The translations under genes and the position numbers were made by a program. The notes under the pieces were generated by a model, which was given only the letters and a program-made list of their open reading frames with translations, ran no database searches and was not told the origin of the DNA. Positions 1 to 64,000 of a DNA stretch of 64,000 bases are shown one piece after another; position 1 is the stretch's first letter; every line of letters begins with the position of its first letter. This stretch comes from Candidatus Methanoperedens sp. (GTDB lineage Archaea > Halobacteriota > Methanosarcinia > Methanosarcinales > Methanoperedenaceae), in NCBI GenBank assembly GCA_026552975.1, contig JAPMTR010000067.1, forward strand, positions 1 through 64,000, given 5' to 3'.

Positions 1-80
1 AGCCCGATTAATTTGTCAGATGTGAGGTTGATTAGACCAGCATAAAATTATTAATATAATTAGTGTGTCCGTAGGTGGGA

Positions 81-305
81 CTAATATAGGAACAACTTGG
101 ATTCACATCCCGTTTCAATATAAACTTTGCTAACATATTTTGGATTATCAAAATTAATTTCTATAGCTTGACCTCTTACCAATTCTCCGATATTAGTGCC
201 ACTATACCATTGAGGTTCGCCCTTTACCGTTCCGGAAAGTATTAGCATTGCCACAAAACCCATCACGAAAACATACATCAAAATCGATAACTTTGCGTTA
301 TTCAT
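81..305 (-). CDS. Small predicted secreted or membrane-anchored protein
   Basis: This 74-residue protein is not recognised. Residues 7 to about 28 form one hydrophobic segment (VFVMGFVAMLILSG) followed by a polar part, as in a signal peptide or a single N-terminal anchor. The exported part would be only about 45 residues and holds one cysteine near the C terminus. It lies 19 bases downstream of the next membrane-protein gene on the same strand, so the two could be co-transcribed. Base composition is AT-rich like the rest of the left 4.4 kb, which fits an accessory segment. The reading frame could be spurious at this length, but the clear signal-like segment favours a gene. Confidence 0.45.
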   Translation of the reverse strand: MNNAKLSILMYVFVMGFVAMLILSGTVKGEPQWYSGTNIGELVRGQAIEINFDNPKYVSKVYIETGCESKLFLY

Positions 306-324
306 AAAATCACCAGGGCATATG

Positions 325-831
325 TTAGATTAATCCAAAAAATGACATAATTGTAAGAGCTAAAATACCAGATGTGAATATACCACCTAATAACGAATAT
401 GGCCGATTAATATTTCTCTTTTCCAAGTACATTGTAACCATTACCATTCCTATTAAATAAATGCCTAAAACAAAATAATATTTAATACTTATAATAAATA
501 TGATTATAGGAGATAAAATTGATATCCAAATTTGATTCAAAACATAATATATGGCATATAATGCCCCACCAATTAGTAACAATTTAATAAACATTAAATT
601 ATATTCTTGGTTTCTTTGTTCCCGTATACGATCTTCATAAGGGTCGTGTATGACAACATCTAATCTTGAATTATTACTTCTATTATTTCCGAAAAAATTT
701 CTTGGGCGGGAATAACCACTATTATTGGAACGTGTTGACTTTGTTGTAGTTGATCTCCCAAAAGCCTTATCTGTGTCCCTATAAAATTTAGGAAAGGGAT
801 TAGATCCAAATATATCAGATTTTCTTGCCAT
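325..831 (-). CDS. Hypothetical multi-pass membrane protein
   Basis: A 168-residue protein of unknown function. Residues 1-75 are hydrophilic and rich in Asn, Ser and Arg (low complexity). From about residue 80 there are three hydrophobic stretches (around 82-110, 111-137 and 146-168), so the protein probably sits in the membrane with a long cytoplasmic N-terminal region. The start ATG is preceded by GGTGGTATA, a plausible ribosome-binding site. It is divergent from the HNH gene, with about 230 bases of shared upstream region. No family is recognised; accessory cargo of an integrated element is the likeliest setting. Confidence 0.5.
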   Translation of the reverse strand: MARKSDIFGSNPFPKFYRDTDKAFGRSTTTKSTRSNNSGYSRPRNFFGNNRSNNSRLDVVIHDPYEDRIREQRNQEYNLMFIKLLLIGGALYAIYYVLNQIWISILSPIIIFIISIKYYFVLGIYLIGMVMVTMYLEKRNINRPYSLLGGIFTSGILALTIMSFFGLI

Positions 832-1000
832 TATACCACCATAGCATTAGTTTAGATTCAGAGCAAACTATTTATGCGTTTTTATTTGTTTTCGATTAAT
901 TCTCTTCACCATTAATTGGGGGCGAGGCTGTACACCCTGTGTGGTGCAATAATTTGATATCATTTTTTTGGGACTACACCAAGAGAGAAACATTTCAAAA

Positions 1001-1011
1001 TTTTTAAATAG
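1001..1011 (+). promoter_or_regulatory. Candidate TATA box for the HNH gene
   Basis: The sequence TTTTTAAATAG lies about 55-65 bases before the ATG at 1066, as expected for an archaeal TATA element with a leader of some 30-40 bases. Just upstream an imperfect dyad TACACC-CTGTGT-GGTGCA (about 930-948) could be an operator for the divergent pair. Both are motif calls by eye only. Confidence 0.4.
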
Positions 1012-1065
1012 TAGAACCATTTAAATGTCTTTATTAGAATAACTTAATAAAAGTGATTGGAAAAT

Positions 1066-1470
1066 ATGAGCGAAATCGATGCATTTATTAGTTTATTATT
1101 TCCAGCAGTAGGTTCATTTATTTTATTTTATTTAGGGAAAGGTATCATCGTAATTATTATTTTAGTAGTAATATCTATTATAATAGGACAATATGGTAAA
1201 AAAGAACTAGGTGGGGAACCACCTTATTTTCCAAGGGGGCCTTTAACATATGATGAATATATTCATTCTGATAATTGGAAAAATTTATCTTACAATTTTA
1301 GATTGAAAGCTAATGGTAAATGTTATAAATGTGAAAACATTGTCGGATTACGTAATTTAGAGTCACATCATCGTAAATATCCGACAGATTTTAAATATGA
1401 TAATGAAAATAATTTGGTAGCTCTATGCAGGGGATGTCACGCTGAAATTCATGGCAGAAAAAACAATTAA
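1066..1470 (+). CDS. Membrane-anchored HNH endonuclease-like protein
   Basis: The first 45 or so residues contain two hydrophobic segments (SFILFYLG and IIVIIILVVISIIIG), followed by a soluble part that ends in an HNH-type zinc-nuclease motif. A CxxC pair (CYKC) is followed by SHH, then DNENNLVALC, RGC and HAEIH, so the H-N-H residues and the four structural cysteines are all present. HNH domains of this form cut DNA and occur in homing enzymes, restriction systems and phages; a membrane-anchored form is unusual. ATG 1066 is preferred. An in-frame TTG at 1057 would add three residues, and the AAGTGATT ahead of ATG 1066 can act as a weak ribosome-binding site. The biological target cannot be read from the sequence. 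Confidence 0.7.
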   Translation: MSEIDAFISLLFPAVGSFILFYLGKGIIVIIILVVISIIIGQYGKKELGGEPPYFPRGPLTYDEYIHSDNWKNLSYNFRLKANGKCYKCENIVGLRNLESHHRKYPTDFKYDNENNLVALCRGCHAEIHGRKNN

Positions 1471-1481
1471 ATATTATTTAA

Positions 1482-1504
1482 AGGAATCAAAAAGAATGAT
1501 TCCT
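1482..1504 (+). terminator. Hairpin after the HNH gene
   Basis: A perfect 8-bp inverted repeat (AGGAATCA / TGATTCCT) with a 7-base loop begins 12 bases after the HNH stop codon and is followed by a T-rich stretch (AATTTATCCTTTT). It may terminate or stabilise the HNH transcript. Archaeal termination relies mostly on T-tracts, so the hairpin itself may be an RNA-stability element or a protein-binding dyad. Confidence 0.4.
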
Positions 1505-1749
1505 AATTTATCCTTTTGAATCAGATCGTGCAAGCATTGAAAGATTCATCTTCCAGCTTTAACCTCGAACCAAATCTCTAGTTCGCTGCATGGCTTTATT
1601 TATGCTGTAGTAACCAAGGGGTGATTCAATTGAGTTCTGATGGTTTTTACATTCTTTGACATACACGTGATATAGTTATCTTTTACGTTTTATTGGACAT
1701 GGTGGGGTTCTGGGGTTTTTCGATATTTATGGGTTCTTTACGATCTGAA
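1505..1749. other. Non-coding stretch with no recognised feature
   Basis: No reading frame with coding character, RNA signature or clear repeat was seen between the HNH terminator and the TGTAA cluster. Together with that cluster it makes a 380-base gap without a gene inside the accessory segment, and it could hold an origin or a small RNA. Confidence 0.3.
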
Positions 1750-1854
1750 TTACATTAAATTTGTAATGCATTACAGATTTCAATTTAAATCTGTAACGAA
1801 CAAGTATTCTACTTACTTGTTTATTACAAATCTGTAATACATTCCAGATTTCAA
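1750..1854. repeat. Cluster of alternating TTACA/TGTAA half-sites next to the ParB-like gene
   Basis: Six half-sites alternate in orientation: TTACA at 1750, TGTAA at 1762, TTACA at 1771, TGTAA at 1792, TTACA at 1824 and TGTAA at 1833. They form a perfect 14-bp palindrome TGTAATGCATTACA (1762-1775) and a 10-bp perfect inverted repeat TTACAGATTT / AAATCTGTAA (1771-1780 and 1787-1796). A degenerate second copy of the palindrome plus its flank lies at 1833-1854, 71 bases downstream of the first. The cluster sits directly at the 3' end of the ParB-like gene. Such arrays serve as operators, iterons or partition sites; which of these applies is inference. Confidence 0.6.
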
Positions 1855-2684
1855 ATTTTGAATTTTTCCAGGATCATTTTTGGCGTGATATCTTCTCTTA
1901 ATAATTTTTGCCAAAATTTGAAATCATCGAATTTTTGTTCTTTAAATTTGTCTGCGTCTGGTATGTATAACCTCATTGAGACCTTTTTTTTATCATCAAC
2001 CAACTTATAACGTGCAATTAATGCTTCGATTTCAATCATAGTTAACCTCTTCAGCTGTGCTTCTTCCAATAAATTAAGTGCTTTCAATTTCTTTCCAATG
2101 CTATGGTATTTATAAATTGTTTCTTTTGAAAGTTTCTTATTTGATGCTTGTTTTTCCGTTATATATTCAATGATACCTTTCACTTTTTTATTTTCTCTGA
2201 TATACTTATCAGCAAGTACCATGACCATTCCAATAATATCCGAAATGCAGTTGCGTTCGGTTCCGTCATTCATTCGGAACGAATACATATATGCGGTATC
2301 TCTATCTTCGTCTATGTTTCCATCCATGGTCCTTCCAGATAGATCTTGTATTACACTGCATCTAATGGACTCTGGCCTATCAATTTTTCCTTCGTTGATA
2401 TTGCTCAACCATGCGTTAAACATGTGTTGGCCGTCTATAATATAATAGAACTCATCTATGCTGTGCCACATCACCTTTGGGTTTGGAGTATCACCTGTGT
2501 AGTTTGCTTTAAGTTTATTTATGTGGCCGTCTCTAATTGGTCGTGAGTTGATTCCTCTGATACTTCCATCTGAGTTAATTTCTTTCAATGAAATATTTTT
2601 CTCTTGCCATTGTATATTCATTCCATCAAGTGAATTATATCCTAAGAATCCCGATCTATCTGGTGTTACTTCAAATTCAGGCAT
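1851..2684 (-). CDS. ParB/sulfiredoxin-like domain protein
   Basis: A 277-residue protein. The first 110 residues resemble the ParB N-terminal fold: a segment RPIRDGHINKLKAN is followed by FYYIIDGQHMFNAW, corresponding to the DG(E/Q)HR signature that binds or cleaves nucleotide in ParB, Noc and sulfiredoxin-type proteins. The usual Arg after the His is Met here, so enzymatic activity may differ. Residues about 170-230 are helical and basic and could contain a helix-turn-helix (SKETIYKYHSIGKKLKALNL). ParB proteins segregate plasmids or chromosomes, and related proteins act as regulators on mobile elements. The gene is AT-rich, lies within the putative integrated element and ends in the palindrome cluster. 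No ParA partner is visible in the window. Confidence 0.55.
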   Translation of the reverse strand: MPEFEVTPDRSGFLGYNSLDGMNIQWQEKNISLKEINSDGSIRGINSRPIRDGHINKLKANYTGDTPNPKVMWHSIDEFYYIIDGQHMFNAWLSNINEGKIDRPESIRCSVIQDLSGRTMDGNIDEDRDTAYMYSFRMNDGTERNCISDIIGMVMVLADKYIRENKKVKGIIEYITEKQASNKKLSKETIYKYHSIGKKLKALNLLEEAQLKRLTMIEIEALIARYKLVDDKKKVSMRLYIPDADKFKEQKFDDFKFWQKLLREDITPKMILEKFKI

Positions 2685-2857
2685 TATTTCACCGCTGCGA
2701 AAAATATATACATGATTATGTAAATATATTGATTACTCATTGTAGTTGTTCCCGTCCTTCGCGAAGTCCTGTTGTTCTTATTCTGCTCGATAAGTTTATA
2801 TTTTCTAACGTGGTTTCTAACATGTTATTCAACTCTTGACGGAGAGAGAACACTCGA

Positions 2858-2895
2858 CATCATTGGGTAAATTTGGGAAAGATTGCCCAACGATG
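2858..2895. repeat. Imperfect hairpin between ParB-like and AbrB-like genes
   Basis: The arms CATCATTGGGTAAAT and ATTGCCCAACGATG form an imperfect stem (CATC/GATG and TTGGG/CCCAA pairs) around a short loop. It lies 3' of the AbrB-like gene and 5' of the ParB-like gene, both on the minus strand, so it could be a terminator or an operator. Nearby, CTTCGCGAAG (around 2760-2769) is a perfect 10-bp palindrome. Confidence 0.35.
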
Positions 2896-2942
2896 CGATA
2901 AGTGTAATTCCCCTTTTTATTAATTCATTATAATAGAATTTG

Positions 2943-3116
2943 TTATTCTATACTTTTTATACAAGGTTCCTTCTGCAGCACGGGTATCACTATCATTCTG
3001 TCACCATAGAGTTTAAAGTCAAGCTGCTGGCCTACTTTTAACCCCAGGTCCTTGACATATTCCTTAGGTACTGATATTATCAGGCTGTTATTATTGTTCT
3101 GTAATTTTCGCTTCAT
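2943..3116 (-). CDS. AbrB/MazE-type DNA-binding protein
   Basis: A 57-residue reading frame with the swapped-hairpin AbrB pattern: a start rich in Lys and Asn, then SLIISVPKEYVKDLGLKVGQ and a second strand pair LDFKLYGDRMIVIPVL. Small proteins of this family are antitoxins or transition-state-type repressors that bind AT-rich operators as dimers. No toxin gene is seen beside it. A TATA-like TTTATAAA on the minus strand (3152-3159) lies about 36 bases before the ATG. It sits between the recombinase and ParB-like genes on the same strand, as a control gene of a mobile element often does. Confidence 0.75.
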   Translation of the reverse strand: MKRKLQNNNNSLIISVPKEYVKDLGLKVGQQLDFKLYGDRMIVIPVLQKEPCIKSIE

Positions 3117-3151
3117 AAGTTTTTACCTAGAAATTAATATTAACATCTGGA

Positions 3152-3159
3152 TTTATAAA
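3152..3159 (-). promoter_or_regulatory. Candidate TATA box for the AbrB-like gene
   Basis: TTTATAAA on the minus strand, centred about 40 bases upstream of the ATG at 3116, gives a predicted leader of roughly 10-15 bases. Motif call by eye. Confidence 0.4.
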
Positions 3160-3215
3160 GCTATTGGGAATGGTGTATATATAATAGGCTTACAGCATAT
3201 CGAATGTCCAAAATT

Positions 3216-4394
3216 TTACTTGCTTTTTCTTGTTGCAATCTTTCCAGGCAATTCATCTGCAAACTTCTCTAATCTCTCAATGTCATTTTCCCTCATGCCG
3301 CCTTCATCTATTTTGTCTTTTACACTATCAGTGATGTATTCCATGAGGTTTGCCATCTGTGCTTTCATGTCATCCATATCCTTTTTATGCTGATCTTCCA
3401 CAACGTTTAATCGGGTTTTAAGGTCGCTGTTTTCTGTTGATAATCGCTTTGAATCCTGGCATATCTTGCACAAGCTGCCTGCCTGAATTAACTTTCCACA
3501 TTCAACACAAACAGAGGCTATTGCGTTTATGTTCCTTGATTCATCAGTATAAACGCCCATAGTTCGCTTATAGGAGTCGCTATTCATCTCTTTTGATAAA
3601 TGTATATAAACATTCAACATAGCTGAATGAGCCGACCCCCAATATCTATAACTCATATCAATATCTGTCATTCCCATCATAGCTGATCTTGTTATAGCTG
3701 AATGTCTGAAGGAATGGGGGTTTATTGGTTTCTTTATTTGTGCTCGATCTGCTAACTTTTTTAAATGATTCCTTATTGCAAACTCTTTTAATAGAATAAA
3801 TTGTGAATCTGGAAGCCTTAACGGATGACATTTAAGCCAATCTTGAACATATCCACTGACTTCTAAACATGGTATCGTTCTTGCCCCTGTTTTACATCCT
3901 TCTTGATTAGGGACATGGAATATTACTTCCTTTTCTTTTGTTTCTACATCTGAAATTTTTAAAGCTACTAATTCGCCTATTCTCATCCCAGATTCATAGA
4001 GTATGGATACTAATGCTCTATCATGCTCTGTTGTGGCAACATTAATTAAATGTTTAATTTCTTCAACTGATAATATATCTTGAGGTGAGATATTTTTGCC
4101 TTGAATTTGACCTTTTAAAAGCTTGACTAATTTTCTATATTTTATATCATCTGTTTCTTCATAACAGAAATTAAAAAATTGTCTTAGCTTAGACCGATAA
4201 AGTGCAATAGAACTTTCGATGTTTCCATCATCTCTAAGTTTCTGAATATAATCCAATAAATCATCTTCAGTTGAATTTTCTAAAGGCTTATTACCCAGAA
4301 AAGAACTATAGTGCCTCATGGCAAAATTGATAGATTTTAGAGTAGCTTTAGACTTCTTATTTAAGGATAGTCGTTTAATGAATTTGTCTTTCAT
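3216..4394 (-). CDS. Tyrosine recombinase/integrase with C-terminal zinc ribbon
   Basis: This 392-residue protein has an N-terminal SAM-like core-binding domain (about 10-95) and a catalytic domain (about 105-275). Active-site residues are visible: Arg138 in ESGMRIGEL, Lys168 in the beta-hairpin, His227 and Arg230 in HSFRHS, Trp252 at the second-histidine position, and the nucleophile Tyr263 in VYIHLS. A four-cysteine zinc ribbon follows (C296, C299, C309, C312), then a coiled-coil-like helical tail rich in Lys, Asp and Met. Tyrosine recombinases cut and rejoin DNA at att sites to integrate or excise elements. GAGGT just before the ATG supports this start. Only 35 bases separate it from the divergent, frameshifted leuA/cimA-like gene, so it probably marks one end of an integrated element whose other end lies outside the window. 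Confidence 0.88.
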   Translation of the reverse strand: MKDKFIKRLSLNKKSKATLKSINFAMRHYSSFLGNKPLENSTEDDLLDYIQKLRDDGNIESSIALYRSKLRQFFNFCYEETDDIKYRKLVKLLKGQIQGKNISPQDILSVEEIKHLINVATTEHDRALVSILYESGMRIGELVALKISDVETKEKEVIFHVPNQEGCKTGARTIPCLEVSGYVQDWLKCHPLRLPDSQFILLKEFAIRNHLKKLADRAQIKKPINPHSFRHSAITRSAMMGMTDIDMSYRYWGSAHSAMLNVYIHLSKEMNSDSYKRTMGVYTDESRNINAIASVCVECGKLIQAGSLCKICQDSKRLSTENSDLKTRLNVVEDQHKKDMDDMKAQMANLMEYITDSVKDKIDEGGMRENDIERLEKFADELPGKIATRKSK

Positions 4395-4414
4395 ATTTGT
4401 ACCTCAACTAAGTA

Positions 4415-4457
4415 CTAATATAAAACGCTATGTTTAAGAAGCTTTCTAATATAAAAC
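4415..4457. repeat. 12-bp direct repeat CTAATATAAAAC at the integrase/leuA boundary
   Basis: CTAATATAAAAC occurs exactly at 4415-4426 and again at 4446-4457, 31 bases apart, spanning the start of the leuA/cimA-like frame. On the minus strand each copy contains TTTTATAT, a possible TATA box for the integrase; the distal copy gives a leader long enough to include the GAGGT ribosome-binding site. Alternatively the pair may be integrase arm-binding sites or part of an att site. Confidence 0.5.
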
Positions 4458-5987
4458 CTATCATAAAAAGCCCGCCAAAAAAACTGAAAGAAGGGATTTA
4501 CTTTATTTAAAGATATAAAAATTCTGGATACAACTCTCAGGGATGGAGAACAAACTCCTGGAGTTTCGCTTACGACGCAAAGTAAGCTCTTAATAGCGCA
4601 AAAGATCGATAGCCTGGGCGTTGATATCATCGAAGCAGGCTCTGCAATTACTTCAGAAGGCGAGCGGGCATCAATAAAAGAGATCGCAAAAGCTGGCCTG
4701 AATGCGCAAATTTGCAGCTATTGCCGGATTAAAAAAGAGGATATAGACGCTGCTCTTTCTTGTGATGTCGCTTCAATCCATCTTGTTGTACCGGTATCTG
4801 ATCTTCATATCCAGCAGAAATTGAAAAAAGATCGTGATTCTGTGCGTGAGATGGCCGTTGAAATGACCGAGTATGCAAAATCTCATGGCTTGATCGTTGA
4901 ATTAAGCGGGGAAGATGCATCAAGGGCAGATCTTGAATATCTAAAGTCTGTTTATAAGGCCGGGATCGATGCAGGAGCTGACAGATTGTGCTTCTGCGAT
5001 ACGGTGGGGATTCTACTTCCTGAAAAGACTTACGAGATATTCAGCGACCTGTCACAACTTCCAGCTCCGATTAGCATCCATTGCCATAACGATTTTGGAA
5101 TGGCTACAGCAAACACCATTTCAGCCCTCAGGGCCGGGGGAAGCCAGGCGCATGTTACAATAAACGGTATTGGTGAACGCGCGGGAAATACATCGCTTGA
5201 AGAAGTAGTGATGGTGTTATATTCATTATATAAATATAAAACAAAAATCGATATAAAAGGCCTTTATACGACCTCACGGCTTGTGAGCAGGCTAAGCGGC
5301 ATTCCTGTATCACCCAATAAATCAATAGTTGGAGGGAATGCATTTACCCATGAAGCAGGGATACACGTCCATGGGCTTCTGGCCAATACAGCTACATATG
5401 AACCCATAACCCCAGAACTTGTGGGGCGCGAACGAAAGATCATCCTGGGTAAGCATGCAGGGAGGAGCTCTGTAGTACTTGCATTAAAAGAACTTGGTCT
5501 TGCGGTAAATGACAGGCAGATCGATGAGATCGTCATTCGGATGAAGGAACTTGGCGACAAAGGGAAGCGTGTCACTGATGCTGACCTTCAGGCAATTTCC
5601 GAAACTGTCCTTGGGACATACCAGGAAGCAAAGATCAAGCTTGAGGAACTCACGGTCGTAGCAGGAAATACTGTTATGCCTACCGCTTCTGTCAGGTTGA
5701 AGGTAAACGGGAACAATGTAGTTGAAGCAGGAGTGGGAACAGGACCTGTTGACGCGGCCATAAATGCCTTAAAGAAAGCCCTTTCAGGAGTTGCGGATAT
5801 ACATCTTGACGAATACCATGTCGATGCCATAACAGGCGGGACAGATGCGCTTGTTGAGGTCTGGGTAAAATTGAGCAAAGGTGGGAAAACGATCACAGCC
5901 AGGGGCGCAAGAACGGATATTATTATGGCGTCGGTCGAAGCTGTGCTTGAAGGGATAAACAGGCTCATACAGCAAGAGAAGAAGTGA
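4430..5987 (+). pseudogene. leuA: 2-isopropylmalate/(R)-citramalate synthase family gene with 5' frameshift
   Basis: The main frame encodes an almost complete archaeal LeuA/CimA-type enzyme, which condenses acetyl-CoA with a 2-oxo acid. Seen are [13 protein letters not shown] (catalytic Arg and Asp), [10 protein letters not shown], the HxH metal motif ([11 protein letters not shown]), the [15 protein letters not shown] signature and a C-terminal allosteric domain ending near GINRLIQQ. This frame is open only from 4488 and has no ATG, GTG or TTG before the TTG at 4821, which lies far inside the catalytic domain. An ATG at 4430 opens a 26-codon frame that ends at TAA 4508-4510, so a +1 shift between 4488 and 4510 (GGGATTTACTTTATTTAA) would join the two. 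A dead gene, programmed +1 shifting and a sequence error all remain possible. It precedes ilvB, as expected for isoleucine/leucine synthesis. LeuA and CimA cannot be separated by eye. Confidence 0.8.
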
Positions 5988-6005
5988 GATATAAAGCTGC
6001 AAATT

Positions 6006-6105
6006 AAATAGAACACGGATTGCACGGATGACGCGGATGTACACGGATAACGATTGTCCAAATCCGCGCGTATCCGCGTAATCAGCGTCATCCGCATTCC
6101 ATTCG
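6006..6105. repeat. Dispersed palindromic repeat (GAACACGGAT type)
   Basis: The segment starts AAATAGAACACGGAT and runs through GGATGACGCGGAT units. Its right arm is a reverse complement of similar units (CAGCGTCATCCGC, ending in ATTC), so the whole can fold into one long imperfect hairpin. The same opening word and the same GGATGACGCGGAT unit recur at 38087-38170. It occupies most of the gap between the leuA/cimA-like gene and ilvB. Related palindromes are scattered in many archaeal and bacterial genomes; a role as RNA stem or non-autonomous element is inference. Confidence 0.75.
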
Positions 6106-6128
6106 TATAAAACTAAAATCTTAGAAAT

Positions 6129-6136
6129 ATTTATAC
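6129..6136 (+). promoter_or_regulatory. TATA box of ilvB
   Basis: ATTTATAC lies 31-38 bases before the ilvB ATG, giving a leader of about 10 bases that includes AAGGTAG as ribosome-binding site. ilvBN can therefore be transcribed independently of the frameshifted upstream gene. Confidence 0.55.
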
Positions 6137-6166
6137 AATATCAGTCTGTGTAAAAGGTAGATTAAA

Positions 6167-7846
6167 ATGACAAAACCAAAAATGCCAGGTGCGCGAGCAG
6201 TAATTGAATCGCTATATCGCGAAAATGTTGAAGTTGTCTTTGGATATCCGGGTGGGGCCGTACTTCCACTCTACGATGAATTATACGAGGCAAATATCAG
6301 GCATATTCTGGTAAGGCACGAGCAGGCAGCAGCACATGCCGCAGATGGATATGCACGAGCTACAGGTAAAACTGGCGTCTGTATTGCAACTTCAGGGCCC
6401 GGGGCTACGAATCTTGTTACAGGTATTGCGACTGCTTATATGGATTCGATACCAATTATAGCAATAACAGGCCAGGTACCGAGTTCTCTTATTGGTTATG
6501 ATGCATTCCAGGAAGCAAATATCACTGGAATTACACTTCCCATCACCAAACATAATTATCTTGTCCAGGATGTAAAAGATATTCCCACCATTTTTAAAGA
6601 AGCATTTTACATTGCACGAACTGGAAGGCCAGGACCCGTCCTGATAGACCTGCCAAAGGACATCCAGAGTCAGCTCATCGAATTTAATTATCCTGAAGAG
6701 GTAAAACTGAGAAGTTATAAACCCACTTATATAGGTAATGAACAACAGATAAAAAAGGCCGCATCTCTTATCCTTAAATCTGAAAAACCTATCTTTTACG
6801 TTGGCGGAGGGATTATTTTCTCAGATGCCTGCGAAGAATTAAAACACCTGGCAGAAACCATTATGGCGCCGGTTACCACAACACTTATGGGAATGGGAGC
6901 TTTCCCGTCAGCGCATCCATTGTCTGTTGGAATGCTGGGGATGCATGGGACACGATATGCAAATTATGCGATCCAGGAATCAGACTTAATAATAGCTGTT
7001 GGAGCGCGGTTTGACGATCGCGTTACCGGTAAGATCTCGGCGTTTGCCCCGAATGCGAAGATAATACATATAGATATTGACCCGGCAGAGATAGGTAAAA
7101 ATGTCCGTGTTGATATCCCTATAGTCGGAGATGCGAAAAATGTATTAAAAAGTCTTGCCCGGTTTGTAAAGATCGAACAGGTTAAGACGGATGCCTGGGT
7201 CAAGAAAATTAATAAGTGGAAAAAAGAATATCCGCTCACCTATAAAAAGGACAATTTGCTTCGCCCCCAGTTCGTGGTCGAAAAGATAAGCGAAGTGTGC
7301 CCTGATGCGATAATTGTTACAGAAGTTGGACAGAACCAGATGTGGGCAGCTCAATTTTTTGATTATAAGGATCCTCGCACGTTTATCTCAAGCGGCGGAC
7401 TTGGCACCATGGGTTATGGTTTCCCGGCGGCCATGGGCGCAAAGATTGGAAAGCCCGAATGTACTGTCATTGATATTTCAGGAGACGGATCTTTCCAGAT
7501 GAACTCACAGGAGCTTGCGACAGTCGTACAGGAAGATATACCTGTAATTGTTGCAATACTGAACAATGGAGTCCTGGGAATGGTGAGACAATGGCAGAAA
7601 TTGTTCTTTGACCAGCGATATTCAGCAACATGCCTTAAAGAAAGCGTTGATTTCGTAAAACTTGCAGAAGCTTACGGCGCTCTTGGCTTGCGAGCCACAA
7701 AGAAAAGTGAAGTACAGGATGTCATTATTGAAGCTGTGAAGTCTGGAAGACCAACTGTCATTGATTTTGTGGTCGAGAAGGACGAAAATGTCACACCTAT
7801 GGTTCCGGCAGGAGCTGCTATCAATGAGATACTGGATCTGGAGTGA
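6167..7846 (+). CDS. ilvB: Acetolactate synthase, large (catalytic) subunit
   Basis: A 559-residue enzyme of full family length. It makes 2-acetolactate or 2-aceto-2-hydroxybutyrate from pyruvate with thiamine diphosphate, FAD and magnesium, the first shared step to valine, leucine and isoleucine. The N-terminal domain carries [15 protein letters not shown] and the catalytic glutamate (Glu52) in [20 protein letters not shown] central domain (about 195-335) follows, then the C-terminal cofactor-binding motif GDGSFQMN with a conserved Asn about 28 residues later ([14 protein letters not shown]). The ATG follows AAGGTAGATTAAA. ilvN follows at once, so the holoenzyme is made from one transcript. 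Confidence 0.96.
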
Positions 7847-7851
7847 TCAAA

Positions 7852-8352
7852 ATGAAACATACGCTTGCCATACTTGTTGAAAATAGACCTGGTGTGCTAA
7901 CCAGGGTCACTGGATTGTTCTCACGCAGAGGATTCAACATCGAAAGCCTTGCAGTGGGTGTCACTGAGAACCTGGATACATCCCGTATTACGATCGTTGT
8001 GAGCGGGGATGACAATATCCTTGAACAGGTGGAAAAACAGCTCAATAAGCTCATTGATGTAATAAGAGTAAGTGATATCCCTCCTGAAGATTCAGTAAGC
8101 AGGGAACTTGCATTGATCAAAGTTGGAGTGGATTCAACCACCCGCGCCGAAGTTATGCAGATCGTGGACATCTTCAGGGCAAAGATCGTGGACGTTGGTA
8201 TAAAATCGCTTGTAATAGAAGTTACAGGGGATGAGAGTAAGATCAATGCCATTGAGCAGCTGCTTCGCCAGTTCGGTATAAAAGAGATGGTCAGGACCGG
8301 AAGGATCGCAATGAATCGGGGTGCGAAGGTAGTGCAGAGTGAGAAAAGGTAA
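7852..8352 (+). CDS. ilvN: Acetolactate synthase, small (regulatory) subunit
   Basis: A 166-residue regulatory partner of IlvB. Residues about 3-75 form an ACT domain ([31 protein letters not shown]), which binds the feedback inhibitor valine in this family. The rest is the conserved C-terminal activation domain ending near [19 protein letters not shown] 7852 is preferred over GTG 7843: GGAGTGA, which also contains the ilvB stop codon, lies at the right distance upstream as a ribosome-binding site and implies translational coupling. Length and motifs are normal. Confidence 0.95.
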
Positions 8353-8357
8353 CCAGT

Positions 8358-8368
8358 TTTAAATATAA
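8358..8368 (+). promoter_or_regulatory. TATA box of the enolase gene
   Basis: TTTAAATATAA lies about 35-40 bases before the TTG start at 8401; the predicted start of transcription near 8388 leaves a short leader that carries the GGTGA site. Confidence 0.45.
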
Positions 8369-8400
8369 GTATGTCAATTCAGGTCAATCGGTGATATTCA

Positions 8401-9666
8401 TTGTTCACGATCGAGCACATCCAGGCAAGAGAAATCTTAGATTCACGGGGAAATCCAACAGTAGAAGTCGATATTGAAGCAGTTGATGATCTTAACGGGA
8501 AGACGGCATTCGGACGCGCCAGTGTGCCTTCAGGCGCATCAACAGGGACAAATGAAGCGCTTGAAATGAGGGATGGGGGTAAGCGATTTCTGGGCAAGGG
8601 CGTCCTGAAAGCTGTGGTAAACGCAAATACAGAAATAAGGAATGCGCTTATAGGTATGGACGTGCGTGACCAGCGAAGCATTGACAACATAATGATCGAG
8701 CTGGATGGGACTGAAAACAAATCCAGACTTGGCGCAAATGCTATCCTGGGTGTTTCTCTTGCTGTGGCTCATGCGGCAGCTAATTCCATCGGAATATCAC
8801 TTTACCGCTACCTTGGTGGTACAAATGCATTCACACTTCCCTGCCCAACGATGAATGTCATAAATGGCGGAAAACATGCAGGAAACGAACTTGCGATTCA
8901 GGAATTCATGATCCAGCCAGGCGGTGCAAAGACGTTTTCTGAAGCCATTCTCATGGGCTCTGAGACTTATCATACCCTGGGTGCTATACTTGTGAAAAAA
9001 TATGGCAATTCTGCCGTCAATGTGGGCTATGAAGGCGGTTACGCCCCGCCGCTTAAGAATACGATCGATGCTCTTGATGCTCTCATGGATGCTATAGAAG
9101 TTGCAGGATATGATAAGAAGATCACGATCGGTCTTGATTCTGCCGCCACTGAGTTCTACAAAGAAGGGAAATACAAAGTAGATGGCAAGAAATTCTCAGG
9201 CGGGGAATTGATCGATTTTTATGCTGAACTTGTTGATACTTACCCGATCCTTTCTATAGAAGATCCCTTTGAGGAAGAATCATTTGAAGATTTTGCGAAT
9301 TTGACAGAAAAATTGAAGGATACGATAATCATAGGCGACGACCTTTTCGTGACCAATGTGAAGAGGCTTGAACATGGGATAAAAATGAACGCAGGGAATG
9401 CGCTTCTCCTCAAGGTGAACCAGATCGGCACGCTTTCAGAATCATTTGATGCAGCCAAGCTTGCCCAGAAGAATAAGTTCAAGGTCGTAGTAAGCCACAG
9501 GTCAGCAGAAACAGAAGATACCACGATCGCTGATATTTCAGTCGCTATCGGCGCCGAGCTTATCAAGACAGGCGCACCGGCAAGGAGTGAGAGGAATGCG
9601 AAGTATAACCAGTTGCTCAGGATCGAGGAGGAATTGGGGAAAGCGGGAAGGTTTGTAGGGTTTTGA
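8401..9666 (+). CDS. eno: Enolase (phosphopyruvate hydratase)
   Basis: A 421-residue enzyme of glycolysis and gluconeogenesis interconverting 2-phosphoglycerate and phosphoenolpyruvate. Family marks include AREILDSRGNPTVEVDI at the start, SGASTGTNEALEMRD, GGKHAGNELAIQEFMI, the metal ligands in GLDSAATEFY, SIEDPFEEE and IGDDLFVTN, the catalytic lysine region LLKVNQIGT and the C-terminal SHRSAETEDT. The last is usually SHRSGETED, so one Gly is Ala here. Translation starts at TTG, supported by GGTGA eight bases upstream; no ATG is suitably placed. Its own TATA box separates it from ilvN. Confidence 0.96.
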   Translation: MFTIEHIQAREILDSRGNPTVEVDIEAVDDLNGKTAFGRASVPSGASTGTNEALEMRDGGKRFLGKGVLKAVVNANTEIRNALIGMDVRDQRSIDNIMIELDGTENKSRLGANAILGVSLAVAHAAANSIGISLYRYLGGTNAFTLPCPTMNVINGGKHAGNELAIQEFMIQPGGAKTFSEAILMGSETYHTLGAILVKKYGNSAVNVGYEGGYAPPLKNTIDALDALMDAIEVAGYDKKITIGLDSAATEFYKEGKYKVDGKKFSGGELIDFYAELVDTYPILSIEDPFEEESFEDFANLTEKLKDTIIIGDDLFVTNVKRLEHGIKMNAGNALLLKVNQIGTLSESFDAAKLAQKNKFKVVVSHRSAETEDTTIADISVAIGAELIKTGAPARSERNAKYNQLLRIEEELGKAGRFVGF

Positions 9667-9837
9667 TCTGGAAATTTTAACTGCATGGATCAACACCTTT
9701 CATGCTTATCAAGAATTCCTTAAATAATTCAATGCTGAATATTATGTAAGGGATGTTATCCTGTTACCTGAAGACGAAGATTCTTCAAAGCTTGATCGAA
9801 CTTAATATTTTTGTCCCAAAGCCAGGTAGGTGCAAGA

Positions 9838-9846
9838 CTATAAAAA
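9838..9846 (+). promoter_or_regulatory. TATA box of the RNase P RNA gene
   Basis: CTATAAAAA lies about 25 bases before the predicted 5' end of the RNA at 9867, the standard archaeal spacing. Confidence 0.6.
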
Positions 9847-9866
9847 GTAACAAACCAACAAAGGAC

Positions 9867-10210
9867 TGAGAGAGGAAGGGCGGCTTCCGGCAGCAATGCT
9901 GAGGAAAGTCCCCTCACCATCTGGACCGCGGACGCACGCAAGTGCGTAGGGTGAGAATCCTGGCTCTGGAACAGAAACGATACCGCAGCACAGTAATGCG
10001 ATGAACTTGAAAGAGCGAGATCATGTGTATTGAAAATCCGCTAGGATTTTCAAAGCGGATGGAACGGCGAATCCACGCGGGTGCAAGCCGAAATAGGACA
10101 AAAAGGGCAGTCCAGACCTGTCCGAGTCCGGCGCATAGCTGAATGTCGCATAAGCGCTACAGGGGTTTTACTCCTGCGCTAAACATAAAGGGGCTTACTC
10201 TCCTCACTCA
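9867..10210 (+). ncRNA. rnpB: RNase P RNA, archaeal type
   Basis: The RNA component of RNase P, which matures tRNA 5' ends. The universally conserved core is visible: GAGGAAAGTCC near the 5' end, AACAGAAACGATACCGC, GGTGCAAGCCGAAATAGG and the 3' element ACATAAAGGGGCTTAC that closes P4. The ends pair as helix P1 (TGAGAGAGGA with TCCTCACTCA), which sets the boundaries to within a few bases. The length of about 344 bases is normal for the type A archaeal form. It is flanked by enolase and the HD-domain gene and has its own TATA box. Confidence 0.95.
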
Positions 10211-10256
10211 AATTTCGCAGATTCATTTTAATACCCGCCCATCATAATAACTCACT

Positions 10257-12056
10257 ATGCCTTCAATCATCGACCCGATCTACGGTCATGTGGCAATAAG
10301 CGATCTTGAACAGCTCATTATCGACACCCCTGAAATGGCCCGTCTGCGCCGCATCCAGCAACTTGGCCTCGCTGACCTTGCATTTCCGGGGGCAAATCAC
10401 ACGCGTTTTGAACATAGCGTGGGGACTATGTTCATTGCTGATAAAATAGCAAGAGCTCTTGGACTGGATCACATGGAGATTTCAAAGGTCAGGATGGCGG
10501 CCCTTCTTCATGACGTTGGCCATTGTGCTTTTTCGCATGTCGTTGAAAGCATTCTCAAACGCAATCCATCATATCAGCCTGTCCTTAATGGGAAGAATTT
10601 CATAAACCATGAGATGTTCACAAAATTCGTAATCGCGAATTCATTCCATATAAGACCACAGATCGCACCCCTGGCTGATGCTTCTTTTTACCAGGAAGTC
10701 TCAAGGATCGCCACCGGGGATATTGAAGGTGTATCAAAGCCCTATCTTGCCCAGATCATTTCCAATGATATCGATGCAGACAGGATCGATTTCCTGCTTC
10801 GTGATTCTTATCATACGGGCGTATCTTTTGGACTGGTGGATGTTGACCAGATCATAGGAAGTATCTTGCTGCATAATGACAGGATCGTTCTTGGGGGAAC
10901 ACTTAGCTACGATGAAGATATGGCCCTTACTGCTGCTGAATCCATGCTAATAGCCAGATCACATCATTATTCTGCCATAATCCATAATCCAAGGACACAG
11001 GGAGCAAGGGTGATGCTGCTCCATGCTCTTGAACGAACTCTTTCAAGATACAAAGGATCTGGGGGAGACGTAAAAGCTGTTGTTCTGGAATTCTTTATGA
11101 AATATAATGATGGCGACCTTTTGAATTTCATAGAAATAAATGGGGATCCCCAATCTAAGAATATGATCGCAAATATTAGAAAAGCTGCTATCTGCGGGGC
11201 AGTTTCACGATTTACTCATAAAAATCTAAATCCAAGGACAAGAATGGCGCTTTCCACTATCGCTAGAAATGGTGTGGCAAAGAAAATGTTCGAAGATGGG
11301 CTTGCCCGACGTTTTGAGCAAAGATATGGCGCCTCTGTTCTCGTTGATCTAGATGTTGCAGGCGGTATCCCCAAAAGCACCCGCATAAAAATAGGGAACG
11401 ATGAAAGTTTCCTGTACGATGAATCTGCGCTTGCAAATGGTCTTGTGAGAGCTATCTCGCGCCAGATATCTTTGTGCGTTTTTGCAAGATCAAAAGATAA
11501 TGCTGCGTTATCTCATGCATCGAATGATTTCCTTATTGGAATTGAGGCCCTTTCACCAGATCTCCTTCGCTTTATTCGAAACGATAATTATCTGCCCATT
11601 GAAGGTCTTCTCCTGATCTTTTATAGCGCCCACAGGCTGTTCAGCAGCGAGGCTGACGGAAGGATCACCATGCCACGGCTTAGAAATATCGCAAAGATCT
11701 ATTATCTTGTCAGGGAACTGGCAAAGGAGGACAAATTAAAGAATCTGTTTGATTACAGGTTCCACATGCGTTACGGCTTCTCATACAGCGACAGGCTTTT
11801 TGAGGATATCCAGCTTCTTGTAGCTATGGGAATGCTTGATGAGGATCTTCGGTATTTTGAGAAAAACGGACGCTGGCAGCAACGTTATGAATATACCATA
11901 ACAAACGATGGGCTTTTGTATGGTGATTCGATAGCATCGGCATATCAGAATGAAAGGGTTTTGATAAAGAATTATCTGATGATCAACAAACATTCCATCC
12001 CCAGGGATATGGTCAGCATTGCCTCAAAAAGATACTTGAGAGATTTTGAAAAATAG
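10257..12056 (+). CDS. HD-domain phosphohydrolase, dNTPase/SAMHD1-like
   Basis: A 599-residue metal-dependent phosphohydrolase. The first 200 residues hold the HD domain: LRRIQQLGLADLAFPGANHTRFEHSVGT, LLHDVGHCAFSH and NDIDADRIDFLLRD, giving His53, His85-Asp86 and a distal Asp as metal ligands. The DxxxxxxxRRxxQLG...F.....RFEHSxG pattern is that of the deoxynucleotide triphosphohydrolase/SAMHD1-like group, so a nucleotide substrate is likely but unproven. The remaining 400 residues form a family-typical helical part with no recognised catalytic motif. The start lies in a TATA-poor region close to the RNase P RNA 3' end, with CTCACTATG and no ribosome-binding site, so the mRNA may be leaderless. 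Confidence 0.85.
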   Translation: MPSIIDPIYGHVAISDLEQLIIDTPEMARLRRIQQLGLADLAFPGANHTRFEHSVGTMFIADKIARALGLDHMEISKVRMAALLHDVGHCAFSHVVESILKRNPSYQPVLNGKNFINHEMFTKFVIANSFHIRPQIAPLADASFYQEVSRIATGDIEGVSKPYLAQIISNDIDADRIDFLLRDSYHTGVSFGLVDVDQIIGSILLHNDRIVLGGTLSYDEDMALTAAESMLIARSHHYSAIIHNPRTQGARVMLLHALERTLSRYKGSGGDVKAVVLEFFMKYNDGDLLNFIEINGDPQSKNMIANIRKAAICGAVSRFTHKNLNPRTRMALSTIARNGVAKKMFEDGLARRFEQRYGASVLVDLDVAGGIPKSTRIKIGNDESFLYDESALANGLVRAISRQISLCVFARSKDNAALSHASNDFLIGIEALSPDLLRFIRNDNYLPIEGLLLIFYSAHRLFSSEADGRITMPRLRNIAKIYYLVRELAKEDKLKNLFDYRFHMRYGFSYSDRLFEDIQLLVAMGMLDEDLRYFEKNGRWQQRYEYTITNDGLLYGDSIASAYQNERVLIKNYLMINKHSIPRDMVSIASKRYLRDFEK

Positions 12057-12084
12057 ATACCGGTGATCAAGGTTTTTGGATGAA

Positions 12085-12093
12085 TTTATATAG
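12085..12093 (+). promoter_or_regulatory. TATA box of the 36-residue membrane-peptide gene
   Basis: TTTATATAG is placed about 45 bases before the ATG at 12135, giving a leader of around 20 bases. Its presence supports a real short gene. Confidence 0.5.
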
Positions 12094-12134
12094 AAAAAGT
12101 TACTATCTCATCAAGAAACAAGAGATGATATAAA

Positions 12135-12245
12135 ATGAATGATACAAATGAAAATAAAAGTGATACGACTGTGATCCTGGCTATTTTATTAGTTATACTT
12201 ATAATTGCAGGGATCATGTATTTATTCTACAGAGTACCCAATTAA
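12135..12245 (+). CDS. 36-residue single-pass membrane peptide
   Basis: A short frame with a charged, polar start (MNDTNENKSDTT), one transmembrane segment of about 20 residues rich in Ile and Leu, and a short tail (YRVPN). A TATA box lies upstream, GAGATGATATAAA before the ATG can serve as ribosome-binding site, and a T-tract terminator follows. No family is recognised. These flanking signals make a genuine small membrane protein more likely than chance. Confidence 0.6.
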   Translation: MNDTNENKSDTTVILAILLVILIIAGIMYLFYRVPN

Positions 12246-12290
12246 AAAAGTAAGAAAAAAACTGATTTTTTTTTCTTTTTATTTTTCAGA
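12246..12290. terminator. Bidirectional T-tract terminator between convergent genes
   Basis: An A-rich part (AAAAAAGTAAGAAAAAAAC) is followed by a T-rich part with runs TTTTTTTT, CTTTTT and ATTTTT. The plus strand gives T-tracts behind the 36-residue gene and the minus strand gives them behind the 80-residue gene, so one segment can end transcription from both sides. Confidence 0.6.
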
Positions 12291-12521
12291 TATTACTTCC
12301 CTGACAACATCTTTCAGGGCATCGCGCAGCCTGCTTTCAGGGCTTGAGATCTCATCTGCGATTATATCAAGGACAAGGTCTAACCCTCCAGGGCTTGATG
12401 AGATATAATCTCTTATGACGGTATCCATATTTTCACAGCAATCCACACACAATTCCACGCCTTCTAATTCAGCGTCGTTAACGGGTTCAAGAGCAGTCTG
12501 GCAGAGGAAACATTCACTCAT
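12279..12521 (-). CDS. Small zinc-finger-like protein of unknown function
   Basis: An 80-residue acidic protein with CFLC near the N terminus and CVDCC about 20 residues later, arranged like a treble-clef or rubredoxin-like zinc knuckle. The rest is helical (LDLVLDIIADEIS ... LRDALKDVVREVISEK). GGTGA lies seven bases before the ATG and supports this start. It is convergent with the 36-residue gene. No function is recognised; a zinc-binding adaptor is a guess. Confidence 0.65.
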   Translation of the reverse strand: MSECFLCQTALEPVNDAELEGVELCVDCCENMDTVIRDYISSSPGGLDLVLDIIADEISSPESRLRDALKDVVREVISEK

Positions 12522-12596
12522 ATTATCACCTGCGCCGTTAATGAAGCTAACATCATATCAATCTTATGGGTAACCTTCAAGTTTTGGCAGTTTATT

Positions 12597-12959
12597 ATGA
12601 TGCATATGGTCAAAGTAGAAATCGTGATGGATGAAAAGGAGATTCATTCCAGGCACATGTTGAATTTCAAATTAGTGAAATTATCCTGGGCTTTATTTTT
12701 CATTCTTATAGGTGTAAGCTTCTTAATTGACAATTCTCAGAAATGGGCGATCATTTATGCAGGAAGCGGCGCAATTCTCCTCTTGCTGAACCTGCTCAGG
12801 ATAGTCTGGAAGATAAATGTAAGTAAATTCACTATCTGGCTTGGGGCGGTCGGGCTTCTGTTCGGGGTTGCTGCGCTTTATAATCTGGATATTTCGATAT
12901 GGTCTGCTGCGATACTGTTAATTGGTATTATAATGCTTTTTGAAGTAATTAAAAAGTAG
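12597..12959 (+). CDS. Small multi-pass membrane protein
   Basis: A 120-residue protein with a hydrophilic N terminus of about 27 residues and four hydrophobic segments (ALFFILIGVSFLI, WAIIYAGSGAILLLLNLL, IWLGAVGLLFGVAALYNL and WSAAILLIGIIMLFEVI). The pattern of short paired helices resembles the LiaI/LiaF-type membrane region, but this is a resemblance in layout only. Several in-frame Met codons occur at the start (12597, 12600, 12606) and the exact one cannot be fixed. A strong hairpin follows the stop codon. Confidence 0.55.
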   Translation: MMHMVKVEIVMDEKEIHSRHMLNFKLVKLSWALFFILIGVSFLIDNSQKWAIIYAGSGAILLLLNLLRIVWKINVSKFTIWLGAVGLLFGVAALYNLDISIWSAAILLIGIIMLFEVIKK

Positions 12960-12975
12960 ATCGATGGAATTAACG

Positions 12976-13000
12976 GAAAAAACAATGAAATTGTTTTTTC
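12976..13000 (+). terminator. Hairpin with A/T arms after the membrane-protein gene
   Basis: A perfect 11-bp inverted repeat GAAAAAACAAT / ATTGTTTTTTC with a GAA loop lies 16 bases past the stop codon. The T6 run in the right arm makes it a good terminator before the Sec61beta gene. Confidence 0.65.
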
Positions 13001-13040
13001 ATGCGATACATTAAAATGTAATAAAAACATTAACACCTAT

Positions 13041-13211
13041 ATGGCACAAAAGAAAGAAGGCAGCGGCTTGATGTCCTCAGCCGGTCTTATGAGATATTAC
13101 GATTCTGAAGAGACCGCAGTATTGGTCGAGCCCAAAACCGTAGTTATAATAGCAATTCTTGCAGGATTATTAGTCCTGATTTTCAATGCATCATACGGTA
13201 TCTGGCCGTAA
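13041..13211 (+). CDS. secG: Preprotein translocase subunit Sec61beta (SecG)
   Basis: A 56-residue tail-anchored subunit of the archaeal Sec translocon. The start KKEGSGLMSSAGLMRYYD is the hallmark of archaeal Sec61beta, followed by PKTVVIIAILAGLLVLIF as its single membrane span. It associates with SecY and SecE at the membrane and assists protein export; it is not essential in the organisms studied. A TATA-like TTAAAATG and a short leader precede it. Its length is normal. Confidence 0.92.
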   Translation: MAQKKEGSGLMSSAGLMRYYDSEETAVLVEPKTVVIIAILAGLLVLIFNASYGIWP

Positions 13212-13257
13212 TTTTAAATCATAATATTTTTTAACCATTGCCATTCATTAGGATAGC

Positions 13258-14073
13258 ATGAAGCTATTCGGAGTTCTTGGCGATCCTGTTTCACACAGTC
13301 TTTCACCCGTAATGCATAACGCAGCTTTTAAGGCTCTGGACATGGATTGTGAATATCAAGCGTTCAGGGTAAGCCCTGAAAAGCTGTATAATGCGATTCA
13401 CGGCGCCAATGCACTTGGATTCGGCGGACTTAATCTTACTATCCCCCTTAAGGAAAAAGCCCTTGAAATAGTAAAACCGACTGAGCTTGCAAAAAAAATT
13501 GGCGCGGTCAATACAGTCGATTTCAGGAATGGTATTACAGGTCATAACACTGATGGGTTTGGGGCATTAAAAGCCCTTGAAGGCGGAGGTATCCATGTAA
13601 ATGGGAAGAATGTTTTGCTCATTGGAGCAGGAGGTGCAGCAAGAGCGATCGCATTCACACTGGCGGAAGAAGGGGCTAAGGTGACAATAGCCAACAGGAC
13701 ACCGCAAAGGGCGATATTTCTTGCAAAAGATGTGGGGATTTCCGGAAAAACTACAGGCTGCGGTCTTGATGATCTAAATGAACTTATCAATAATAGCGAT
13801 ATTCTCATACATTCTACTGCTATTGGAATGTCCCCAAAAGTATCAGAAACCATTGTTACATCTGACATGATGCATCGGGATCTAGTTGTGTTTGATATAG
13901 TATATAATCCACTTAATACACGACTCCTCAGGGAAGCAAGGAAGGCTGGAGCAAAAACTATAGACGGCGTGATGATGCTGGTGTATCAGGGAGCTGAAGC
14001 ATTTAAGATATGGACAGGGAAGAACCCGCCTATTGACATAATGGAAAAAGCTGTCAGAGAGAGGCTTTCATGA
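13258..14073 (+). CDS. aroE: Shikimate dehydrogenase
   Basis: A 271-residue NADPH-dependent enzyme reducing 3-dehydroshikimate to shikimate in aromatic amino acid synthesis. The substrate motif GDPVSHSLSPVMHNAAF and the catalytic lysine in NLTIPLKEKAL are present. NTDGFGA holds the substrate-binding Asp, GAGGAARA is the Rossmann glycine loop, and NRTPQR fits NADP binding. The C-terminal DGVMMLVYQGAEAFKIWTG is also conserved. The stop codon overlaps the ATG of tyrA by four bases (ATGA), so the two are translationally coupled. Confidence 0.96.
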   Translation: MKLFGVLGDPVSHSLSPVMHNAAFKALDMDCEYQAFRVSPEKLYNAIHGANALGFGGLNLTIPLKEKALEIVKPTELAKKIGAVNTVDFRNGITGHNTDGFGALKALEGGGIHVNGKNVLLIGAGGAARAIAFTLAEEGAKVTIANRTPQRAIFLAKDVGISGKTTGCGLDDLNELINNSDILIHSTAIGMSPKVSETIVTSDMMHRDLVVFDIVYNPLNTRLLREARKAGAKTIDGVMMLVYQGAEAFKIWTGKNPPIDIMEKAVRERLS

Positions 14074-15371
14074 AAATACTGATCATTGGCGGGACCGGAG
14101 ATACGGGAAAATGGTTCGTAAAATTTTATAAAAAACATGGTTTTGATGTATCAATATGGGGGATAAATAAGAAAAAAGAGGTAGCACAAGAATTGGGTGT
14201 GCCATTTGCGGATGATCTTGATCGTGAAATTGGAAAGAGCGATATCGTAATGATATCAGTCCCGATCAATATCACTGAAAAAACGATATCGGATATCGCT
14301 CCAAAAATGTCGGCTGGTAGCCTTCTTATGGATATCACATCCGTAAAAAAAGGGCCATTGGGATCCATGAAAAAATATGCTCCGCAGGATGTTGAAATAC
14401 TTGGATCGCATCCCATGTTCGGACCGTCTATTCCTGATATCAGGGGACAGATAGTAATTTTTACGTCAGTAGAAGGAAGAAGCAGGAAATGGCTGCCAAT
14501 AATAAGAAGTCTTTATGAAGACAATGGCGCACATATAGAGATAATGGAGGCGGAAGAGCATGATAAGATGATGTCCGTTGTCCAGGGTCTTACACATTTT
14601 GCATATATTTCCATCGGGGCCGTTTTTAGCGAACTTGAGTTTGATGTGACAAGATCACGCAGGTTCATGAGCCCTATGTATGATATCATGCTTGATCTTG
14701 TGGGGAGGATACTTGAACAGAACCCGTATTTATATGCCATGATCCAGATGAACCCCGAAGTTGCAAAAGTGCATAAAGCCTATATCAACCAGTGCAACCT
14801 CCTGGCAGAGACGGTGAAAAGAAAAGACGTCGAAGGCTTTGTTGGGATTATGAAGAAAGCTGCATCACATTTTGGTGATACGGAATCTGCTCTTCGTCGC
14901 TCTGAAAAGCTCATAGGCACAAAAATAGCGGAACATGAAGAACTTGTACGTTCCATCGAAAGTGAGCGAGCCCTGAAGCATATATATTCAGGCGTCGTTC
15001 ACTTCGGCATTGTCAGTAAAGTGACGCCGCGAACTGTTATTCTTGAACGGGGCGGAAAAAAAACTGAATTTCTTATTGAGAATGTGAGACTCTTGAATGA
15101 AAAGGAATTGAATGTATGGAAATCCGCAAATCTGAAGAATGTTACACGGGATATATCAGTTTTTATTCCAGCGGGTTCAGATGAAGATGTTATAAAAAAT
15201 GTTATCGCAGAGAGGGATGGGGTCGTTTCTTCCAGTATTATAGATACTTATAAAAAAAATAATGCGAAGAGCGTTACTTATAGGATAGTAATTCATGGTG
15301 ATCGTGATGCTGCGATCGTACATGAAAGCGCTGTGAAACTTCTAAAGGGAATAGGATGCACTATCAGATAA
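14070..15371 (+). CDS. tyrA: Prephenate dehydrogenase with C-terminal regulatory domain
   Basis: A 433-residue protein. The N-terminal Rossmann part begins IIGGTGDTGKW and includes SVPINITEKTI and the conserved GSHPMFGPS with its catalytic-site histidine. A helical dimerisation domain follows up to about residue 290. The last 140 residues (from about 295) are an extension with beta-rich segments and an ACT-like pattern near the end, likely used for regulation. The enzyme oxidatively decarboxylates prephenate to 4-hydroxyphenylpyruvate for tyrosine. Long forms with this tail are typical of methanogens. It overlaps aroE by four bases. Confidence 0.92.
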   Translation: MKILIIGGTGDTGKWFVKFYKKHGFDVSIWGINKKKEVAQELGVPFADDLDREIGKSDIVMISVPINITEKTISDIAPKMSAGSLLMDITSVKKGPLGSMKKYAPQDVEILGSHPMFGPSIPDIRGQIVIFTSVEGRSRKWLPIIRSLYEDNGAHIEIMEAEEHDKMMSVVQGLTHFAYISIGAVFSELEFDVTRSRRFMSPMYDIMLDLVGRILEQNPYLYAMIQMNPEVAKVHKAYINQCNLLAETVKRKDVEGFVGIMKKAASHFGDTESALRRSEKLIGTKIAEHEELVRSIESERALKHIYSGVVHFGIVSKVTPRTVILERGGKKTEFLIENVRLLNEKELNVWKSANLKNVTRDISVFIPAGSDEDVIKNVIAERDGVVSSSIIDTYKKNNAKSVTYRIVIHGDRDAAIVHESAVKLLKGIGCTIR

Positions 15372-15441
15372 GATTTAACTATCAGGCAAGACTTAATACT
15401 GATGAATACACGCAACAGATAAAATAAAAAGGTGATCAATT

Positions 15442-15675
15442 ATGGAAGAAAAAACAACAGTTCGGCCTAAAATTACGGATATGAAAATAGGGGATGTTCT
15501 CCATGTCGGAACGGAAGAAAAGGGAGAGATATTTAAAGTGACAAAGCTGGGTGATAATACGTTCATATATGACCAGGGTGGAGATCTTAAGGAATATGGA
15601 CGGGCTGTAATGGCTAAAAATATCTTTGGTTTTGCTGAGAAATTCAAGGCGATCTACTGGATGACAAAGGAATAG
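15442..15675 (+). CDS. Small protein of unknown function
   Basis: A 77-residue protein that looks like a small beta-barrel (DMKIGDVLHVGTEEKGEIFKVTKLGDNTFIYDQGG). An AAGGTGATC ribosome-binding site sits nine bases before the ATG. No known family is recognised. Its 3' end overlaps the convergent HicB-like gene by 22 bases, so the two transcripts are antisense to each other at their ends. Confidence 0.65.
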   Translation: MEEKTTVRPKITDMKIGDVLHVGTEEKGEIFKVTKLGDNTFIYDQGGDLKEYGRAVMAKNIFGFAEKFKAIYWMTKE

Positions 15676-15860
15676 TAACGATAAGAATTCATAGATAGTT
15701 CATTTCTGGATTCTTGGATCATAGCAAAAAGTTCTATGGCTTCTTTGATGTTCGCCTGTGCTTCTTCTAGACTTTCTCCCTGCGAAGTAACGCCAAGTTC
15801 AGGACATCGAGCAACAAAGAATTTATCCTCTTTCTGAATTGATACCATAAATGATCTCAT
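15654..15860 (-). CDS. HicB-like (type II antitoxin-like) protein
   Basis: A 68-residue protein with the HicB N-terminal fold: MVSIQKEDKFFVARCPELGVTSQGESLEEAQANIKEAIELF matches the family pattern of a partial RNase H-like sheet. Full HicB antitoxins usually also carry a DNA-binding helix at the C terminus; none is obvious here. No HicA toxin frame was found on either side, so it may be an orphan with a different job. AAAAGGATGG precedes the ATG. Confidence 0.75.
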   Translation of the reverse strand: MRSFMVSIQKEDKFFVARCPELGVTSQGESLEEAQANIKEAIELFAMIQESRNELSMNSYRYYSFVIQ

Positions 15861-15912
15861 ATATCCATCCTTTTTGTTTTTAATATTAATAAATTATCTC
15901 ATGAATTAAGAA

Positions 15913-16322
15913 TTACTTTCTATTTTTATTTCCAATGATGATTTCATCGATAGGTTCGGGTAAATCAGAATCAATAAGCACCCCCTGCACCTGAACTACC
16001 AAGTACTGCTTGTGCTTCCTTAACAACAGCAATAGTGGGAATCGTTTCAGGCTGATCTGCTGTAAATTGTTGCTGATTATGATCAAATTTTTTTTGGAGA
16101 ATAAGGCCTGATAGGATCAAAGCAGGTGTACCGCATCTGTGAGACATCGACAATACAAATCTTACCTTGTTTAAGAGCATATATCAGCATATCCATCATT
16201 TGGCTGCCTGGATCATGAAGCATTTTTACTATGCCGGTCATATTAGTTCGAGCTGTTACCATCTCAGCATTCTGTTCTTTATCGAGATGTAGCAATTTTT
16301 TTATTAATTCTGGCTCATGCAT
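15913..16322 (-). pseudogene. Decayed HerA/DUF87-type ATPase fragment
   Basis: Three minus-strand pieces in different frames together resemble the C-terminal half of a HerA-like P-loop ATPase. They are MHEPELIKKLLHLDKEQNAE to GKICIVDVSQMR (from 16322), GTPALILSGLILQKKFDHNQ to IPTIAVVKEAQAVLGSSGAG (in 15971-16180), and LIDSDLPEPIDEIIIGNKNRK ending at TAA 15913. The Walker B segment is usually VVEEAQ; here it is VVKEAQ. No Walker A region is present. At least two frameshifts and a missing N terminus show that it is a relic. Intact relatives are DNA-translocating or processing ATPases of archaea and mobile elements. Confidence 0.7.
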
Positions 16323-16332
16323 ATTCCAACCG

Positions 16333-16590
16333 TTAACAGCTCGTATATCCCCAATCGTGCGGTATCGTCGACACGATCTTCCTGGCGATCCACATCCTTT
16401 CTTCCCTGTGCATATCCTTCAGGTTTTCAGTATTGATGTATTCAATTTCATCTTCAGATGTTTCAACCGTGGATGCGATCTTTCTGGCCATTTCGATCCG
16501 TTCTTCTTTTGAAGCCTTTCTCAACCATGACTGAAGATCGACACTACCTGACTTTACATTTTTATCTGAAAAAAAGAAAGATCCCTGCAT
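16333..16590 (-). CDS. 85-residue protein coupled to nrdD, with an internal duplication
   Basis: The ATG lies four bases after the nrdD stop codon, with GGGGTG and AAAGG as ribosome-binding signals, so it is probably co-translated with nrdD. The protein contains two similar helical units: ASKEERIEMARKIASTVE and MHREERMWIARKIVSTIP, sharing EER-x3-ARKI-x-ST. No family is recognised. The context suggests a role linked to ribonucleotide reduction, but an unrelated passenger is possible. A longer frame reaching back into nrdD (to 16761) is an artefact of overlap. Confidence 0.55.
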   Translation of the reverse strand: MQGSFFFSDKNVKSGSVDLQSWLRKASKEERIEMARKIASTVETSEDEIEYINTENLKDMHREERMWIARKIVSTIPHDWGYTSC

Positions 16591-16594
16591 CCTT

Positions 16595-19060
16595 TCACAC
16601 CCCCACACCATATCTCTTCCTGTCCTTGAGTTCCTGCTTCTTACCCTCATTCCATCCAGAAACAGCCTGGATATATCCGGTAACGCGGGACAGGTGTTCG
16701 ACATTATCGCTATCGCAGTTGGGACACTCTTCCAGCAGCCCTGACGCCACATGGAAATCATCCATGCAAACTGTCATATCCTTCGTGAAAGCAAAATAGC
16801 CCACCTGCGTGTTCTTGGCAATGTTCATCGCAAACTCTTGAAGGCCATGCGGGTCTGGAGCAGCTTCGCCCAGCCAGATATCAAGGATATTGCCTCCATC
16901 CACGATCGGGAAGAAGGTCTCCTCAAGCTTGAGGCGTTGCGGGAGTGATACATCTGCGTTTGGCGGGATGTGAGTTCCATTTGTATAATATATCGGAAGG
17001 TCTCTTGTTTCCGAGATGTGCTTTAATGCCTCAGGAACATTTCCTTTAATAATTGGCTCTGCGCATTTCCTGTATTCCTTATGCAGGATATCTGATACTG
17101 CAAACCTTTGCGCCGTAGTCTCTGCAGGAGTTCTGGCAAGCGCGATCTCCATGCCGTACTTCTGGGAGAGTTCTTTTGCATAGAACTTCATCTCAAACAT
17201 TGCACGGATCGAAAGCTTTCGCGACTCTTCACTCTCATGTATCTGCTTTCCGGTATGATGCTGCACCATCTCATTGATCCCGACAACACCTATCGTATAG
17301 ACAAGCCCTTTTGTATCAACAGCTATCTGCCCGTGGGTCATGGTGATAGGATCTTTTGGCCTCTGGGTAACAAACGGCATCCGGCCGTTTCCGATCACGA
17401 TATCCATCCATTTCTTCTTCACCTTGAAAAGATCGATGCACATATCCATCATGTTCTTCAATTCCTGGAAAAGCGCCTCATCGTCCTTCTTAGCCCTGTA
17501 GGCTGCACGCGGGCAGTTAAGCGAAACTACCTGCCATGCACCCATTGAGAAATGCTTGCCTTCACGGAAATACAACTTATCGTCAAATTCTGAATCCTTA
17601 TCATGCGAAGATGAAAAATTGTAAGCACAGCACTGGTAGCAACTTATTCCTTTACCTGCTCCACGATATTCTGGAAGCTGGTTATCAAAATACGGCGTGC
17701 CATAACGCGCTGCAAGCTCAAAAGACTTGGTATAGAGTTCATGGTAGCTCAAAAGCTCAGGATGCATCCGGTTGAATTCTTCATCTTCTGTCATGAAATC
17801 AGGCTCGATGCTGATCTCAGGCTTGGGGAAATTAAAAGGTTTGCCCCAGTAATCACCTTTTAGCATCACGTTCATCATGGCTTCAAAACCAAGACGCACC
17901 TCGCGCTCGAACTCGCCGTAAGTGCGCTTTGGCGCCGCCTGTTCACCGTCCCATATCCTGCCTTTATAAACTACGGGTTTATCACGCCATAGTGAGGGTA
18001 CGCCGGGAGAGAGCTGGACAGAGGAGAAGACCAGTTGTCCCCCGCGTGCCACCATCATCTGGGTCATTTCATAAACGAACATCTGGGTGAGCTGCTCTAT
18101 TTCTTCGTAGCTCATCCCCTCAAAATAAGGGGCCATGAAAGTCAGGAAATTATAGAATCCCTGCCCGCCCGCAAAATTCGTCTGCGCACTGCCAAGAGCT
18201 TTCACAGCATGGAGTATCGCAACTTCTGCTTTTTTTGCAGGCCCTGCCACGCTTGCTTTGGTGCCGCTGCCATCAGGCATAAGGCCATAATAAAAGAAAT
18301 AACGAAGATCCCAGTCCTGGCAGAAGGCTCGCGTTCCCAGATATTCAAGATCATGGATATGGATGTCGCCGTTTAAGTGCGAGTCTGAGATCTTTGGAGG
18401 AAGCATGAGGAGATACTGTTCCTTGCTCATCTTATCGGCCTTTTTCTTATGGCTTGTTTCAGCATTCTCCTGGAGGTTGGCGTTGTCCCGCGCTTCAAAA
18501 CCTGTTCCCATATCAATTCTATAGGCATCGTATACAGGCGTTCCTACTCTTGTTGAGATATTTCGCCAGTCTGTATGCCCATGTTCGAGAAGTATAATGT
18601 TGACAAGCTCGCGTACAAGAGGGCCGGACAGGAATTTCACGTTCATATCCCTGATCCTTTTTTCGGTTTCTCTGGCTATTACTTTTGCTTCTTCAATGGT
18701 AATAGCAGGAGTACCATAGAATTGTTCGCTGAGTTTTGTTTCTTTAAGTAGCTGTTTTACGATCGTTTCCCGATCCCAGTCCATAAGGTGTCCATCCGTT
18801 GTCCTTACCTTCGGAATAACTGAAACAAGAGAACCGCCCAGTGTTTTCTGTATTGTCTGTACTTCTTTAATTTTCTGTACAAGAACTACTTTTTGATCTA
18901 TCGTCTCCTTTTTATGAACAAGAGCCTCATATAGCTCCTCTTTGTTCTCTTCTATGAGTTCTGACATCTGTACTTCTATATATTTACCCATCTTTTCTTG
19001 CACCTCTTTTGTTTGGTTATGCAGTTTTTGCAGCCGCAATTCATGAACATGTACCCTCAT
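16595..19060 (-). CDS. nrdD: Anaerobic (class III) ribonucleoside-triphosphate reductase
   Basis: An 821-residue glycyl-radical enzyme that makes deoxynucleotides without oxygen. An N-terminal coiled region (1-60) is followed by an ATP-cone (about 65-150: VIPKVRTTDGHLMDWDRETI), then the catalytic barrel with GDIHIHDLEYL, and the C-terminal RVTGYIQAVSGWNEGK with radical Gly795. The C-terminal zinc site shows TVCMDD followed by ECPNC, where other families often have two CxxC pairs. The methanogen NrdD3 branch uses a glutaredoxin-like NrdH and ferredoxin-linked reduction (reported for Methanosarcina barkeri), and nrdH lies immediately upstream. The activating enzyme NrdG is not in the window. 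Length is normal. Confidence 0.95.
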   Translation of the reverse strand: MRVHVHELRLQKLHNQTKEVQEKMGKYIEVQMSELIEENKEELYEALVHKKETIDQKVVLVQKIKEVQTIQKTLGGSLVSVIPKVRTTDGHLMDWDRETIVKQLLKETKLSEQFYGTPAITIEEAKVIARETEKRIRDMNVKFLSGPLVRELVNIILLEHGHTDWRNISTRVGTPVYDAYRIDMGTGFEARDNANLQENAETSHKKKADKMSKEQYLLMLPPKISDSHLNGDIHIHDLEYLGTRAFCQDWDLRYFFYYGLMPDGSGTKASVAGPAKKAEVAILHAVKALGSAQTNFAGGQGFYNFLTFMAPYFEGMSYEEIEQLTQMFVYEMTQMMVARGGQLVFSSVQLSPGVPSLWRDKPVVYKGRIWDGEQAAPKRTYGEFEREVRLGFEAMMNVMLKGDYWGKPFNFPKPEISIEPDFMTEDEEFNRMHPELLSYHELYTKSFELAARYGTPYFDNQLPEYRGAGKGISCYQCCAYNFSSSHDKDSEFDDKLYFREGKHFSMGAWQVVSLNCPRAAYRAKKDDEALFQELKNMMDMCIDLFKVKKKWMDIVIGNGRMPFVTQRPKDPITMTHGQIAVDTKGLVYTIGVVGINEMVQHHTGKQIHESEESRKLSIRAMFEMKFYAKELSQKYGMEIALARTPAETTAQRFAVSDILHKEYRKCAEPIIKGNVPEALKHISETRDLPIYYTNGTHIPPNADVSLPQRLKLEETFFPIVDGGNILDIWLGEAAPDPHGLQEFAMNIAKNTQVGYFAFTKDMTVCMDDFHVASGLLEECPNCDSDNVEHLSRVTGYIQAVSGWNEGKKQELKDRKRYGVGV

Positions 19061-19077
19061 AGCGATGAAACTGCACC

Positions 19078-19365
19078 CTATCTGGCATCACTGATAAGGG
19101 TCTGGATCTTCTCCTGATTTATCCTGTCCTGTGTGAATAGCTCATTATATATATGGAATTTATTTCCTATTTGCAGCACCGGCGCAGCCATGGTGAATAC
19201 ACCGTTCATGCGCAGTTCTGTCAATGCTGCCGGGGTAGCCATATCTACCTCTTTGAATTGTACTTTTGCATTCTCCATGAATTGCTTCAGTACCCTGCAA
19301 TTCGGACAGTTCTTTGTTGAATATATAATGATGCCCTGCACGCTTTTGTCTCCTTGTAAGTTCAT
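19078..19365 (-). CDS. nrdH: Glutaredoxin-like protein (NrdH type), electron donor to NrdD
   Basis: A 95-residue thioredoxin-fold protein with the redox pair Cys20-Pro-Asn-Cys23 in IIIYSTKNCPNCRVLKQFME. A cis-Pro region follows (TMAAPVLQIGN). It is 17 bases upstream of nrdD on the same strand, so it is very likely the dedicated reductant of this class III reductase, as known for methanogen NrdD3 enzymes. The ATG at 19365 is plausible; a second Met is absent until deep in the fold. A core promoter (GATATAG on the minus strand near 19400) and the TTACCAT array lie upstream. Confidence 0.9.
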   Translation of the reverse strand: MNLQGDKSVQGIIIYSTKNCPNCRVLKQFMENAKVQFKEVDMATPAALTELRMNGVFTMAAPVLQIGNKFHIYNELFTQDRINQEKIQTLISDAR

Positions 19366-19397
19366 GGATTATTTTCCATACTTATAACGGTTTTTCA

Positions 19398-19406
19398 AAC
19401 TATATC
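19398..19406 (-). promoter_or_regulatory. TATA box of the nrdH-nrdD operon
   Basis: GATATAGTT on the minus strand lies about 35-40 bases before the nrdH ATG. The nearest TTACCAT motif begins 23 bases further upstream, which places the motif array just behind the core promoter. Confidence 0.5.
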
Positions 19407-19424
19407 TGGTCACTAATCGTATTG

Positions 19425-19526
19425 TTTGTTACCATATATAATACTGTATTTGTTACCATATAAGACCAGACATTTTTAATAAATTACCATAATATTTACC
19501 AAATAAGATACCATATTTGTTACCAT
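19425..19526. promoter_or_regulatory. Iteron-like array of six TTACCAT motifs
   Basis: TTACCAT or a one-mismatch form starts at 19429, 19453, 19484, 19496 (TTACCAA), 19508 (ATACCAT) and 19520. The last four are spaced exactly 12 bp; the first two are 24 bp apart and share TTTGTTACCATATA. The array lies between the core promoter of nrdH-nrdD (minus strand) and that of the 73-residue gene (plus strand). This arrangement suggests cooperative binding of a regulator controlling nucleotide synthesis; the regulator is not identified. Confidence 0.7.
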
Positions 19527-19538
19527 GCGCCCCAAAAA

Positions 19539-19546
19539 TTATATAT
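19539..19546 (+). promoter_or_regulatory. TATA box of the 73-residue gene
   Basis: TTATATAT lies about 26 bases before the ATG at 19569, so transcription would begin at or next to the start codon, a leaderless mRNA. This fits the absence of a ribosome-binding site. Confidence 0.5.
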
Positions 19547-19568
19547 CCAATAGAACGATTGTTTATTT

Positions 19569-19790
19569 ATGACCTCCACTGAAAACCGCTATAAATACAT
19601 GTCAATTCGACAATTGCAGGACATTTCTAATGAGTTAAAAGAAGAAGCAAAAAATGACCCTTCCCGTGATGCGGAGTATCATATTGTATATAAAGCATTA
19701 GAGGACAAGATCAGGGACAGGGATAAGAGCCGGCCAAAATGCATACCAACACGTTTTGAACATGACATGGATATAATGGAAGAATTCTAG
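19569..19790 (+). CDS. Small charged protein of unknown function
   Basis: A 73-residue, highly charged, helical protein (SIRQLQDISNELKEEAKNDP ... YKALEDKIRDRDKSRPK) with no membrane segment and one cysteine. No family is recognised. It is divergent from nrdH-nrdD and shares the TTACCAT array with them, so it may be co-regulated with ribonucleotide reductase. Its predicted leaderless promoter supports expression. Confidence 0.6.
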   Translation: MTSTENRYKYMSIRQLQDISNELKEEAKNDPSRDAEYHIVYKALEDKIRDRDKSRPKCIPTRFEHDMDIMEEF

Positions 19791-19822
19791 GAAATAGCAA
19801 TTCATTTCAAATCTATCTGCTT

Positions 19823-20212
19823 CTATCTTCCTTCAAAGTTTAGAACTTCATCCGCGTCAACGACCATGGCTTCACCGAGTCGGCTTCCTTCGGTTCGACG
19901 CACCCTGGCATGACCCTTCATTTCCAGTTGAAGACGTGCAAGTTGGAACTCGGATTCCTCATAAAAATCAGGGGTTTTCTGGATAACCCTGTGCATTGTA
20001 ACCTGTTTACCACGAATTTGCACAATTATGCCCTGCGTTCCCGGTCTGATATCTTCCTGGCTTCTGGATGTAAGAATGATCACATTTCCGGCCTCAGTTT
20101 CTAAAACAGAACGGAAGTTATTCGGGCTCCTTATCTCGATCGTCTTTATTTTTTCATGTTCAAGTTCCTTGATCACATGATGCGATATTCCACTTAGAAC
20201 AATATAGCGCAT
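19823..20212 (-). CDS. DUF473 family protein
   Basis: A 129-residue protein conserved in methanogens. It starts MRYIVLSGISHHVIKELEHE, followed by EIRSPNNFRSVLE and GTQGIIVQIRGKQVTMHRVI, which match DUF473 as remembered. Function is unknown; the beta-rich pattern suggests a small binding fold. ATG 20212 is preferred over GTG 20221: GGGTGA upstream works as ribosome-binding site and contains the stop codon of the upstream PAC2 gene, implying coupling. Confidence 0.8.
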   Translation of the reverse strand: MRYIVLSGISHHVIKELEHEKIKTIEIRSPNNFRSVLETEAGNVIILTSRSQEDIRPGTQGIIVQIRGKQVTMHRVIQKTPDFYEESEFQLARLQLEMKGHARVRRTEGSRLGEAMVVDADEVLNFEGR

Positions 20213-20217
20213 ATTAA

Positions 20218-20961
20218 TCACCCGTACATTGGGAATTCTTTCCTGGGAGTAGAAGTTGTTTCAGTAGTTTTTACCTGTTCTGCCAGCTTGGTGAGTTCAA
20301 GCTCGATCTGGTCAGCCTGGCTCAACAATTTCTCTGTGTCTATCGATAAGTTAAATAATCCATTCATGACATTTATAACCTGTACTGCAGCCCTTGGATC
20401 CGGATTCGGCCCCGGGGTCTCACCAAGCAGGCTCACTGCTGATATGCCTTTCAAGAAACATTCTGTCATAATGCTTCCGGAGATCCCTGATATTGTCCCG
20501 ACCTGAAATATTTCCGTCTTATCTTTTATCTTGTCAAGCCATTCCGTATTGGTTGCGCCCCCAAAAACACGTCTTTCGCCTGTTGTTGTAGCAATTCCAG
20601 CGATTGAAACAATGCTATTAGCATTTATTTTAAGCATCCACTCTATCAGAACTTTGCTGATATCATAAGATGCGGTAGGGTGTATTGGAATGTCTGAAAT
20701 TATTAATACAATATCTTTTTCAGGTGCCTCGTAAATGCGAACCGGCATATAGACGATCCCATTAAAAAGAACTGCAAGCGGAGGAAAGTATTTTGAATCG
20801 ATCGAACCCACATATTTCATACCAAGTTCTTCAATAATGTGCTGGCAGGTTATGTTCCCCACAAGACCGATACCGGGAAAACCAACAATAACTAAAGGTT
20901 TCTTCGATCTTATAGGCTCATTTATGATCTTTACGAATTGTTCTAATGTTTCCAGTGCCAT
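20218..20961 (-). CDS. Proteasome assembly chaperone family (PAC2) protein
   Basis: A 247-residue member of the PAC2 superfamily (COG2047-like). It shows IVGFPGIGLVGNITCQHIIEEL, PIHPTASYDISKVLIEWML and the loop LLGETPGPNPDPRAAVQVI that marks the family, followed by a coiled C-terminal helix. Relatives in eukaryotes help assemble proteasomes; archaeal roles are not settled. The start is set at 20961 because GGAGG lies four bases before this ATG. The 28 residues encoded upstream, up to 21045, are hydrophobic and run toward the divergent polB gene, so they are unlikely to be translated. Confidence 0.88.
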   Translation of the reverse strand: MALETLEQFVKIINEPIRSKKPLVIVGFPGIGLVGNITCQHIIEELGMKYVGSIDSKYFPPLAVLFNGIVYMPVRIYEAPEKDIVLIISDIPIHPTASYDISKVLIEWMLKINANSIVSIAGIATTTGERRVFGGATNTEWLDKIKDKTEIFQVGTISGISGSIMTECFLKGISAVSLLGETPGPNPDPRAAVQVINVMNGLFNLSIDTEKLLSQADQIELELTKLAEQVKTTETTSTPRKEFPMYG

Positions 20962-21073
20962 TTTCCTCCAGATAGGAATTAGGGCAAAAGTAAATAAAAG
21001 CATCGATGCATTCTCGAGGAAAAATCTTATCTCTTGAGAAACCATAATTCAAAAAATACATGGAGACTGGCTG

Positions 21074-22537
21074 ATGGAAACAGGTGAGATAATTCAGATT
21101 TTTGCCCAGTCTGGATTTCAGATAGACCCGCAGGCGCTTGACGCCATGAGAATGAGCTCGCCTGAGCAGGTACAGCATGTGGTAAGAACGATCGATAGTT
21201 CTGTGCTGGTCGTGGGGATTGAGCATGTCAGGCCAAAAATTTCAATTAATAATATACCTTTGCAGGCAAGCTGTCCGGAAATACCACTAAGACAAGTTAT
21301 AAGACAGGTTGAAGTCCCGAAAATGAAAAATCCTGTGGAAAGTAATGTGACCATTTTAAAAGATATTACCAACCAGTCCACATGCATCGGGGAATATACT
21401 GAGTTCGTGCAATATTTCAGGGATCGCTATAGCTCACTGGGAGATATCCTTCGAAAAAGATTGGGCGCAAGACCAATAGAAAGCCTGAAAAAAAGAAATC
21501 TGGATACCAGGGAAGAGCTTTCAGTTATTGGAATGGTACTTGATATCAGGACAAGTTCCAACGGTCATAAGATCATTGACATCGAAGACCCGACAGGTAA
21601 TATACGCGTTTTAATTCATAAAGAAAGGGACAAAGAGCTTTTTGGATCAGGTTGCCGTCTTCTTCTTGATGAGGTAATTGGAATAACCGGTACTCTTTCT
21701 TCTGATGGCAACATGATATTTGCCAACAGGATCTCCTGGCCTGATATTCCCAACTCAAGAAATGGGACACTTATTGGAAAAAGGGGGGGGGGAAAAGCTG
21801 TATTTATTTCTGATATTCATGTTGGAAGCAAAACCTTCCTGGAAAGTTCATGGCTCAAGTTCATTAATTGGCTGGATGAGGATATTAATTATTTAGTTAT
21901 AGCAGGCGATCTGGTTGATGGGATCGGGATATTTCCTGGACAGGATAAGGAACTGGCTATTTCAGATATCTATGAGCAGTATGAAAAAGCGGCACAGTAC
22001 CTAAATGCGGTCCCAAAACATATAAAGATCATAATTTCACCCGGGAACCATGATGCTGTTAGGCAGGCAGAACCTCAGCCACGTTTTCCTGAAAGAATTA
22101 CAAAAATGTTTCGAAAGGATATTATCTTTGTTGGAAACCCGGCAATGGTGGATATCGGAGTTAAGGTCCTTATATATCACGGCAGGTCAATGGATGACAT
22201 CATCGCCAGCATTCCCGGGTTATCTTATAATGAACCTGCTAAACCCATGCATGAAATGTTAAAACTCAGGCACCTTTCGCCGATTTACGGAGGAAGAGTA
22301 TCGATCGCGCCTGAGAAAAAAGACCATTTCGTGATCGATGAAATTCCCGATATTCTACATTGCGGGCATGTCCATACTGTAGGTGTTTCACGCTACCGGG
22401 ATGTACTTACAATTAATAGCGGCACATGGCAGAGCCAGACAGAGTTCCAGAAACGCATGAATCTTCAGCCCATGCCGGCAAGAGCCACAGTTGTTGACCT
22501 CTCAGGAATGGAATACAAAATATTGGATTTTAATTGA
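21074..22537 (+). CDS. polB: DNA polymerase D small subunit (DP1)
   Basis: The 487-residue small subunit of the archaeal replicative polymerase D, with a 3'-5' exonuclease of the calcineurin type. An N-terminal helical domain is followed by an OB-fold near 140-220 (ELSVIGMVLDIRTSSNGH). The phosphoesterase domain carries FISDIHVGSK (about 252), IAGDLVDG, ISPGNHD, YHGRSMDDI and LHCGHVHT, so all metal-ligand motifs are intact. It ends NSGTWQSQTEFQKRMNLQP. A run of ten G residues at about 21783-21792 encodes Arg-Gly-Gly-Gly before the first motif. The partner DP2 is not in the window. The exonuclease gene follows after three bases. Confidence 0.95.
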   Translation: METGEIIQIFAQSGFQIDPQALDAMRMSSPEQVQHVVRTIDSSVLVVGIEHVRPKISINNIPLQASCPEIPLRQVIRQVEVPKMKNPVESNVTILKDITNQSTCIGEYTEFVQYFRDRYSSLGDILRKRLGARPIESLKKRNLDTREELSVIGMVLDIRTSSNGHKIIDIEDPTGNIRVLIHKERDKELFGSGCRLLLDEVIGITGTLSSDGNMIFANRISWPDIPNSRNGTLIGKRGGGKAVFISDIHVGSKTFLESSWLKFINWLDEDINYLVIAGDLVDGIGIFPGQDKELAISDIYEQYEKAAQYLNAVPKHIKIIISPGNHDAVRQAEPQPRFPERITKMFRKDIIFVGNPAMVDIGVKVLIYHGRSMDDIIASIPGLSYNEPAKPMHEMLKLRHLSPIYGGRVSIAPEKKDHFVIDEIPDILHCGHVHTVGVSRYRDVLTINSGTWQSQTEFQKRMNLQPMPARATVVDLSGMEYKILDFN

Positions 22538-22540
22538 ATT

Positions 22541-23293
22541 ATGTTAAAAAATACGTATATACATATACCGACTATCGGCGCTTCAACAGAACGTATGATC
22601 TGGAGATCGGGAATAAAAAGCTGGGATGATTTTTTAAAAAACCATGGATCGATAAAATTACCAAGAAAAAAGCAGAGATTACTGGTTTCCGGGGTTGAAG
22701 AATCGATCGAACAGCTAAAGAGTAAGAATCATCTTTTTTTCTCACACAGGCTCTTATCCCGTCATCAATGGAGGGCTTATAATCATTTCAAAAATAATAC
22801 GGCTTATGTAGATATTGAAACGACCGGACTTTCAATGCAATACAACAGCATAACGATGATCGGGATATTTGACGGGAAAGAAACAAAGACGTATATAAAG
22901 GATATTAACCTGCATGAAGCCAGGGAAGAACTTGAAAAATACCAGCAGATCGTGACTTTTAATGGAGCGCGGTTTGACATTCCTTTTATAGAGCATGAAT
23001 TCCCCGGATTCTTCAACCACCTTCATATTGACCTTATGTATCCACTAAAAAATATCGGTTACAGCGGCGGTCTAAAAAAGATCGAGTGCTCACTCGGTAT
23101 AAGAAGAAGTGAAGAAACCGAAGGGATATCAGGTTTTGAAGCGGTTCATTTGTGGCACAAATACAAACGGGGTGATGAGGAAGCTCTTGAAACTCTGATC
23201 AAGTATAATATAGAGGATGTGGAAAACCTCAAGAAGATCATTGATATCACCTATCAGAAAATGATGGATAATGAGGTTAAACAGGATGAATAA
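22541..23293 (+). CDS. DEDD-type 3'-5' exonuclease (YprB/RNase H-like)
   Basis: A 250-residue protein with an RNase H-like exonuclease fold. Exo I is AYVDIETTGLS (Asp and Glu), Exo II is VTFNGARFDIPFIEHEF, and Exo III is LIKYNIEDVENLKKI, which matches the YprB/COG3359 group of predicted exonucleases. About 80 N-terminal residues are helical (WRSGIKSWDDFLKNHG). It is coupled to the PolD small subunit gene (three-base gap), which suggests a role in DNA replication or repair; this is context, not proof. Confidence 0.85.
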   Translation: MLKNTYIHIPTIGASTERMIWRSGIKSWDDFLKNHGSIKLPRKKQRLLVSGVEESIEQLKSKNHLFFSHRLLSRHQWRAYNHFKNNTAYVDIETTGLSMQYNSITMIGIFDGKETKTYIKDINLHEAREELEKYQQIVTFNGARFDIPFIEHEFPGFFNHLHIDLMYPLKNIGYSGGLKKIECSLGIRRSEETEGISGFEAVHLWHKYKRGDEEALETLIKYNIEDVENLKKIIDITYQKMMDNEVKQDE

Positions 23294-23312
23294 AAATCAT
23301 CCAGAAATGACA

Positions 23313-24062
23313 CTATAATAGACCATACAAAAGTTTTCCTGCGACTAACAGAAGAACGATTGCAAAGATGTTGCTGATGTTTTTAGATGAAACACGTTTA
23401 AAGATGATCTTCGAACCTAACTGAGCACCTACAAAAACAGCTATGCCTGAATAAAATAATATTCCAGGGTCAAGTGTTTGAGTTCCAAAACCTGCATGTC
23501 CGATGAAACCTGATAATGAAATGAAGGTAATAATAAAAGCAGATGTTGCTACTGCGTTCTTCATTTCAAATCCAAGAATAAGAAGTAACGGGACGATAAA
23601 GGTACCACCACCTACGCCAATGAATGATGAAATCGCCCCGATCAATAACGCAAATCCTGCTCCGGCTATGATCCTTTTATTTCCCTTCTGTTTTACCCTG
23701 ATACCGATGTTATTGAAAAAAATTATCCGTATTGAAGCGATCAAAAGTATTGCGCAAAGAAATAGAATTATCACCCTTGCTTCTACTTTATTTGCCAGGT
23801 AGGAACCAAAAAGTGCGCCGACAATAGATGTTGATATCAACGGATATGCAACTTTCTTATCCACAAGTTCCTCTTTTAAATAGGTGATCGAAGCCGAAGC
23901 GGTTGTAATCATATTCAAGAAAAGAGCCATTGGTATCGCTGTGAGAAGATCAAATCCCAGCCAGAAGAACAGAGGAGTATAAATAATGGCACCCCCAAGA
24001 CCCAGAAGTGAAAAAAGGATAGAGACCAAAAATGCGATCACGATAATAAGAAGTATATCCAT
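23313..24062 (-). CDS. TauE/SafE family membrane permease
   Basis: A protein of about 249 residues with eight hydrophobic segments and the duplicated TauE/SafE signature: LGLGGAIIYTPLFFWLGFD in the first half and FIGVGGGTFIVPLLLILGFE in the second. Members move sulfite, sulfonates or other organic acids across the membrane; the substrate cannot be told here. ATG 24062 (MDILLIIVIAF) is the natural start; ATG 24092 would add ten hydrophobic residues. Neither has a clear ribosome-binding site. It is divergent from ccmE. Confidence 0.9.
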   Translation of the reverse strand: MDILLIIVIAFLVSILFSLLGLGGAIIYTPLFFWLGFDLLTAIPMALFLNMITTASASITYLKEELVDKKVAYPLISTSIVGALFGSYLANKVEARVIILFLCAILLIASIRIIFFNNIGIRVKQKGNKRIIAGAGFALLIGAISSFIGVGGGTFIVPLLLILGFEMKNAVATSAFIITFISLSGFIGHAGFGTQTLDPGILFYSGIAVFVGAQLGSKIIFKRVSSKNISNIFAIVLLLVAGKLLYGLL

Positions 24063-24152
24063 AATAATTATTGCTAAAATACATCGAAACATTAATAATC
24101 ATTGGAAGAAACCTTTAAGTCTGGAAAATTCATATAGTTCGCAAGGATACAA

Positions 24153-24572
24153 ATGAATAAGAAAACTCGTTTATTATTTGGGGTCAGTATCATTGTGGTT
24201 TTGTTAGGCTACATGGGATATATGCAGTTAACAGCGGATTCAAGCCAGTTCGAAGTAAGCGGTGCTCTTGCTGCGAAAGATACAATAGGTGATAAACCGA
24301 TCACAGTTAATGGGACCCTGGTTTCTGGTACAGATAAATGGGATCCTGCAACAAAAACACTTACTTTCAAGATGACAGATGGTTTTGCTACCATGGACGT
24401 AGTTTATATTGGAGATAAACCAAATATGCCTGCTGAAGCTGTAAGTATCCAGACAATAGTCACAGGACAATTCAATAAAAATGAGTTTCAGGCATTCAGG
24501 ATGCTCACAAAATGTCCTTCAACATATGAAGGGAATAACCTGGTAGATACTTCAAATGCCGCAAGTCAATAA
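24153..24572 (+). CDS. ccmE: Cytochrome c maturation protein CcmE, CXXXY type
   Basis: A 139-residue heme chaperone anchored by one N-terminal membrane helix (about 6-24), with an exported OB-fold domain (VNGTLVSGTDKWDPATKTLTF). In bacterial CcmE heme binds covalently to the His of an HxxxY motif. Here that site is Cys121-Pro-Ser-Thr-Tyr125, the CXXXY variant described from archaea and sulfate reducers. The protein carries heme for attachment to c-type cytochromes outside the cell membrane. No other ccm gene is in the window, so it stands apart from its system. The length is normal. Confidence 0.9.
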   Translation: MNKKTRLLFGVSIIVVLLGYMGYMQLTADSSQFEVSGALAAKDTIGDKPITVNGTLVSGTDKWDPATKTLTFKMTDGFATMDVVYIGDKPNMPAEAVSIQTIVTGQFNKNEFQAFRMLTKCPSTYEGNNLVDTSNAASQ

Positions 24573-24622
24573 TAATTTATTTTTCATTAAACATTATTAA
24601 TGTTTCACTCAGGAAGGAGCTT

Positions 24623-25663
24623 TCATGGCACTACAAATATCCCTTTCGCAGTTTTTACGATCTTAACTTCATTTCCCTGCTCTGCACTTAAGAATTCAGG
24701 TCTTTTGATAGTGATGGTTTCATAGGTTTCAGGATCAAGTACCTGAATAGTTCTCTCTTCGTTAGCAACGAGAATCGCTGGAACTGCATCCTGTTTCCGG
24801 CTCATTTTTTTTACATCGATAAGGTCATTGAAATTCTCCATGAACCTTTTTCCGGTTTCAAGCTCGATCCCGCTCACATGTTTACCGCAGTTCTGGACCT
24901 CAATTACCTTATCACCAACGCTTATAATATCACCCCGGACAAATTCCGGAAGCCTGAGTGCAAATGTTATCCTGTATAGATCTACACCATTCTTCTGGCC
25001 AACAAGCTTCGGGGATTCCAGGAATTTCCCCCCATAAACATCAATTATTGCCCTGCATATCTGTTTTCCAAGTTTCATGGCACCGACATAATAATCAACG
25101 CCTTCATCAAGCTCAAGTACGTTCGCAATGAACGCAAGCCTGTCCCCCTTCATGCGGGAGCGCGAAGCGACATCCTCTGCGATCTGAGTACATTTTCCTA
25201 ACTCTTCACTCGTGGGGATGCGCTTATCTGCGCGAATTTGCACAATACCTTCAAAATAACCGCCTGCTATCCTGCTGCATGTATCGCATGTCTCCCGGCT
25301 TATTCTGACTTCGGTATCAAGTGCAATTTCAATTGGAGCGCCTCTGATCTTCCCATTTCCTTCTATATGTACCCTGTATCTTGAATAATCCATCGGTTTT
25401 AGTTTAAAATCCAATTTTACGTCATGAGCTTCAGAGTCCTGTTCAAGCGATCCGTTCACACATTCCATGATCGTTTTTTCTTCATCTTCCCCTGAAGACC
25501 ATTTTCCTTTCTTGAATACCGAGCCGCAGGTTGAACATATGCGTGTATACAGGACTTGCGCGCAATTGACAAGTGTCCTGTTCCGTGTAAAGCATTCTTT
25601 GCATAAGTTATCATAAAAGACATCGGTATCTTTACCGCATTTTGGACAGAATAAAGTTGCCAT
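24623..25663 (-). CDS. NMD3 family ribosome-biogenesis protein
   Basis: A 346-residue archaeal relative of the eukaryotic 60S export adaptor NMD3. The N-terminal part holds zinc-finger cysteines: CPKCGKD, CKECF, CSTCGSVF and, later, CDTCSRIAGGYFEGIVQIR, which is the family signature. The C-terminal half has the expected beta domains (GDIISVGDKVIEV, GIELETGKRF). In archaea, which lack a nucleus, it probably acts in large-subunit assembly or quality control. It overlaps the start of nothing else but shares one base with the upstream epimerase gene. Confidence 0.92.
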   Translation of the reverse strand: MATLFCPKCGKDTDVFYDNLCKECFTRNRTLVNCAQVLYTRICSTCGSVFKKGKWSSGEDEEKTIMECVNGSLEQDSEAHDVKLDFKLKPMDYSRYRVHIEGNGKIRGAPIEIALDTEVRISRETCDTCSRIAGGYFEGIVQIRADKRIPTSEELGKCTQIAEDVASRSRMKGDRLAFIANVLELDEGVDYYVGAMKLGKQICRAIIDVYGGKFLESPKLVGQKNGVDLYRITFALRLPEFVRGDIISVGDKVIEVQNCGKHVSGIELETGKRFMENFNDLIDVKKMSRKQDAVPAILVANEERTIQVLDPETYETITIKRPEFLSAEQGNEVKIVKTAKGIFVVP

Positions 25664-26607
25664 TATCGTTTTTCCAGGGTGCTTCGTGTGGCTGCAATTA
25701 CGCTGCTTTTTGAGTTATGCGATGGGTTCCATCCAAGTTTCTGCAATTTCTCAATGGAGAGAAGCATTTTTGGAACATCCCCCTTCCAGCCGCGGGTTCC
25801 CCCCGTGTATGTGAATTTGACATCATGCAGCCCCATTTCTTTAACTATCGACTCACCGATCTGCGTCGAATTGATGGTGTCCAGAGAACCGATATTAAAA
25901 ATATTTGCCATTTCGTTGCTGTTTTTCACCGCAAAAAGGATGCCATTGATGCAATCTGAAACATGGATATAGGATTTTCGCTGCTGTCCATCCCCGAGTA
26001 TCTCAAGAGCTTTCGGGTTTGCTTTCAATTTGTTGATAAAATCGATGATTATCCCGTGGGTTCCCCGATCTCCCACGATATTTGCGAAACGGAATATCCA
26101 TGATCTCATTTCAAATGTATGGCAATATGAGGTTATAAGCGCCTCACAGGCAAGTTTTGAAGCGCCATATAGCGAGATCGGAATTAGCGGCCCATAATTT
26201 TCAGGTGTTGGAATAATGGATGCTTCACCATAAACTGTTGATGTTGATGTGAATGTGATATTTTGCAGCTTATTTATCCGCATCGCTTCAAGCAGGTTAT
26301 AAGTAACGATTATGTTCTGCTCAAGATGGATTTTTGTATCCTGCGCACCCAGACGTACATCAGGATTTGCAGCCAGATGATAAACCATATCAGCGCCTTT
26401 GATCGCAACTTTTAGTTTTTCAAGTTCAAGCATATCGAGTTTCACTAATTTGAAATTCGGATCCTGATCATGATGTTCTATGAACTCCATTTTCCCGGAA
26501 CTCAGATTATCGATAACTGTAACCGTGTTTCCAGCCGCAAGCAGTTTATCGACAAGGTGGCTTCCAATAAAACCTGCTCCTCCGGTAACTATTATTTTAC
26601 TTTTCAT
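25663..26607 (-). CDS. NAD-dependent nucleotide-sugar epimerase/dehydratase
   Basis: A 314-residue short-chain dehydrogenase of the extended family. GGAGFIGSHLVD is the NAD-binding loop, IDNLSSG fixes the adenosine side, and the catalytic residues are Thr/Ser in TSTSTVYGEA and Tyr-xxx-Lys in YGASKLA. Members such as UDP-glucose 4-epimerase supply sugars for S-layer or glycoprotein decoration; the exact sugar is unknown. GAGGT lies eight bases before the ATG and a TATA box lies at 26645-26652. It overlaps the NMD3 gene by one base. Confidence 0.92.
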   Translation of the reverse strand: MKSKIIVTGGAGFIGSHLVDKLLAAGNTVTVIDNLSSGKMEFIEHHDQDPNFKLVKLDMLELEKLKVAIKGADMVYHLAANPDVRLGAQDTKIHLEQNIIVTYNLLEAMRINKLQNITFTSTSTVYGEASIIPTPENYGPLIPISLYGASKLACEALITSYCHTFEMRSWIFRFANIVGDRGTHGIIIDFINKLKANPKALEILGDGQQRKSYIHVSDCINGILFAVKNSNEMANIFNIGSLDTINSTQIGESIVKEMGLHDVKFTYTGGTRGWKGDVPKMLLSIEKLQKLGWNPSHNSKSSVIAATRSTLEKR

Positions 26608-26644
26608 GTAGACCTCTAAGTCTTACTTAAGTTGTAGTGTGTAA

Positions 26645-26652
26645 CTATAAAT
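26645..26652 (-). promoter_or_regulatory. TATA box of the epimerase-NMD3 operon
   Basis: ATTTATAG on the minus strand lies about 40 bases before the epimerase ATG, giving a leader of about 15 bases that carries the GAGGT site. Confidence 0.5.
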
Positions 26653-26671
26653 ATTGCTGATCGCTGAATAT

Positions 26672-27214
26672 TTATTTTTTATTTTTGATCTTATTATTTT
26701 CCAGGCATCCAAAGATAAGTGCAGGAACAGCTCCAATTGCAGTACACGTTTCAAGTGAAACCCCTTTTGATGTTATATCAAGATGATATTGGGCTATCTC
26801 AAAAAGTTCGTGTGGAAGACCTTTATGGCCTAACCCTATGAGGAATAAGAATGATTTCTTCCTGATAATATTCTCTGTAAGAGTAGAGATGTTGATCTCT
26901 TTCTTATTGTGAGGTTTTGAAGTTGTGACTACAGGCGATCCAAACTGCGGCTGGAATCCTTTTTCTGGAAGATCGAACACATGAAATCTTCCTGAACTGA
27001 AAAGCTCAACCAGATATTTTCCCGAACTGCCGATGGTTGTTCTGTCTATTACGAAATCCACAAGTTCTTCTGAACTCAATTTAAAAGGATAATCAAAAAG
27101 GGCAAGGTTAAATCCAAAAGCATAGGCAATAGGGGCTGCCCTTGCAATGCTGCGGTAATGGGCTTCATGGATCTTTATTTTATCATACGTGTTGACGATC
27201 CCTAGAGTTAACAT
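26672..27214 (-). CDS. DUF531 family archaeal protein
   Basis: A 180-residue protein matching DUF531: it begins LTLGIVNTYDKIKIHEAHYRS and continues with ARAAPIAYAFGFNLALFDYP. The segment FLFLIGLGHKGLPHELFE and the C-terminal SLETCTAIGAVPALIFGCL look like the knotted end of SPOUT-type RNA methyltransferases, so an RNA-modifying role is plausible but unproven. It stands alone between the epimerase and a regulator on the same strand. The last residues (NNKIKNKK) are polar and non-conserved. Confidence 0.82.
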   Translation of the reverse strand: MLTLGIVNTYDKIKIHEAHYRSIARAAPIAYAFGFNLALFDYPFKLSSEELVDFVIDRTTIGSSGKYLVELFSSGRFHVFDLPEKGFQPQFGSPVVTTSKPHNKKEINISTLTENIIRKKSFLFLIGLGHKGLPHELFEIAQYHLDITSKGVSLETCTAIGAVPALIFGCLENNKIKNKK

Positions 27215-27252
27215 GTGTTTAATAGATCAATTGGACCGTCAATCAAGAAAAA

Positions 27253-27627
27253 TTATTTACCCAGTTCCTTTAACCTTTTTATCTTCTTTTGGGATTCATC
27301 TACAATTTTTTTCTGCTCTTTCTCAAGCTGGGCAACTATCTCATTAAATCCGACTTTAAGAGTATATATCTTAAATGGTCTGCCTTTCCCCGGTTTTTTC
27401 TCCTCCCTCTCATCAACCCAGTCACGCTCTTTTAATTCCCTCATAGCGATACTAACTTCGGGCTGGCGCAATCTGGCCGATCTTTCAAGGTCAAGGGATG
27501 TAGCTGTATTCATATTTTGAAGGAATGCAAGGGACATGGAAATATTCCTGCTCAAACCCAGGGACATAAGGGCATCGGCTATCTCTTCACCTTTTTCGTC
27601 AAGCTGTTTGATTTTAAGATTTTTCAT
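27253..27627 (-). CDS. Winged-helix transcriptional regulator
   Basis: A 124-residue archaeal regulator of the ArsR/MarR type. The helix-turn-helix is NTATSLDLERSARLRQPEVSIAMRELKERDWVDE, followed by a wing (KPGKGRPFKIYTL) and a C-terminal coiled coil rich in Lys and Glu, probably for dimers. It has no metal-binding cysteines. Homologues are common in methanogens, with unknown targets. It lies just downstream of the phosphoesterase gene of the RPA group and may be co-transcribed with it. Confidence 0.85.
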   Translation of the reverse strand: MKNLKIKQLDEKGEEIADALMSLGLSRNISMSLAFLQNMNTATSLDLERSARLRQPEVSIAMRELKERDWVDEREEKKPGKGRPFKIYTLKVGFNEIVAQLEKEQKKIVDESQKKIKRLKELGK

Positions 27628-27658
27628 ATTGACTCTAATATATATTAACTACCTGGTA

Positions 27659-28441
27659 TTATTTTAATCTTTCGATACCCAGTTTCTTGATATTTCCTAC
27701 CAGACCCAGGTTTGTCCCTTCAAGGAGAAACACTGACGCCTTTTCAAGCTCTATTGCATGGTTTGCAAAAACAGGGCCAAGTAGATCCTCATGGATTGAC
27801 TCATTAAAAGGTATCCCACCGCACAATTCGTTAAATGCAGGTATTATGATCACCTCTGGATCAGTCCACTTGATATCGCCGAAATATTTTTTTATGGCTT
27901 TTTCAATAAATCGGGTCTTGATCCACACCTTCTGCGAAACAGCGTGCCCGAGTTTATCCTTAAGCCTCACTGTGGGGTGGTTATGTGACATCACGATCTG
28001 TCCAGTCGATAACAACTTCATATCTGGCCAGGTATGACCATGGAAATAACCAACATCATCAAGGACAAAACCTCGCGCTCCATGAATAGAGATATTTTCC
28101 GGGATCAACTCCTCGATATCCCCATCATGGTTCCCAGGAACGATATCAATCGGCGCATAAGATGCCAGGGTCCCAAGAAAATCCGGGACTTCTTTTTTTT
28201 CCTGCCAGGATGTCCGGGGCACATTATGCTTTATATCACCAAGAAGCACTATCCGGTCTGGATTCACAGATTCTATGAGATCAAGCATGCGCTTCTTTCT
28301 TTTTTCCACCTGGCTAGGGATCGAAAAACCCCTGTGATAAAGCTCCCATTCTATGCCAAGGTGAATATCTGCGATCACAAGAACCTTTATGGAGTTCTCA
28401 ACAACAAGAGCGGGTTCATTCAAAATAGGGGTTGCGGTCAT
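27659..28441 (-). CDS. Calcineurin-like metallophosphoesterase
   Basis: A 260-residue phosphoesterase of the archaeal MJ0037/COG1407 group. Metal-ligand motifs are VIADIHLGIEWE, LLGDIKHN, VPGNHDGD, SHNHPTVR and YFHGHTW, an intact active site. COG1407 proteins are annotated as ICC-like phosphoesterases and often sit beside RPA and RPA-associated protein genes, as here, which points to a role in DNA metabolism. Substrate unknown. The upstream rpap gene ends 19 bases before its start. Confidence 0.9.
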   Translation of the reverse strand: MTATPILNEPALVVENSIKVLVIADIHLGIEWELYHRGFSIPSQVEKRKKRMLDLIESVNPDRIVLLGDIKHNVPRTSWQEKKEVPDFLGTLASYAPIDIVPGNHDGDIEELIPENISIHGARGFVLDDVGYFHGHTWPDMKLLSTGQIVMSHNHPTVRLKDKLGHAVSQKVWIKTRFIEKAIKKYFGDIKWTDPEVIIIPAFNELCGGIPFNESIHEDLLGPVFANHAIELEKASVFLLEGTNLGLVGNIKKLGIERLK

Positions 28442-28460
28442 TTTTGGGTATCAATTCAGG

Positions 28461-29513
28461 TCAAACCTTCCTGAGTGTTCCAATTTTAGGTTCATAACAC
28501 CGCCCTTCATCCATAAGATCTTTTATGGCCGACTCCGCGATCTCTGCTTCTATGCCAGCTTCTTTCGCGGCCTCGATCACGCCTGAAAATGATGTGCCTT
28601 TACCAATATCAAGCTGATCAATGATTTGAGCGATCATTTCCTTAGGATCAGGTTTAGGAGGCTCTTCATCTGCCTGGACAGGGATTTGCGGCTCTGAAAC
28701 CTCTGTTACTTCAATATCTTCAACATTTGTCTTTTCAGCGTCAATTACTTCTTCAATTTCTTTTAGCTCTTTAGCGTCTATACTCTCTTCACTCTCTTTT
28801 GCAGAGTCTTTGTCCACATGCCCATGGGTCTGCCTTTCAAGTTGATGATCATGAATAATACCGCTATCTGCAGTGATCATTTTAACAGCATGGACAAGTG
28901 AATTTTTAATTTCAGGAAGGATCCGATCCAGGTTCTTATAGTGTCCTAAGGCATGCACTATTCCATTTAAATGAGAAGAGTTCTTCACTTTATTTTGAAG
29001 GAAATCCTGCAATTGGGTTCCCGACAGGCCAGAATCAAGCGCATCTTCTATAATTTTGATCCGTTCAAGCGTTCTTTCGGCTGTTTCTATCACCCACATG
29101 TCCCTTTGCTTTTCATCAGCAGTGTTGATCTCCTCGGGTCTTACGGATAAATAAATATTGCCATCCTCAGGTTCATATTTCCTGGCTTTGCCTACAAGGG
29201 CGACATAAGCAGGAACCTCCAATTCCGATAAAAATATGGCAGCTTCGGGCTGGTACTGTCCTGCATATAAGGTAAATACTCCTGTTGGATCAGCTATGCG
29301 CGCTCTCCATAGGTTATTATCTTTTCCTATGTTTTCAACCTCTGTAATGACCCCGATAATAAAAAGGCGGTTGCATTTTACTCCGGTCGGTGTAATTATA
29401 TAATTTGGAGCCCGATCATCTCCTTCGTTGATATACATGTTCGATGAATTGAATTCCTGGGCAAAAATTCTCCATGCGATCTCCCTGTCCATTATTTTTT
29501 CTGTCTTTTCCAT
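28461..29513 (-). CDS. RPA-associated protein (OB-fold)
   Basis: A 350-residue partner of archaeal RPA (COG3390). The N-terminal 150 residues contain an OB-fold (RLFIIGVITEVENIGKDNNLWRARIADPTG and AYVALVGKARKYEPEDGNIYL). A helical middle and a long acidic linker (about 220-295, rich in Glu, Asp and Val) follow, and the end is a winged-helix-like module (IAQIIDQLDIGKGTSFSGVI). It is predicted to aid RPA binding to single-stranded DNA. Its gene starts two bases after the rpa stop codon, so both are made together. Confidence 0.88.
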   Translation of the reverse strand: MEKTEKIMDREIAWRIFAQEFNSSNMYINEGDDRAPNYIITPTGVKCNRLFIIGVITEVENIGKDNNLWRARIADPTGVFTLYAGQYQPEAAIFLSELEVPAYVALVGKARKYEPEDGNIYLSVRPEEINTADEKQRDMWVIETAERTLERIKIIEDALDSGLSGTQLQDFLQNKVKNSSHLNGIVHALGHYKNLDRILPEIKNSLVHAVKMITADSGIIHDHQLERQTHGHVDKDSAKESEESIDAKELKEIEEVIDAEKTNVEDIEVTEVSEPQIPVQADEEPPKPDPKEMIAQIIDQLDIGKGTSFSGVIEAAKEAGIEAEIAESAIKDLMDEGRCYEPKIGTLRKV

Positions 29514-29515
29514 AT

Positions 29516-30781
29516 TTACCCTGCTATCCTCCCAAGAAACTGTTGCGCTTTTTCCTGGATCGTTGCAATAGGTTCCCAGACATCACCTGCAACAAGCGTA
29601 ATCCCAAATTCACCTTTTGACATATTGCCCCTTGCGGCTAACCTTCGACCCTGGATCTTTCTTTTTATTTCTTCCTCTACTGCTTTTTGCGACATTGCTG
29701 TTCGAGCCATGTCTTTTGCTCCTTCGATACTGATCCCGCATATCTTCCGGGTTAGCACAGAATCAAGAACAAGTGTCATCGCACCTGTACCATCATCAAT
29801 TATAGCTTTAATACGCATATCTGCTTTTTCATCAACTTTGCCGTGTGCTCTGCACATACCTTTCTGGATCACACGGGAACATCTGGGGCATCGGTTGATT
29901 AGACCGGAGCCGGGCCTTATGGAAAGGATATTTCCCTCCACAACGATATCATAAGCCCCATCTTTGGAAATCACGTCCTCGATCCTGGATCCGGCCTTTT
30001 CCTTAAATATGATCTTTTTCTCAAGTTTAATGACCTGGCTTCCTTCATTGATATTCAAAGTTGGAACACCCCTGTAAGAGCGCACATATCCATTCTTTAT
30101 CTTTACAGTATTCCCTGTAGCAATTTCCGGTAAGATGACCCATGATGTGAAGGGGAGCTTTGTCTCTTCATCAGCGATGATCCCGGTCATTATTTTTTTA
30201 ATCCCATCTTTTGTATTAATATCATGGAAATCTAAACCCATGATCGTGAACTCAGTATGAATATTGATGTCGCCGTCTCTGAATTCTGTAAGTTTTTTAA
30301 GTTCGCTATCCTTCATTGCCTGCAATCTTGTAGATAGCTTTGTGACCTTTGATCTGGGAGATAAATTTATTTCCGGTCTTTCCTGCCAGTTCCTGACATA
30401 GGTTTGTGTTATGTTTACTACATCTCCAGCTTTCAGGTCGTGATCAGACCAGGCTGAAAAACTTCTGACCGCTGTTTCATCCCTTAAATTCCCTGTAAAA
30501 ACAGTTTTGTTTACATTCTTTATAGTGATTGTCTTTTTGGTGACCTCAAGGACTTCGACAGTTATTTCGATATTATGGTCTCCTATCTTGATATCTTTGA
30601 GTTTTCTTAAAATACTTTTCTCTGCCCCGCCATATTTTTTTATCAGGCTTCTTTTGGCTTCGCTCAAAGGGACTCTGAATTTGAGCAATTTCTTTAAATC
30701 CGTTGTTATGCTGACTTCATCTATTTCGTTATCAAGCGCCCTTTTTATTTCTTCTACATGAGGCGCATATTCAATCTCCAT
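29516..30781 (-). CDS. rpa: Replication protein A, single-stranded DNA-binding
   Basis: A 421-residue ssDNA-binding protein with three OB-folds: about 65-145 (HNIEITVEVLEVTKKTITI), 165-250 and 270-370. The third contains a zinc finger of the form C-x2-C-x8-C-x2-H (CPRCSRVIQKGMCRAHGK), as in archaeal and eukaryotic RPA. It protects single strands during replication and repair. The N-terminal helical segment is usual. A GGAGG site seven bases before the ATG supports the start. Its operon partner is the RPA-associated protein. Confidence 0.93.
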   Translation of the reverse strand: MEIEYAPHVEEIKRALDNEIDEVSITTDLKKLLKFRVPLSEAKRSLIKKYGGAEKSILRKLKDIKIGDHNIEITVEVLEVTKKTITIKNVNKTVFTGNLRDETAVRSFSAWSDHDLKAGDVVNITQTYVRNWQERPEINLSPRSKVTKLSTRLQAMKDSELKKLTEFRDGDINIHTEFTIMGLDFHDINTKDGIKKIMTGIIADEETKLPFTSWVILPEIATGNTVKIKNGYVRSYRGVPTLNINEGSQVIKLEKKIIFKEKAGSRIEDVISKDGAYDIVVEGNILSIRPGSGLINRCPRCSRVIQKGMCRAHGKVDEKADMRIKAIIDDGTGAMTLVLDSVLTRKICGISIEGAKDMARTAMSQKAVEEEIKRKIQGRRLAARGNMSKGEFGITLVAGDVWEPIATIQEKAQQFLGRIAG

Positions 30782-30855
30782 AAAGCCTCCTTCAGACCGA
30801 TGGGATAAGAGTTATAGGACAATAAAAGATAAAAAACCATCGGGTGAGGATTACA

Positions 30856-31365
30856 TCATTCGGTTTCCCCGAAGATCTCGATCCTCTGGCCTTTCACAGT
30901 AAGGATAGAAGAACGTCGAGACACAGCGCGGATGAACATGATACTTTTATCAATGACCCTCTGGAGGCCATTCATTGACTGGTTTCCTCCTTTTACTTCC
31001 CTTTCAATTTGATCAAGATACGATCTTAATTCATTGTCACTTTTGAACGTGACCATTATCATATCAGAAAGATCTTCTACCGAGCACTCAAAATTAACCT
31101 GGACCCTGGAATATGAAGAATGATATTCCTTTTCAGGTGTTTTCCCTGGAAGCGGCATTCTCCATTTGCTCTCCACGAAACCACTTTTTTTCAAGATCAA
31201 TAAGCTTTCAGCCGGCTTGAAGCTCACTTCTTTTTCGATCTCTTCATCGGTCTTCCAACCGGTCTGTAAACAATCAAATACTTTTTTGTGGGATTCGGTT
31301 CCAAACGCACGCAAAAGCGGAACTATATCAGAAGGTTCATTAATAATACGAATTCTTTTTCCCAT
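30856..31365 (-). CDS. Archaeal winged-helix (ArsR-like) regulator
   Basis: A 169-residue protein with a winged-helix N terminus (SDIVPLLRAFGTESHKKVFDCLQTGWKTDEEIEKEV, then SLLILKKSGFVESKWR). A beta-rich middle and an alpha-helical end follow (SMNGLQRVIDKSIMFIRAVSRRSSILTVKGQRIEIFGE). The layout matches a conserved but uncharacterised regulator of Methanosarcinales. It is the first of four same-strand genes leading to the RPA operon, yet a gap of 74 bases makes separate transcription likely. Confidence 0.8.
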   Translation of the reverse strand: MGKRIRIINEPSDIVPLLRAFGTESHKKVFDCLQTGWKTDEEIEKEVSFKPAESLLILKKSGFVESKWRMPLPGKTPEKEYHSSYSRVQVNFECSVEDLSDMIMVTFKSDNELRSYLDQIEREVKGGNQSMNGLQRVIDKSIMFIRAVSRRSSILTVKGQRIEIFGETE

Positions 31366-31427
31366 GGATGATCTCTCTTTGTAGCATCCTTCAATTGTTT
31401 TATAATAGGATAAATGTTTTGAAGAAA

Positions 31428-31940
31428 CTATATCCCATTAAAAATATTAATTCCCATACTCAAGACTGTAAGTATTATGCCAGCCATCAGAACACCTGCA
31501 AAAATTGCAAGAAGAGCGTTCTTGAACTTGAATCCAAAAACAAAAGCTGCAGCACACCCTGTCCATGCACCGGTCGCAGGTAAAGGTATGCCTACAAATA
31601 ACGCAAGCCCGATTGACCCATATTTCTCAAAATTAGCACTGTGCTTTCTGTGCGTCCTTGTAAAAAGCCACTCAAAAAACCTGTCCCCTGTCTTCCAGCG
31701 GCGAAGATAATTTGACACCGGCTCAAGGTACAGAAGAAGAGGGATGACAGGGAGCATATTTCCTATGATCGCAAGGGCAAAAGCAGTGACCGGGTCCATG
31801 CCGAACCCATATGGAGGTTTCATTATGGCAATTGGGATCGCAAGCCTCAATTCTACTATAGGAAGCGCTGCCATAATTATTATGGCAAGCCATGATGGAA
31901 TGGAACTGAAAAGAGAAAGGAGATAGGTTTCAAGGGTCAT
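31428..31940 (-). CDS. Small multidrug-export family (COG2426) membrane protein
   Basis: A 170-residue membrane protein with four or five hydrophobic segments. ALPIVELRLAIPIAIM near the start and GIPLPATGAWTGCAAAFVFGF near the end are the signature of the PF06695 family. It is named for drug export on weak grounds; the real substrate is unknown. Its start codon overlaps the rfcS stop by four bases, so it rides on the replication-factor transcript. Confidence 0.85.
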   Translation of the reverse strand: MTLETYLLSLFSSIPSWLAIIIMAALPIVELRLAIPIAIMKPPYGFGMDPVTAFALAIIGNMLPVIPLLLYLEPVSNYLRRWKTGDRFFEWLFTRTHRKHSANFEKYGSIGLALFVGIPLPATGAWTGCAAAFVFGFKFKNALLAIFAGVLMAGIILTVLSMGINIFNGI

Positions 31941-32902
31941 TTTTTATTCGCACCGCACAGAATGAAATGGGCTATTAGCGCCTCAAGTTGTATGCGCTCA
32001 TTTGCACCTTCCGCGATTCGAAAATCGATCTCACCTATACGGTCGATAAGGTCGACTTTTAGCTTATCAGGAATTGTCATATCGAACATGGCGCGATATA
32101 TCTGGCCTATTATGTCTTCGCCTGAAAGCCCCTGTTCGATCAAAAGGTAATCGAGTTGACCCCTGGCTTTCATAAAATTCCCGTCAAGGGCATGTTTTAT
32201 CAGATCGACGATCTCTTCTGGTTTTGCCGTTGCCGTGGTTTTATAAATAGCATCCATGTTGACGGTCTTATCAAGCATTGCAGCCGCCTGCAAGGCATTG
32301 ATGGCGCGGCGCATATCCCCCGCTGCCACATATCTTATGGCTTCAAGGCCGTCATCAGTTAATGTTACCCCTTCAATTTTGGCAATATGTCTTATCCTTT
32401 CATCAACAGCCGCGCTTGATATTGGCTTGAACCTGTAAACAGCGCATCTTGATTGTATAGGTTCGATAATTTTAGAGGAATAATTACATGACATGATGAA
32501 ACGGCAGGAACTTGTGTATTTTTCCATCGTCCTTCTAAGAGCTGATTGTGCGTCTGAAGTGAGAGCATCTGCTTCGTCTAAGAATATTATCTTAAATTCT
32601 GCCTGACCAAGAGGCGATGTCCTTGCAAAGTTCTTGATCTTTGTCCTGACAACATCTATCCCGCGCTCATCACTGGCATTGAGTTCTGTGAAATTATTCA
32701 TCCAGTCCTCGCCAAAAAGCTCTCTGGCTACACATATCGCACATGCTGTTTTTCCAACTCCTGGAGGTCCAGAGAAAAGAAGGTGCGGAAGGTTCCTTGC
32801 ATGAATATATGATTTTAGGCGCTTAACTACTTCAACCTGCCCTACTACATCCTCAAGCTTTTTAGGGCGATATTTCTCGATCCAGATTTCCTCTTTGAGC
32901 AT
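31937..32902 (-). CDS. rfcS: Replication factor C small subunit (clamp loader)
   Basis: A 321-residue AAA+ ATPase that, with the large subunit, loads the PCNA clamp. It shows WIEKYRPKKLEDVVGQ, Walker A GPPGVGKTA, LNASDERGIDVVR, Walker B IIFLDEADAL, sensor FIMSCNYSSKII and the arginine-finger motif QSRCAVYRF, followed by the C-terminal collar domain. The partner rfcL is not in the window. The upstream gap of 240 bases separates it from the divergent CARDB gene and must hold both promoters. Confidence 0.95.
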   Translation of the reverse strand: MLKEEIWIEKYRPKKLEDVVGQVEVVKRLKSYIHARNLPHLLFSGPPGVGKTACAICVARELFGEDWMNNFTELNASDERGIDVVRTKIKNFARTSPLGQAEFKIIFLDEADALTSDAQSALRRTMEKYTSSCRFIMSCNYSSKIIEPIQSRCAVYRFKPISSAAVDERIRHIAKIEGVTLTDDGLEAIRYVAAGDMRRAINALQAAAMLDKTVNMDAIYKTTATAKPEEIVDLIKHALDGNFMKARGQLDYLLIEQGLSGEDIIGQIYRAMFDMTIPDKLKVDLIDRIGEIDFRIAEGANERIQLEALIAHFILCGANKK

Positions 32903-33142
32903 TCCTACCTTATTAAGAATCAGGTATTATTTAAGTTTCCTGTATTGGATTTAAAAGGAATAGTGTGACATGAATTTCCAGTCGCTGAATTGCTGCCATG
33001 ATAGTGTGGGAATTGGTTGGGATAACTCCTGAGAAAGCTTTATACATCTTTTGATAAATAGAACATATATATTATTGAAGAGGGAAAAAGTGAGATATCA
33101 ATATGATAAAAGAATTCACTATCAAGAAAAGGTGATTATAAA

Positions 33143-34369
33143 TTGAATAAGAAGATAATACAAGCAGTCTTGTTCATATTCACTTTTATAATCACATTAA
33201 CAGGATTTCCTATTACACAGGCAATATTTGTACCTGAAGAATGTGTTATAGCAGTCGTGCAGGGGATAAGCCCCAGCTCAGTCGGAATTGATGATGAATT
33301 CACCCTTGGCATTAACCTTGAGGTTTGCGGAGGTAGAATTCCTGAAAATATTAAATTTGCTATCACCGGTATCCCCCCTGATATCATAGTTACAGAAAAT
33401 CTTGTGACCAAAATCCCTGAATTATTCTATAGTACCAGTGAACGATATATCAGATATCACATGAGAACAACCCCGGATGCAAATCCAGGACCTCATGTTA
33501 TCAAGATGGAGTTGACATATGGCAAAGACAGTATAATTACAACGAAGTATTATGAAGTTGAAGTGAGAGTTATCGGAAATGATGCCCAACCACGAATTTC
33601 TTCGGTAAAATTTTCTCCTGAGTATATCTATGAGGGAGATTCAGTTGATCTAAGTTTGGGAATAGAAAATTATGGTAAATCAATTGCAAAATCAGTTGCT
33701 GTTACTTTGGATCATGATTTTAAGGGTATCAAGGATGCCACCCTTGGAACATTGGATCTTAATGGCAGCCAGACTGCATTATTCAAATTTAAAGCAGGTA
33801 AAGCAGGAAATTATAAAATCCCCGTTTTCATTGAGTATGAAGATGACTTTGGGAAGCAAAAAGATGAATCTGAGATCAAATTAACAGTGCTTGACAAAAA
33901 GGGCAGTTTGAATATCGCATCAGTAAAGGTCAATCCTGTACTTCCATATATGGGCGATACAGTGGAATTGACTATGAGAGTTGAAAACTTTGGTGCCAGG
34001 ACATTGAATGCGGTAAGGGTATATGCGGACCATCCTTTCAAAGGGCTGAAAGAATCATTTATCGGAACTCTTGATCCAAATGAAGATGGACCTGCAGTAA
34101 TTACTTTCATAGCAGATCGATCGGGGGAATACGAGTTCCCAATTAATATAATTTATAGTGATGATTTTGGAGAAGAGACGATCAATAAAAAAGTTAATAT
34201 TATTGTATTAGAAAAAAACAATAGCGCTAGCCCGATAATAATAACTATACTTATCCTTGCAGTTATCGGCGGATTGGTATACTACAACTACAAAACAATA
34301 AGATCAAAAGATAAGATCATAAAGCAATTAATGAAAGGTATTGACAACACTACTGAAAAGAAAGAATAA
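33143..34369 (+). CDS. Exported CARDB-repeat protein with C-terminal anchor
   Basis: A 408-residue surface protein: signal peptide at 1 to about 26 (AVLFIFTFIITLTGFPITQA), an N-terminal beta domain, and two CARDB-like repeats that share EYIYEGDSVDLSLGIENYGKS and LPYMGDTVELTMRVENFGAR. A C-terminal membrane helix (SPIIITILILAVIGGLVYY) is followed by a short basic tail. Proteins of this kind (COG1361) are fused to or encoded beside FtsX-type exporters in archaea. Translation starts at TTG, supported by GGTGA nine bases upstream. It is first in a three-gene ABC cassette. Confidence 0.8.
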   Translation: MNKKIIQAVLFIFTFIITLTGFPITQAIFVPEECVIAVVQGISPSSVGIDDEFTLGINLEVCGGRIPENIKFAITGIPPDIIVTENLVTKIPELFYSTSERYIRYHMRTTPDANPGPHVIKMELTYGKDSIITTKYYEVEVRVIGNDAQPRISSVKFSPEYIYEGDSVDLSLGIENYGKSIAKSVAVTLDHDFKGIKDATLGTLDLNGSQTALFKFKAGKAGNYKIPVFIEYEDDFGKQKDESEIKLTVLDKKGSLNIASVKVNPVLPYMGDTVELTMRVENFGARTLNAVRVYADHPFKGLKESFIGTLDPNEDGPAVITFIADRSGEYEFPINIIYSDDFGEETINKKVNIIVLEKNNSASPIIITILILAVIGGLVYYNYKTIRSKDKIIKQLMKGIDNTTEKKE

Positions 34370-34384
34370 TGAGGGGATCCCAGA

Positions 34385-35593
34385 ATGATCAATGACATCA
34401 AAGTAGGAGCTCTCATTGCATATTGCAGCATAAAAAGAGGGAATAAAAAGACACTTTCATTCATAATATTCGTTCTTTCACTTATTTTTATGAACCTTGT
34501 ATTTCTTCCATCCATGATCGGAGGAGTCACTGTCCTGTTCACCGGATTTATGCAGGATTATCCTTATGGGGACATAGTCATTGAGCCATCAGGCGATAAT
34601 ACATACATCAACAATGCAGATAATGTGTTGCAGATAGTCAGGACAGTCAATGGTGTCAGGGCTGCAACCAAACGTATTGACGTGGGTGCATCAATTGAGC
34701 ACAGATCAAAAGTTGTAGGATCAACGATAACAGGATTGTTGCCAGCTGAAGAGTATGATATATCGGGTTATCCATATATTATCAGTGAAGGAGATTTCTT
34801 AGGAGAGCTTTCAAGGAAAGAAATAATCATTGGCGCAATGATCGCAGGAACAGGGTTTGGTTCAGAAATTTATGATAATCTGGGGGAAGTAAGACCTGGA
34901 TCCATGGTAGATGTAACGTACAGCAATGGTTTAAAAAGAACATATAAAGTCAAAGGAATAATGACCGGCTCTTTTGAAGTTACGGATCTAAACGCTTTAG
35001 TTCACTACAAAGAAATTGAAGATGTTTATGGGCTCAATGGCAGCAAAGCGACAAGTGTGATCGTAAGAATAGATGAACAGGGAACGGAAGACATGGTTAA
35101 GGAGAAGATCATCAGCGCTGGAGTCAAGGAACCTGCTTTTACATGGGCAGAGAAATCAGAATCACTCATAAGACAGGCAATGCAAAGTATTGGCGCTATA
35201 GATGCAATGTCCAAATTCGTGAGTCTGGTGGTGGGAGCTGCATTGATCCTGATCATTATTTATATAAATATATTAAATCGAAAAAAGGAGATAGGGATCT
35301 TAAAAGCTGTCGGGATCACTCCCGGATCAATAGTTCTATCTTATGCATTCTTAAGTATGTTCTATGTTTCAATGGGAATACTGGCTGGTTTAATGTTATA
35401 CTTCTCGCTTATGTTTTATTTCCAGGCAAATCCGGTGTATTTCTATGAAACAATGCAGATCAGGCCTAAAATCGATTATGTTCTTGTTATCCAGAACATA
35501 GTCACCATGCTTGTAATGTCAGTGATCGCCGGGATACTACCCGCTTATATGGTTTCAAAAGAGAGCATCCTGAAAGCAATTTGGGGGCGATAA
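34385..35593 (+). CDS. ABC transporter permease, FtsX/MacB family
   Basis: A 402-residue permease with the MacB/FtsX plan: one N-terminal membrane helix (about 23-45), a large exported domain to about residue 275, and three C-terminal helices including SLVVGAALILIIIYINILNRKKEIGILKAVGITPGSIV, the family signature with its cytoplasmic ILKAVG loop. It works as a dimer with the ATPase encoded next, moving or pulling a lipoprotein or peptide rather than small solutes. It starts 15 bases after the CARDB gene and ends one base before the ATPase gene. Confidence 0.9.
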   Translation: MINDIKVGALIAYCSIKRGNKKTLSFIIFVLSLIFMNLVFLPSMIGGVTVLFTGFMQDYPYGDIVIEPSGDNTYINNADNVLQIVRTVNGVRAATKRIDVGASIEHRSKVVGSTITGLLPAEEYDISGYPYIISEGDFLGELSRKEIIIGAMIAGTGFGSEIYDNLGEVRPGSMVDVTYSNGLKRTYKVKGIMTGSFEVTDLNALVHYKEIEDVYGLNGSKATSVIVRIDEQGTEDMVKEKIISAGVKEPAFTWAEKSESLIRQAMQSIGAIDAMSKFVSLVVGAALILIIIYINILNRKKEIGILKAVGITPGSIVLSYAFLSMFYVSMGILAGLMLYFSLMFYFQANPVYFYETMQIRPKIDYVLVIQNIVTMLVMSVIAGILPAYMVSKESILKAIWGR

Positions 35594-35594
35594 A

Positions 35595-36263
35595 ATGATC
35601 CTGGTTAAAAACCTGAAAAGGTATTATGGGACAGGAGCTACCACGGTAAAAGCCCTGGATGGAGTCACTTTTGAAATTAAGAAAGGAGAGATCGTAGCAA
35701 TAATGGGTGCATCCGGGTCTGGAAAGACCACTCTGTTAAGGATACTGGCCTTACTGGACGACGCAACTGAAGGAGAATACACTATCCAGGGATTGGAAGT
35801 TTCCAGTTTGCCTGAATCAGAGAGAAGCTACTATCGTCTGACCCGGGTGGGTTATGTGTTCCAGGATTATGCGCTTATTAATGAAATGAGCGCTGCCGAG
35901 AATGTTTATGTGCTTTCTATGATGGAAGGAAGATCAAAAAAAGAATCTTATGTAACTGCTCTTGAAGCATTGGATAGGGTAGGCCTGAAGGATAAACATG
36001 CAAGGATCCCTGATGAATTATCCGGCGGTGAGAAGCAAAGAGTTGCTATAGCAAGGGCCATCGCAAAAAAGCCAGACATACTCTTTGCTGATGAACCATG
36101 CGCAAATCTTGACACTACTAATTCCGGGCAGGTATTGGAAGTGTTCAAAGAACTGAACGAGAAATATGGCCAGACAATTGTAATGGTTACTCATGAACCC
36201 TGGCATACAAAGTATGCTGATAGGGTAATTACTCTTAAGGATGGAAAGATTATCAGCGATTAA
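35595..36263 (+). CDS. ABC transporter ATP-binding protein, LolD/MacB type
   Basis: A 222-residue ATPase with Walker A GASGSGKTTL, a Q-loop in YVFQDYALINEM, the signature LSGGEKQRVAIARAIA, Walker B ILFADEPCANLD and the switch His in MVTHEPWH. It belongs to the MacB/LolD/FtsE group that pairs with FtsX-type permeases. In this cassette the permease and the CARDB protein are its partners. The ATG lies one base after the permease stop codon, so translation is coupled. Confidence 0.94.
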   Translation: MILVKNLKRYYGTGATTVKALDGVTFEIKKGEIVAIMGASGSGKTTLLRILALLDDATEGEYTIQGLEVSSLPESERSYYRLTRVGYVFQDYALINEMSAAENVYVLSMMEGRSKKESYVTALEALDRVGLKDKHARIPDELSGGEKQRVAIARAIAKKPDILFADEPCANLDTTNSGQVLEVFKELNEKYGQTIVMVTHEPWHTKYADRVITLKDGKIISD

Positions 36264-36310
36264 ATTGATGGGATATAAAGAACTATCCATACATCTTGAA
36301 TTTAAGTGAA

Positions 36311-37279
36311 ATGATGAATTCGGAGTTCAAAGAAATTATTGAAGCAGCAAGGCCAACTGTGACAGTGATCGGACTTGGAGGAGCTGGAAGCAATATAATT
36401 ACCTATCTTTCTCAAATAAACATTGCAGGTGCAAAGATCATTGCAGCAAATTCCGATATAAGCCACCTGGTCCTTGCACGCGCCGATAAATTAATGCTTC
36501 TTGGAAAGAAGATCAGCAGGGGAAAAGGATGCGGGGGATTTCCCCAGGTCGGCGCAGAATGCGCTCATGAAAGCGCTGATGATATAAGAAAAGAACTCCG
36601 TGGAGCAAATATCGTTTTTATCATAGCAGGTCTTGGAGGGGGGACCGGAACAGGATCATCCCCGGTCGTTGCGGAAATTTCACGATCCATGGGCGCTTTG
36701 ACAATAGCATGCCTTACCATGCCTTTTGAGATCGAAGCGTTAAGAATCGAGAATTCCATAAAAGCGATACTTTCTCTTTCTGGAACATGTGATTCCGTTG
36801 TCCTTATAGACAATACTAAACTTCGAAAATTTGTCGGGGAACTTCCTCTTGAGACTGCTTTTGCGGTGGCAAATTCATTGATCGGGGCATTTATCAAAAG
36901 CATAACCGAAACCATAACTTTGCCAGGCCTGATGAACCTTGATTTTGCAGACTTGAAGGCTGTCCTTGAAAAAAGAGGCATTTCTTCTTTCGGGATAGGG
37001 GAAGCGCAAGGCCCAGACCGCATAGAAAAAGCAGTATTAGAAGCAATATCTGCCCCACTTCTAAATATCCCTGATCTTTCATCCGCATACGGTTTACTCA
37101 TCCAGATAACAGGTGGCCAGGATCTAACTCTTGAAGAAGTGGCACTGGTTGGAGAGTTAATGGCAAAGCAGCTCCCTGGTACAAAAAGGATAATCTGGGG
37201 GGCAAGCGTTGATGATACCATGACCGGGCGAATCAGGATAATGACTTTATTCGCAAGCGTGGCGAATCCATTTGAGTGA
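36311..37279 (+). CDS. FtsZ/tubulin family GTPase, divergent
   Basis: A protein of about 322 residues with the tubulin/FtsZ GTPase core: VIGLGGAGSN, the T4 loop GLGGGTGTGSSP, and the T7 loop NLDFADLK with the catalytic acidic pair. It lacks a C-terminal tail and the usual terminal peptide for anchor proteins, ending at ASVANPFE. The motif GCGGFPQVG replaces the usual GAGGDPEIG. GGATATAAAG at about 36270 would place transcription start near 36300, so ATG 36311 (or 36314) is favoured over TTG 36296. Polymer-forming GTPase activity is likely; a role in cell division, against another function, is open. Confidence 0.88.
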   Translation: MMNSEFKEIIEAARPTVTVIGLGGAGSNIITYLSQINIAGAKIIAANSDISHLVLARADKLMLLGKKISRGKGCGGFPQVGAECAHESADDIRKELRGANIVFIIAGLGGGTGTGSSPVVAEISRSMGALTIACLTMPFEIEALRIENSIKAILSLSGTCDSVVLIDNTKLRKFVGELPLETAFAVANSLIGAFIKSITETITLPGLMNLDFADLKAVLEKRGISSFGIGEAQGPDRIEKAVLEAISAPLLNIPDLSSAYGLLIQITGGQDLTLEEVALVGELMAKQLPGTKRIIWGASVDDTMTGRIRIMTLFASVANPFE

Positions 37280-37293
37280 AGCTATTTTATTTT

Positions 37294-38028
37294 TCACACG
37301 GAATGTTCAATTTGAACTTTTGGCTTATCATCAATAAAAACGGATGTAACTGGCAGCCTTTCACATAATTTTCTCATTGCTGGAGCTTCGGTGGCATAAT
37401 GTGTGGCGTCAATAAGACATAATTCATCCGCATGTCGTATCGCATCATGGCGCATTTCTCCCGAAACCAGCGCATCAGCGTTGTTCTCAATGGCGATATC
37501 GATGTATTCCCGCCTGAAACCGCTTCCTCCGACAACCATTACTTTTTTGATCTTGCCCTGGCCTTTATACTGGACATTCGTATCCAGTTCTCTTGCCACA
37601 AAAGATACAAAATCCGAAACTTCGATCGGTTCTATAGTCCCGATCCTTCCAAGCTCAAGATGTTCGATATTTTTCAATCCCAGCAATCCTGCAAGTACAT
37701 CATTTACGCCACCTTCTACTTTGTCGTAGTTCGTATGCATGGAGTAAATGGAAATATCGTTATCAATAGCGATCTTCAAGGTATCAGATAGTCTTTTTGA
37801 TATGAGGTTAATGGGGTCAAATATCAACGTGTGGTGTGTTATAAGAAGATCAGCACCGATATGCGCCGCTTCTTTAAGAACTAAGTCGGTGGGGTCAAGG
37901 GCTACTGCGATCTTTTGGATATCATTTCCCCTGTCCAGCACCAGTCCGATCCTGCCAATATCGAAATCCTCGGCAAGTAAAGGTGGCGCGATCGTTTCAA
38001 GGAGTGTTTCTAAATATTTGAGATTCAT
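37294..38028 (-). CDS. NIF3/DUF34 family dinuclear-metal protein
   Basis: A 244-residue member of the NIF3 (DUF34) family. Metal ligands are visible in LLITHHTLIFDP, YSMHTNYD, SGEMRHDAIRHA and IDATHYATEAPAM, and the start has the usual LETIAPPLLAEDFDIGRIGLVLD. The fold forms hexameric toroids with two metals; its reaction is unclear, although GTP cyclohydrolase-like claims exist. The start is set at 38028 because the residues encoded up to 38097 (MFYLRHHLGNPYL...) come from non-conserved DNA running into a dispersed repeat. It is convergent with the ftsZ gene. Confidence 0.88.
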   Translation of the reverse strand: MNLKYLETLLETIAPPLLAEDFDIGRIGLVLDRGNDIQKIAVALDPTDLVLKEAAHIGADLLITHHTLIFDPINLISKRLSDTLKIAIDNDISIYSMHTNYDKVEGGVNDVLAGLLGLKNIEHLELGRIGTIEPIEVSDFVSFVARELDTNVQYKGQGKIKKVMVVGGSGFRREYIDIAIENNADALVSGEMRHDAIRHADELCLIDATHYATEAPAMRKLCERLPVTSVFIDDKPKVQIEHSV

Positions 38029-38086
38029 AGTATTAGTGATCTTCTTTCTTTCCGTTCTTAAGTATGGATTTCCTAGATGGTGTCTC

Positions 38087-38170
38087 AAATAGAACACGGA
38101 TGACGCGGATCGCGCGGATTTTCACGGATATGTGTGAATCTGCGTCATCCATGAAATCCATGTTCCATGA
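38087..38170. repeat. Dispersed palindromic repeat, second copy (GAACACGGAT type)
   Basis: It opens AAATAGAACACGGAT exactly like the copy at 6006, and continues with GACGCGGAT and GCGCGGATTTTCACGGAT. The right arm (ATCTGCGTCATCC ... CATGTTC) is a near reverse complement of the left, so the two can pair. The core GGATGACGC(G/A)GAT occurs in both arms. It lies in the gap between two minus-strand genes. Confidence 0.75.
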
Positions 38171-38175
38171 TACAA

Positions 38176-38535
38176 CTATTTCGTCAATTTCTCAGCGATC
38201 AATTTTCCAAGCTTCCTGCATTCATCCAGACCTTCTTCTTCAGGGATGCGTTTTATTCGAAGAGAGGGTTCGATCACATTCATTCCATAACCTGAAAGCA
38301 TCTTTATTACTACAAGAGGTCCTTCTCCGCTCCATCCGTATGATCCAAAAGCTGTTCCAACTTTACCTTTAAGCGGGACTTTTGCCAGGCTTTGTGCGTA
38401 TTTAATGACCGTGGGCATTCCTGCGGCTTTATAAGTAGCAAGACCTATCGCTATGGCATCGGCTTTTTCCACGTCAGCTGGGGTGGCATCTTCCACTTTC
38501 TTGATCAAAACATCAAGGCCTGCATTCTTTGCCAT
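38176..38535 (-). CDS. Short flavodoxin-like protein without the phosphate-binding start
   Basis: A 119-residue protein matching the C-terminal two thirds of a flavodoxin, as in the FMN domain of flavodiiron proteins: DAIAIGLATYKAAGMPTVIKY, then KGKVGTAFGSYGWSGEGPLVVIKML and KRIPEEEGLDECRKLGKLI. The first beta-strand and FMN-phosphate loop are missing. ATG 38535 is supported by GGTGA five bases upstream; GTG 38544 would add only three residues. It follows rubrerythrin by 10 bases, so it is likely a redox partner in oxygen or peroxide defence. Whether it still binds FMN is doubtful. Confidence 0.8.
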   Translation of the reverse strand: MAKNAGLDVLIKKVEDATPADVEKADAIAIGLATYKAAGMPTVIKYAQSLAKVPLKGKVGTAFGSYGWSGEGPLVVIKMLSGYGMNVIEPSLRIKRIPEEEGLDECRKLGKLIAEKLTK

Positions 38536-38545
38536 TCCTGTCACC

Positions 38546-39040
38546 TCAATCTACTTTCTTGAACATCTCTTTTGGGGCGTTGCATATTGGACACTTATCA
38601 GGGGCATCGCCTTCAACGGTATTTCCGCATATCTGGCAGACGTGGTATGTAGTTTCCTTATTCTTGCCAAGGTTTTCAAGCGCCTTCTGGTAAAGAGCGG
38701 CATGGATCTTTTCAACTTTATTGGCCACATCAAAGCTCAGGATAGCCGCATCCGATGCTTTCTCCTTTTTAGCTTCCTCAATAAATTTCGGGTACATATC
38801 CTTGAACTCCTCAGTTTCACCCGATATCGCAGTTTTCAGATTGTCCGCGGTTTTTCCGACACCGCCCATCACACGCAGATGGTTCTTGGCGTGTACTGTC
38901 TCAGCATCCGCAGCTGCCCGAAAGAGTTTTGCTACCTGTTTGTATCCTTCTTGATCTGCTTTATCTGCAAAAGCAAGATATTTCCTGTTCGCCTGCGATT
39001 CGCCTGCAAATGCTTCTTTAAGATTATCTGATGTCGTCAT
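38546..39040 (-). CDS. rbr: Rubrerythrin
   Basis: A 164-residue peroxide-reducing protein of anaerobes. The N-terminal four-helix bundle carries the di-iron ligands in KEAFAGESQANRKYLAFADKA, AADAETVHAKNHLRV and ANKVEKIHAALYQKAL. The C-terminal rubredoxin site is CQICGN followed by CPICNAPKE. It reduces hydrogen peroxide with electrons from rubredoxin-type donors and protects oxygen-sensitive enzymes. It leads an operon with the flavodoxin-like gene; the promoter lies within the 197-base divergent gap to the cysteate synthase gene. Confidence 0.94.
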   Translation of the reverse strand: MTTSDNLKEAFAGESQANRKYLAFADKADQEGYKQVAKLFRAAADAETVHAKNHLRVMGGVGKTADNLKTAISGETEEFKDMYPKFIEEAKKEKASDAAILSFDVANKVEKIHAALYQKALENLGKNKETTYHVCQICGNTVEGDAPDKCPICNAPKEMFKKVD

Positions 39041-39207
39041 ATTTTCACCCTGGGATTTACCCTGTGACAGTAACTTGCCTTTTGATGGTCATATAATTTC
39101 CTATAATCATCCTGGACAAAAAGATCCGGGCATATTATTGGACAAATGTATTATTTAAAAAATAAAATATCCTATAATGGGCAATTTTATACCTTTGACG
39201 GAAAACC

Positions 39208-39215
39208 CTATATAC
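39208..39215 (+). promoter_or_regulatory. TATA box of the coenzyme M operon
   Basis: CTATATAC lies about 25 bases before the ATG at 39238, so transcription would start at or just before the start codon and the mRNA would be leaderless. No ribosome-binding site precedes the ATG, in agreement. Confidence 0.55.
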
Positions 39216-39237
39216 TCATCAAAAGAAATCTTCAATC

Positions 39238-40548
39238 ATGTCAATAAGCAAATCCGTATGCTATGGGAACATTTCAAATTATCATCCATCAATTTCAATT
39301 CCGGAAAACCTAAAGTATGACCTTGTCTGTACACGATGCAATAGCGTTTATTTTGATGACCGACTTAAATGTGATACAGATAATGGTCTTTTGAGGGCAA
39401 ATTACAGGAATAAAAAACTAGAGTTAAAGAACGTACACGGAGTAGGGAAATTTCATGACTGGTTGCCAGTCGATGATCTGATAACGACAGACGCAGGTTC
39501 GGTCACGTACAGAAGTACTGAACTTGCCAGCCACCTTGGGTTAAATAACCTTTTTATCGGGTTCAATGGCTACTGGCCTGAAAAGGGAGCCTATATAAAA
39601 ACATGCAGTTTTAAAGAGCTTGAGGCTTTTCCGACACTTACAAGATCGAAAAACTCGGGAAAATCGCTTGTTCTTGCTTCTGCTGGAAATACGGCGCGTG
39701 CATTTGCCCATGTGTCCGCGATGACCGGCACAGATGTGTATATCGTGGTGCCGGGCAGTGCAACGTCCAGGATGTGGTTACCTGAAGAGCCCACGGATTC
39801 CATCCATATAATACAAATGGGTAATAATTGTGATTATACAGATTCAATTCATCTTGCCGAGAGACTTGCTGCTGCACCTGGTATGCAGGCTGAAGGCGGA
39901 GCCAGGAACGTGGCGCGAAGAGACGGGATGGGAACCGTGATGCTTGATGCGTCTGTATCCATGAAACAGCTTCCAGATCATTATTTCCAGGCCATCGGAA
40001 GCGGGACAGGAGGAATTGCAGCATGGGAAGCCTCAACCCGCTTGCTTGAAGACGGACGTTTCGGAAATGGGCTACCGCAGCTTCATCTGTCCCAGAATCT
40101 CCCATTTGTGCCAATGTTTAATGCCTGGAACGCAGGGCGACGTGACATAATCAAGGATATCGACATGCCTGATCCCAAGAAACTCATACATGAAATGTAT
40201 GCCGATATCCTTTCCAACCGTGAACCGCCTTATTCAGTCCCGGGAGGTGTCTTTGATTCACTGTGTGCAACGAACGGCACTATGTATGCGATCACAAATA
40301 ACGACGCAAAGAAAGGTGTGGATATTTTCGAAGAACTGGAAGGAATTGACATCTTCCCGCCGGCAGGGGTGGCTGTAGCCTCGTTGATCGAGGCGGTGAA
40401 TGCTGGAAAAGTAAAACCTGATGACCATATTGTTCTAAATATTACAGGCGGAGGAGTAAAGAGGGTTGAGCAGGATTATCATCTTCATAAAATAGAGCCG
40501 ACTGCGCATGCAGAGAACGCTAATGTTTCGCTTGAAGACCTAATCTAA
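39238..40548 (+). CDS. Cysteate synthase
   Basis: A 436-residue PLP enzyme of the threonine-synthase fold. In Methanosarcina this family makes L-cysteate from phosphoserine and sulfite for coenzyme M. Visible are the zinc-like CTRC pair near the start (about 31-34) followed by C45, and PLP-Lys in the GAYIKTCSFKELEAF region. SAGNTARAF and AIGSGTGGIAAWEA bind the PLP phosphate. Its position directly upstream of sulfopyruvate decarboxylase supports coenzyme M synthesis over threonine synthesis. Start codon and the leaderless promoter agree. Confidence 0.9.
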   Translation: MSISKSVCYGNISNYHPSISIPENLKYDLVCTRCNSVYFDDRLKCDTDNGLLRANYRNKKLELKNVHGVGKFHDWLPVDDLITTDAGSVTYRSTELASHLGLNNLFIGFNGYWPEKGAYIKTCSFKELEAFPTLTRSKNSGKSLVLASAGNTARAFAHVSAMTGTDVYIVVPGSATSRMWLPEEPTDSIHIIQMGNNCDYTDSIHLAERLAAAPGMQAEGGARNVARRDGMGTVMLDASVSMKQLPDHYFQAIGSGTGGIAAWEASTRLLEDGRFGNGLPQLHLSQNLPFVPMFNAWNAGRRDIIKDIDMPDPKKLIHEMYADILSNREPPYSVPGGVFDSLCATNGTMYAITNNDAKKGVDIFEELEGIDIFPPAGVAVASLIEAVNAGKVKPDDHIVLNITGGGVKRVEQDYHLHKIEPTAHAENANVSLEDLI

Positions 40549-40563
40549 GACCGGATTTGATCA

Positions 40564-41688
40564 ATGCAAACTCCGGAACAAATAGTCGTTGATATTCTCA
40601 AAAATAACGGGGTCGATATAGCAACAACGCTTCCATGCGACAGAATCAAGGCGCTGCTTCCCCTTATTGAAAAGAACATAAAGACGATCCCGCTTACCCG
40701 CGAAGAGAATGGCATCGGCATCTGTGCAGGCGTTTCTCTTGGTGGCGGGCGTCCGGTCATGGTAATTCAGAGTACCGGACTCGGGAACATGATAAATGCG
40801 CTTCTTTCACTTAATATCACATACAGCATCCCGCTTCCGATAATCGCAAGCTGGCGCGGAGTTTATAAAGAATCGATAGAAGCACAGTGGCCGTTCGGGA
40901 AAAAATTGCCGGCCATACTTGAAGCAAGTGGAATTAAATACACGATAATAGGATCATTGGACGAAATAGGCAAACTGGACGGAGCTATTAAAGATTCATT
41001 TGCCAACACTTATCCCCATGTTATCCTGATATCCCCTGAAGTCTGGGAAGGCTCAACCTGTGAGGTCCCACAGCCTTTACAGATATGCATCAGGAATTTC
41101 AATTTGATCTTCAGGGGAAATATTTGTGAACCAGTCATGGCAAGATATGATGCCATAAAGGTGATCGCCGAAAATGTTGCAGACGACATCATCATCGCAA
41201 ACCTTGGAGTCCCATCCAAGGAATTATTTATTATAAATGACAGGGCGCTTAATTTCTATATGCTTGGTTCCATGGGGCTTGCTTCATCCATCGGACTTGG
41301 ACTTTCGATCATACAGGAAAAACATGTTTTTGTCATTGACGGGGATGGCAGCCTGCTTATGAATCCCAATGCAATGATCAGTGTGGGCGACCTGGATCCC
41401 CGAAATCTAACGATCATTGCGATCGACAATGCAGCCTATGGTTCTACAGGAAACCAGGGTACCTGCACCTTGAACCATGTTGACCTTGAACTAATGGCAA
41501 AAGGATGTGGAATCGCTGATACTGTAAAAGTGCATACCGGGGACGAATTGAGGAAAGCCCTGGAAAAAAAAGCGGGTTTTATTCATGTAATAGCCAGGCC
41601 AGGGAATGCGAAATGTAAGGAGATACCGCTTCTGGCTAAGGAGATCAGGGACAGGTTCATGGGGGCTTTGAGGGAACGAAGCGTTTAA
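40564..41688 (+). CDS. comDE: Sulfopyruvate decarboxylase, fused alpha and beta subunits
   Basis: A 374-residue thiamine-diphosphate enzyme converting 3-sulfopyruvate to sulfoacetaldehyde in coenzyme M synthesis. Residues 1-170 are the ComD part (LPCDRIKALLPLI, REENGIGICAGVSLGGGRPVMV with the catalytic Glu). Residues about 185-370 are the ComE part with the cofactor motif VIDGDGSLLMNPNAMISVGD and IAIDNAAYGSTGNQG. Some methanogens use separate subunits; a fusion is the Methanosarcina pattern. Gene spacing of 15 bases to cysteate synthase indicates an operon. It ends 34 bases before a transporter remnant. Confidence 0.93.
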   Translation: MQTPEQIVVDILKNNGVDIATTLPCDRIKALLPLIEKNIKTIPLTREENGIGICAGVSLGGGRPVMVIQSTGLGNMINALLSLNITYSIPLPIIASWRGVYKESIEAQWPFGKKLPAILEASGIKYTIIGSLDEIGKLDGAIKDSFANTYPHVILISPEVWEGSTCEVPQPLQICIRNFNLIFRGNICEPVMARYDAIKVIAENVADDIIIANLGVPSKELFIINDRALNFYMLGSMGLASSIGLGLSIIQEKHVFVIDGDGSLLMNPNAMISVGDLDPRNLTIIAIDNAAYGSTGNQGTCTLNHVDLELMAKGCGIADTVKVHTGDELRKALEKKAGFIHVIARPGNAKCKEIPLLAKEIRDRFMGALRERSV

Positions 41689-41722
41689 AGAATTGGAATA
41701 TTAATAAACAATCGCGAAATTT

Positions 41723-42235
41723 ATGGGTCGATATCCGCATGAATTAAGCGGAGGCCAGCAGCAAAGGATCGGCATTGCACGAGCGCTTGCAGTGGATCCG
41801 GGACTGATCGTGGCTGATGAACCGGTAAGCGCCCTTGATGTTTCAGTACAGGCGCAGATTTTGAACCTTCTCATGGAATTAAAACAGGAGCTTAAACTTT
41901 CATATTTGTTCATCGCCCATAACCTGTGGGTCATCCGATATATCTCTGACAGGGTGGCTATAATGTATCTTGGAAAGATCGTAGAACTTGCATACACGGA
42001 TGAACTTTTTGAAAATCCACTTCATCCTTATACTGTGGCATTATTGTCGGCACTTCCTGGAAGCAGGGACCGGAAGATCTTAAGAGGTGAAGTCCCCTCA
42101 CCTATGAACCCTCCTGCTGGATGTCGGTTCCATACGAGATGTGAAAGAAAGCTTGACAGGTGCGCAACATTTGTGCCTGAAATGAAAGAGGTCGCAGCTG
42201 GGCATTTTGTTAGGTGTCATTTTCAAAACATTTAA
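41723..42235 (+). pseudogene. Remnant of an oligopeptide ABC transporter ATPase (OppF/DppF type)
   Basis: Only the C-terminal half of an ATPase subunit remains. It starts at [20 protein letters not shown] (signature motif) and includes Walker [13 protein letters not shown], the switch [12 protein letters not shown] and the C-terminal oligopeptide-transporter domain with four cysteines ([14 protein letters not shown] ... RC). The Walker A and Q-loop regions are absent, and upstream DNA up to comDE is too short to hold them. The frame is otherwise intact, which suggests a recent deletion. The neighbouring permease genes are missing. Confidence 0.75.
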
Positions 42236-43644
42236 TATCCGTTATTTTTTGCAAGCAGAAAAGGAGCGAAATCCCCAAGATCAAAAACGATATATCCCAT
42301 ACTCCTTAATTTTTCTTTATCCTTAATCTCCTTTGCGATAATGCCATATCTTTCCTTTCGCCTGGCATTATACCAGTTCACAATTGTTGCTTTTCGCTTT
42401 AATTCATCCAATATGATCTTTGCTTCATCTGGATCCAATGAACTCCACTTACATTCAAAAAATGATATTTCCTTTTTTTCTTTGTTCAAGGTAATAATGT
42501 CTATCTCTTCAGTTTTATGCCACCATCTTCCAATATCCATAAATTCAAATGGAAGCAATCCATTTCGGTTCATTTCTATCAAAAATTCTGCTGCCTGTTT
42601 TTCAAATGCCTTTCCGAAATAGGAATTAATATCTTTCATGATAAATTCAAACGCCCTATCCTGATTTATTTCAAGCAATCGTGAATTCCTGTAGATGAAC
42701 CTGAACCAGAAGTTAAAAAAATTATCCAATAGGAAATATCTTGTGTCTCTGGCGCGGCTCATTACCACAGGTTTTTCCCTGATAACTATCTCGTAATTAT
42801 TTACAAGCTCGTTAAGGTATTTTGATACAGCTCCCGGCTGCAAACCTGTATAATCTGAAATCTCTTTTGGAGTTGCATTTCCAGATGAAATTGCTTCAAG
42901 TATCGAGAAATAGCTCCTGTGCTCAGAACCAAACTCAAGTGTCAGGATATTCTTTCCTTCCTCTGCCAGTATCTTTGTGTCAATAAATAATTTTTTTAAA
43001 GTCTCTACAGGGTCTTCAGTCCCCATCTGTCCTGCAAGAAGAAGATATTTGGGAACACCTCCAAATATGAAATAAAACTTTGAAGCATCCTCGATTCCTA
43101 AATCAAAAAAAGCCTTCAGGAACGTGAAACTATCAAAAAAGCTGAATGGTTTTATATTAAAAAGCATTGTAGCTCTTCCAAATAGCGGTTCTTTAGTGTC
43201 TTTGAATATTTTCTTCAACATTGCCACATACGAACCTATTATCAGGAACATGTGCTGTGATCTATTATGATTCAAGTCCCAATATTTCTGGAATTTTGAA
43301 AAAATCCCGGGATTGACCTTACTCAGATTCTGGAATTCATCGAATACCACGATCAATTTCTCTTTTTGCTCAAAGATCAGGTTGAAGAAATCATCCCAAT
43401 TGTCAATTCGCGGTTTTATTTTGAGTATATCTCCAAGCGACTCTTCTATGTCTTTTAAGATCAAGGCTTCAGGTTTTATTTCAATAAAAAAATAGACGGC
43501 TTTTTTTTCTTTTATGAATTCGCGGCTCAATTCTGTTTTACCAACCCGGCGGCGCCCATAGATAACCACAAGGGATGATGAATTTGAGCTATAAATATCC
43601 TCTAATATGCGAAGTTCATTTTTTCGGTTAATGAAGCCTACCAT
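42232..43644 (-). CDS. Archaeal ATPase with DUF234-type nuclease-like C terminus
   Basis: A 470-residue P-loop ATPase of the archaeal PF01637 family. It starts [15 protein letters not shown], with Walker [12 protein letters not shown] and Walker [13 protein letters not shown] winged-helix part ([30 protein letters not shown]) follows. The C-terminal domain resembles PD-(D/E)xK nucleases: EIDIITL then ISFFECKW. Such proteins are numerous in archaeal genomes, often as singletons near mobile DNA, with unknown functions. It overlaps the end of the OppF remnant by four bases, tail to tail. Confidence 0.88.
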
Positions 43645-43725
43645 ATAGTAACATACTGTTCAGTTTGTATATAAAAATTATGGTTAATGTTGTGAGGTGC
43701 GAGCGCTGAAATATTCCCAATGACC

Positions 43726-44913
43726 TTAACCCTCACGCACATATTTGATCAACTCCTGTATCGTTGGTTTTTTCCCATACATAAGCAGGCTTGCCCTGAA
43801 TATTCGTACCGACAATTCCATGATAAGATATGCAGAAACAGCAAGCAAAATAATGCTTACCAACAATTCAAGAAAAGGCACATCTGTTACAGAGAGGCGC
43901 ATTATCATTGCAGTGGGCGATGTCAGCGGAAAAATACTCAATGCTTTTGCCAGGACTTCGTTGGGGGTTGAAATTATGAATTGTGCGAACATAAGCGGAA
44001 AAACCCCGGCCAGGGAAAATATCCCTGCGATTTGCTGTCCTTCTCTTGATGTTGTTGCCACGGCGCCGACTCCTGCCATAATGCTTGCAAAGATCAGGTA
44101 ACCCAGTACAAAATAGACCATTGCCAGAATCAACATTGTAATTGAGATATGGATCTGGGAAAAGACCAGTGACAAAACAACCGGATTGATTAATATTAGT
44201 GATCCTGAGACCAGAAGCCAAATAACTATCTGGGTAAGTCCCAGCGCCCCAAGACCGATGATCTTGCCCTGAAGCAATTCTTTATGAGACACTGATGACA
44301 GGATCACTTCTATTATCCTGTTCTCTTTTTCTTCCACCACTCCCTGGAGGAGGAAACCCGAAGATGTAAATATGGAAAGGGTGAAAAGCAGTGAAAAAAC
44401 AATAGGCACTATAAGGATTGAAATTCCGTTCTCTTCATTTTTAAGACCTTTATCATTAAGAGTGAAATATTCGCTGATAATCGGTCTGTTTATCCTCTCA
44501 ATTATTTCAGGCGGCTCATTTTTTAGGAGATTTGCCATAAGGAAAGTCCTGATCTGATCCTCGATCTTGAAATTATCGGCAAAGTTTTTCTGGGAAGAAT
44601 AAATAAGAATTCTTCCGGTGGCGGTGTAATTTTCAGGTATGATAAAATAGTGGGTGAGATTATTCTCAAGAAGATCTATTCGAGCCATCTCTTCATCTGA
44701 ATATAGTGTGAAATTCGAGTTCCCAAATGATCCTGTATTATCTATATACCCTATTTTAAACACAGGTTCGGGAGTCCCAACTCCCATAAAAAGAAATGAT
44801 AAGGCCATTGTCGCGAAGAAAAACAGGGGTATCCCAAAGGTCACGAACAGAAATTCCTTTCGTTTGATATTGGTCAGGTATTCATGCTTTGCGATCGTTT
44901 TCCATTTCCTCAT
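43726..44913 (-). CDS. ABC-2 type exporter permease (NatB-like)
   Basis: A 395-residue permease with one N-terminal membrane helix (about 22-46), an exported domain to about 165, and five helices in the C-terminal half. The signature VVEEKENRIIEVILSSVSHKELLQGKIIGLGALGL marks the NatB/ABC-2 family, which exports sodium, drugs or lipids. It overlaps the ATPase gene upstream by four bases, so the two form one transporter. A different exported substrate is as likely as sodium. Confidence 0.9.
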   Translation of the reverse strand: MRKWKTIAKHEYLTNIKRKEFLFVTFGIPLFFFATMALSFLFMGVGTPEPVFKIGYIDNTGSFGNSNFTLYSDEEMARIDLLENNLTHYFIIPENYTATGRILIYSSQKNFADNFKIEDQIRTFLMANLLKNEPPEIIERINRPIISEYFTLNDKGLKNEENGISILIVPIVFSLLFTLSIFTSSGFLLQGVVEEKENRIIEVILSSVSHKELLQGKIIGLGALGLTQIVIWLLVSGSLILINPVVLSLVFSQIHISITMLILAMVYFVLGYLIFASIMAGVGAVATTSREGQQIAGIFSLAGVFPLMFAQFIISTPNEVLAKALSIFPLTSPTAMIMRLSVTDVPFLELLVSIILLAVSAYLIMELSVRIFRASLLMYGKKPTIQELIKYVREG

Positions 44914-45791
44914 GTTCCCTCCACGACTGAAATAAATATTTCATTAAGTGAAGGCATAGATATCTCGAATTTATTGACCCGCACCATTGCTGCAAGGGTC
45001 TTGAGGACTTCCTGGGGATCAGCACTTTGTTCAAGGATCAATTCAGCATAATTACCAGAATTGTTCATTTTCCTGATACCCGGAATATTTTTCAGCTCGC
45101 CTTCAAAATCAAGCAGAATAGTGTTTTTACCATATCGGGATCTTATTTCATCTACACTCCCATAAAGGACACCTTTTCCCTTGTTGATCATAAATATCCT
45201 GTCGCACATTCGTTCGACCTGGTCCATCATGTGTGTGCTTATCAGTATGGTTTTCCCCTGATCGCCAAGTTCAATTATCAGGTCCTTCACCAGTTTCATA
45301 TTAACAGGATCAAGACCGCTAAATGGCTCATCGAGGATCACGAACTCAGGGTCGTGGATAAGCGCTGCGATAAGCTGTATTTTTTGCTGCATCCCTTTGC
45401 TGAGTTCAGATATCTTTTTATCTTTATGGGGTAGCATTCCCATTTTATCAAGAAACTTTGAGGCTCTATCTTTTGATCTCATGTTCTTCAACGAGCCTAG
45501 ATACAGGAGAGTTTCCATGACAGTAAGTTTTTTATAAAGACCTCTATCTTCGGGGAGATAACCGATCTTATTTTTCAGTTCACCTGAAAGGGTATTGTTC
45601 AATATCTGTATCTGTCCGGAATCTGGTTTTATAATATCAAGGAGCATCCTTATGATCGTTGTCTTTCCAGCGCCATTGGGGCCGATGAGACCGAAAACCT
45701 CACCTTTTGAGATAGTAAAAGATATGTCATTGACAACGCTTTGTCCATTATATGATTTTGATAAGTGTGAAATTTCTACTGATCTTTCCAT
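44910..45791 (-). CDS. ABC exporter ATP-binding protein (NatA-like)
   Basis: A 293-residue ATPase: Walker A GPNGAGKTTIIRML, LPEDRGLYKKLTVMETL, signature LSKGMQQKIQLIAALIH, Walker B FVILDEPFSGLDP and switch STHMMDQVERM. The C-terminal 70 residues form the regulatory end of this family. The start is placed at 45791 because GGAGATC lies six bases before this ATG. The frame continues 32 codons further upstream (to 45887), but without a binding site and through the promoter region of the divergent S-layer gene. Confidence 0.92.
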   Translation of the reverse strand: MERSVEISHLSKSYNGQSVVNDISFTISKGEVFGLIGPNGAGKTTIIRMLLDIIKPDSGQIQILNNTLSGELKNKIGYLPEDRGLYKKLTVMETLLYLGSLKNMRSKDRASKFLDKMGMLPHKDKKISELSKGMQQKIQLIAALIHDPEFVILDEPFSGLDPVNMKLVKDLIIELGDQGKTILISTHMMDQVERMCDRIFMINKGKGVLYGSVDEIRSRYGKNTILLDFEGELKNIPGIRKMNNSGNYAELILEQSADPQEVLKTLAAMVRVNKFEISMPSLNEIFISVVEGT

Positions 45792-45847
45792 CTGGATCTC
45801 CTTTTTAAGTAATCCTATCTTTTGGCAGGATAATCCTTTCGCAAATA

Positions 45848-45858
45848 GGTTTAATACT
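45848..45858 (+). promoter_or_regulatory. Candidate TATA box of the large S-layer-type gene
   Basis: GGTTTAATACT lies about 45-55 bases before the ATG at 45902; AAGGTGGATC at about 45887 is the ribosome-binding site. This short divergent region also serves the ABC exporter operon. Confidence 0.4.
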
Positions 45859-45901
45859 GTGCAATTCTTATTCTTTAATTGGAACAAGGTGGATCAAAAA
45901 A

Positions 45902-48900
45902 ATGTCAAATTCTACGAATTGTATATTTAAAATAAATATAACTATCGGTATTGCGATTTTATTAGTTTTCTCAGGAAGTGCGAATGCAGCAAATCTAATA
46001 TGGGATGAAGCATCAGGAAGCACGTTGCCATTCACCTGGGATTATAAAAATTTTGATGGTTTTAATATCAGTGGGTTGGGGACTGAGAGTTTGGCGGTTG
46101 TCCAGACTGGTTTAAGTGGGTCAAGCAGGATAATAAAAAGCGGGAATGATCCAATGGGGTCTGGATTATTCTATAATACAACCAGGGTTCCGGTCAATTT
46201 TAAAGTATTTGAATATGAAAATCTGACCGTTGCGACAAACAATAACTATTTTATAGTGTTAATGAATGGAGAAAAATGGGTGGCTATAAAGGGGCTTACA
46301 AACAAGATGGCAAAACTTGTGCTGGAGATGGGCAATGAAGAGAGAAAAACAATGGCCACGGGTGAAACATGGTCCCTTGGTGGAGGTTATGAGCTGAAAA
46401 TAAATGCCATAGATGCAAGAACAAGTCCAAGACAGGTATGGTTCACTCTTAAGAAAAATGGGGTAATTGTTGATGAGGGAATAGGTCAGGAGCCATCTGG
46501 ATCTTTGGCAGCTCAAAAACAAAATGCTGTTTATTATAAAACAAAAACTATGATCGGAGAAATGGATGCCCTTTTGTTTACGGTCTATATTGAAAATATT
46601 TTCTCAGGATCTGCTTCAGATATGGTACAATTCAAGTATGCCTGGCTAATTGATGAGAGTACAACTCATGAGATCCAATTAGCTGAAAGGTTCGGAGTTT
46701 TCGAAGTGAGGGCGGCAAACTCCCAGAGTATTAATCTTTCTAATGTGGAAACATTGACCCTGGCATCGAATACAACGATAGGCTTGAATGGAAATGTCAA
46801 ATTTAAAGTACTTGACAATGTTACTTTCCTGAAATTCTATCCTGTTGTCGCAGAAAGATTGAACATAACAGCTTCTCCTGATAGAGTACCGGTTGGTATC
46901 CAGACAGACGTTACATTTACCGTTTCTTCAAATGGTATCGCAGTAGGCAGTGCAATTGTGAACCTCAGCGGCGCAGCGATTGGAACTGGTATCACCGATG
47001 CTGGAGGACATATAACGATACGGGTCAATAATAGTTATAAAGGAACAATAATCGCAGAGGCGTCAAAAGAAGGTTATTCAAAAGGCAATTTTTATATTCA
47101 GCCCTATTTAATTCCATCCTCAGCGATCGCATCCTGGGATCTTCAGGAGAACTATGTGCTGAACCTTACAGGTATAGATGACAGATCTTATCAGAAGAAG
47201 GCATATTTACAATTGATAAAAAATGGGAATGTAATTGAAGAAAGTATTATTTCAGAGGGAAATAATTTCAGTTATTGTCCAATCAATTGTACTTTTAATG
47301 TCACCCTTGACCTGATATTTAATGGAACGCAGGGAAGACTGATCAGGTTGAGCAATGCAAGCCAGAAATCAGAAATCAATGGAACTCCCCTCCAAATAAA
47401 TTCAACATATTTGATGACGACAGCAAATTTCTCTGGAATAAGCTGGGCATTATATGAAGGATACGATCTTAGAATGATGGATATCGATTCAAGGGCATAT
47501 CCAAGACGGATATGGCTTGAGCTATTGAAAAATAGCGCAATTAAGGAAGACATTTTTCTTGCAGAGGGGCAGACTTTCAATTATACAAACAATTCAAAGC
47601 TTTTGGAAGGCAAAGTAGATTCAATTTTCACAGGATTGCAAGGTAATTTTGTTAAACTTACCAAAGTAACCCAATTTTCTGAAACCAATGGAATGCCTTT
47701 GTTAAATAATATAACTCAGACATATAAATATTCAACCGTCTCTGGAATAAGCTGGCATCTTTATGAGGGCTATAATCTTACAATGATGGATATCAATGCA
47801 GAAGCAACACCACACCTGGTCTGGTTGGAACTTTCGAAAAACAATACAATACTGGACGACTCGATTGTCTATTCCCCCCATTACTATAACTATTCTTCTG
47901 GATCAGTGATCTTAAATTCAAAAATTGACGGGATTTTTAACAACTTATATTCCAGCGTTGTAGTACTTAAGGAAGTTGACCTTTCAGAGAACGGGGCCGT
48001 TCTTTTGAATAAATCTTTTCATTCATTTATATCGGGAGCAATAAACAGATCTGATTATTCGCTGGATGAGGGATATAACCTCTCACTTCTCGGGGCTGAA
48101 GCAACATATAGTCCTCGTCAGGCATGGATTCGAATATATAAGGATGATAATCAGAAGGATGAAAAAATTGTATCATATAATGATAAATATATATATTATA
48201 ATTTATCCGGAAATATTGTGTTATATGCAGAAGTGGATAATATATTTTCAGGGGCTTCCCAGGATTTTGTACAATTCAGAAACATTACCCAGTATTCTGA
48301 ACTGGATGGCAGGGAATTGATCAATGTACCAAAAATTACTATCGTGACAAATTATTCACAATCCTCCGGCCCAACGCCAACACCAACAACAGTTCCTGCT
48401 ACAACCCCTTCCCCTGCTGGCAACATTGCATGTGAGATCCGCGGAACAGTTTTTCATGACCACTCTTCTATACCAGCCTGGGATGCAAATAATTTTGCGG
48501 GATTCTATTATGATCTCAATAATAACAGATCCACAGAATCACTGAAATTCATCCAGCCTCTTGGTGCTTATGCTATGACAAGGTCAATGGGTCAAAATCA
48601 GCTTGAATACACCACTACAAAAGCATGGGTACAATTCAAAGCAAATGAAAAGGAGGGTGTGGAAATAATGAATATATCCGGAACGGGTGTTACAAATTAC
48701 CAGCTTGTAGGATGGCAAGCTGAAAAATGGATCGCTATAAATGGAAAAGCTAATAAGCTCGCCAAACTTGCTTTCGAGATGGGTGCAGAAGACAAGAAGA
48801 CCCTTACAACAGGGGAAACATGGACTATTGGCTCTGGCTATGAACTGACCATTAATGCCATAGATGCTAGAACAACACCAAGACAGGTATGGTTCACGTT

Positions 48901-51900
48901 GAAGAATAATGGGACGGTTATAGATGAAGGATTAGGGCAAGCCCCACAATCTTCATCTATAGCTTATAAAAATAAAGCCGTCTATAGTAAGACGAAGACC
49001 GTTTTGGGGGAAATAAATTCGCTTCTTTTTACTATATATGTTGACACGGTATTCTCAGGAGCAACATCAGACATGGTACAGTTCAAATATGCATGGCTTA
49101 TAGATGAAAATAGTGCTGAAGAAATCAATGTTGCTGATAGAGTCGGGGTATTTGAAGTAAAAGAAGCAAGGTCGGATTATATTAGACTGATGAACGTTGA
49201 TCCTGTAAACCTCTCCATGAATTCGGAAACAACCCTTATGGGAAATATGAAATTCAGGATCGCGGACAATTCTTCAGGTATTAGACTCTACCCATTTGTT
49301 GAACACACTATCCCTGGTTTATATGAAATAAGAGGACAAGCTGCCGATTCGACCGTAACACCTTCATGGGATGCCCAGACATTTGCGGGATTCTACTATG
49401 ATATCGACGATGACGTGGGCAGTGAAAGACTCACATTTCTTTCGCCAGTTAATAACAGGAACATACCCGATAATGGCATAATTTACTCGACATCTCCGCA
49501 GGAGGTCAGTTTTGTTTACTCCAATTTTGGGAAGTATCAGGTTATTGGTTTTATGGCTGAGAAGTATTTTGCTGGTTATAATTCCAATACAAATAGTGCA
49601 AATACTCGTCCGACCACAGATTTCAGCGGGATTAGCGCATTGGCTCAGGGACAGCTTCACAAAGTACTGATGGATGATAATACCAAGCGGACACTATCTG
49701 TTGGCGGCACGGTCGCACTCCAGGAAGGTTATGTCCTGCTTTTAAAAGGTATTGATCTTAATGCAAGGACGATATTACTGTCTCTGCTGAAGGATGGGAC
49801 TGAAGTTGATATTTCGCCTCTGTCAGCAGATGAAACATATGTATATTCAAAGACGGTCGGAGGAGTCGAGGCTCTTCCTCTTATCATTGTAAGGTTTGAA
49901 AACGTCTTCTCAGGACAGGGACTTCAGGTCGCTTTCCTGAAAGGGATTTTCCAGATATCTGAGAATCCCATAGATATAACCACTGGGAATCGGTTTGATA
50001 TTATGGAAGTTACCAGTGTTTCAAGTAATAGCATAGAATTGCGTAACAATGGAAGTATCGGGCTCTCAAAGAATACAGAAACAACATTAATGGGAAATAT
50101 AAAATTTAAGGTAGCTGACAATGATATTTTGAGGTTCTATCCAAAAATAGATTTTTATATAACTTACACAAATCAGTTACTTCACACCCCTTATGTTTTC
50201 ATAAATCAGGGAGATATTTATACAAACTCTACATCGGTCGGCCTGACTCTTTTGGGAACAGGTGCCCTGGAAATGAGTCTTAAGAATGAATCCTCCAATT
50301 GGACGCAATGGGGACCCTTCAAAAACATAAAATCATGGGTATTGAGTGGTGGGGACGGATTAAAAACAGTTTATTTCAAAACCAGAATAGGGACGATCGA
50401 GTCTTCTGCAGTTAGTGATAATATTACTCTGGATTCTACAAAACCAATAGTATTGGAACTGAATACGTCTGCATCTACTCTTCTCTTGAACCAGTCTGTT
50501 AATATATCAGTAAAAGTGAATGATAATATTTCATTGGACAGAGTGAATATTTTGATAACCCATCCTTCCAAGTTAATTGAAACATTTCAGATGAATAATA
50601 CCAATTCGTCAAGATTCTATATGAATTTTAACAACACAACAGAATATGGAAGATATAATATTACAATTCTTGCAAGCGACTCTGCAGGCAACATTAACAA
50701 TACCGAGAAAACCTGGTTTGTAACAACAATGCCACCTTATGTAAATAATTCAGTAAACACAACGGCAAACAATGTTACGCAAATAGATGCCAGGGAAAAA
50801 GCAAATACAACTCTTGACTTATTTACATCAAATGATACAACGGGCGGAACTATTAAAATCACACTTAGCAACTCCATCCCTCCTGAAATAAATCAAACAT
50901 TTTCACTAATCCCACTTGGAAAATACATCAAAATAAATGCCAGCAGAGATTTGGAGAATAATTTAACCTCATCAGGCTGGATCATAATAAAATTATATTA
51001 CACAAGCGCTGAACTGAATGGCCTGGATGAGGGCACTCTAAAATTATCCTGGTATAATGAGACCTCAGGGTCCTGGCAAAACCTTGTATCAGGATCCCCG
51101 GCATGGGTGCACGCCGCAGGGGTAGCGACTGCTGACATAAATGGTTATGCCGGTTACGTCTGGGCAAACATTTCACACCTGAGTACATTTGGTGTAGTTG
51201 GCAGTTATCCAGTGCCATCACAAACAGTTTCATCAGGTGGCGGCAGTGGGGGAGGTGGCGGCGGTGGCGGTGCTTCTGGTGAAAATTATACGAACATTGA
51301 AGTGATCGAGAAATATGATATGCAGATCTCAAAGGATGCCCTTACATCGTACAGATTCACTCATTCGAAGAATCCGGTAATGTTCGTCAACATAACCGGC
51401 AACACCAGCATTGGCATAATCACAGCATCGATCGAAGTATTGAAAAATACTTCAACTCTCGTGAAAATAGCGCCTGAAGGGCTTGTTTATAAGAATACCA
51501 ACATATGGGTGGGAACGTCGGGTTATGCCACGCCAAAAAACATCAAAATGGCTCGGATAAAATTCAGGGTGGATAATGAGTGGATGAACTCAAATAGTAT
51601 TTCCAGAAGCGATATCGCGCTGGTAAAATGGGATGGAAGTCAATGGATTAAGCTTGAAACTTCAGAGAGTGCAAAGGATGATACAGATACTTATTTTGAG
51701 GCGAAGACCCAAACATTTTCATCTTTTGCGATCATTGGATTAAAAGAAGAGAAATCAGGGCCAATATATGCTGATGCAGTAACAGCGACACCGGCAAAAC
51801 CAATATCTACACCAACCAAAATACCCACAAAAGGAATGTCCGGATTTGAAATTGCGACAGCAATAGGAGTGATTTGTGTAATATACATGCAACGCAAAAC

Positions 51901-51907
51901 CTCATAG
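45902..51907 (+). CDS. Very large S-layer-type surface protein (2001 residues)
   Basis: A secreted surface protein: signal peptide about 1-29 (IAILLVFSGSANA), then a first Methanosarcina-type S-layer module (about 30-320). A carboxypeptidase-like beta domain follows, then four shorter repeats with a common YEGYDL-x-MMDI and W-x-EL-x-KN pattern (about 405-820) and a Pro/Thr linker. Further S-layer modules sit at about 840-1135 and 1138-1420, then Ig-like parts, a Gly-rich linker (about 1779) and a PGF-pre-PGF-type domain. The end MSGFEIATAIGVICVIYMQRK looks like a PGF-CTERM sorting signal with Met-Ser in place of Pro. Many NxS/T sites suggest glycosylation. No CxxCH heme motif is present. It probably forms or decorates the cell sheath. 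Confidence 0.88.
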   Translation: MSNSTNCIFKINITIGIAILLVFSGSANAANLIWDEASGSTLPFTWDYKNFDGFNISGLGTESLAVVQTGLSGSSRIIKSGNDPMGSGLFYNTTRVPVNFKVFEYENLTVATNNNYFIVLMNGEKWVAIKGLTNKMAKLVLEMGNEERKTMATGETWSLGGGYELKINAIDARTSPRQVWFTLKKNGVIVDEGIGQEPSGSLAAQKQNAVYYKTKTMIGEMDALLFTVYIENIFSGSASDMVQFKYAWLIDESTTHEIQLAERFGVFEVRAANSQSINLSNVETLTLASNTTIGLNGNVKFKVLDNVTFLKFYPVVAERLNITASPDRVPVGIQTDVTFTVSSNGIAVGSAIVNLSGAAIGTGITDAGGHITIRVNNSYKGTIIAEASKEGYSKGNFYIQPYLIPSSAIASWDLQENYVLNLTGIDDRSYQKKAYLQLIKNGNVIEESIISEGNNFSYCPINCTFNVTLDLIFNGTQGRLIRLSNASQKSEINGTPLQINSTYLMTTANFSGISWALYEGYDLRMMDIDSRAYPRRIWLELLKNSAIKEDIFLAEGQTFNYTNNSKLLEGKVDSIFTGLQGNFVKLTKVTQFSETNGMPLLNNITQTYKYSTVSGISWHLYEGYNLTMMDINAEATPHLVWLELSKNNTILDDSIVYSPHYYNYSSGSVILNSKIDGIFNNLYSSVVVLKEVDLSENGAVLLNKSFHSFISGAINRSDYSLDEGYNLSLLGAEATYSPRQAWIRIYKDDNQKDEKIVSYNDKYIYYNLSGNIVLYAEVDNIFSGASQDFVQFRNITQYSELDGRELINVPKITIVTNYSQSSGPTPTPTTVPATTPSPAGNIACEIRGTVFHDHSSIPAWDANNFAGFYYDLNNNRSTESLKFIQPLGAYAMTRSMGQNQLEYTTTKAWVQFKANEKEGVEIMNISGTGVTNYQLVGWQAEKWIAINGKANKLAKLAFEMGAEDKKTLTTGETWTIGSGYELTINAIDARTTPRQVWFTLKNNGTVIDEGLGQAPQSSSIAYKNKAVYSKTKTVLGEINSLLFTIYVDTVFSGATSDMVQFKYAWLIDENSAEEINVADRVGVFEVKEARSDYIRLMNVDPVNLSMNSETTLMGNMKFRIADNSSGIRLYPFVEHTIPGLYEIRGQAADSTVTPSWDAQTFAGFYYDIDDDVGSERLTFLSPVNNRNIPDNGIIYSTSPQEVSFVYSNFGKYQVIGFMAEKYFAGYNSNTNSANTRPTTDFSGISALAQGQLHKVLMDDNTKRTLSVGGTVALQEGYVLLLKGIDLNARTILLSLLKDGTEVDISPLSADETYVYSKTVGGVEALPLIIVRFENVFSGQGLQVAFLKGIFQISENPIDITTGNRFDIMEVTSVSSNSIELRNNGSIGLSKNTETTLMGNIKFKVADNDILRFYPKIDFYITYTNQLLHTPYVFINQGDIYTNSTSVGLTLLGTGALEMSLKNESSNWTQWGPFKNIKSWVLSGGDGLKTVYFKTRIGTIESSAVSDNITLDSTKPIVLELNTSASTLLLNQSVNISVKVNDNISLDRVNILITHPSKLIETFQMNNTNSSRFYMNFNNTTEYGRYNITILASDSAGNINNTEKTWFVTTMPPYVNNSVNTTANNVTQIDAREKANTTLDLFTSNDTTGGTIKITLSNSIPPEINQTFSLIPLGKYIKINASRDLENNLTSSGWIIIKLYYTSAELNGLDEGTLKLSWYNETSGSWQNLVSGSPAWVHAAGVATADINGYAGYVWANISHLSTFGVVGSYPVPSQTVSSGGGSGGGGGGGGASGENYTNIEVIEKYDMQISKDALTSYRFTHSKNPVMFVNITGNTSIGIITASIEVLKNTSTLVKIAPEGLVYKNTNIWVGTSGYATPKNIKMARIKFRVDNEWMNSNSISRSDIALVKWDGSQWIKLETSESAKDDTDTYFEAKTQTFSSFAIIGLKEEKSGPIYADAVTATPAKPISTPTKIPTKGMSGFEIATAIGVICVIYMQRKTS

Positions 51908-51946
51908 TGGAAGAATATATGTCATATCACTCCTATACGAAAAACT

Positions 51947-52258
51947 ATGAGAACACTCTCAGACCTTGACAAAAAGATCCTCGCAAAGATCGCCCCGGAA
52001 TTCCAGGGCGCAACAGGTCCTGCGCCCGGGCACGATTATAAGTTCGTCCTGCTTCCTGTTTCGCATAAGTTATCAGAGTCTCCCGAAGATTTTGCTAACA
52101 GGGTGAACAAGTTGACGGATGATGAACTTCTCTATCTCATTGACCTTATCAAAAAGGGTGAAGAAGATGTGCGCTCGCTTGCAGAAGGGGATTATGACGC
52201 GCTTCTTGAAATGATCGAGAAGAGGCTTCCCGGGAAAACGACTGGATTAAAAGACTGA
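51947..52258 (+). CDS. Conserved archaeal protein of unknown function
   Basis: A 103-residue soluble protein (LSDLDKKILAKIAPEFQGA ... DELLYLIDLIKKGEEDVRSL), mostly helical, with no cysteine or membrane segment. No function is recognised. It lies between the large S-layer-type gene and methionine adenosyltransferase, convergent with the latter at a three-base distance. No strong ribosome-binding site is seen. Confidence 0.7.
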   Translation: MRTLSDLDKKILAKIAPEFQGATGPAPGHDYKFVLLPVSHKLSESPEDFANRVNKLTDDELLYLIDLIKKGEEDVRSLAEGDYDALLEMIEKRLPGKTTGLKD

Positions 52259-52261
52259 TAA

Positions 52262-53461
52262 TCAGCAAACAGGTATCTTCCCATACGCCAGCTCCATGCA
52301 GAACTCCTGGATATTCGAAAGCTCCCGATCAATAACATCACTCACTTCTTTTTCAATGCTTTCAAGTGAACCCCGCTCCATGATGACCTGTGCCGCAGCT
52401 ATCTTTGGCTGGTCTATGGGCTCACCTATCTGGCTCAATAGCCACACATAGACCTCTTTGATGTCAGGGACATTGAAATATATTTCTTTTGCGATCCTGT
52501 GGCTCAACACATTGTAGATCTTGCCTACATGGCTTACCGGATTTTTCCCGGCTGCGGCCTCACTGCTTACTGGCCGGTTCAGCGGAATGATACCATTCAC
52601 CCGGTTTCCGCGTCCGACCTGTCCTGAATCTGCATCCTCAGCAGAAGTTCCTGTCACTGTTAGGTATATCCCACCCATGCCCCGCCCCTGCCTGTCAAGC
52701 GTGTTCAGGAAGATCGAAGGTTCAAACTCAGTTCTTTCAATAACATAATTTTTTATCTCTTCTGTTAATTCATCCTTTTTCCTGAAATACTCACTTTCTG
52801 ACCCGATGAACCTGTCTATCAGTGGATCAGCGATCGTAAGGGTGAGATTATTTTGTTCACGCAATCCCATGACCTTGATATCTTCACCGGATTCAGGAAA
52901 ACGTTTCTTAAAATCCCTGGAATTCAAAAATCGTTCGGTTTCAAGCACCAGGGATTCGGTGGGTGTCATTGGCGCATATCCAACAGCAGCCGAAGTATCG
53001 TTAGCGCCCAGTATGGAATCTTTTCTCTTGAAAATATCTGTAATTTCAGCAGAACCCCTGGCGATCTCAACCTGATAATTGATAGAATCGCTATTTACAA
53101 ATCGAAGGTTTTCATTAATCCATTGTTTTGCGGAATCTATCGCTATTGTATTAACGTCAACAGTTTCATCTCCTATTTCAAAAGTAGCCCTATCACCAAA
53201 AATGATGCGCATGGGCTTGAGGATAACACCCCCTTCAAATTTAGTCTTGACTTCCCCTGCAACAAGCATACCCTTATCGATATTGTGATGCATGATCACC
53301 CCGAACCTGTCAAGATATTCCCTGCATAGATTGACAGAGACCTGGTTCATTATGGAATCACATATATAATCAGGATGTCCCAGTCCTTTTCGTTCAACTA
53401 CTTCGACCTTGCGCCGGGTTATGGGGGTTGCCCCGAGTTCTTCTATTTCGATGTTTCGCAT
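52262..53461 (-). CDS. mat: Methionine adenosyltransferase, archaeal type
   Basis: A 399-residue enzyme forming S-adenosylmethionine from methionine and ATP. It is the archaeal family (PF01941), unlike bacterial MetK. Visible are ERKGLGHPDYICDSIMN near the N terminus, MHHNIDKGMLVAGEV, the ATP-binding-type DTSAAVGYAPMT, GLREQNNLTLTIADP and GRGNRVNGIIPLNRPVSSEAAAGKN. All are strongly conserved and the length is normal. It supplies S-adenosylmethionine to methyltransferases and radical SAM enzymes such as the one encoded nearby. AGGTGATGAA precedes the ATG. Confidence 0.95.
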   Translation of the reverse strand: MRNIEIEELGATPITRRKVEVVERKGLGHPDYICDSIMNQVSVNLCREYLDRFGVIMHHNIDKGMLVAGEVKTKFEGGVILKPMRIIFGDRATFEIGDETVDVNTIAIDSAKQWINENLRFVNSDSINYQVEIARGSAEITDIFKRKDSILGANDTSAAVGYAPMTPTESLVLETERFLNSRDFKKRFPESGEDIKVMGLREQNNLTLTIADPLIDRFIGSESEYFRKKDELTEEIKNYVIERTEFEPSIFLNTLDRQGRGMGGIYLTVTGTSAEDADSGQVGRGNRVNGIIPLNRPVSSEAAAGKNPVSHVGKIYNVLSHRIAKEIYFNVPDIKEVYVWLLSQIGEPIDQPKIAAAQVIMERGSLESIEKEVSDVIDRELSNIQEFCMELAYGKIPVC

Positions 53462-53476
53462 TTCATCACCTCATAA

Positions 53477-53986
53477 TTATCGTTTTTGATCCAGGTATTT
53501 CTGCGTCAATTTCGCATAATTAACGTGAGTTGTTTCTATGACCTTAAGATCATCATCAGTAACCATTCGCAGATGCTTGCACGGGACTCCAACCACCACA
53601 CTTCTGGCAGGTATATTCTGGCCAGGCGGCACTAATGCTCCGGCTGCGATGATAGCAGATTCCCCGATCTTTGCACCATGCAGGATCGTCGCGTTCATGC
53701 CTATAAGAGCATTGTTCTCGATAAGACGTCCATGCATAACACAACCATGGCCGATTATAACTCCATCTCCTATCCGGACATCTGTTTCGTCTGAATGTAT
53801 AACCACGTTATCCTGGATACTGCAATTCTTACCGATACTGATTGTTGCCCGGTCTGCCCGGATGACGGTATTGAACCATACATTTGATCCTTCGCCTATT
53901 GATACATCCCCTATTATGCAGGCAGTATCTGCGATAAAGGCATTTTTTGCGATAACGGGTTTTTTGTCATCAAATGAGTAAAGCAT
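53477..53986 (-). CDS. Gamma-carbonic-anhydrase-like hexapeptide-repeat protein
   Basis: A left-handed beta-helix protein of about 169 residues with hexapeptide repeats (FIADTACIIGDVSIGEGSNVWFNTVIRAD). Metal-ligand histidines in VVIHSD and IGHGCVMHG fit zinc or iron binding. The C-terminal helix (VIETTHVNYAKLTQKYL) packs on the trimer. Proteins of this family hydrate carbon dioxide or are inactive homologues; activity is not certain. ATG 53986 (MLYSFDDKKP) aligns with the usual start. Frames back to 54022 or 54097 are possible but run into the thermosome promoter region. Confidence 0.88.
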   Translation of the reverse strand: MLYSFDDKKPVIAKNAFIADTACIIGDVSIGEGSNVWFNTVIRADRATISIGKNCSIQDNVVIHSDETDVRIGDGVIIGHGCVMHGRLIENNALIGMNATILHGAKIGESAIIAAGALVPPGQNIPARSVVVGVPCKHLRMVTDDDLKVIETTHVNYAKLTQKYLDQKR

Positions 53987-54077
53987 ATTTTTGTTGCATT
54001 TTCCCAGTGTGCAACCTCCCATTATAACAGGAACGTGTTTGCATAAATAGATTATCAGAAAAGTCCAACCGTTATGC

Positions 54078-54085
54078 TTATATAG
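54078..54085 (+). promoter_or_regulatory. TATA box of the thermosome gene
   Basis: TTATATAG lies 49-56 bases before the ATG at 54134. Transcription would start near 54108, leaving a leader with a strong AGGAGG site at 54118-54123. Confidence 0.6.
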
Positions 54086-54133
54086 AACTTCAAACATTGA
54101 TTTGCCAAAATCATCTCAGGAGGATAATTATCT

Positions 54134-55810
54134 ATGTCAGCACAACTTGGTGGACAGCCAATCATAATTTTAAGAGAAGGTACAGAGAGAACACGCGGAA
54201 AAGAAGCCCGCAGGAATAATATCATGGCGGCAAAAGCCATAGCAGATGCCGTTAGAACCACGCTTGGACCAAAGGGCATGGACAAGATGCTGGTAAGCGC
54301 GACCGGGGATGTCATCGTTACAAATGATGGCGTCACCATTCTTCGGGAAATGGAAATAGAGCATCCTGCGGCCAAGATGCTTGTTGAGGTGGCAAAGACC
54401 CAGGACGATGAAGTGGGAGATGGAACGACCACTGTGGCTGTTCTTACCGGGGAATTGCTGGATCGGGCAGGGGAATTGATCGAACTGGATGTCCATCCCA
54501 CGATCATCGCTTCAGGTTACAGGTTAGCAGCCGATAAGGCCATCGAGCTTCTGGAAGATATCACACATGAAATTTCAGAAAATGATGAAGAGGCGCTGCT
54601 TAATATTGCAAAGACAGCGTTAACCGGAAAGGGGGCAGAAGGTACAAAAGACATGCTTTCACAGATCGCGGTTTCTGCCATCAGATCTATAGTTGATGAA
54701 GAGGACGGAAAGAAGATCGTGGATATCGATTATATTAAGATCGAGAAAAAAATTGGTCATAGTGTGGATGAAAGTGAATTGATAAAAGGTATCATTCTCA
54801 ACAAAAATAAGGCACAGTCCAATATGCCAGAAAGGATCGTCAATGCAAAGATAGCACTTATCACAAGACCAATTGAATTTAGCAAGATGGAGCTTGAGGC
54901 GGAACTTGATGTTTCATCGCCGGATGAGCTTTCAAAATTCCTTGACCAGGAAGAGCAGATAGTCCATGACATCGTCAACAGGATCGCAGCTACAGGGGCG
55001 AACGTTGTATTATGCCAGCTTGGTATTGAGGATATAGCACAATATTTCCTATCCAAAGCCAACATCCTTGCAGTTGAACGCGTAGAAAAGAAAGACATAG
55101 AAAAAGTAGCAAGGGCAGTCGGCGCGAACCTGATCACAAGTCTTGATGATTTTGAGGCGTCAGATATCGGACAGGCAGGGCTTGTTGAACTTAAGGGAAG
55201 CGGCGAAGATAAGATGATCTACATTACTGAGTGCAGCAATCCAAAAGCAGTGTCAATACTTGTCCGCGGCGGCACCGAGCAGGTGGTTGAGAGTACAGCA
55301 CGCGCTCTTGAGGATGCATTAAGAGTAGTTGGGGTTATGATCGAAGATGGAAAGATGGTCGCAGGCGCGGGTTCACCTGAGATCGAACTTTCCTTAAGGT
55401 TGCGAGAATTCGGTTCGACGCTTACCGGCAGGGAACAGCTTGCAGTCATGAAGTTCGCAGAAGCTCTTGAAATTATTCCCAGGACACTTGCAGAAAATGC
55501 GGGTCTTGATCCTATTGATAAGCTTGTGGAACTTAGAAGCAGCCATGAGAAAGGTAACAAGGATGCCGGGCTTAATGTTTATGAAGGGATCGTCGAGGAT
55601 ATGTGGAAGAATGGGGTCGTTGAGCCACTTCGCGTAAAAACCCAGGCAATAAATTCGGCCACAGAAACTGCGATCATGATCCTGCGTATAGACGATGTAC
55701 TTGCCGCAGCCGCTGGCAGTGGAATGGATATGGGAGCAGGCATGGGTGGAATGGCTGGAATGGGAGGCATGCCCGGTATGGGCGGGATGCCACCTGGAAT
55801 GATGATGTAA
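54134..55810 (+). CDS. ths: Thermosome subunit (group II chaperonin)
   Basis: A 558-residue chaperonin subunit that folds proteins inside a double-ring cavity with a built-in lid. It shows [22 protein letters not shown], the ATP-site [11 protein letters not shown] with catalytic Asp, [15 protein letters not shown], and GGGTEQ-type apical and hinge segments ([28 protein letters not shown]). The C terminus has the flexible GGM repeats typical of the family ([17 protein letters not shown]). AGGAGG and a good TATA box precede it, as expected for a highly expressed gene. Other subunits, if any, are outside the window. Confidence 0.96.
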
Positions 55811-55821
55811 AAGTTTTACTT

Positions 55822-56826
55822 TTATATCTTCAGATCGATCCGTGTTTTATTATCCGGGATCAATCCGCAGCATGTCCCATAATAATTAATCTCATATCCA
55901 TTCTTGCCTGCGAACCTGATAGTTCCAATAGTGGGAGATGCGATCCCGGAAACACCGCAAAGAAGCGCTATTCTTTCGATCGCTTCCCTGTCTTTTCCGC
56001 TTGAATGGGCACATCCAAGTACGATTTGCGTTTGCGGGAACATATCTATCGCCTTTTTGATGACTGTTTCAAAATCATATAGCTGCGGCTTGATATGCTC
56101 CATGGGAGTTCCTGGGACAGGCATCAATCCAGTTATTATGACGGTAGTTGGGTTTATCGAACTGATCATTTCAAGTGCCCGAAATTCTCCTCCCAATTTT
56201 CCGAAATGGATGCCAACGCACACATGGGGGAAAACCTGAAGTCCAGAATCTGAAATGGCACGAAGGCTATCAATATAATCTTTTTCTGACACCTCAAGTC
56301 CGTAAACTTCTTTTACTGCATTCATATCTCCCATTACATCAAAACCGATGCCGAAAAGTCCGCTGTCCTTTAATGATCCCGCTTCTTCAAGAGATATAAA
56401 ACCAGTATGCCCAATAATGATCAAGTCTGTTTTCTCCCTGAGCTTTTTTATCGCAGGGATCATGTTCTTGATGGGCACTCTTCCTCGATCATCGCAACCC
56501 CCTGTCAGAAGTATGCCTTTTGCCCCTTGCGCATGGAGTGCCAGTGCTTTCTTTTCAAGCTCTTCGCATGTGTTTGCAAGGATGAGACGCGCAAGCAAAA
56601 TGCCTTTGCAGTGCTGGCACTCTAGAGAACAAGAGTTCCCGGTAATGGAAATGGAAGGGAATGCGTCTGAAGTGATGAAAAAATCGATCTTTTTTCCTGG
56701 TTCGGAGGAATTTTGTTTGATCTTAAATAAATTATTCAGGCAAGGATTTTCAACCACAGATTGCACAGAGATCTCAGAGGTGTAATTTCTCTCTGAGTCC
56801 TCTGCGATATGTGTGGTTTTTTTCAT
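55822..56826 (-). CDS. Radical SAM protein, BioB/LipS-like
   Basis: A protein of about 334 residues. The [4Fe-4S]-binding motif is CSLECQHC (Cys-x3-Cys-x2-Cys), followed by a TIM-barrel-like domain with GGCDDRGRVPI, GFDVMGD, FPHVCVGIHFGKLGGEF and a C-terminal cysteine pair YYGTCCGL. The layout is near biotin synthase and the archaeal lipoate-synthase-like proteins, but the reaction cannot be named. The first 24 residues, from ATG 56826, are encoded by a dispersed palindrome; a GTG at 56757 just after it may be the real start. The gene begins three bases after the large S-layer gene. Confidence 0.82.
   Translation of the reverse strand: MKKTTHIAEDSERNYTSEISVQSVVENPCLNNLFKIKQNSSEPGKKIDFFITSDAFPSISITGNSCSLECQHCKGILLARLILANTCEELEKKALALHAQGAKGILLTGGCDDRGRVPIKNMIPAIKKLREKTDLIIIGHTGFISLEEAGSLKDSGLFGIGFDVMGDMNAVKEVYGLEVSEKDYIDSLRAISDSGLQVFPHVCVGIHFGKLGGEFRALEMISSINPTTVIITGLMPVPGTPMEHIKPQLYDFETVIKKAIDMFPQTQIVLGCAHSSGKDREAIERIALLCGVSGIASPTIGTIRFAGKNGYEINYYGTCCGLIPDNKTRIDLKI
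56752..56818. repeat. Dispersed palindrome (AACCACAGA type)
   Basis: The arms AACCACAGATTGCACAGAGA and its continuation TCTCAGAG face, in reverse complement, CTCTGAGTCCTCTGCGATAT and GTGTGGTT, forming a near-perfect hairpin of about 67 bases. It is of the ACAGAG-repeat kind seen in many prokaryote genomes and differs from the GAACACGGAT type at 6006 and 38087. It overlaps the annotated 5' end of the radical SAM gene. Confidence 0.75.
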
Positions 56827-56829
56827 CCA

Positions 56830-59800
56830 TTACTTCTTGAACAACTTGCTTATTTTGTGTGCCTGCTCATTGGCTGCATCTTTTAACAACATGGATTTTT
56901 CCTTAAGTATTTCAATACTCAACAATCCTTTTGAAGTTAGAACATAGATAATAACTGCTCCAATGCCTGTTATGATAGCTCCGATCAACAGGTAATTCGT
57001 GGGATTCTCCTTTGCTTCATATAAGATGCTCTGTCCCATGATCTCAACAGTTACATTACCCGCCATGGCTTCTATCCTGGTGAAATTTACCTCCATCTTT
57101 TCCTTAGGTGCGATAGTGACTGTTTTATTATCAACTACGGTACCATTCACAATGAGTTCGACCTGCGTTGATTCACCGATTGTGCCAACGTTGGTTATAT
57201 TTGATCTTACAAGGTAAGCTTCCCCTGCTAGACCCGGATTGGGAGTGATATTGATATCAAGAGCCTTGAATTCTGAATAAGGCGCTCTTATATCTATGTC
57301 TCTTGCAACACTTATGTACCCTGTCTTAGACGCAGAGATACTATGCGTGCCACTTGCTTCCAGTCGATAGGTAATTTCGCCATTGCTGTCACTTGTTCCA
57401 ATTGTCGTATTATCAAATTTCACTGAAGCCCCGCTCATGGCTGTTCCATTATACAGTACTTTGAGGGTAATAGTTTCATATTGGTTTGATTGTGATGGAG
57501 CATCAAGGCTGAGCCTGTAATCCACGTATTTCTCGATGTCGAGATTCTGTGTGGCTTTTTCATAACCTGTCTTTGAGACGGTAATAGTGTAAGTGCCTTT
57601 GAGTTCTTTGGGAATAGTATATTCGAGAATACCGTTTTGACCAGTAGTTGCACTATCGGTGCCAATATTAACAGTGGCATTATCCATTCCTGCTCCGCCT
57701 GCTGTTATTTTGATCTTGATCATATCTCCCGCCATTGCTTTTGCAGGAGCTTCGATCACAAGCTGGTTGACGATCATCTCGGGTGTCACATCGACGGCGA
57801 AATAGAACCTGGTGGCTGCAGATGTGTCTGCCACTTTCAGCCTGAGGTTGCCCATAAGAACCTCATTTTTATTCCTGTCAAGACCGATACTGCCATCATT
57901 GCTCATAGTTATCCCGGATCCTGAAACGCTTCTGACTTCCATCTTTCCGAATTGGTTAGCTACCTGGACAACAGTGGGTGAATCAGATATCTGGAATATT
58001 CCTTTCAGGAACGCCACCTGCAATTCTTGTCCGGAGAACACATTTTCAAACCTGACCATGATAACTGGCAAGTTTTCAGTGCCGCCAACGGTCTTTGTAT
58101 AGACATACGTTTCTCCAGCTGTGAGGGGGCTCAAATCTACTTCAGAGCCGTCCTTCAGGAGTGAAATAAGCATTGTCCTTGCATTGAGGTCAATATCAGT
58201 TGCTTTTATAACATAACCATCTTTAAGAGCAATTGTACCCCCGACCGATATTGTCCGTTTTGTATCGTCATCGATAAGAACTTTATGCAGTGCACCGTTT
58301 GAAATTGCGCTTTTTCCTGCAAAATCAGTAGTTGGGCGGGTAACGGCTGGTTTTGTTTCGGACGTATATCCTGCAAAATACTTATCGGCCATGAATCCGA
58401 TAACCTGGTATTTTCCAAACCCTGTATAAATGAACTTTACAGACACGGGGGTTGTGGAGTATGTAAGTCCCTGGTCAGGTATGCTTCGTCCACTTACGGG
58501 ATTGAGGAGAGTCAGTTTTTCACTGCCAACTCCATCATCAAGATCATAAAAGAACCCGAGGCTTGTTTTTCCAATGTTCATCCCAAAATTATAAGGGGTC
58601 CATTCACGGATCGCAGAAGCATCATCGCTCCTGTAAACTGTGCTTCTGACTTCATAATCTCCCATCTTTTCAACCGAAAGAGCAAACCTGAGCGCTGAAT
58701 CAACGTTGTTTGCAACGAGGATCTTAACATCTCCCATTATATCTACGGTCGCTCCCTTTGAAAGGCCGATATTGTTGCTGTTTTTCATTTCTATAAGGGT
58801 GTCGCTGACCTGAGTGATCTCCATATTGCGGAACATGTTACCGTTCTGGATGATCGTTGGGTTCTCTGATATCTGGAACAATCCTTTCATGAATGCGACC
58901 TGGAGTTCATTTCCTGAGAATACGTTTTCAAACCTCACCAATATAAGGGGGAGATCTTCAACACCGCCAACCCTCTTAGAATAAACATATGTTTCATCAG
59001 CTGCCAGAGGTGCGACATCAACTTCACTCCCATCTTTCATAAGTGAAAGTAGCATTGTCCTGGCATTGAGATCAATGTCTGTTGCCTTCAGGACATAACC
59101 TTCCTTAAGAGCGATCGTGCCACCAACAGATATTGTTCGTTTGGTATCATCATCTATCAGCACCTTATGAAGCTGCCCCTGGCCGACTGCGCTTTTTCCA
59201 TCAAATGTTGCGGTAGGATGGGTTTTTGCTGATGAGGTATTTGCATTGTAACCCGCGAAATATTTCTCCGCCATAAAGCCAATGACCTGATATTTTCCGA
59301 ATGGAGAGTAAGTAAAGCTTACTTCCTGGGGGGATGTTGTGTAGACAAGATTACTCTTGGAGATCGTTCTTGCATCATAACTCCCAACCGTTATTTTTAT
59401 GTTCTCATTACCCACATTGTCTTTTGCATTATAATAGAACCCTGAAAAACTCATGGGTGTCCAATAATATGTTAGAGCGAAATCATCTTGTTTGCTGCCA
59501 TCCCAGATTCGGTTGCCTGTGGAGAAGGTGCTTGAATGCACACCAAGACTCCAACTTACAGAACTGCTGGAAAAAGTGGTAGTATTAGTAGCAATCACTG
59601 TTACATTATGCGACCCTTTGGCTGCCGAAACCGTATAAGTAACGATTGCGCCTGGAACTATAGAATTATTAGTTTGTGCAGTATTATTATCAAGATACCA
59701 TACAATGTTAGTTGTCGAGTCAGTTGATATATTAAAAGTTGCTGCTTTATTTACTATTGTAATTACTGATGCATTATTTGGATTTGAAATTACAGGTACT

Positions 59801-61053
59801 GGAGGTACTCCTGCAACGAATGGTGATAACCCGGTTACATTTCCTTTGACTTTATTGGAAACAGTATCTACTGAAGTTGTAACATCATCCCATGACACTC
59901 CATTCCAATGATATAGGTTTATATTACTTTCATTTATTCCCGTTGATTCATAGGGTATTTCAATACTTATATTTCCGCCAGGCACAGGTACTGCAGTGGA
60001 TGAAATATTATAAAATGATCCAGCTTTTGTAAATGTAAGCGATCCTCCTGCACTCGGTACTATACTTATGCTGGTGTTTCCTTCAGTAACAATACTTAAA
60101 AAAGTCACGTTTACATTGTTATAATTTACATTTATATTGGGTCCAGCTGGAGTGTTATAAGTATGGACTGAGTTTTGGATAATAGTTGAGTTTATAATTC
60201 CTGAAGTATCAACCGTTTGAAGGGATATATTATTTAAAGATCCTGGACTAAATTGTGTATAATTGAAATAATTATTTGATGTGTTCGTTTGAAATGTGGT
60301 ATTTATTTTTACTATAGTATAATTGAAATTATCAGTAGGATTGGTCCAAGTCCAATTAATCCATGTTGCGCCTACCATTGAGGTGACAACAGAGACAGCA
60401 GAAGGCCCCTGGGATGGGAGGACATTCCAAGTCCATGTTGTTGAAGCAGAGGTTCCATTGACATTATAAGCCGTTGCTGTGACCGCATAATTATTTCCTA
60501 TAGCTTGTGAAGCATTTGATATATAATCAGATTTTGCTCCCGCAGAAACTGAAATATTTTGAACTTCAATACTATTTATTTTCCAGCTTACGTTGGCAGT
60601 TTGATTCACTGTGATATTAAAATTTTGTGAAAAACCAAAAATTGAATTTACAGTAGGTGAGGGGTTGGGATTTGAAAGACCAGGGGGATTTAGAGAGGAT
60701 GGAACATTGACTGTTACAACTCTTGTATTTGATGTGGTCCAATTTGTGCCGTTGACATCACTTGCATTAACATAAAATGTATATATCTGATTCATTAATC
60801 CAGACTTATTTTTATAAAATTGTGTTCCTGTTCCAGTCATTGATTCAAAAGTACCATTCCAATTTAACCATGCTGCTCCTCCGGACGGACTTAATGTTAC
60901 GCTTACATTAATAAAATCGGAACTAATTGTGCCATTATCCGGTGTCGGAGAAACAAAAGTTATGGACGGTCCTGCCGCCATAACGATCAGAACAGTACCC
61001 ATCATCAATAAAGCTACTATCGCTATTCCTTGTAAATATCTCTTGATTGCCAT
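56830..61053 (-). CDS. Large S-layer-type surface protein (1407 residues)
   Basis: A secreted protein with signal peptide about 1-27 (GIAIVALLMMGTVLIVMAAG), PKD/Ig-like and beta-sandwich repeats to about 500, and two S-layer modules (about 510-785 and 790-1080). The modules share YQVIGFMA(E/D)KYFAGY and VGGTIAL-x-(E/D)GYV with the 2001-residue protein. Carboxypeptidase-like and CARDB repeats (about 1090-1340) follow, then one membrane helix (LLIGAIITGIGAVIIYVLTS) and a charged cytoplasmic tail of about 35 residues. The tail makes it a type I membrane protein rather than a sorted PGF-CTERM substrate. It probably belongs to the cell surface layer. GAGGGGAT precedes the ATG. Confidence 0.88.
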   Translation of the reverse strand: MAIKRYLQGIAIVALLMMGTVLIVMAAGPSITFVSPTPDNGTISSDFINVSVTLSPSGGAAWLNWNGTFESMTGTGTQFYKNKSGLMNQIYTFYVNASDVNGTNWTTSNTRVVTVNVPSSLNPPGLSNPNPSPTVNSIFGFSQNFNITVNQTANVSWKINSIEVQNISVSAGAKSDYISNASQAIGNNYAVTATAYNVNGTSASTTWTWNVLPSQGPSAVSVVTSMVGATWINWTWTNPTDNFNYTIVKINTTFQTNTSNNYFNYTQFSPGSLNNISLQTVDTSGIINSTIIQNSVHTYNTPAGPNINVNYNNVNVTFLSIVTEGNTSISIVPSAGGSLTFTKAGSFYNISSTAVPVPGGNISIEIPYESTGINESNINLYHWNGVSWDDVTTSVDTVSNKVKGNVTGLSPFVAGVPPVPVISNPNNASVITIVNKAATFNISTDSTTNIVWYLDNNTAQTNNSIVPGAIVTYTVSAAKGSHNVTVIATNTTTFSSSSVSWSLGVHSSTFSTGNRIWDGSKQDDFALTYYWTPMSFSGFYYNAKDNVGNENIKITVGSYDARTISKSNLVYTTSPQEVSFTYSPFGKYQVIGFMAEKYFAGYNANTSSAKTHPTATFDGKSAVGQGQLHKVLIDDDTKRTISVGGTIALKEGYVLKATDIDLNARTMLLSLMKDGSEVDVAPLAADETYVYSKRVGGVEDLPLILVRFENVFSGNELQVAFMKGLFQISENPTIIQNGNMFRNMEITQVSDTLIEMKNSNNIGLSKGATVDIMGDVKILVANNVDSALRFALSVEKMGDYEVRSTVYRSDDASAIREWTPYNFGMNIGKTSLGFFYDLDDGVGSEKLTLLNPVSGRSIPDQGLTYSTTPVSVKFIYTGFGKYQVIGFMADKYFAGYTSETKPAVTRPTTDFAGKSAISNGALHKVLIDDDTKRTISVGGTIALKDGYVIKATDIDLNARTMLISLLKDGSEVDLSPLTAGETYVYTKTVGGTENLPVIMVRFENVFSGQELQVAFLKGIFQISDSPTVVQVANQFGKMEVRSVSGSGITMSNDGSIGLDRNKNEVLMGNLRLKVADTSAATRFYFAVDVTPEMIVNQLVIEAPAKAMAGDMIKIKITAGGAGMDNATVNIGTDSATTGQNGILEYTIPKELKGTYTITVSKTGYEKATQNLDIEKYVDYRLSLDAPSQSNQYETITLKVLYNGTAMSGASVKFDNTTIGTSDSNGEITYRLEASGTHSISASKTGYISVARDIDIRAPYSEFKALDINITPNPGLAGEAYLVRSNITNVGTIGESTQVELIVNGTVVDNKTVTIAPKEKMEVNFTRIEAMAGNVTVEIMGQSILYEAKENPTNYLLIGAIITGIGAVIIYVLTSKGLLSIEILKEKSMLLKDAANEQAHKISKLFKK

Positions 61054-61155
61054 GTTTTTATCCCCTCGATAAAATATTACTTTTTCTCATTCTTCAACCG
61101 CCTGTTATACTAAATAATCTATAGTAAACACCGTAAGGTCATAAGAACTCATCGT

Positions 61156-61164
61156 GTATAAATA
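61156..61164 (-). promoter_or_regulatory. TATA box of the 1407-residue surface protein gene
   Basis: The minus strand reads TTATTTATACACG here, about 105 bases before the ATG. A leader of about 80 bases is predicted, long enough for post-transcriptional control. Confidence 0.4.
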
Positions 61165-61222
61165 ATTTCTGCGACTTTTTGAAACCAGGTACAGTTTATT
61201 TATAAGGTCATATCATGCTGAT

Positions 61223-61975
61223 TCAATATGTTTCCCTGAGCTCCTTCAAACGCAGGAGGCCCAAGATCTCATCAAAAAAGGATATTTCATCCTTCTTCTT
61301 AATAGAGCTTCTATATTCCATGAGCTTTTCCAGTTTCTTCTTGGTAACAGGCAGATAACCATTGTAGTAGTTGTTTTCCTTTAAAAGGTTCTTGTTCTGG
61401 AGGTCTTCATGGATCTTTTCAAAAATGATATTTTCCCAGATAAAATACATATTATATTTCTCGACCATATCCTTCCTGACCTTATCAGAGGTATTTTCGA
61501 TCGCCAAAAAAACACCCTTATGATAAAATGATTCAAGTGATCTCTTATCATTCTCGAGGAAAAAGAAATTGACCGTTGATGGAGAATTACCCAGGGAATA
61601 CTCAAGATAGTCGCGGTCAAGGGGTGATTTTCCATCGAAATCGCCAAGGGATGCGACTAATTCTTCACAATATAACTTTAAATTATCCTGGTAATATTTT
61701 GTGCTCATCAATTTTACTAATTCTTTTTTATCAAGGATCTGGATGATCTTCTGGAAAGTTGCAAGGTCTTTCTTGAATTTAATTAGATTTATCTTGTTAT
61801 CACTGCTTTCCATTGAACGCTCAAAAGCAAGTATTCCACTTTTATTCAGGATGTCAAGATTTTTATAGCTCATTTTTTTCTTTTTTGTAATATCAGAAAT
61901 AGTAACCCCGTTGTTTTTTGCAATTAACATAATTAAGGTCTTTAATGTATTGGGGGTTTTGTTTTTCGCGACCAT
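61223..61975 (-). CDS. Predicted winged-helix protein of unknown function
   Basis: A 250-residue protein, Lys-rich and mostly helical. Residues 8-55 look like a helix-turn-helix (TLIMLIAKNNGVTISDITKKKKMSYKN LDIL pattern). The rest has no known motif: no cysteines except one, no membrane segment. It is divergent from the PGF-CTERM protein, with a short shared upstream region containing TTACCATAT. It may control that gene or itself, but this is inference. Confidence 0.65.
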   Translation of the reverse strand: MVAKNKTPNTLKTLIMLIAKNNGVTISDITKKKKMSYKNLDILNKSGILAFERSMESSDNKINLIKFKKDLATFQKIIQILDKKELVKLMSTKYYQDNLKLYCEELVASLGDFDGKSPLDRDYLEYSLGNSPSTVNFFFLENDKRSLESFYHKGVFLAIENTSDKVRKDMVEKYNMYFIWENIIFEKIHEDLQNKNLLKENNYYNGYLPVTKKKLEKLMEYRSSIKKKDEISFFDEILGLLRLKELRETY

Positions 61976-62082
61976 ATATTATTATAATTATTACCATATG
62001 ACTTAAATTTTATTGTTGGATTCGGTTTCACAAAGGTTATAGTATGGCAAATCTAATATTTACGAAGGAGGTTTGGACAAAT

Positions 62083-63264
62083 ATGAACATTATACTAAAA
62101 TCAATTGCAATAGCTCTTGCATTCTCCTTGATGTCTTTACCAGTTCTCGGTCAGATGGGGGACGGCAAGATCGGTGAAGATATGATGCGCGGGAAAGCCA
62201 AAGAAATGATGAACGAAGGCAAAGATATACGGGAAAAAGGTGGCATGGTGGGGATGGGATTCATGCATAGTGAAGGCAGAAGCTTCGGGAATTATGTTAC
62301 ATTTTCGGTTGATAATTCTACTGGCGCTGTTTTGAATTATGGCATTTCAGGATCAACTATCTTTGATTACATAAATGTTTCAGGCTTTAATTTCAAGGAA
62401 TCAGCGACAATGGGGTCACTGACAAGAATTACCAACAAAGATCGTTCTGTGGTAATACAATTACATGATAATCCATCAGCAGTGATCAATATAAATACAA
62501 TTTCGACAACTTCCCTGATATTTACTCTCGCCCAGGGTGTTACTGCAACAAAAGAAGATAAGCTCATCAATATTTCGGCAGATAATATCACGGCATTTAT
62601 AGTAGCTGGAAATGCCACATCTATAAATATTGCCGCAAGGGAGATCAGGATCGAGGCAACGAAAGGTAATATTATTTTCCGGGCAGCACCGGTTAATGTT
62701 CCAGTACTGAATCGCAAATTCATGGGGGAAATGATGAAGAACAGGGCTGGAGCTGAGATTTCTGTTGGAATGCAGGATAAATCTTCGATCGTCAATTATT
62801 CTGAAGATATAAATGTCATGATCCGGTCAATTGAAAGAGACCGGATGAGAATGACGATAAATTCACAGGATCATTCAGGTAAATTCATTATGATGGATAT
62901 TGACAATACTTCGATGATGTGGAATGAAAGGCAAATGATACGCCTGTATCTTGATAATAAGTCCTTAAGACAGGTCATGAGCGAACAGGAGTTATACGAT
63001 GCAACTGAATCATCATTCTGGCTCAACATGATGGGAAAGAACCGCATGCAAGCAGTAATGTATATCGCGAATTTCTCCGAGAGGCAGGTCGATATCGTTG
63101 TTGAAGATAATATAACATCTACAGCTACTCCTGGATCGACATCCACGACAACTCCTGAAGTTACAAAAACCGAAGTTTCAGCAACACCGAAAACGCCCGG
63201 ATTTGAAGTTATGATCGGGTTGCTTGGGACAGCCGTAGCATACAGGATGAGACGAAAACAGTAA
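62083..63264 (+). CDS. Met-rich exported protein with PGF-CTERM sorting signal
   Basis: A 393-residue protein: signal peptide about 1-23 (KSIAIALAFSLMSLPVLG), then a Met-rich segment (GEDMMRGKAKEMMNEGKD and MVGMGFMHSEGR), and a beta-rich domain with many Ile, Asn and Thr (about 65-230). A second Met-rich region follows (RDRMRMTINSQDHSGKFIMM), then a Thr/Pro linker and TPGFEVMIGLLGTAVAYRMRRKQ, a textbook PGF-CTERM signal for archaeosortase-type processing and lipid anchoring. GGAGG 9 bases before ATG 62083 fixes the start; an upstream ATG at 62044 lacks such a site. Function is unknown; a metal- or redox-binding surface role is a guess from the Met content. Confidence 0.85.
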   Translation: MNIILKSIAIALAFSLMSLPVLGQMGDGKIGEDMMRGKAKEMMNEGKDIREKGGMVGMGFMHSEGRSFGNYVTFSVDNSTGAVLNYGISGSTIFDYINVSGFNFKESATMGSLTRITNKDRSVVIQLHDNPSAVININTISTTSLIFTLAQGVTATKEDKLINISADNITAFIVAGNATSINIAAREIRIEATKGNIIFRAAPVNVPVLNRKFMGEMMKNRAGAEISVGMQDKSSIVNYSEDINVMIRSIERDRMRMTINSQDHSGKFIMMDIDNTSMMWNERQMIRLYLDNKSLRQVMSEQELYDATESSFWLNMMGKNRMQAVMYIANFSERQVDIVVEDNITSTATPGSTSTTTPEVTKTEVSATPKTPGFEVMIGLLGTAVAYRMRRKQ

Positions 63265-63323
63265 ATATGTTTTGCGACAGGCGTGTAACCTGTCGCTTAT
63301 GTCTTTTTTTTGAAGTATTGTAC

Positions 63324-64000
63324 CTATTTTTTCGAATGCCTCAATTCCACAGCCATGCCTTTCCCACATTGTTTCATTTCCCATCCGCTCATGAGGGATC
63401 GCCCCACGCCTACGAATTTCTCACCTTCAACGATCACCTCATCACCCGGGCGGATCTGGGGGTCTGCGTCGAGAATTCCAGGCGCCAGGATGCTGCTATG
63501 GGGATTGAAATCCCCGATCTTTACTTTATAAAAAGGATGATCCCTGAGTCTTATCGCCCCATCAACAGAAACGGCAAGAGTTCCATACTGGGGGATCAAT
63601 GTTGCAAGCTGCTGTCTTCCTGCAAATAACTGGAATTTGGGAAATGGCGCCTTAATCATCGCGTCATCTGGAACAAGGATATTTCCAGTCCCTTTCCCGA
63701 ACTGGTAATCAGCGATTGAGCGCATCATATCCAGTTTTCCCTGCTCAGATGTTCGTTTTTTTGTACTTTCAAAACCAGAAACAGTATTTCTTAGCATATC
63801 GAGAGATTCATAAGAAGTGACTCCCTGGTCTGCAGTATAAATGAACTCAAGCCCAAGCTCACTTGCTACTGATTCGCATATTTCTTTGTATGCCCCGTGG
63901 ACATGGGCAATAATATTTTTATAATTATTCTTCTGGAGATACCGGCGCAGGCACCCGCCCACCCAGGCTTTCTCATCAAGGTCCCAGTGGCCTGTCACAG
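63324..64000 (-). CDS. arcS: Archaeosine synthase ArcS, C-terminal part (cut by window edge)
   Basis: At least 225 residues, running off the window. HWDLDEKAWVGGCLRRYLQK and AHVHGAYKEICESVASELGL belong to the ArcS-specific domain (DUF5591). The C terminus is a PUA RNA-binding domain (DGAIRLRDHPFYKVKIGDF ... IRPGDEVIVEGEKFVGVGRSLMSGWEM). ArcS acts on preQ0 at position 15 of tRNA, adding lysine on the way to archaeosine. The N-terminal TGT-like half would lie beyond base 64000, so the internal GTG at 63998 is not a start. Confidence 0.85.
   Translation of the reverse strand, partial: VTGHWDLDEKAWVGGCLRRYLQKNNYKNIIAHVHGAYKEICESVASELGLEFIYTADQGVTSYESLDMLRNTVSGFESTKKRTSEQGKLDMMRSIADYQFGKGTGNILVPDDAMIKAPFPKFQLFAGRQQLATLIPQYGTLAVSVDGAIRLRDHPFYKVKIGDFNPHSSILAPGILDADPQIRPGDEVIVEGEKFVGVGRSLMSGWEMKQCGKGMAVELRHSKK

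Follow-up and report, generated by a model that had tools for sequence, protein, structure and literature searches.

RNR is essential for DNA synthesis. Archaeal regulators of the TrmBL1 type activate transcription from upstream of the BRE/TATA and repress it from downstream. In most bacteria, NrdR governs the transcription of RNR genes, but few archaea have it (PMC9110341). NrdR is a dedicated RNR regulator whose sites lie upstream of nrd operons and often at its own gene, and these sites are helix phased, a whole number of helical turns separating the boxes (PMC12051234, PMC9110341). In Methanosarcina mazei, nrdHDG rise during MetSV infection (PMC9694453), which shows regulation of the operon in this order without indicating the controller. 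The open-access literature yielded no paper on an archaeal nrdHD regulator, in line with the sequence-only reading of this locus, which knew of no dedicated regulator for archaeal nrd operons, and a dedicated regulator fits the evidence presented here.

We analyzed a 64-kb stretch of DNA (the window) from a Candidatus Methanoperedens genome, in which an array of half-sites spans positions 19429 to 19526 of the + strand, upstream of nrdH (Table 1). The NrdD protein of the window is up to 91% identical to those of Candidatus Methanoperedens (ANME-2d) genomes, and nrdH is present in 55 of 60 relatives. Exact TTACCAT occurs on the + strand at 19429, 19453, 19484, and 19520, and one-mismatch sites occur at 19496 (TTACCAA) and 19508 (ATACCAT). 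All six sites of the sequence-only reading are thus found where it placed them, and the exact 12-bp spacing of the last four is confirmed, but two of its six TTACCAT motifs carry a mismatch. A degenerate copy, ATACTGT at 19441, sets 19429 and 19453 on a common 12-bp step. Half-site A lies about 64 bp from the nrdH start, the position that it has in most relatives, and the degenerate copy corresponds to the conserved site B of relatives, which reads TTAYCA at 12 bp from A. Both of the TATA boxes proposed to flank the array are plausible elements, and the TTATAA of nrdH is invariant in an alignment of six relatives.

Table 1. Features of the nrdHD locus and of the associated candidate regulator and RNA. 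Positions are those of the window unless a locus or contig is named.
Feature	Position	Strand	Basis
nrdD, class III ribonucleoside-triphosphate reductase	16595..19060	-	Pfam PF13597, E 3e-157
nrdH, glutaredoxin-like redoxin, first gene of the controlled operon	19078..19365	-	Pfam PF00462, E 4.5e-7
TATA-like element of nrdH, TTATAA	19382..19387	-	sequence; ~41 bp from nearest half-site
Conserved stretch between array and nrdH TATA, ACTATATCTGG..ACTAAT	19398..19421		alignment of relatives
Half-site A, TTACCAT, flank TTTGTTACCA at 19425-19434	19429..19435	+	exact match
Degenerate half-site ATACTGT	19441..19447	+	sequence; conserved site B of relatives
Half-site TTACCAT, flank TTTGTTACCA at 19449-19458	19453..19459	+	exact match
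Four half-sites, exact 12-bp steps (19484, 19496, 19508, 19520)	19484..19526	+	sequence, simulation, profile
TATA-like element of small divergent ORF, TTATATAT	19539..19546	+	sequence
Small conserved ORF, 73 aa, outside the conserved unit	19569..19790	+	homologues in relatives
Candidate HTH protein, 192 aa in the genome of the window	G000:C121:47017-47592 (outside window)		profile match at start
RNA, ~270 nt	L212 2090-2368; genome of the window C1:92515-92767		by similarity (genome of the window)
RNA, further loci	L192, L194, L196-L198, L206, L226-L228

Allowing one mismatch, TTACCAT has 292 matches in the window against 239 expected; because such matches are not rare, single motifs mean little, and it is their clustering and phasing that stand out. 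Periods of 8 to 19 bp gave no run of at least three motifs on either strand of the window besides the array, and none of 20,000 simulated 190-bp stretches of local composition contained at least three motifs at 12 bp. Moreover, all three occurrences of the extended half-site TTTGTTAYCA in the 64 kb (19425, 19449, and 19516) lie in the array. The array is far beyond chance occurrence, and clusters of this kind are missing from random DNA, where an equal density would have spoken against the sequence-only reading.

The phasing is shared with relatives. In the DNA upstream of nrdH from 27 relatives of the same family and from the window (28 regions), same-strand TTAYCA occurs 92 times against 9.2 expected, and exact 12-bp TTAYCA pairs occur 28 times against 0.01 expected. 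The commonest spacing is 12 bp, followed by 44/45 and 32/33 bp, and relatives usually have two 12-bp pairs separated by about 44 bp; aligned pairs give the consensus TTTGTTATCATATTNTTTATCAAATATGATAA, in which an inverted half-site comes after a direct repeat. The 12-bp spacing therefore survives alignment with relatives, while the phased run itself does not: what is conserved is a half-site pair or, in other families, a palindrome, and the window's row of four is an expansion local to it. The divergent gene differs among relatives, in most of which an argS-like gene (recognized by eye from its N terminus) replaces the small ORF, and the array stays upstream of nrdHD throughout these changes. 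The array thus follows nrdHD and is, as predicted from these alignments, an evolutionarily conserved nrdHD operator; the regulatory array proposed between nrdHD and the small gene stands as that of nrdHD and is not owned by both genes.

In other families of the order (f2, f4, and f5), the region upstream of nrdH has the same half-sites, arranged as pairs, as palindromes, or in both ways, and in a Methanosarcina-type genus (g18) they form the palindrome TTTGTTATCAGATCTGATAACAAA and close variants. The palindromic form is TTAYCA-N4-TGRTAA, and in the genetically tractable Methanosarcina the operator is a near-perfect palindrome of 24 bp. The nrdH transcripts of family f5 would carry a leader of about 270 to 300 nt from TATA to start codon with conserved stretches (L308, L310, L311, and L313-L316), which could be an RNA-level control element.

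NrdR was rejected as the regulator, as TIGR00244 is absent from the genome of the window and reaches the family cut-off in 0 of 30 relatives, in a search that was positive in 9 of 14 control genomes; the earlier view that the array is not an NrdR site agrees with this. Moreover, paired 16-bp NrdR boxes were not found at the locus, where the unit is either the 12-bp TTAYCA direct repeat or the palindrome. An exact triple pattern proved too strict, with no match genome-wide, and a pair pattern with one mismatch was too noisy (111 and 85 matches versus 58 and 40 for the reversed control), so that it was replaced by a sequence profile of the pair, run on the genome of the window and 30 relatives. 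In this genome-wide scan, which the sequence-only reading had recommended, the nrd array is the best match in its own genome, with 19484-19512 at the top. Besides nrdH, profile matches recur at the start of an HTH gene, at the promoter of an RNA, and upstream of a small ORF; low-scoring matches in coding sequence (e.g., L217-L219, L224, and L229) were left out. Such a distribution, with sites at the RNR operon, at one regulator-like gene, and at few other places, is that of a dedicated RNR regulator, here as sequence sites only. A small ORF with the pattern KSxEERxxLLxxGFxxKxIEKMY (L199, L200, and L201) has a promoter in which a TTAYCA triple runs into the BRE/TATA, and one genome (G004; L193, around 1990-2015) has a second nrdH-type promoter with TTAYCA sites away from nrdH, with a DUF2551 gene about 300 bp off.

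The HTH gene encodes a protein family of about 190 aa that is normally single copy. Among 200 genomes of the class, 131 gave a match, and all the matches listed fall in this order (Methanosarcinales). Nearly every genome sampled from family f5, the family of the Methanosarcina-type genomes, has the protein. A segment, SIS..RELK..GYD.HRLILTGYLRAL, is strongly conserved, and no relative above cut-off was found in Pfam, NCBIfam, or the PDB. The protein differs from NrdR in that a Zn-ribbon and an ATP-cone were not found in it. It shows a weak likeness to ArsR-type winged helices (HTH_5, PF01022) in 4 of 15 family members, with a best E value of 0.0065 and no match above the Pfam gathering score among the 15, and differs from that type by a further region of about 120 aa without a known relative. 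The structure predicted from three sequences is poor (mean pLDDT, 52), the alignment being too shallow, and the HTH assignment rests on the conserved segment, the weak ArsR-type match, and this poor model.

Several observations link this protein to the operator. A motif pair or triple lies immediately 5' of its own ATG, between TATA and ATG, and is conserved across families; in Methanosarcina-type genomes the pair is not visible directly before the gene. At three loci (L065, L066, and L085) the HTH gene and nrdHD point away from each other on either side of operator-like sites; the first two are one lineage (proteins 99% identical), and the third is a second, related lineage. Of 52 genomes that encode the protein, 48 have a strict nrdH operator, versus 2 of 9 genomes that lack the protein (Fisher p 2.4e-5, kinship ignored). 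In family f3 both are missing, as no HTH protein was found among the f3 genomes listed and no motif in the nrdH promoters of five f3 genomes. In G093, a 99% complete genome of genus g18, the HTH gene has an internal deletion that leaves short remnants of both ends (L337, G093:C28:19500-22600), with both flanks on one contig, and the palindromic nrdH operator is missing. Family f3 and G093 would thus be two separate, informative joint losses of protein and operator. The genome sequences show a conserved operator that is associated with nrdH, with the HTH gene, and with the presence or absence of the protein, and these findings point to the HTH protein as the best candidate for the regulator that reads the TTAYCA sites.

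Our results lead us to propose, with considerable confidence, that the array is the nrdHD operator and that this dedicated HTH protein binds it at TTAYCA half-sites. The protein would recognize the core TTAYCA within the extended consensus TTTGTTAYCA, unlike NrdR with its paired 16-bp palindromic boxes. In Methanoperedens the half-sites would be read as direct repeats at 12 bp, about one helical turn, so that neighboring subunits would sit nearly on one DNA face and could bind cooperatively. The same protein would bind beside its own start codon, probably in autorepression. At nrdHD, the sites begin about 40 bp upstream of the TATA. Archaeal activators bind at such a distance more typically than steric repressors do, and activation from there is therefore proposed and slightly favored over repression. 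Since the sites lie upstream of the TATA at nrdH and between TATA and ATG at the HTH gene, they suggest position-dependent action, with activation of nrdHD combined with autorepression. This would work much as in TrmBL1-type regulators, from which the system differs in its motif and in a candidate protein without a TrmB family match. Binding, direction of control, and cooperativity are what we infer from this arrangement.

It is also conceivable, though at somewhat less than even chance, that the HTH protein is a repressor of nrdHD and that the array nucleates a promoter-blocking polymer or loop, NrdR-like in effect. Multiple phased half-sites would suit cooperative spreading, and a repressor would fit the sites ahead of its own ATG, but the nearest conserved site lies about 40 bp upstream of the TATA in Methanoperedens and the sites lie farther upstream still in Methanosarcina-type genomes.

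That the array is the nrdHD operator but is read by another regulator, with the HTH gene merely another target, appears unlikely. The motif does occur at other gene classes, and three genomes have an operator with no HTH gene detected: G011 and G026, both fragmented MAGs, and G150, where the operator is degenerate; in such genomes the missing protein may possibly reflect MAG gaps. Against another regulator stand the divergent linkage of the HTH gene to nrdHD, the start-proximal sites kept at that gene across families, and the joint absence in f3 and G093.

Control of the small divergent ORF by the array, alone or on an equal footing with nrdHD, is very improbable. In the genome of the window the array does lie between two promoters, with its last site near the BRE/TATA of the small ORF, whose TATA-to-ATG spacing would fit a leaderless transcript. 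The ORF is the divergent neighbor of nrdHD in this genome only, however; its homologues, found in 34 of 60 relatives, are located elsewhere, the five upstream regions checked contain neither motif nor motif pair, and the array stays with nrdH. The small ORF was therefore rejected as owner of the array, and any control of it may be limited to this one species. Finally, a functionless chance repeat or AT-rich slippage product, to which the common one-mismatch motifs might point, can be practically dismissed, as the simulations never yield the phasing and the exact 12-bp pairs are kept across the genus.

The dedicated HTH regulator that we prefer may control more than nrdHD. An unannotated RNA of about 270 nt has a promoter with three TTAYCA half-sites at 12-bp steps into the BRE/TATA, from which we take the RNA to be probably transcribed. 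DNA similarity detects it in 28 of 60 relatives, nine sequences show compensatory change at 26 of 71 predicted pairs, and a search of Rfam gave no matching family. Taken jointly, we think it reasonably probable that Methanosarcinales, without NrdR, control class III RNR through a dedicated regulator from an undescribed HTH family, that the same protein controls this conserved, structured RNA, and that the operator switched between palindromes and 12-bp arrays in the evolution of the order. If true, the existence of such a regulator in archaea, dedicated to RNR and paired with a defined operator, would reveal how methanogens and anaerobic methane oxidizers control their dNTP supply, and it would give an unannotated HTH family a function and a link to an undescribed RNA. 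Two other observations concern RNAs and similar loci: the window holds an archaeal RNase P RNA (9868-10209, + strand; RF00373, 181.7 bits), and two loci (L221 and L222) have a layout like the RNA locus, between a methyltransferase gene and tmk.
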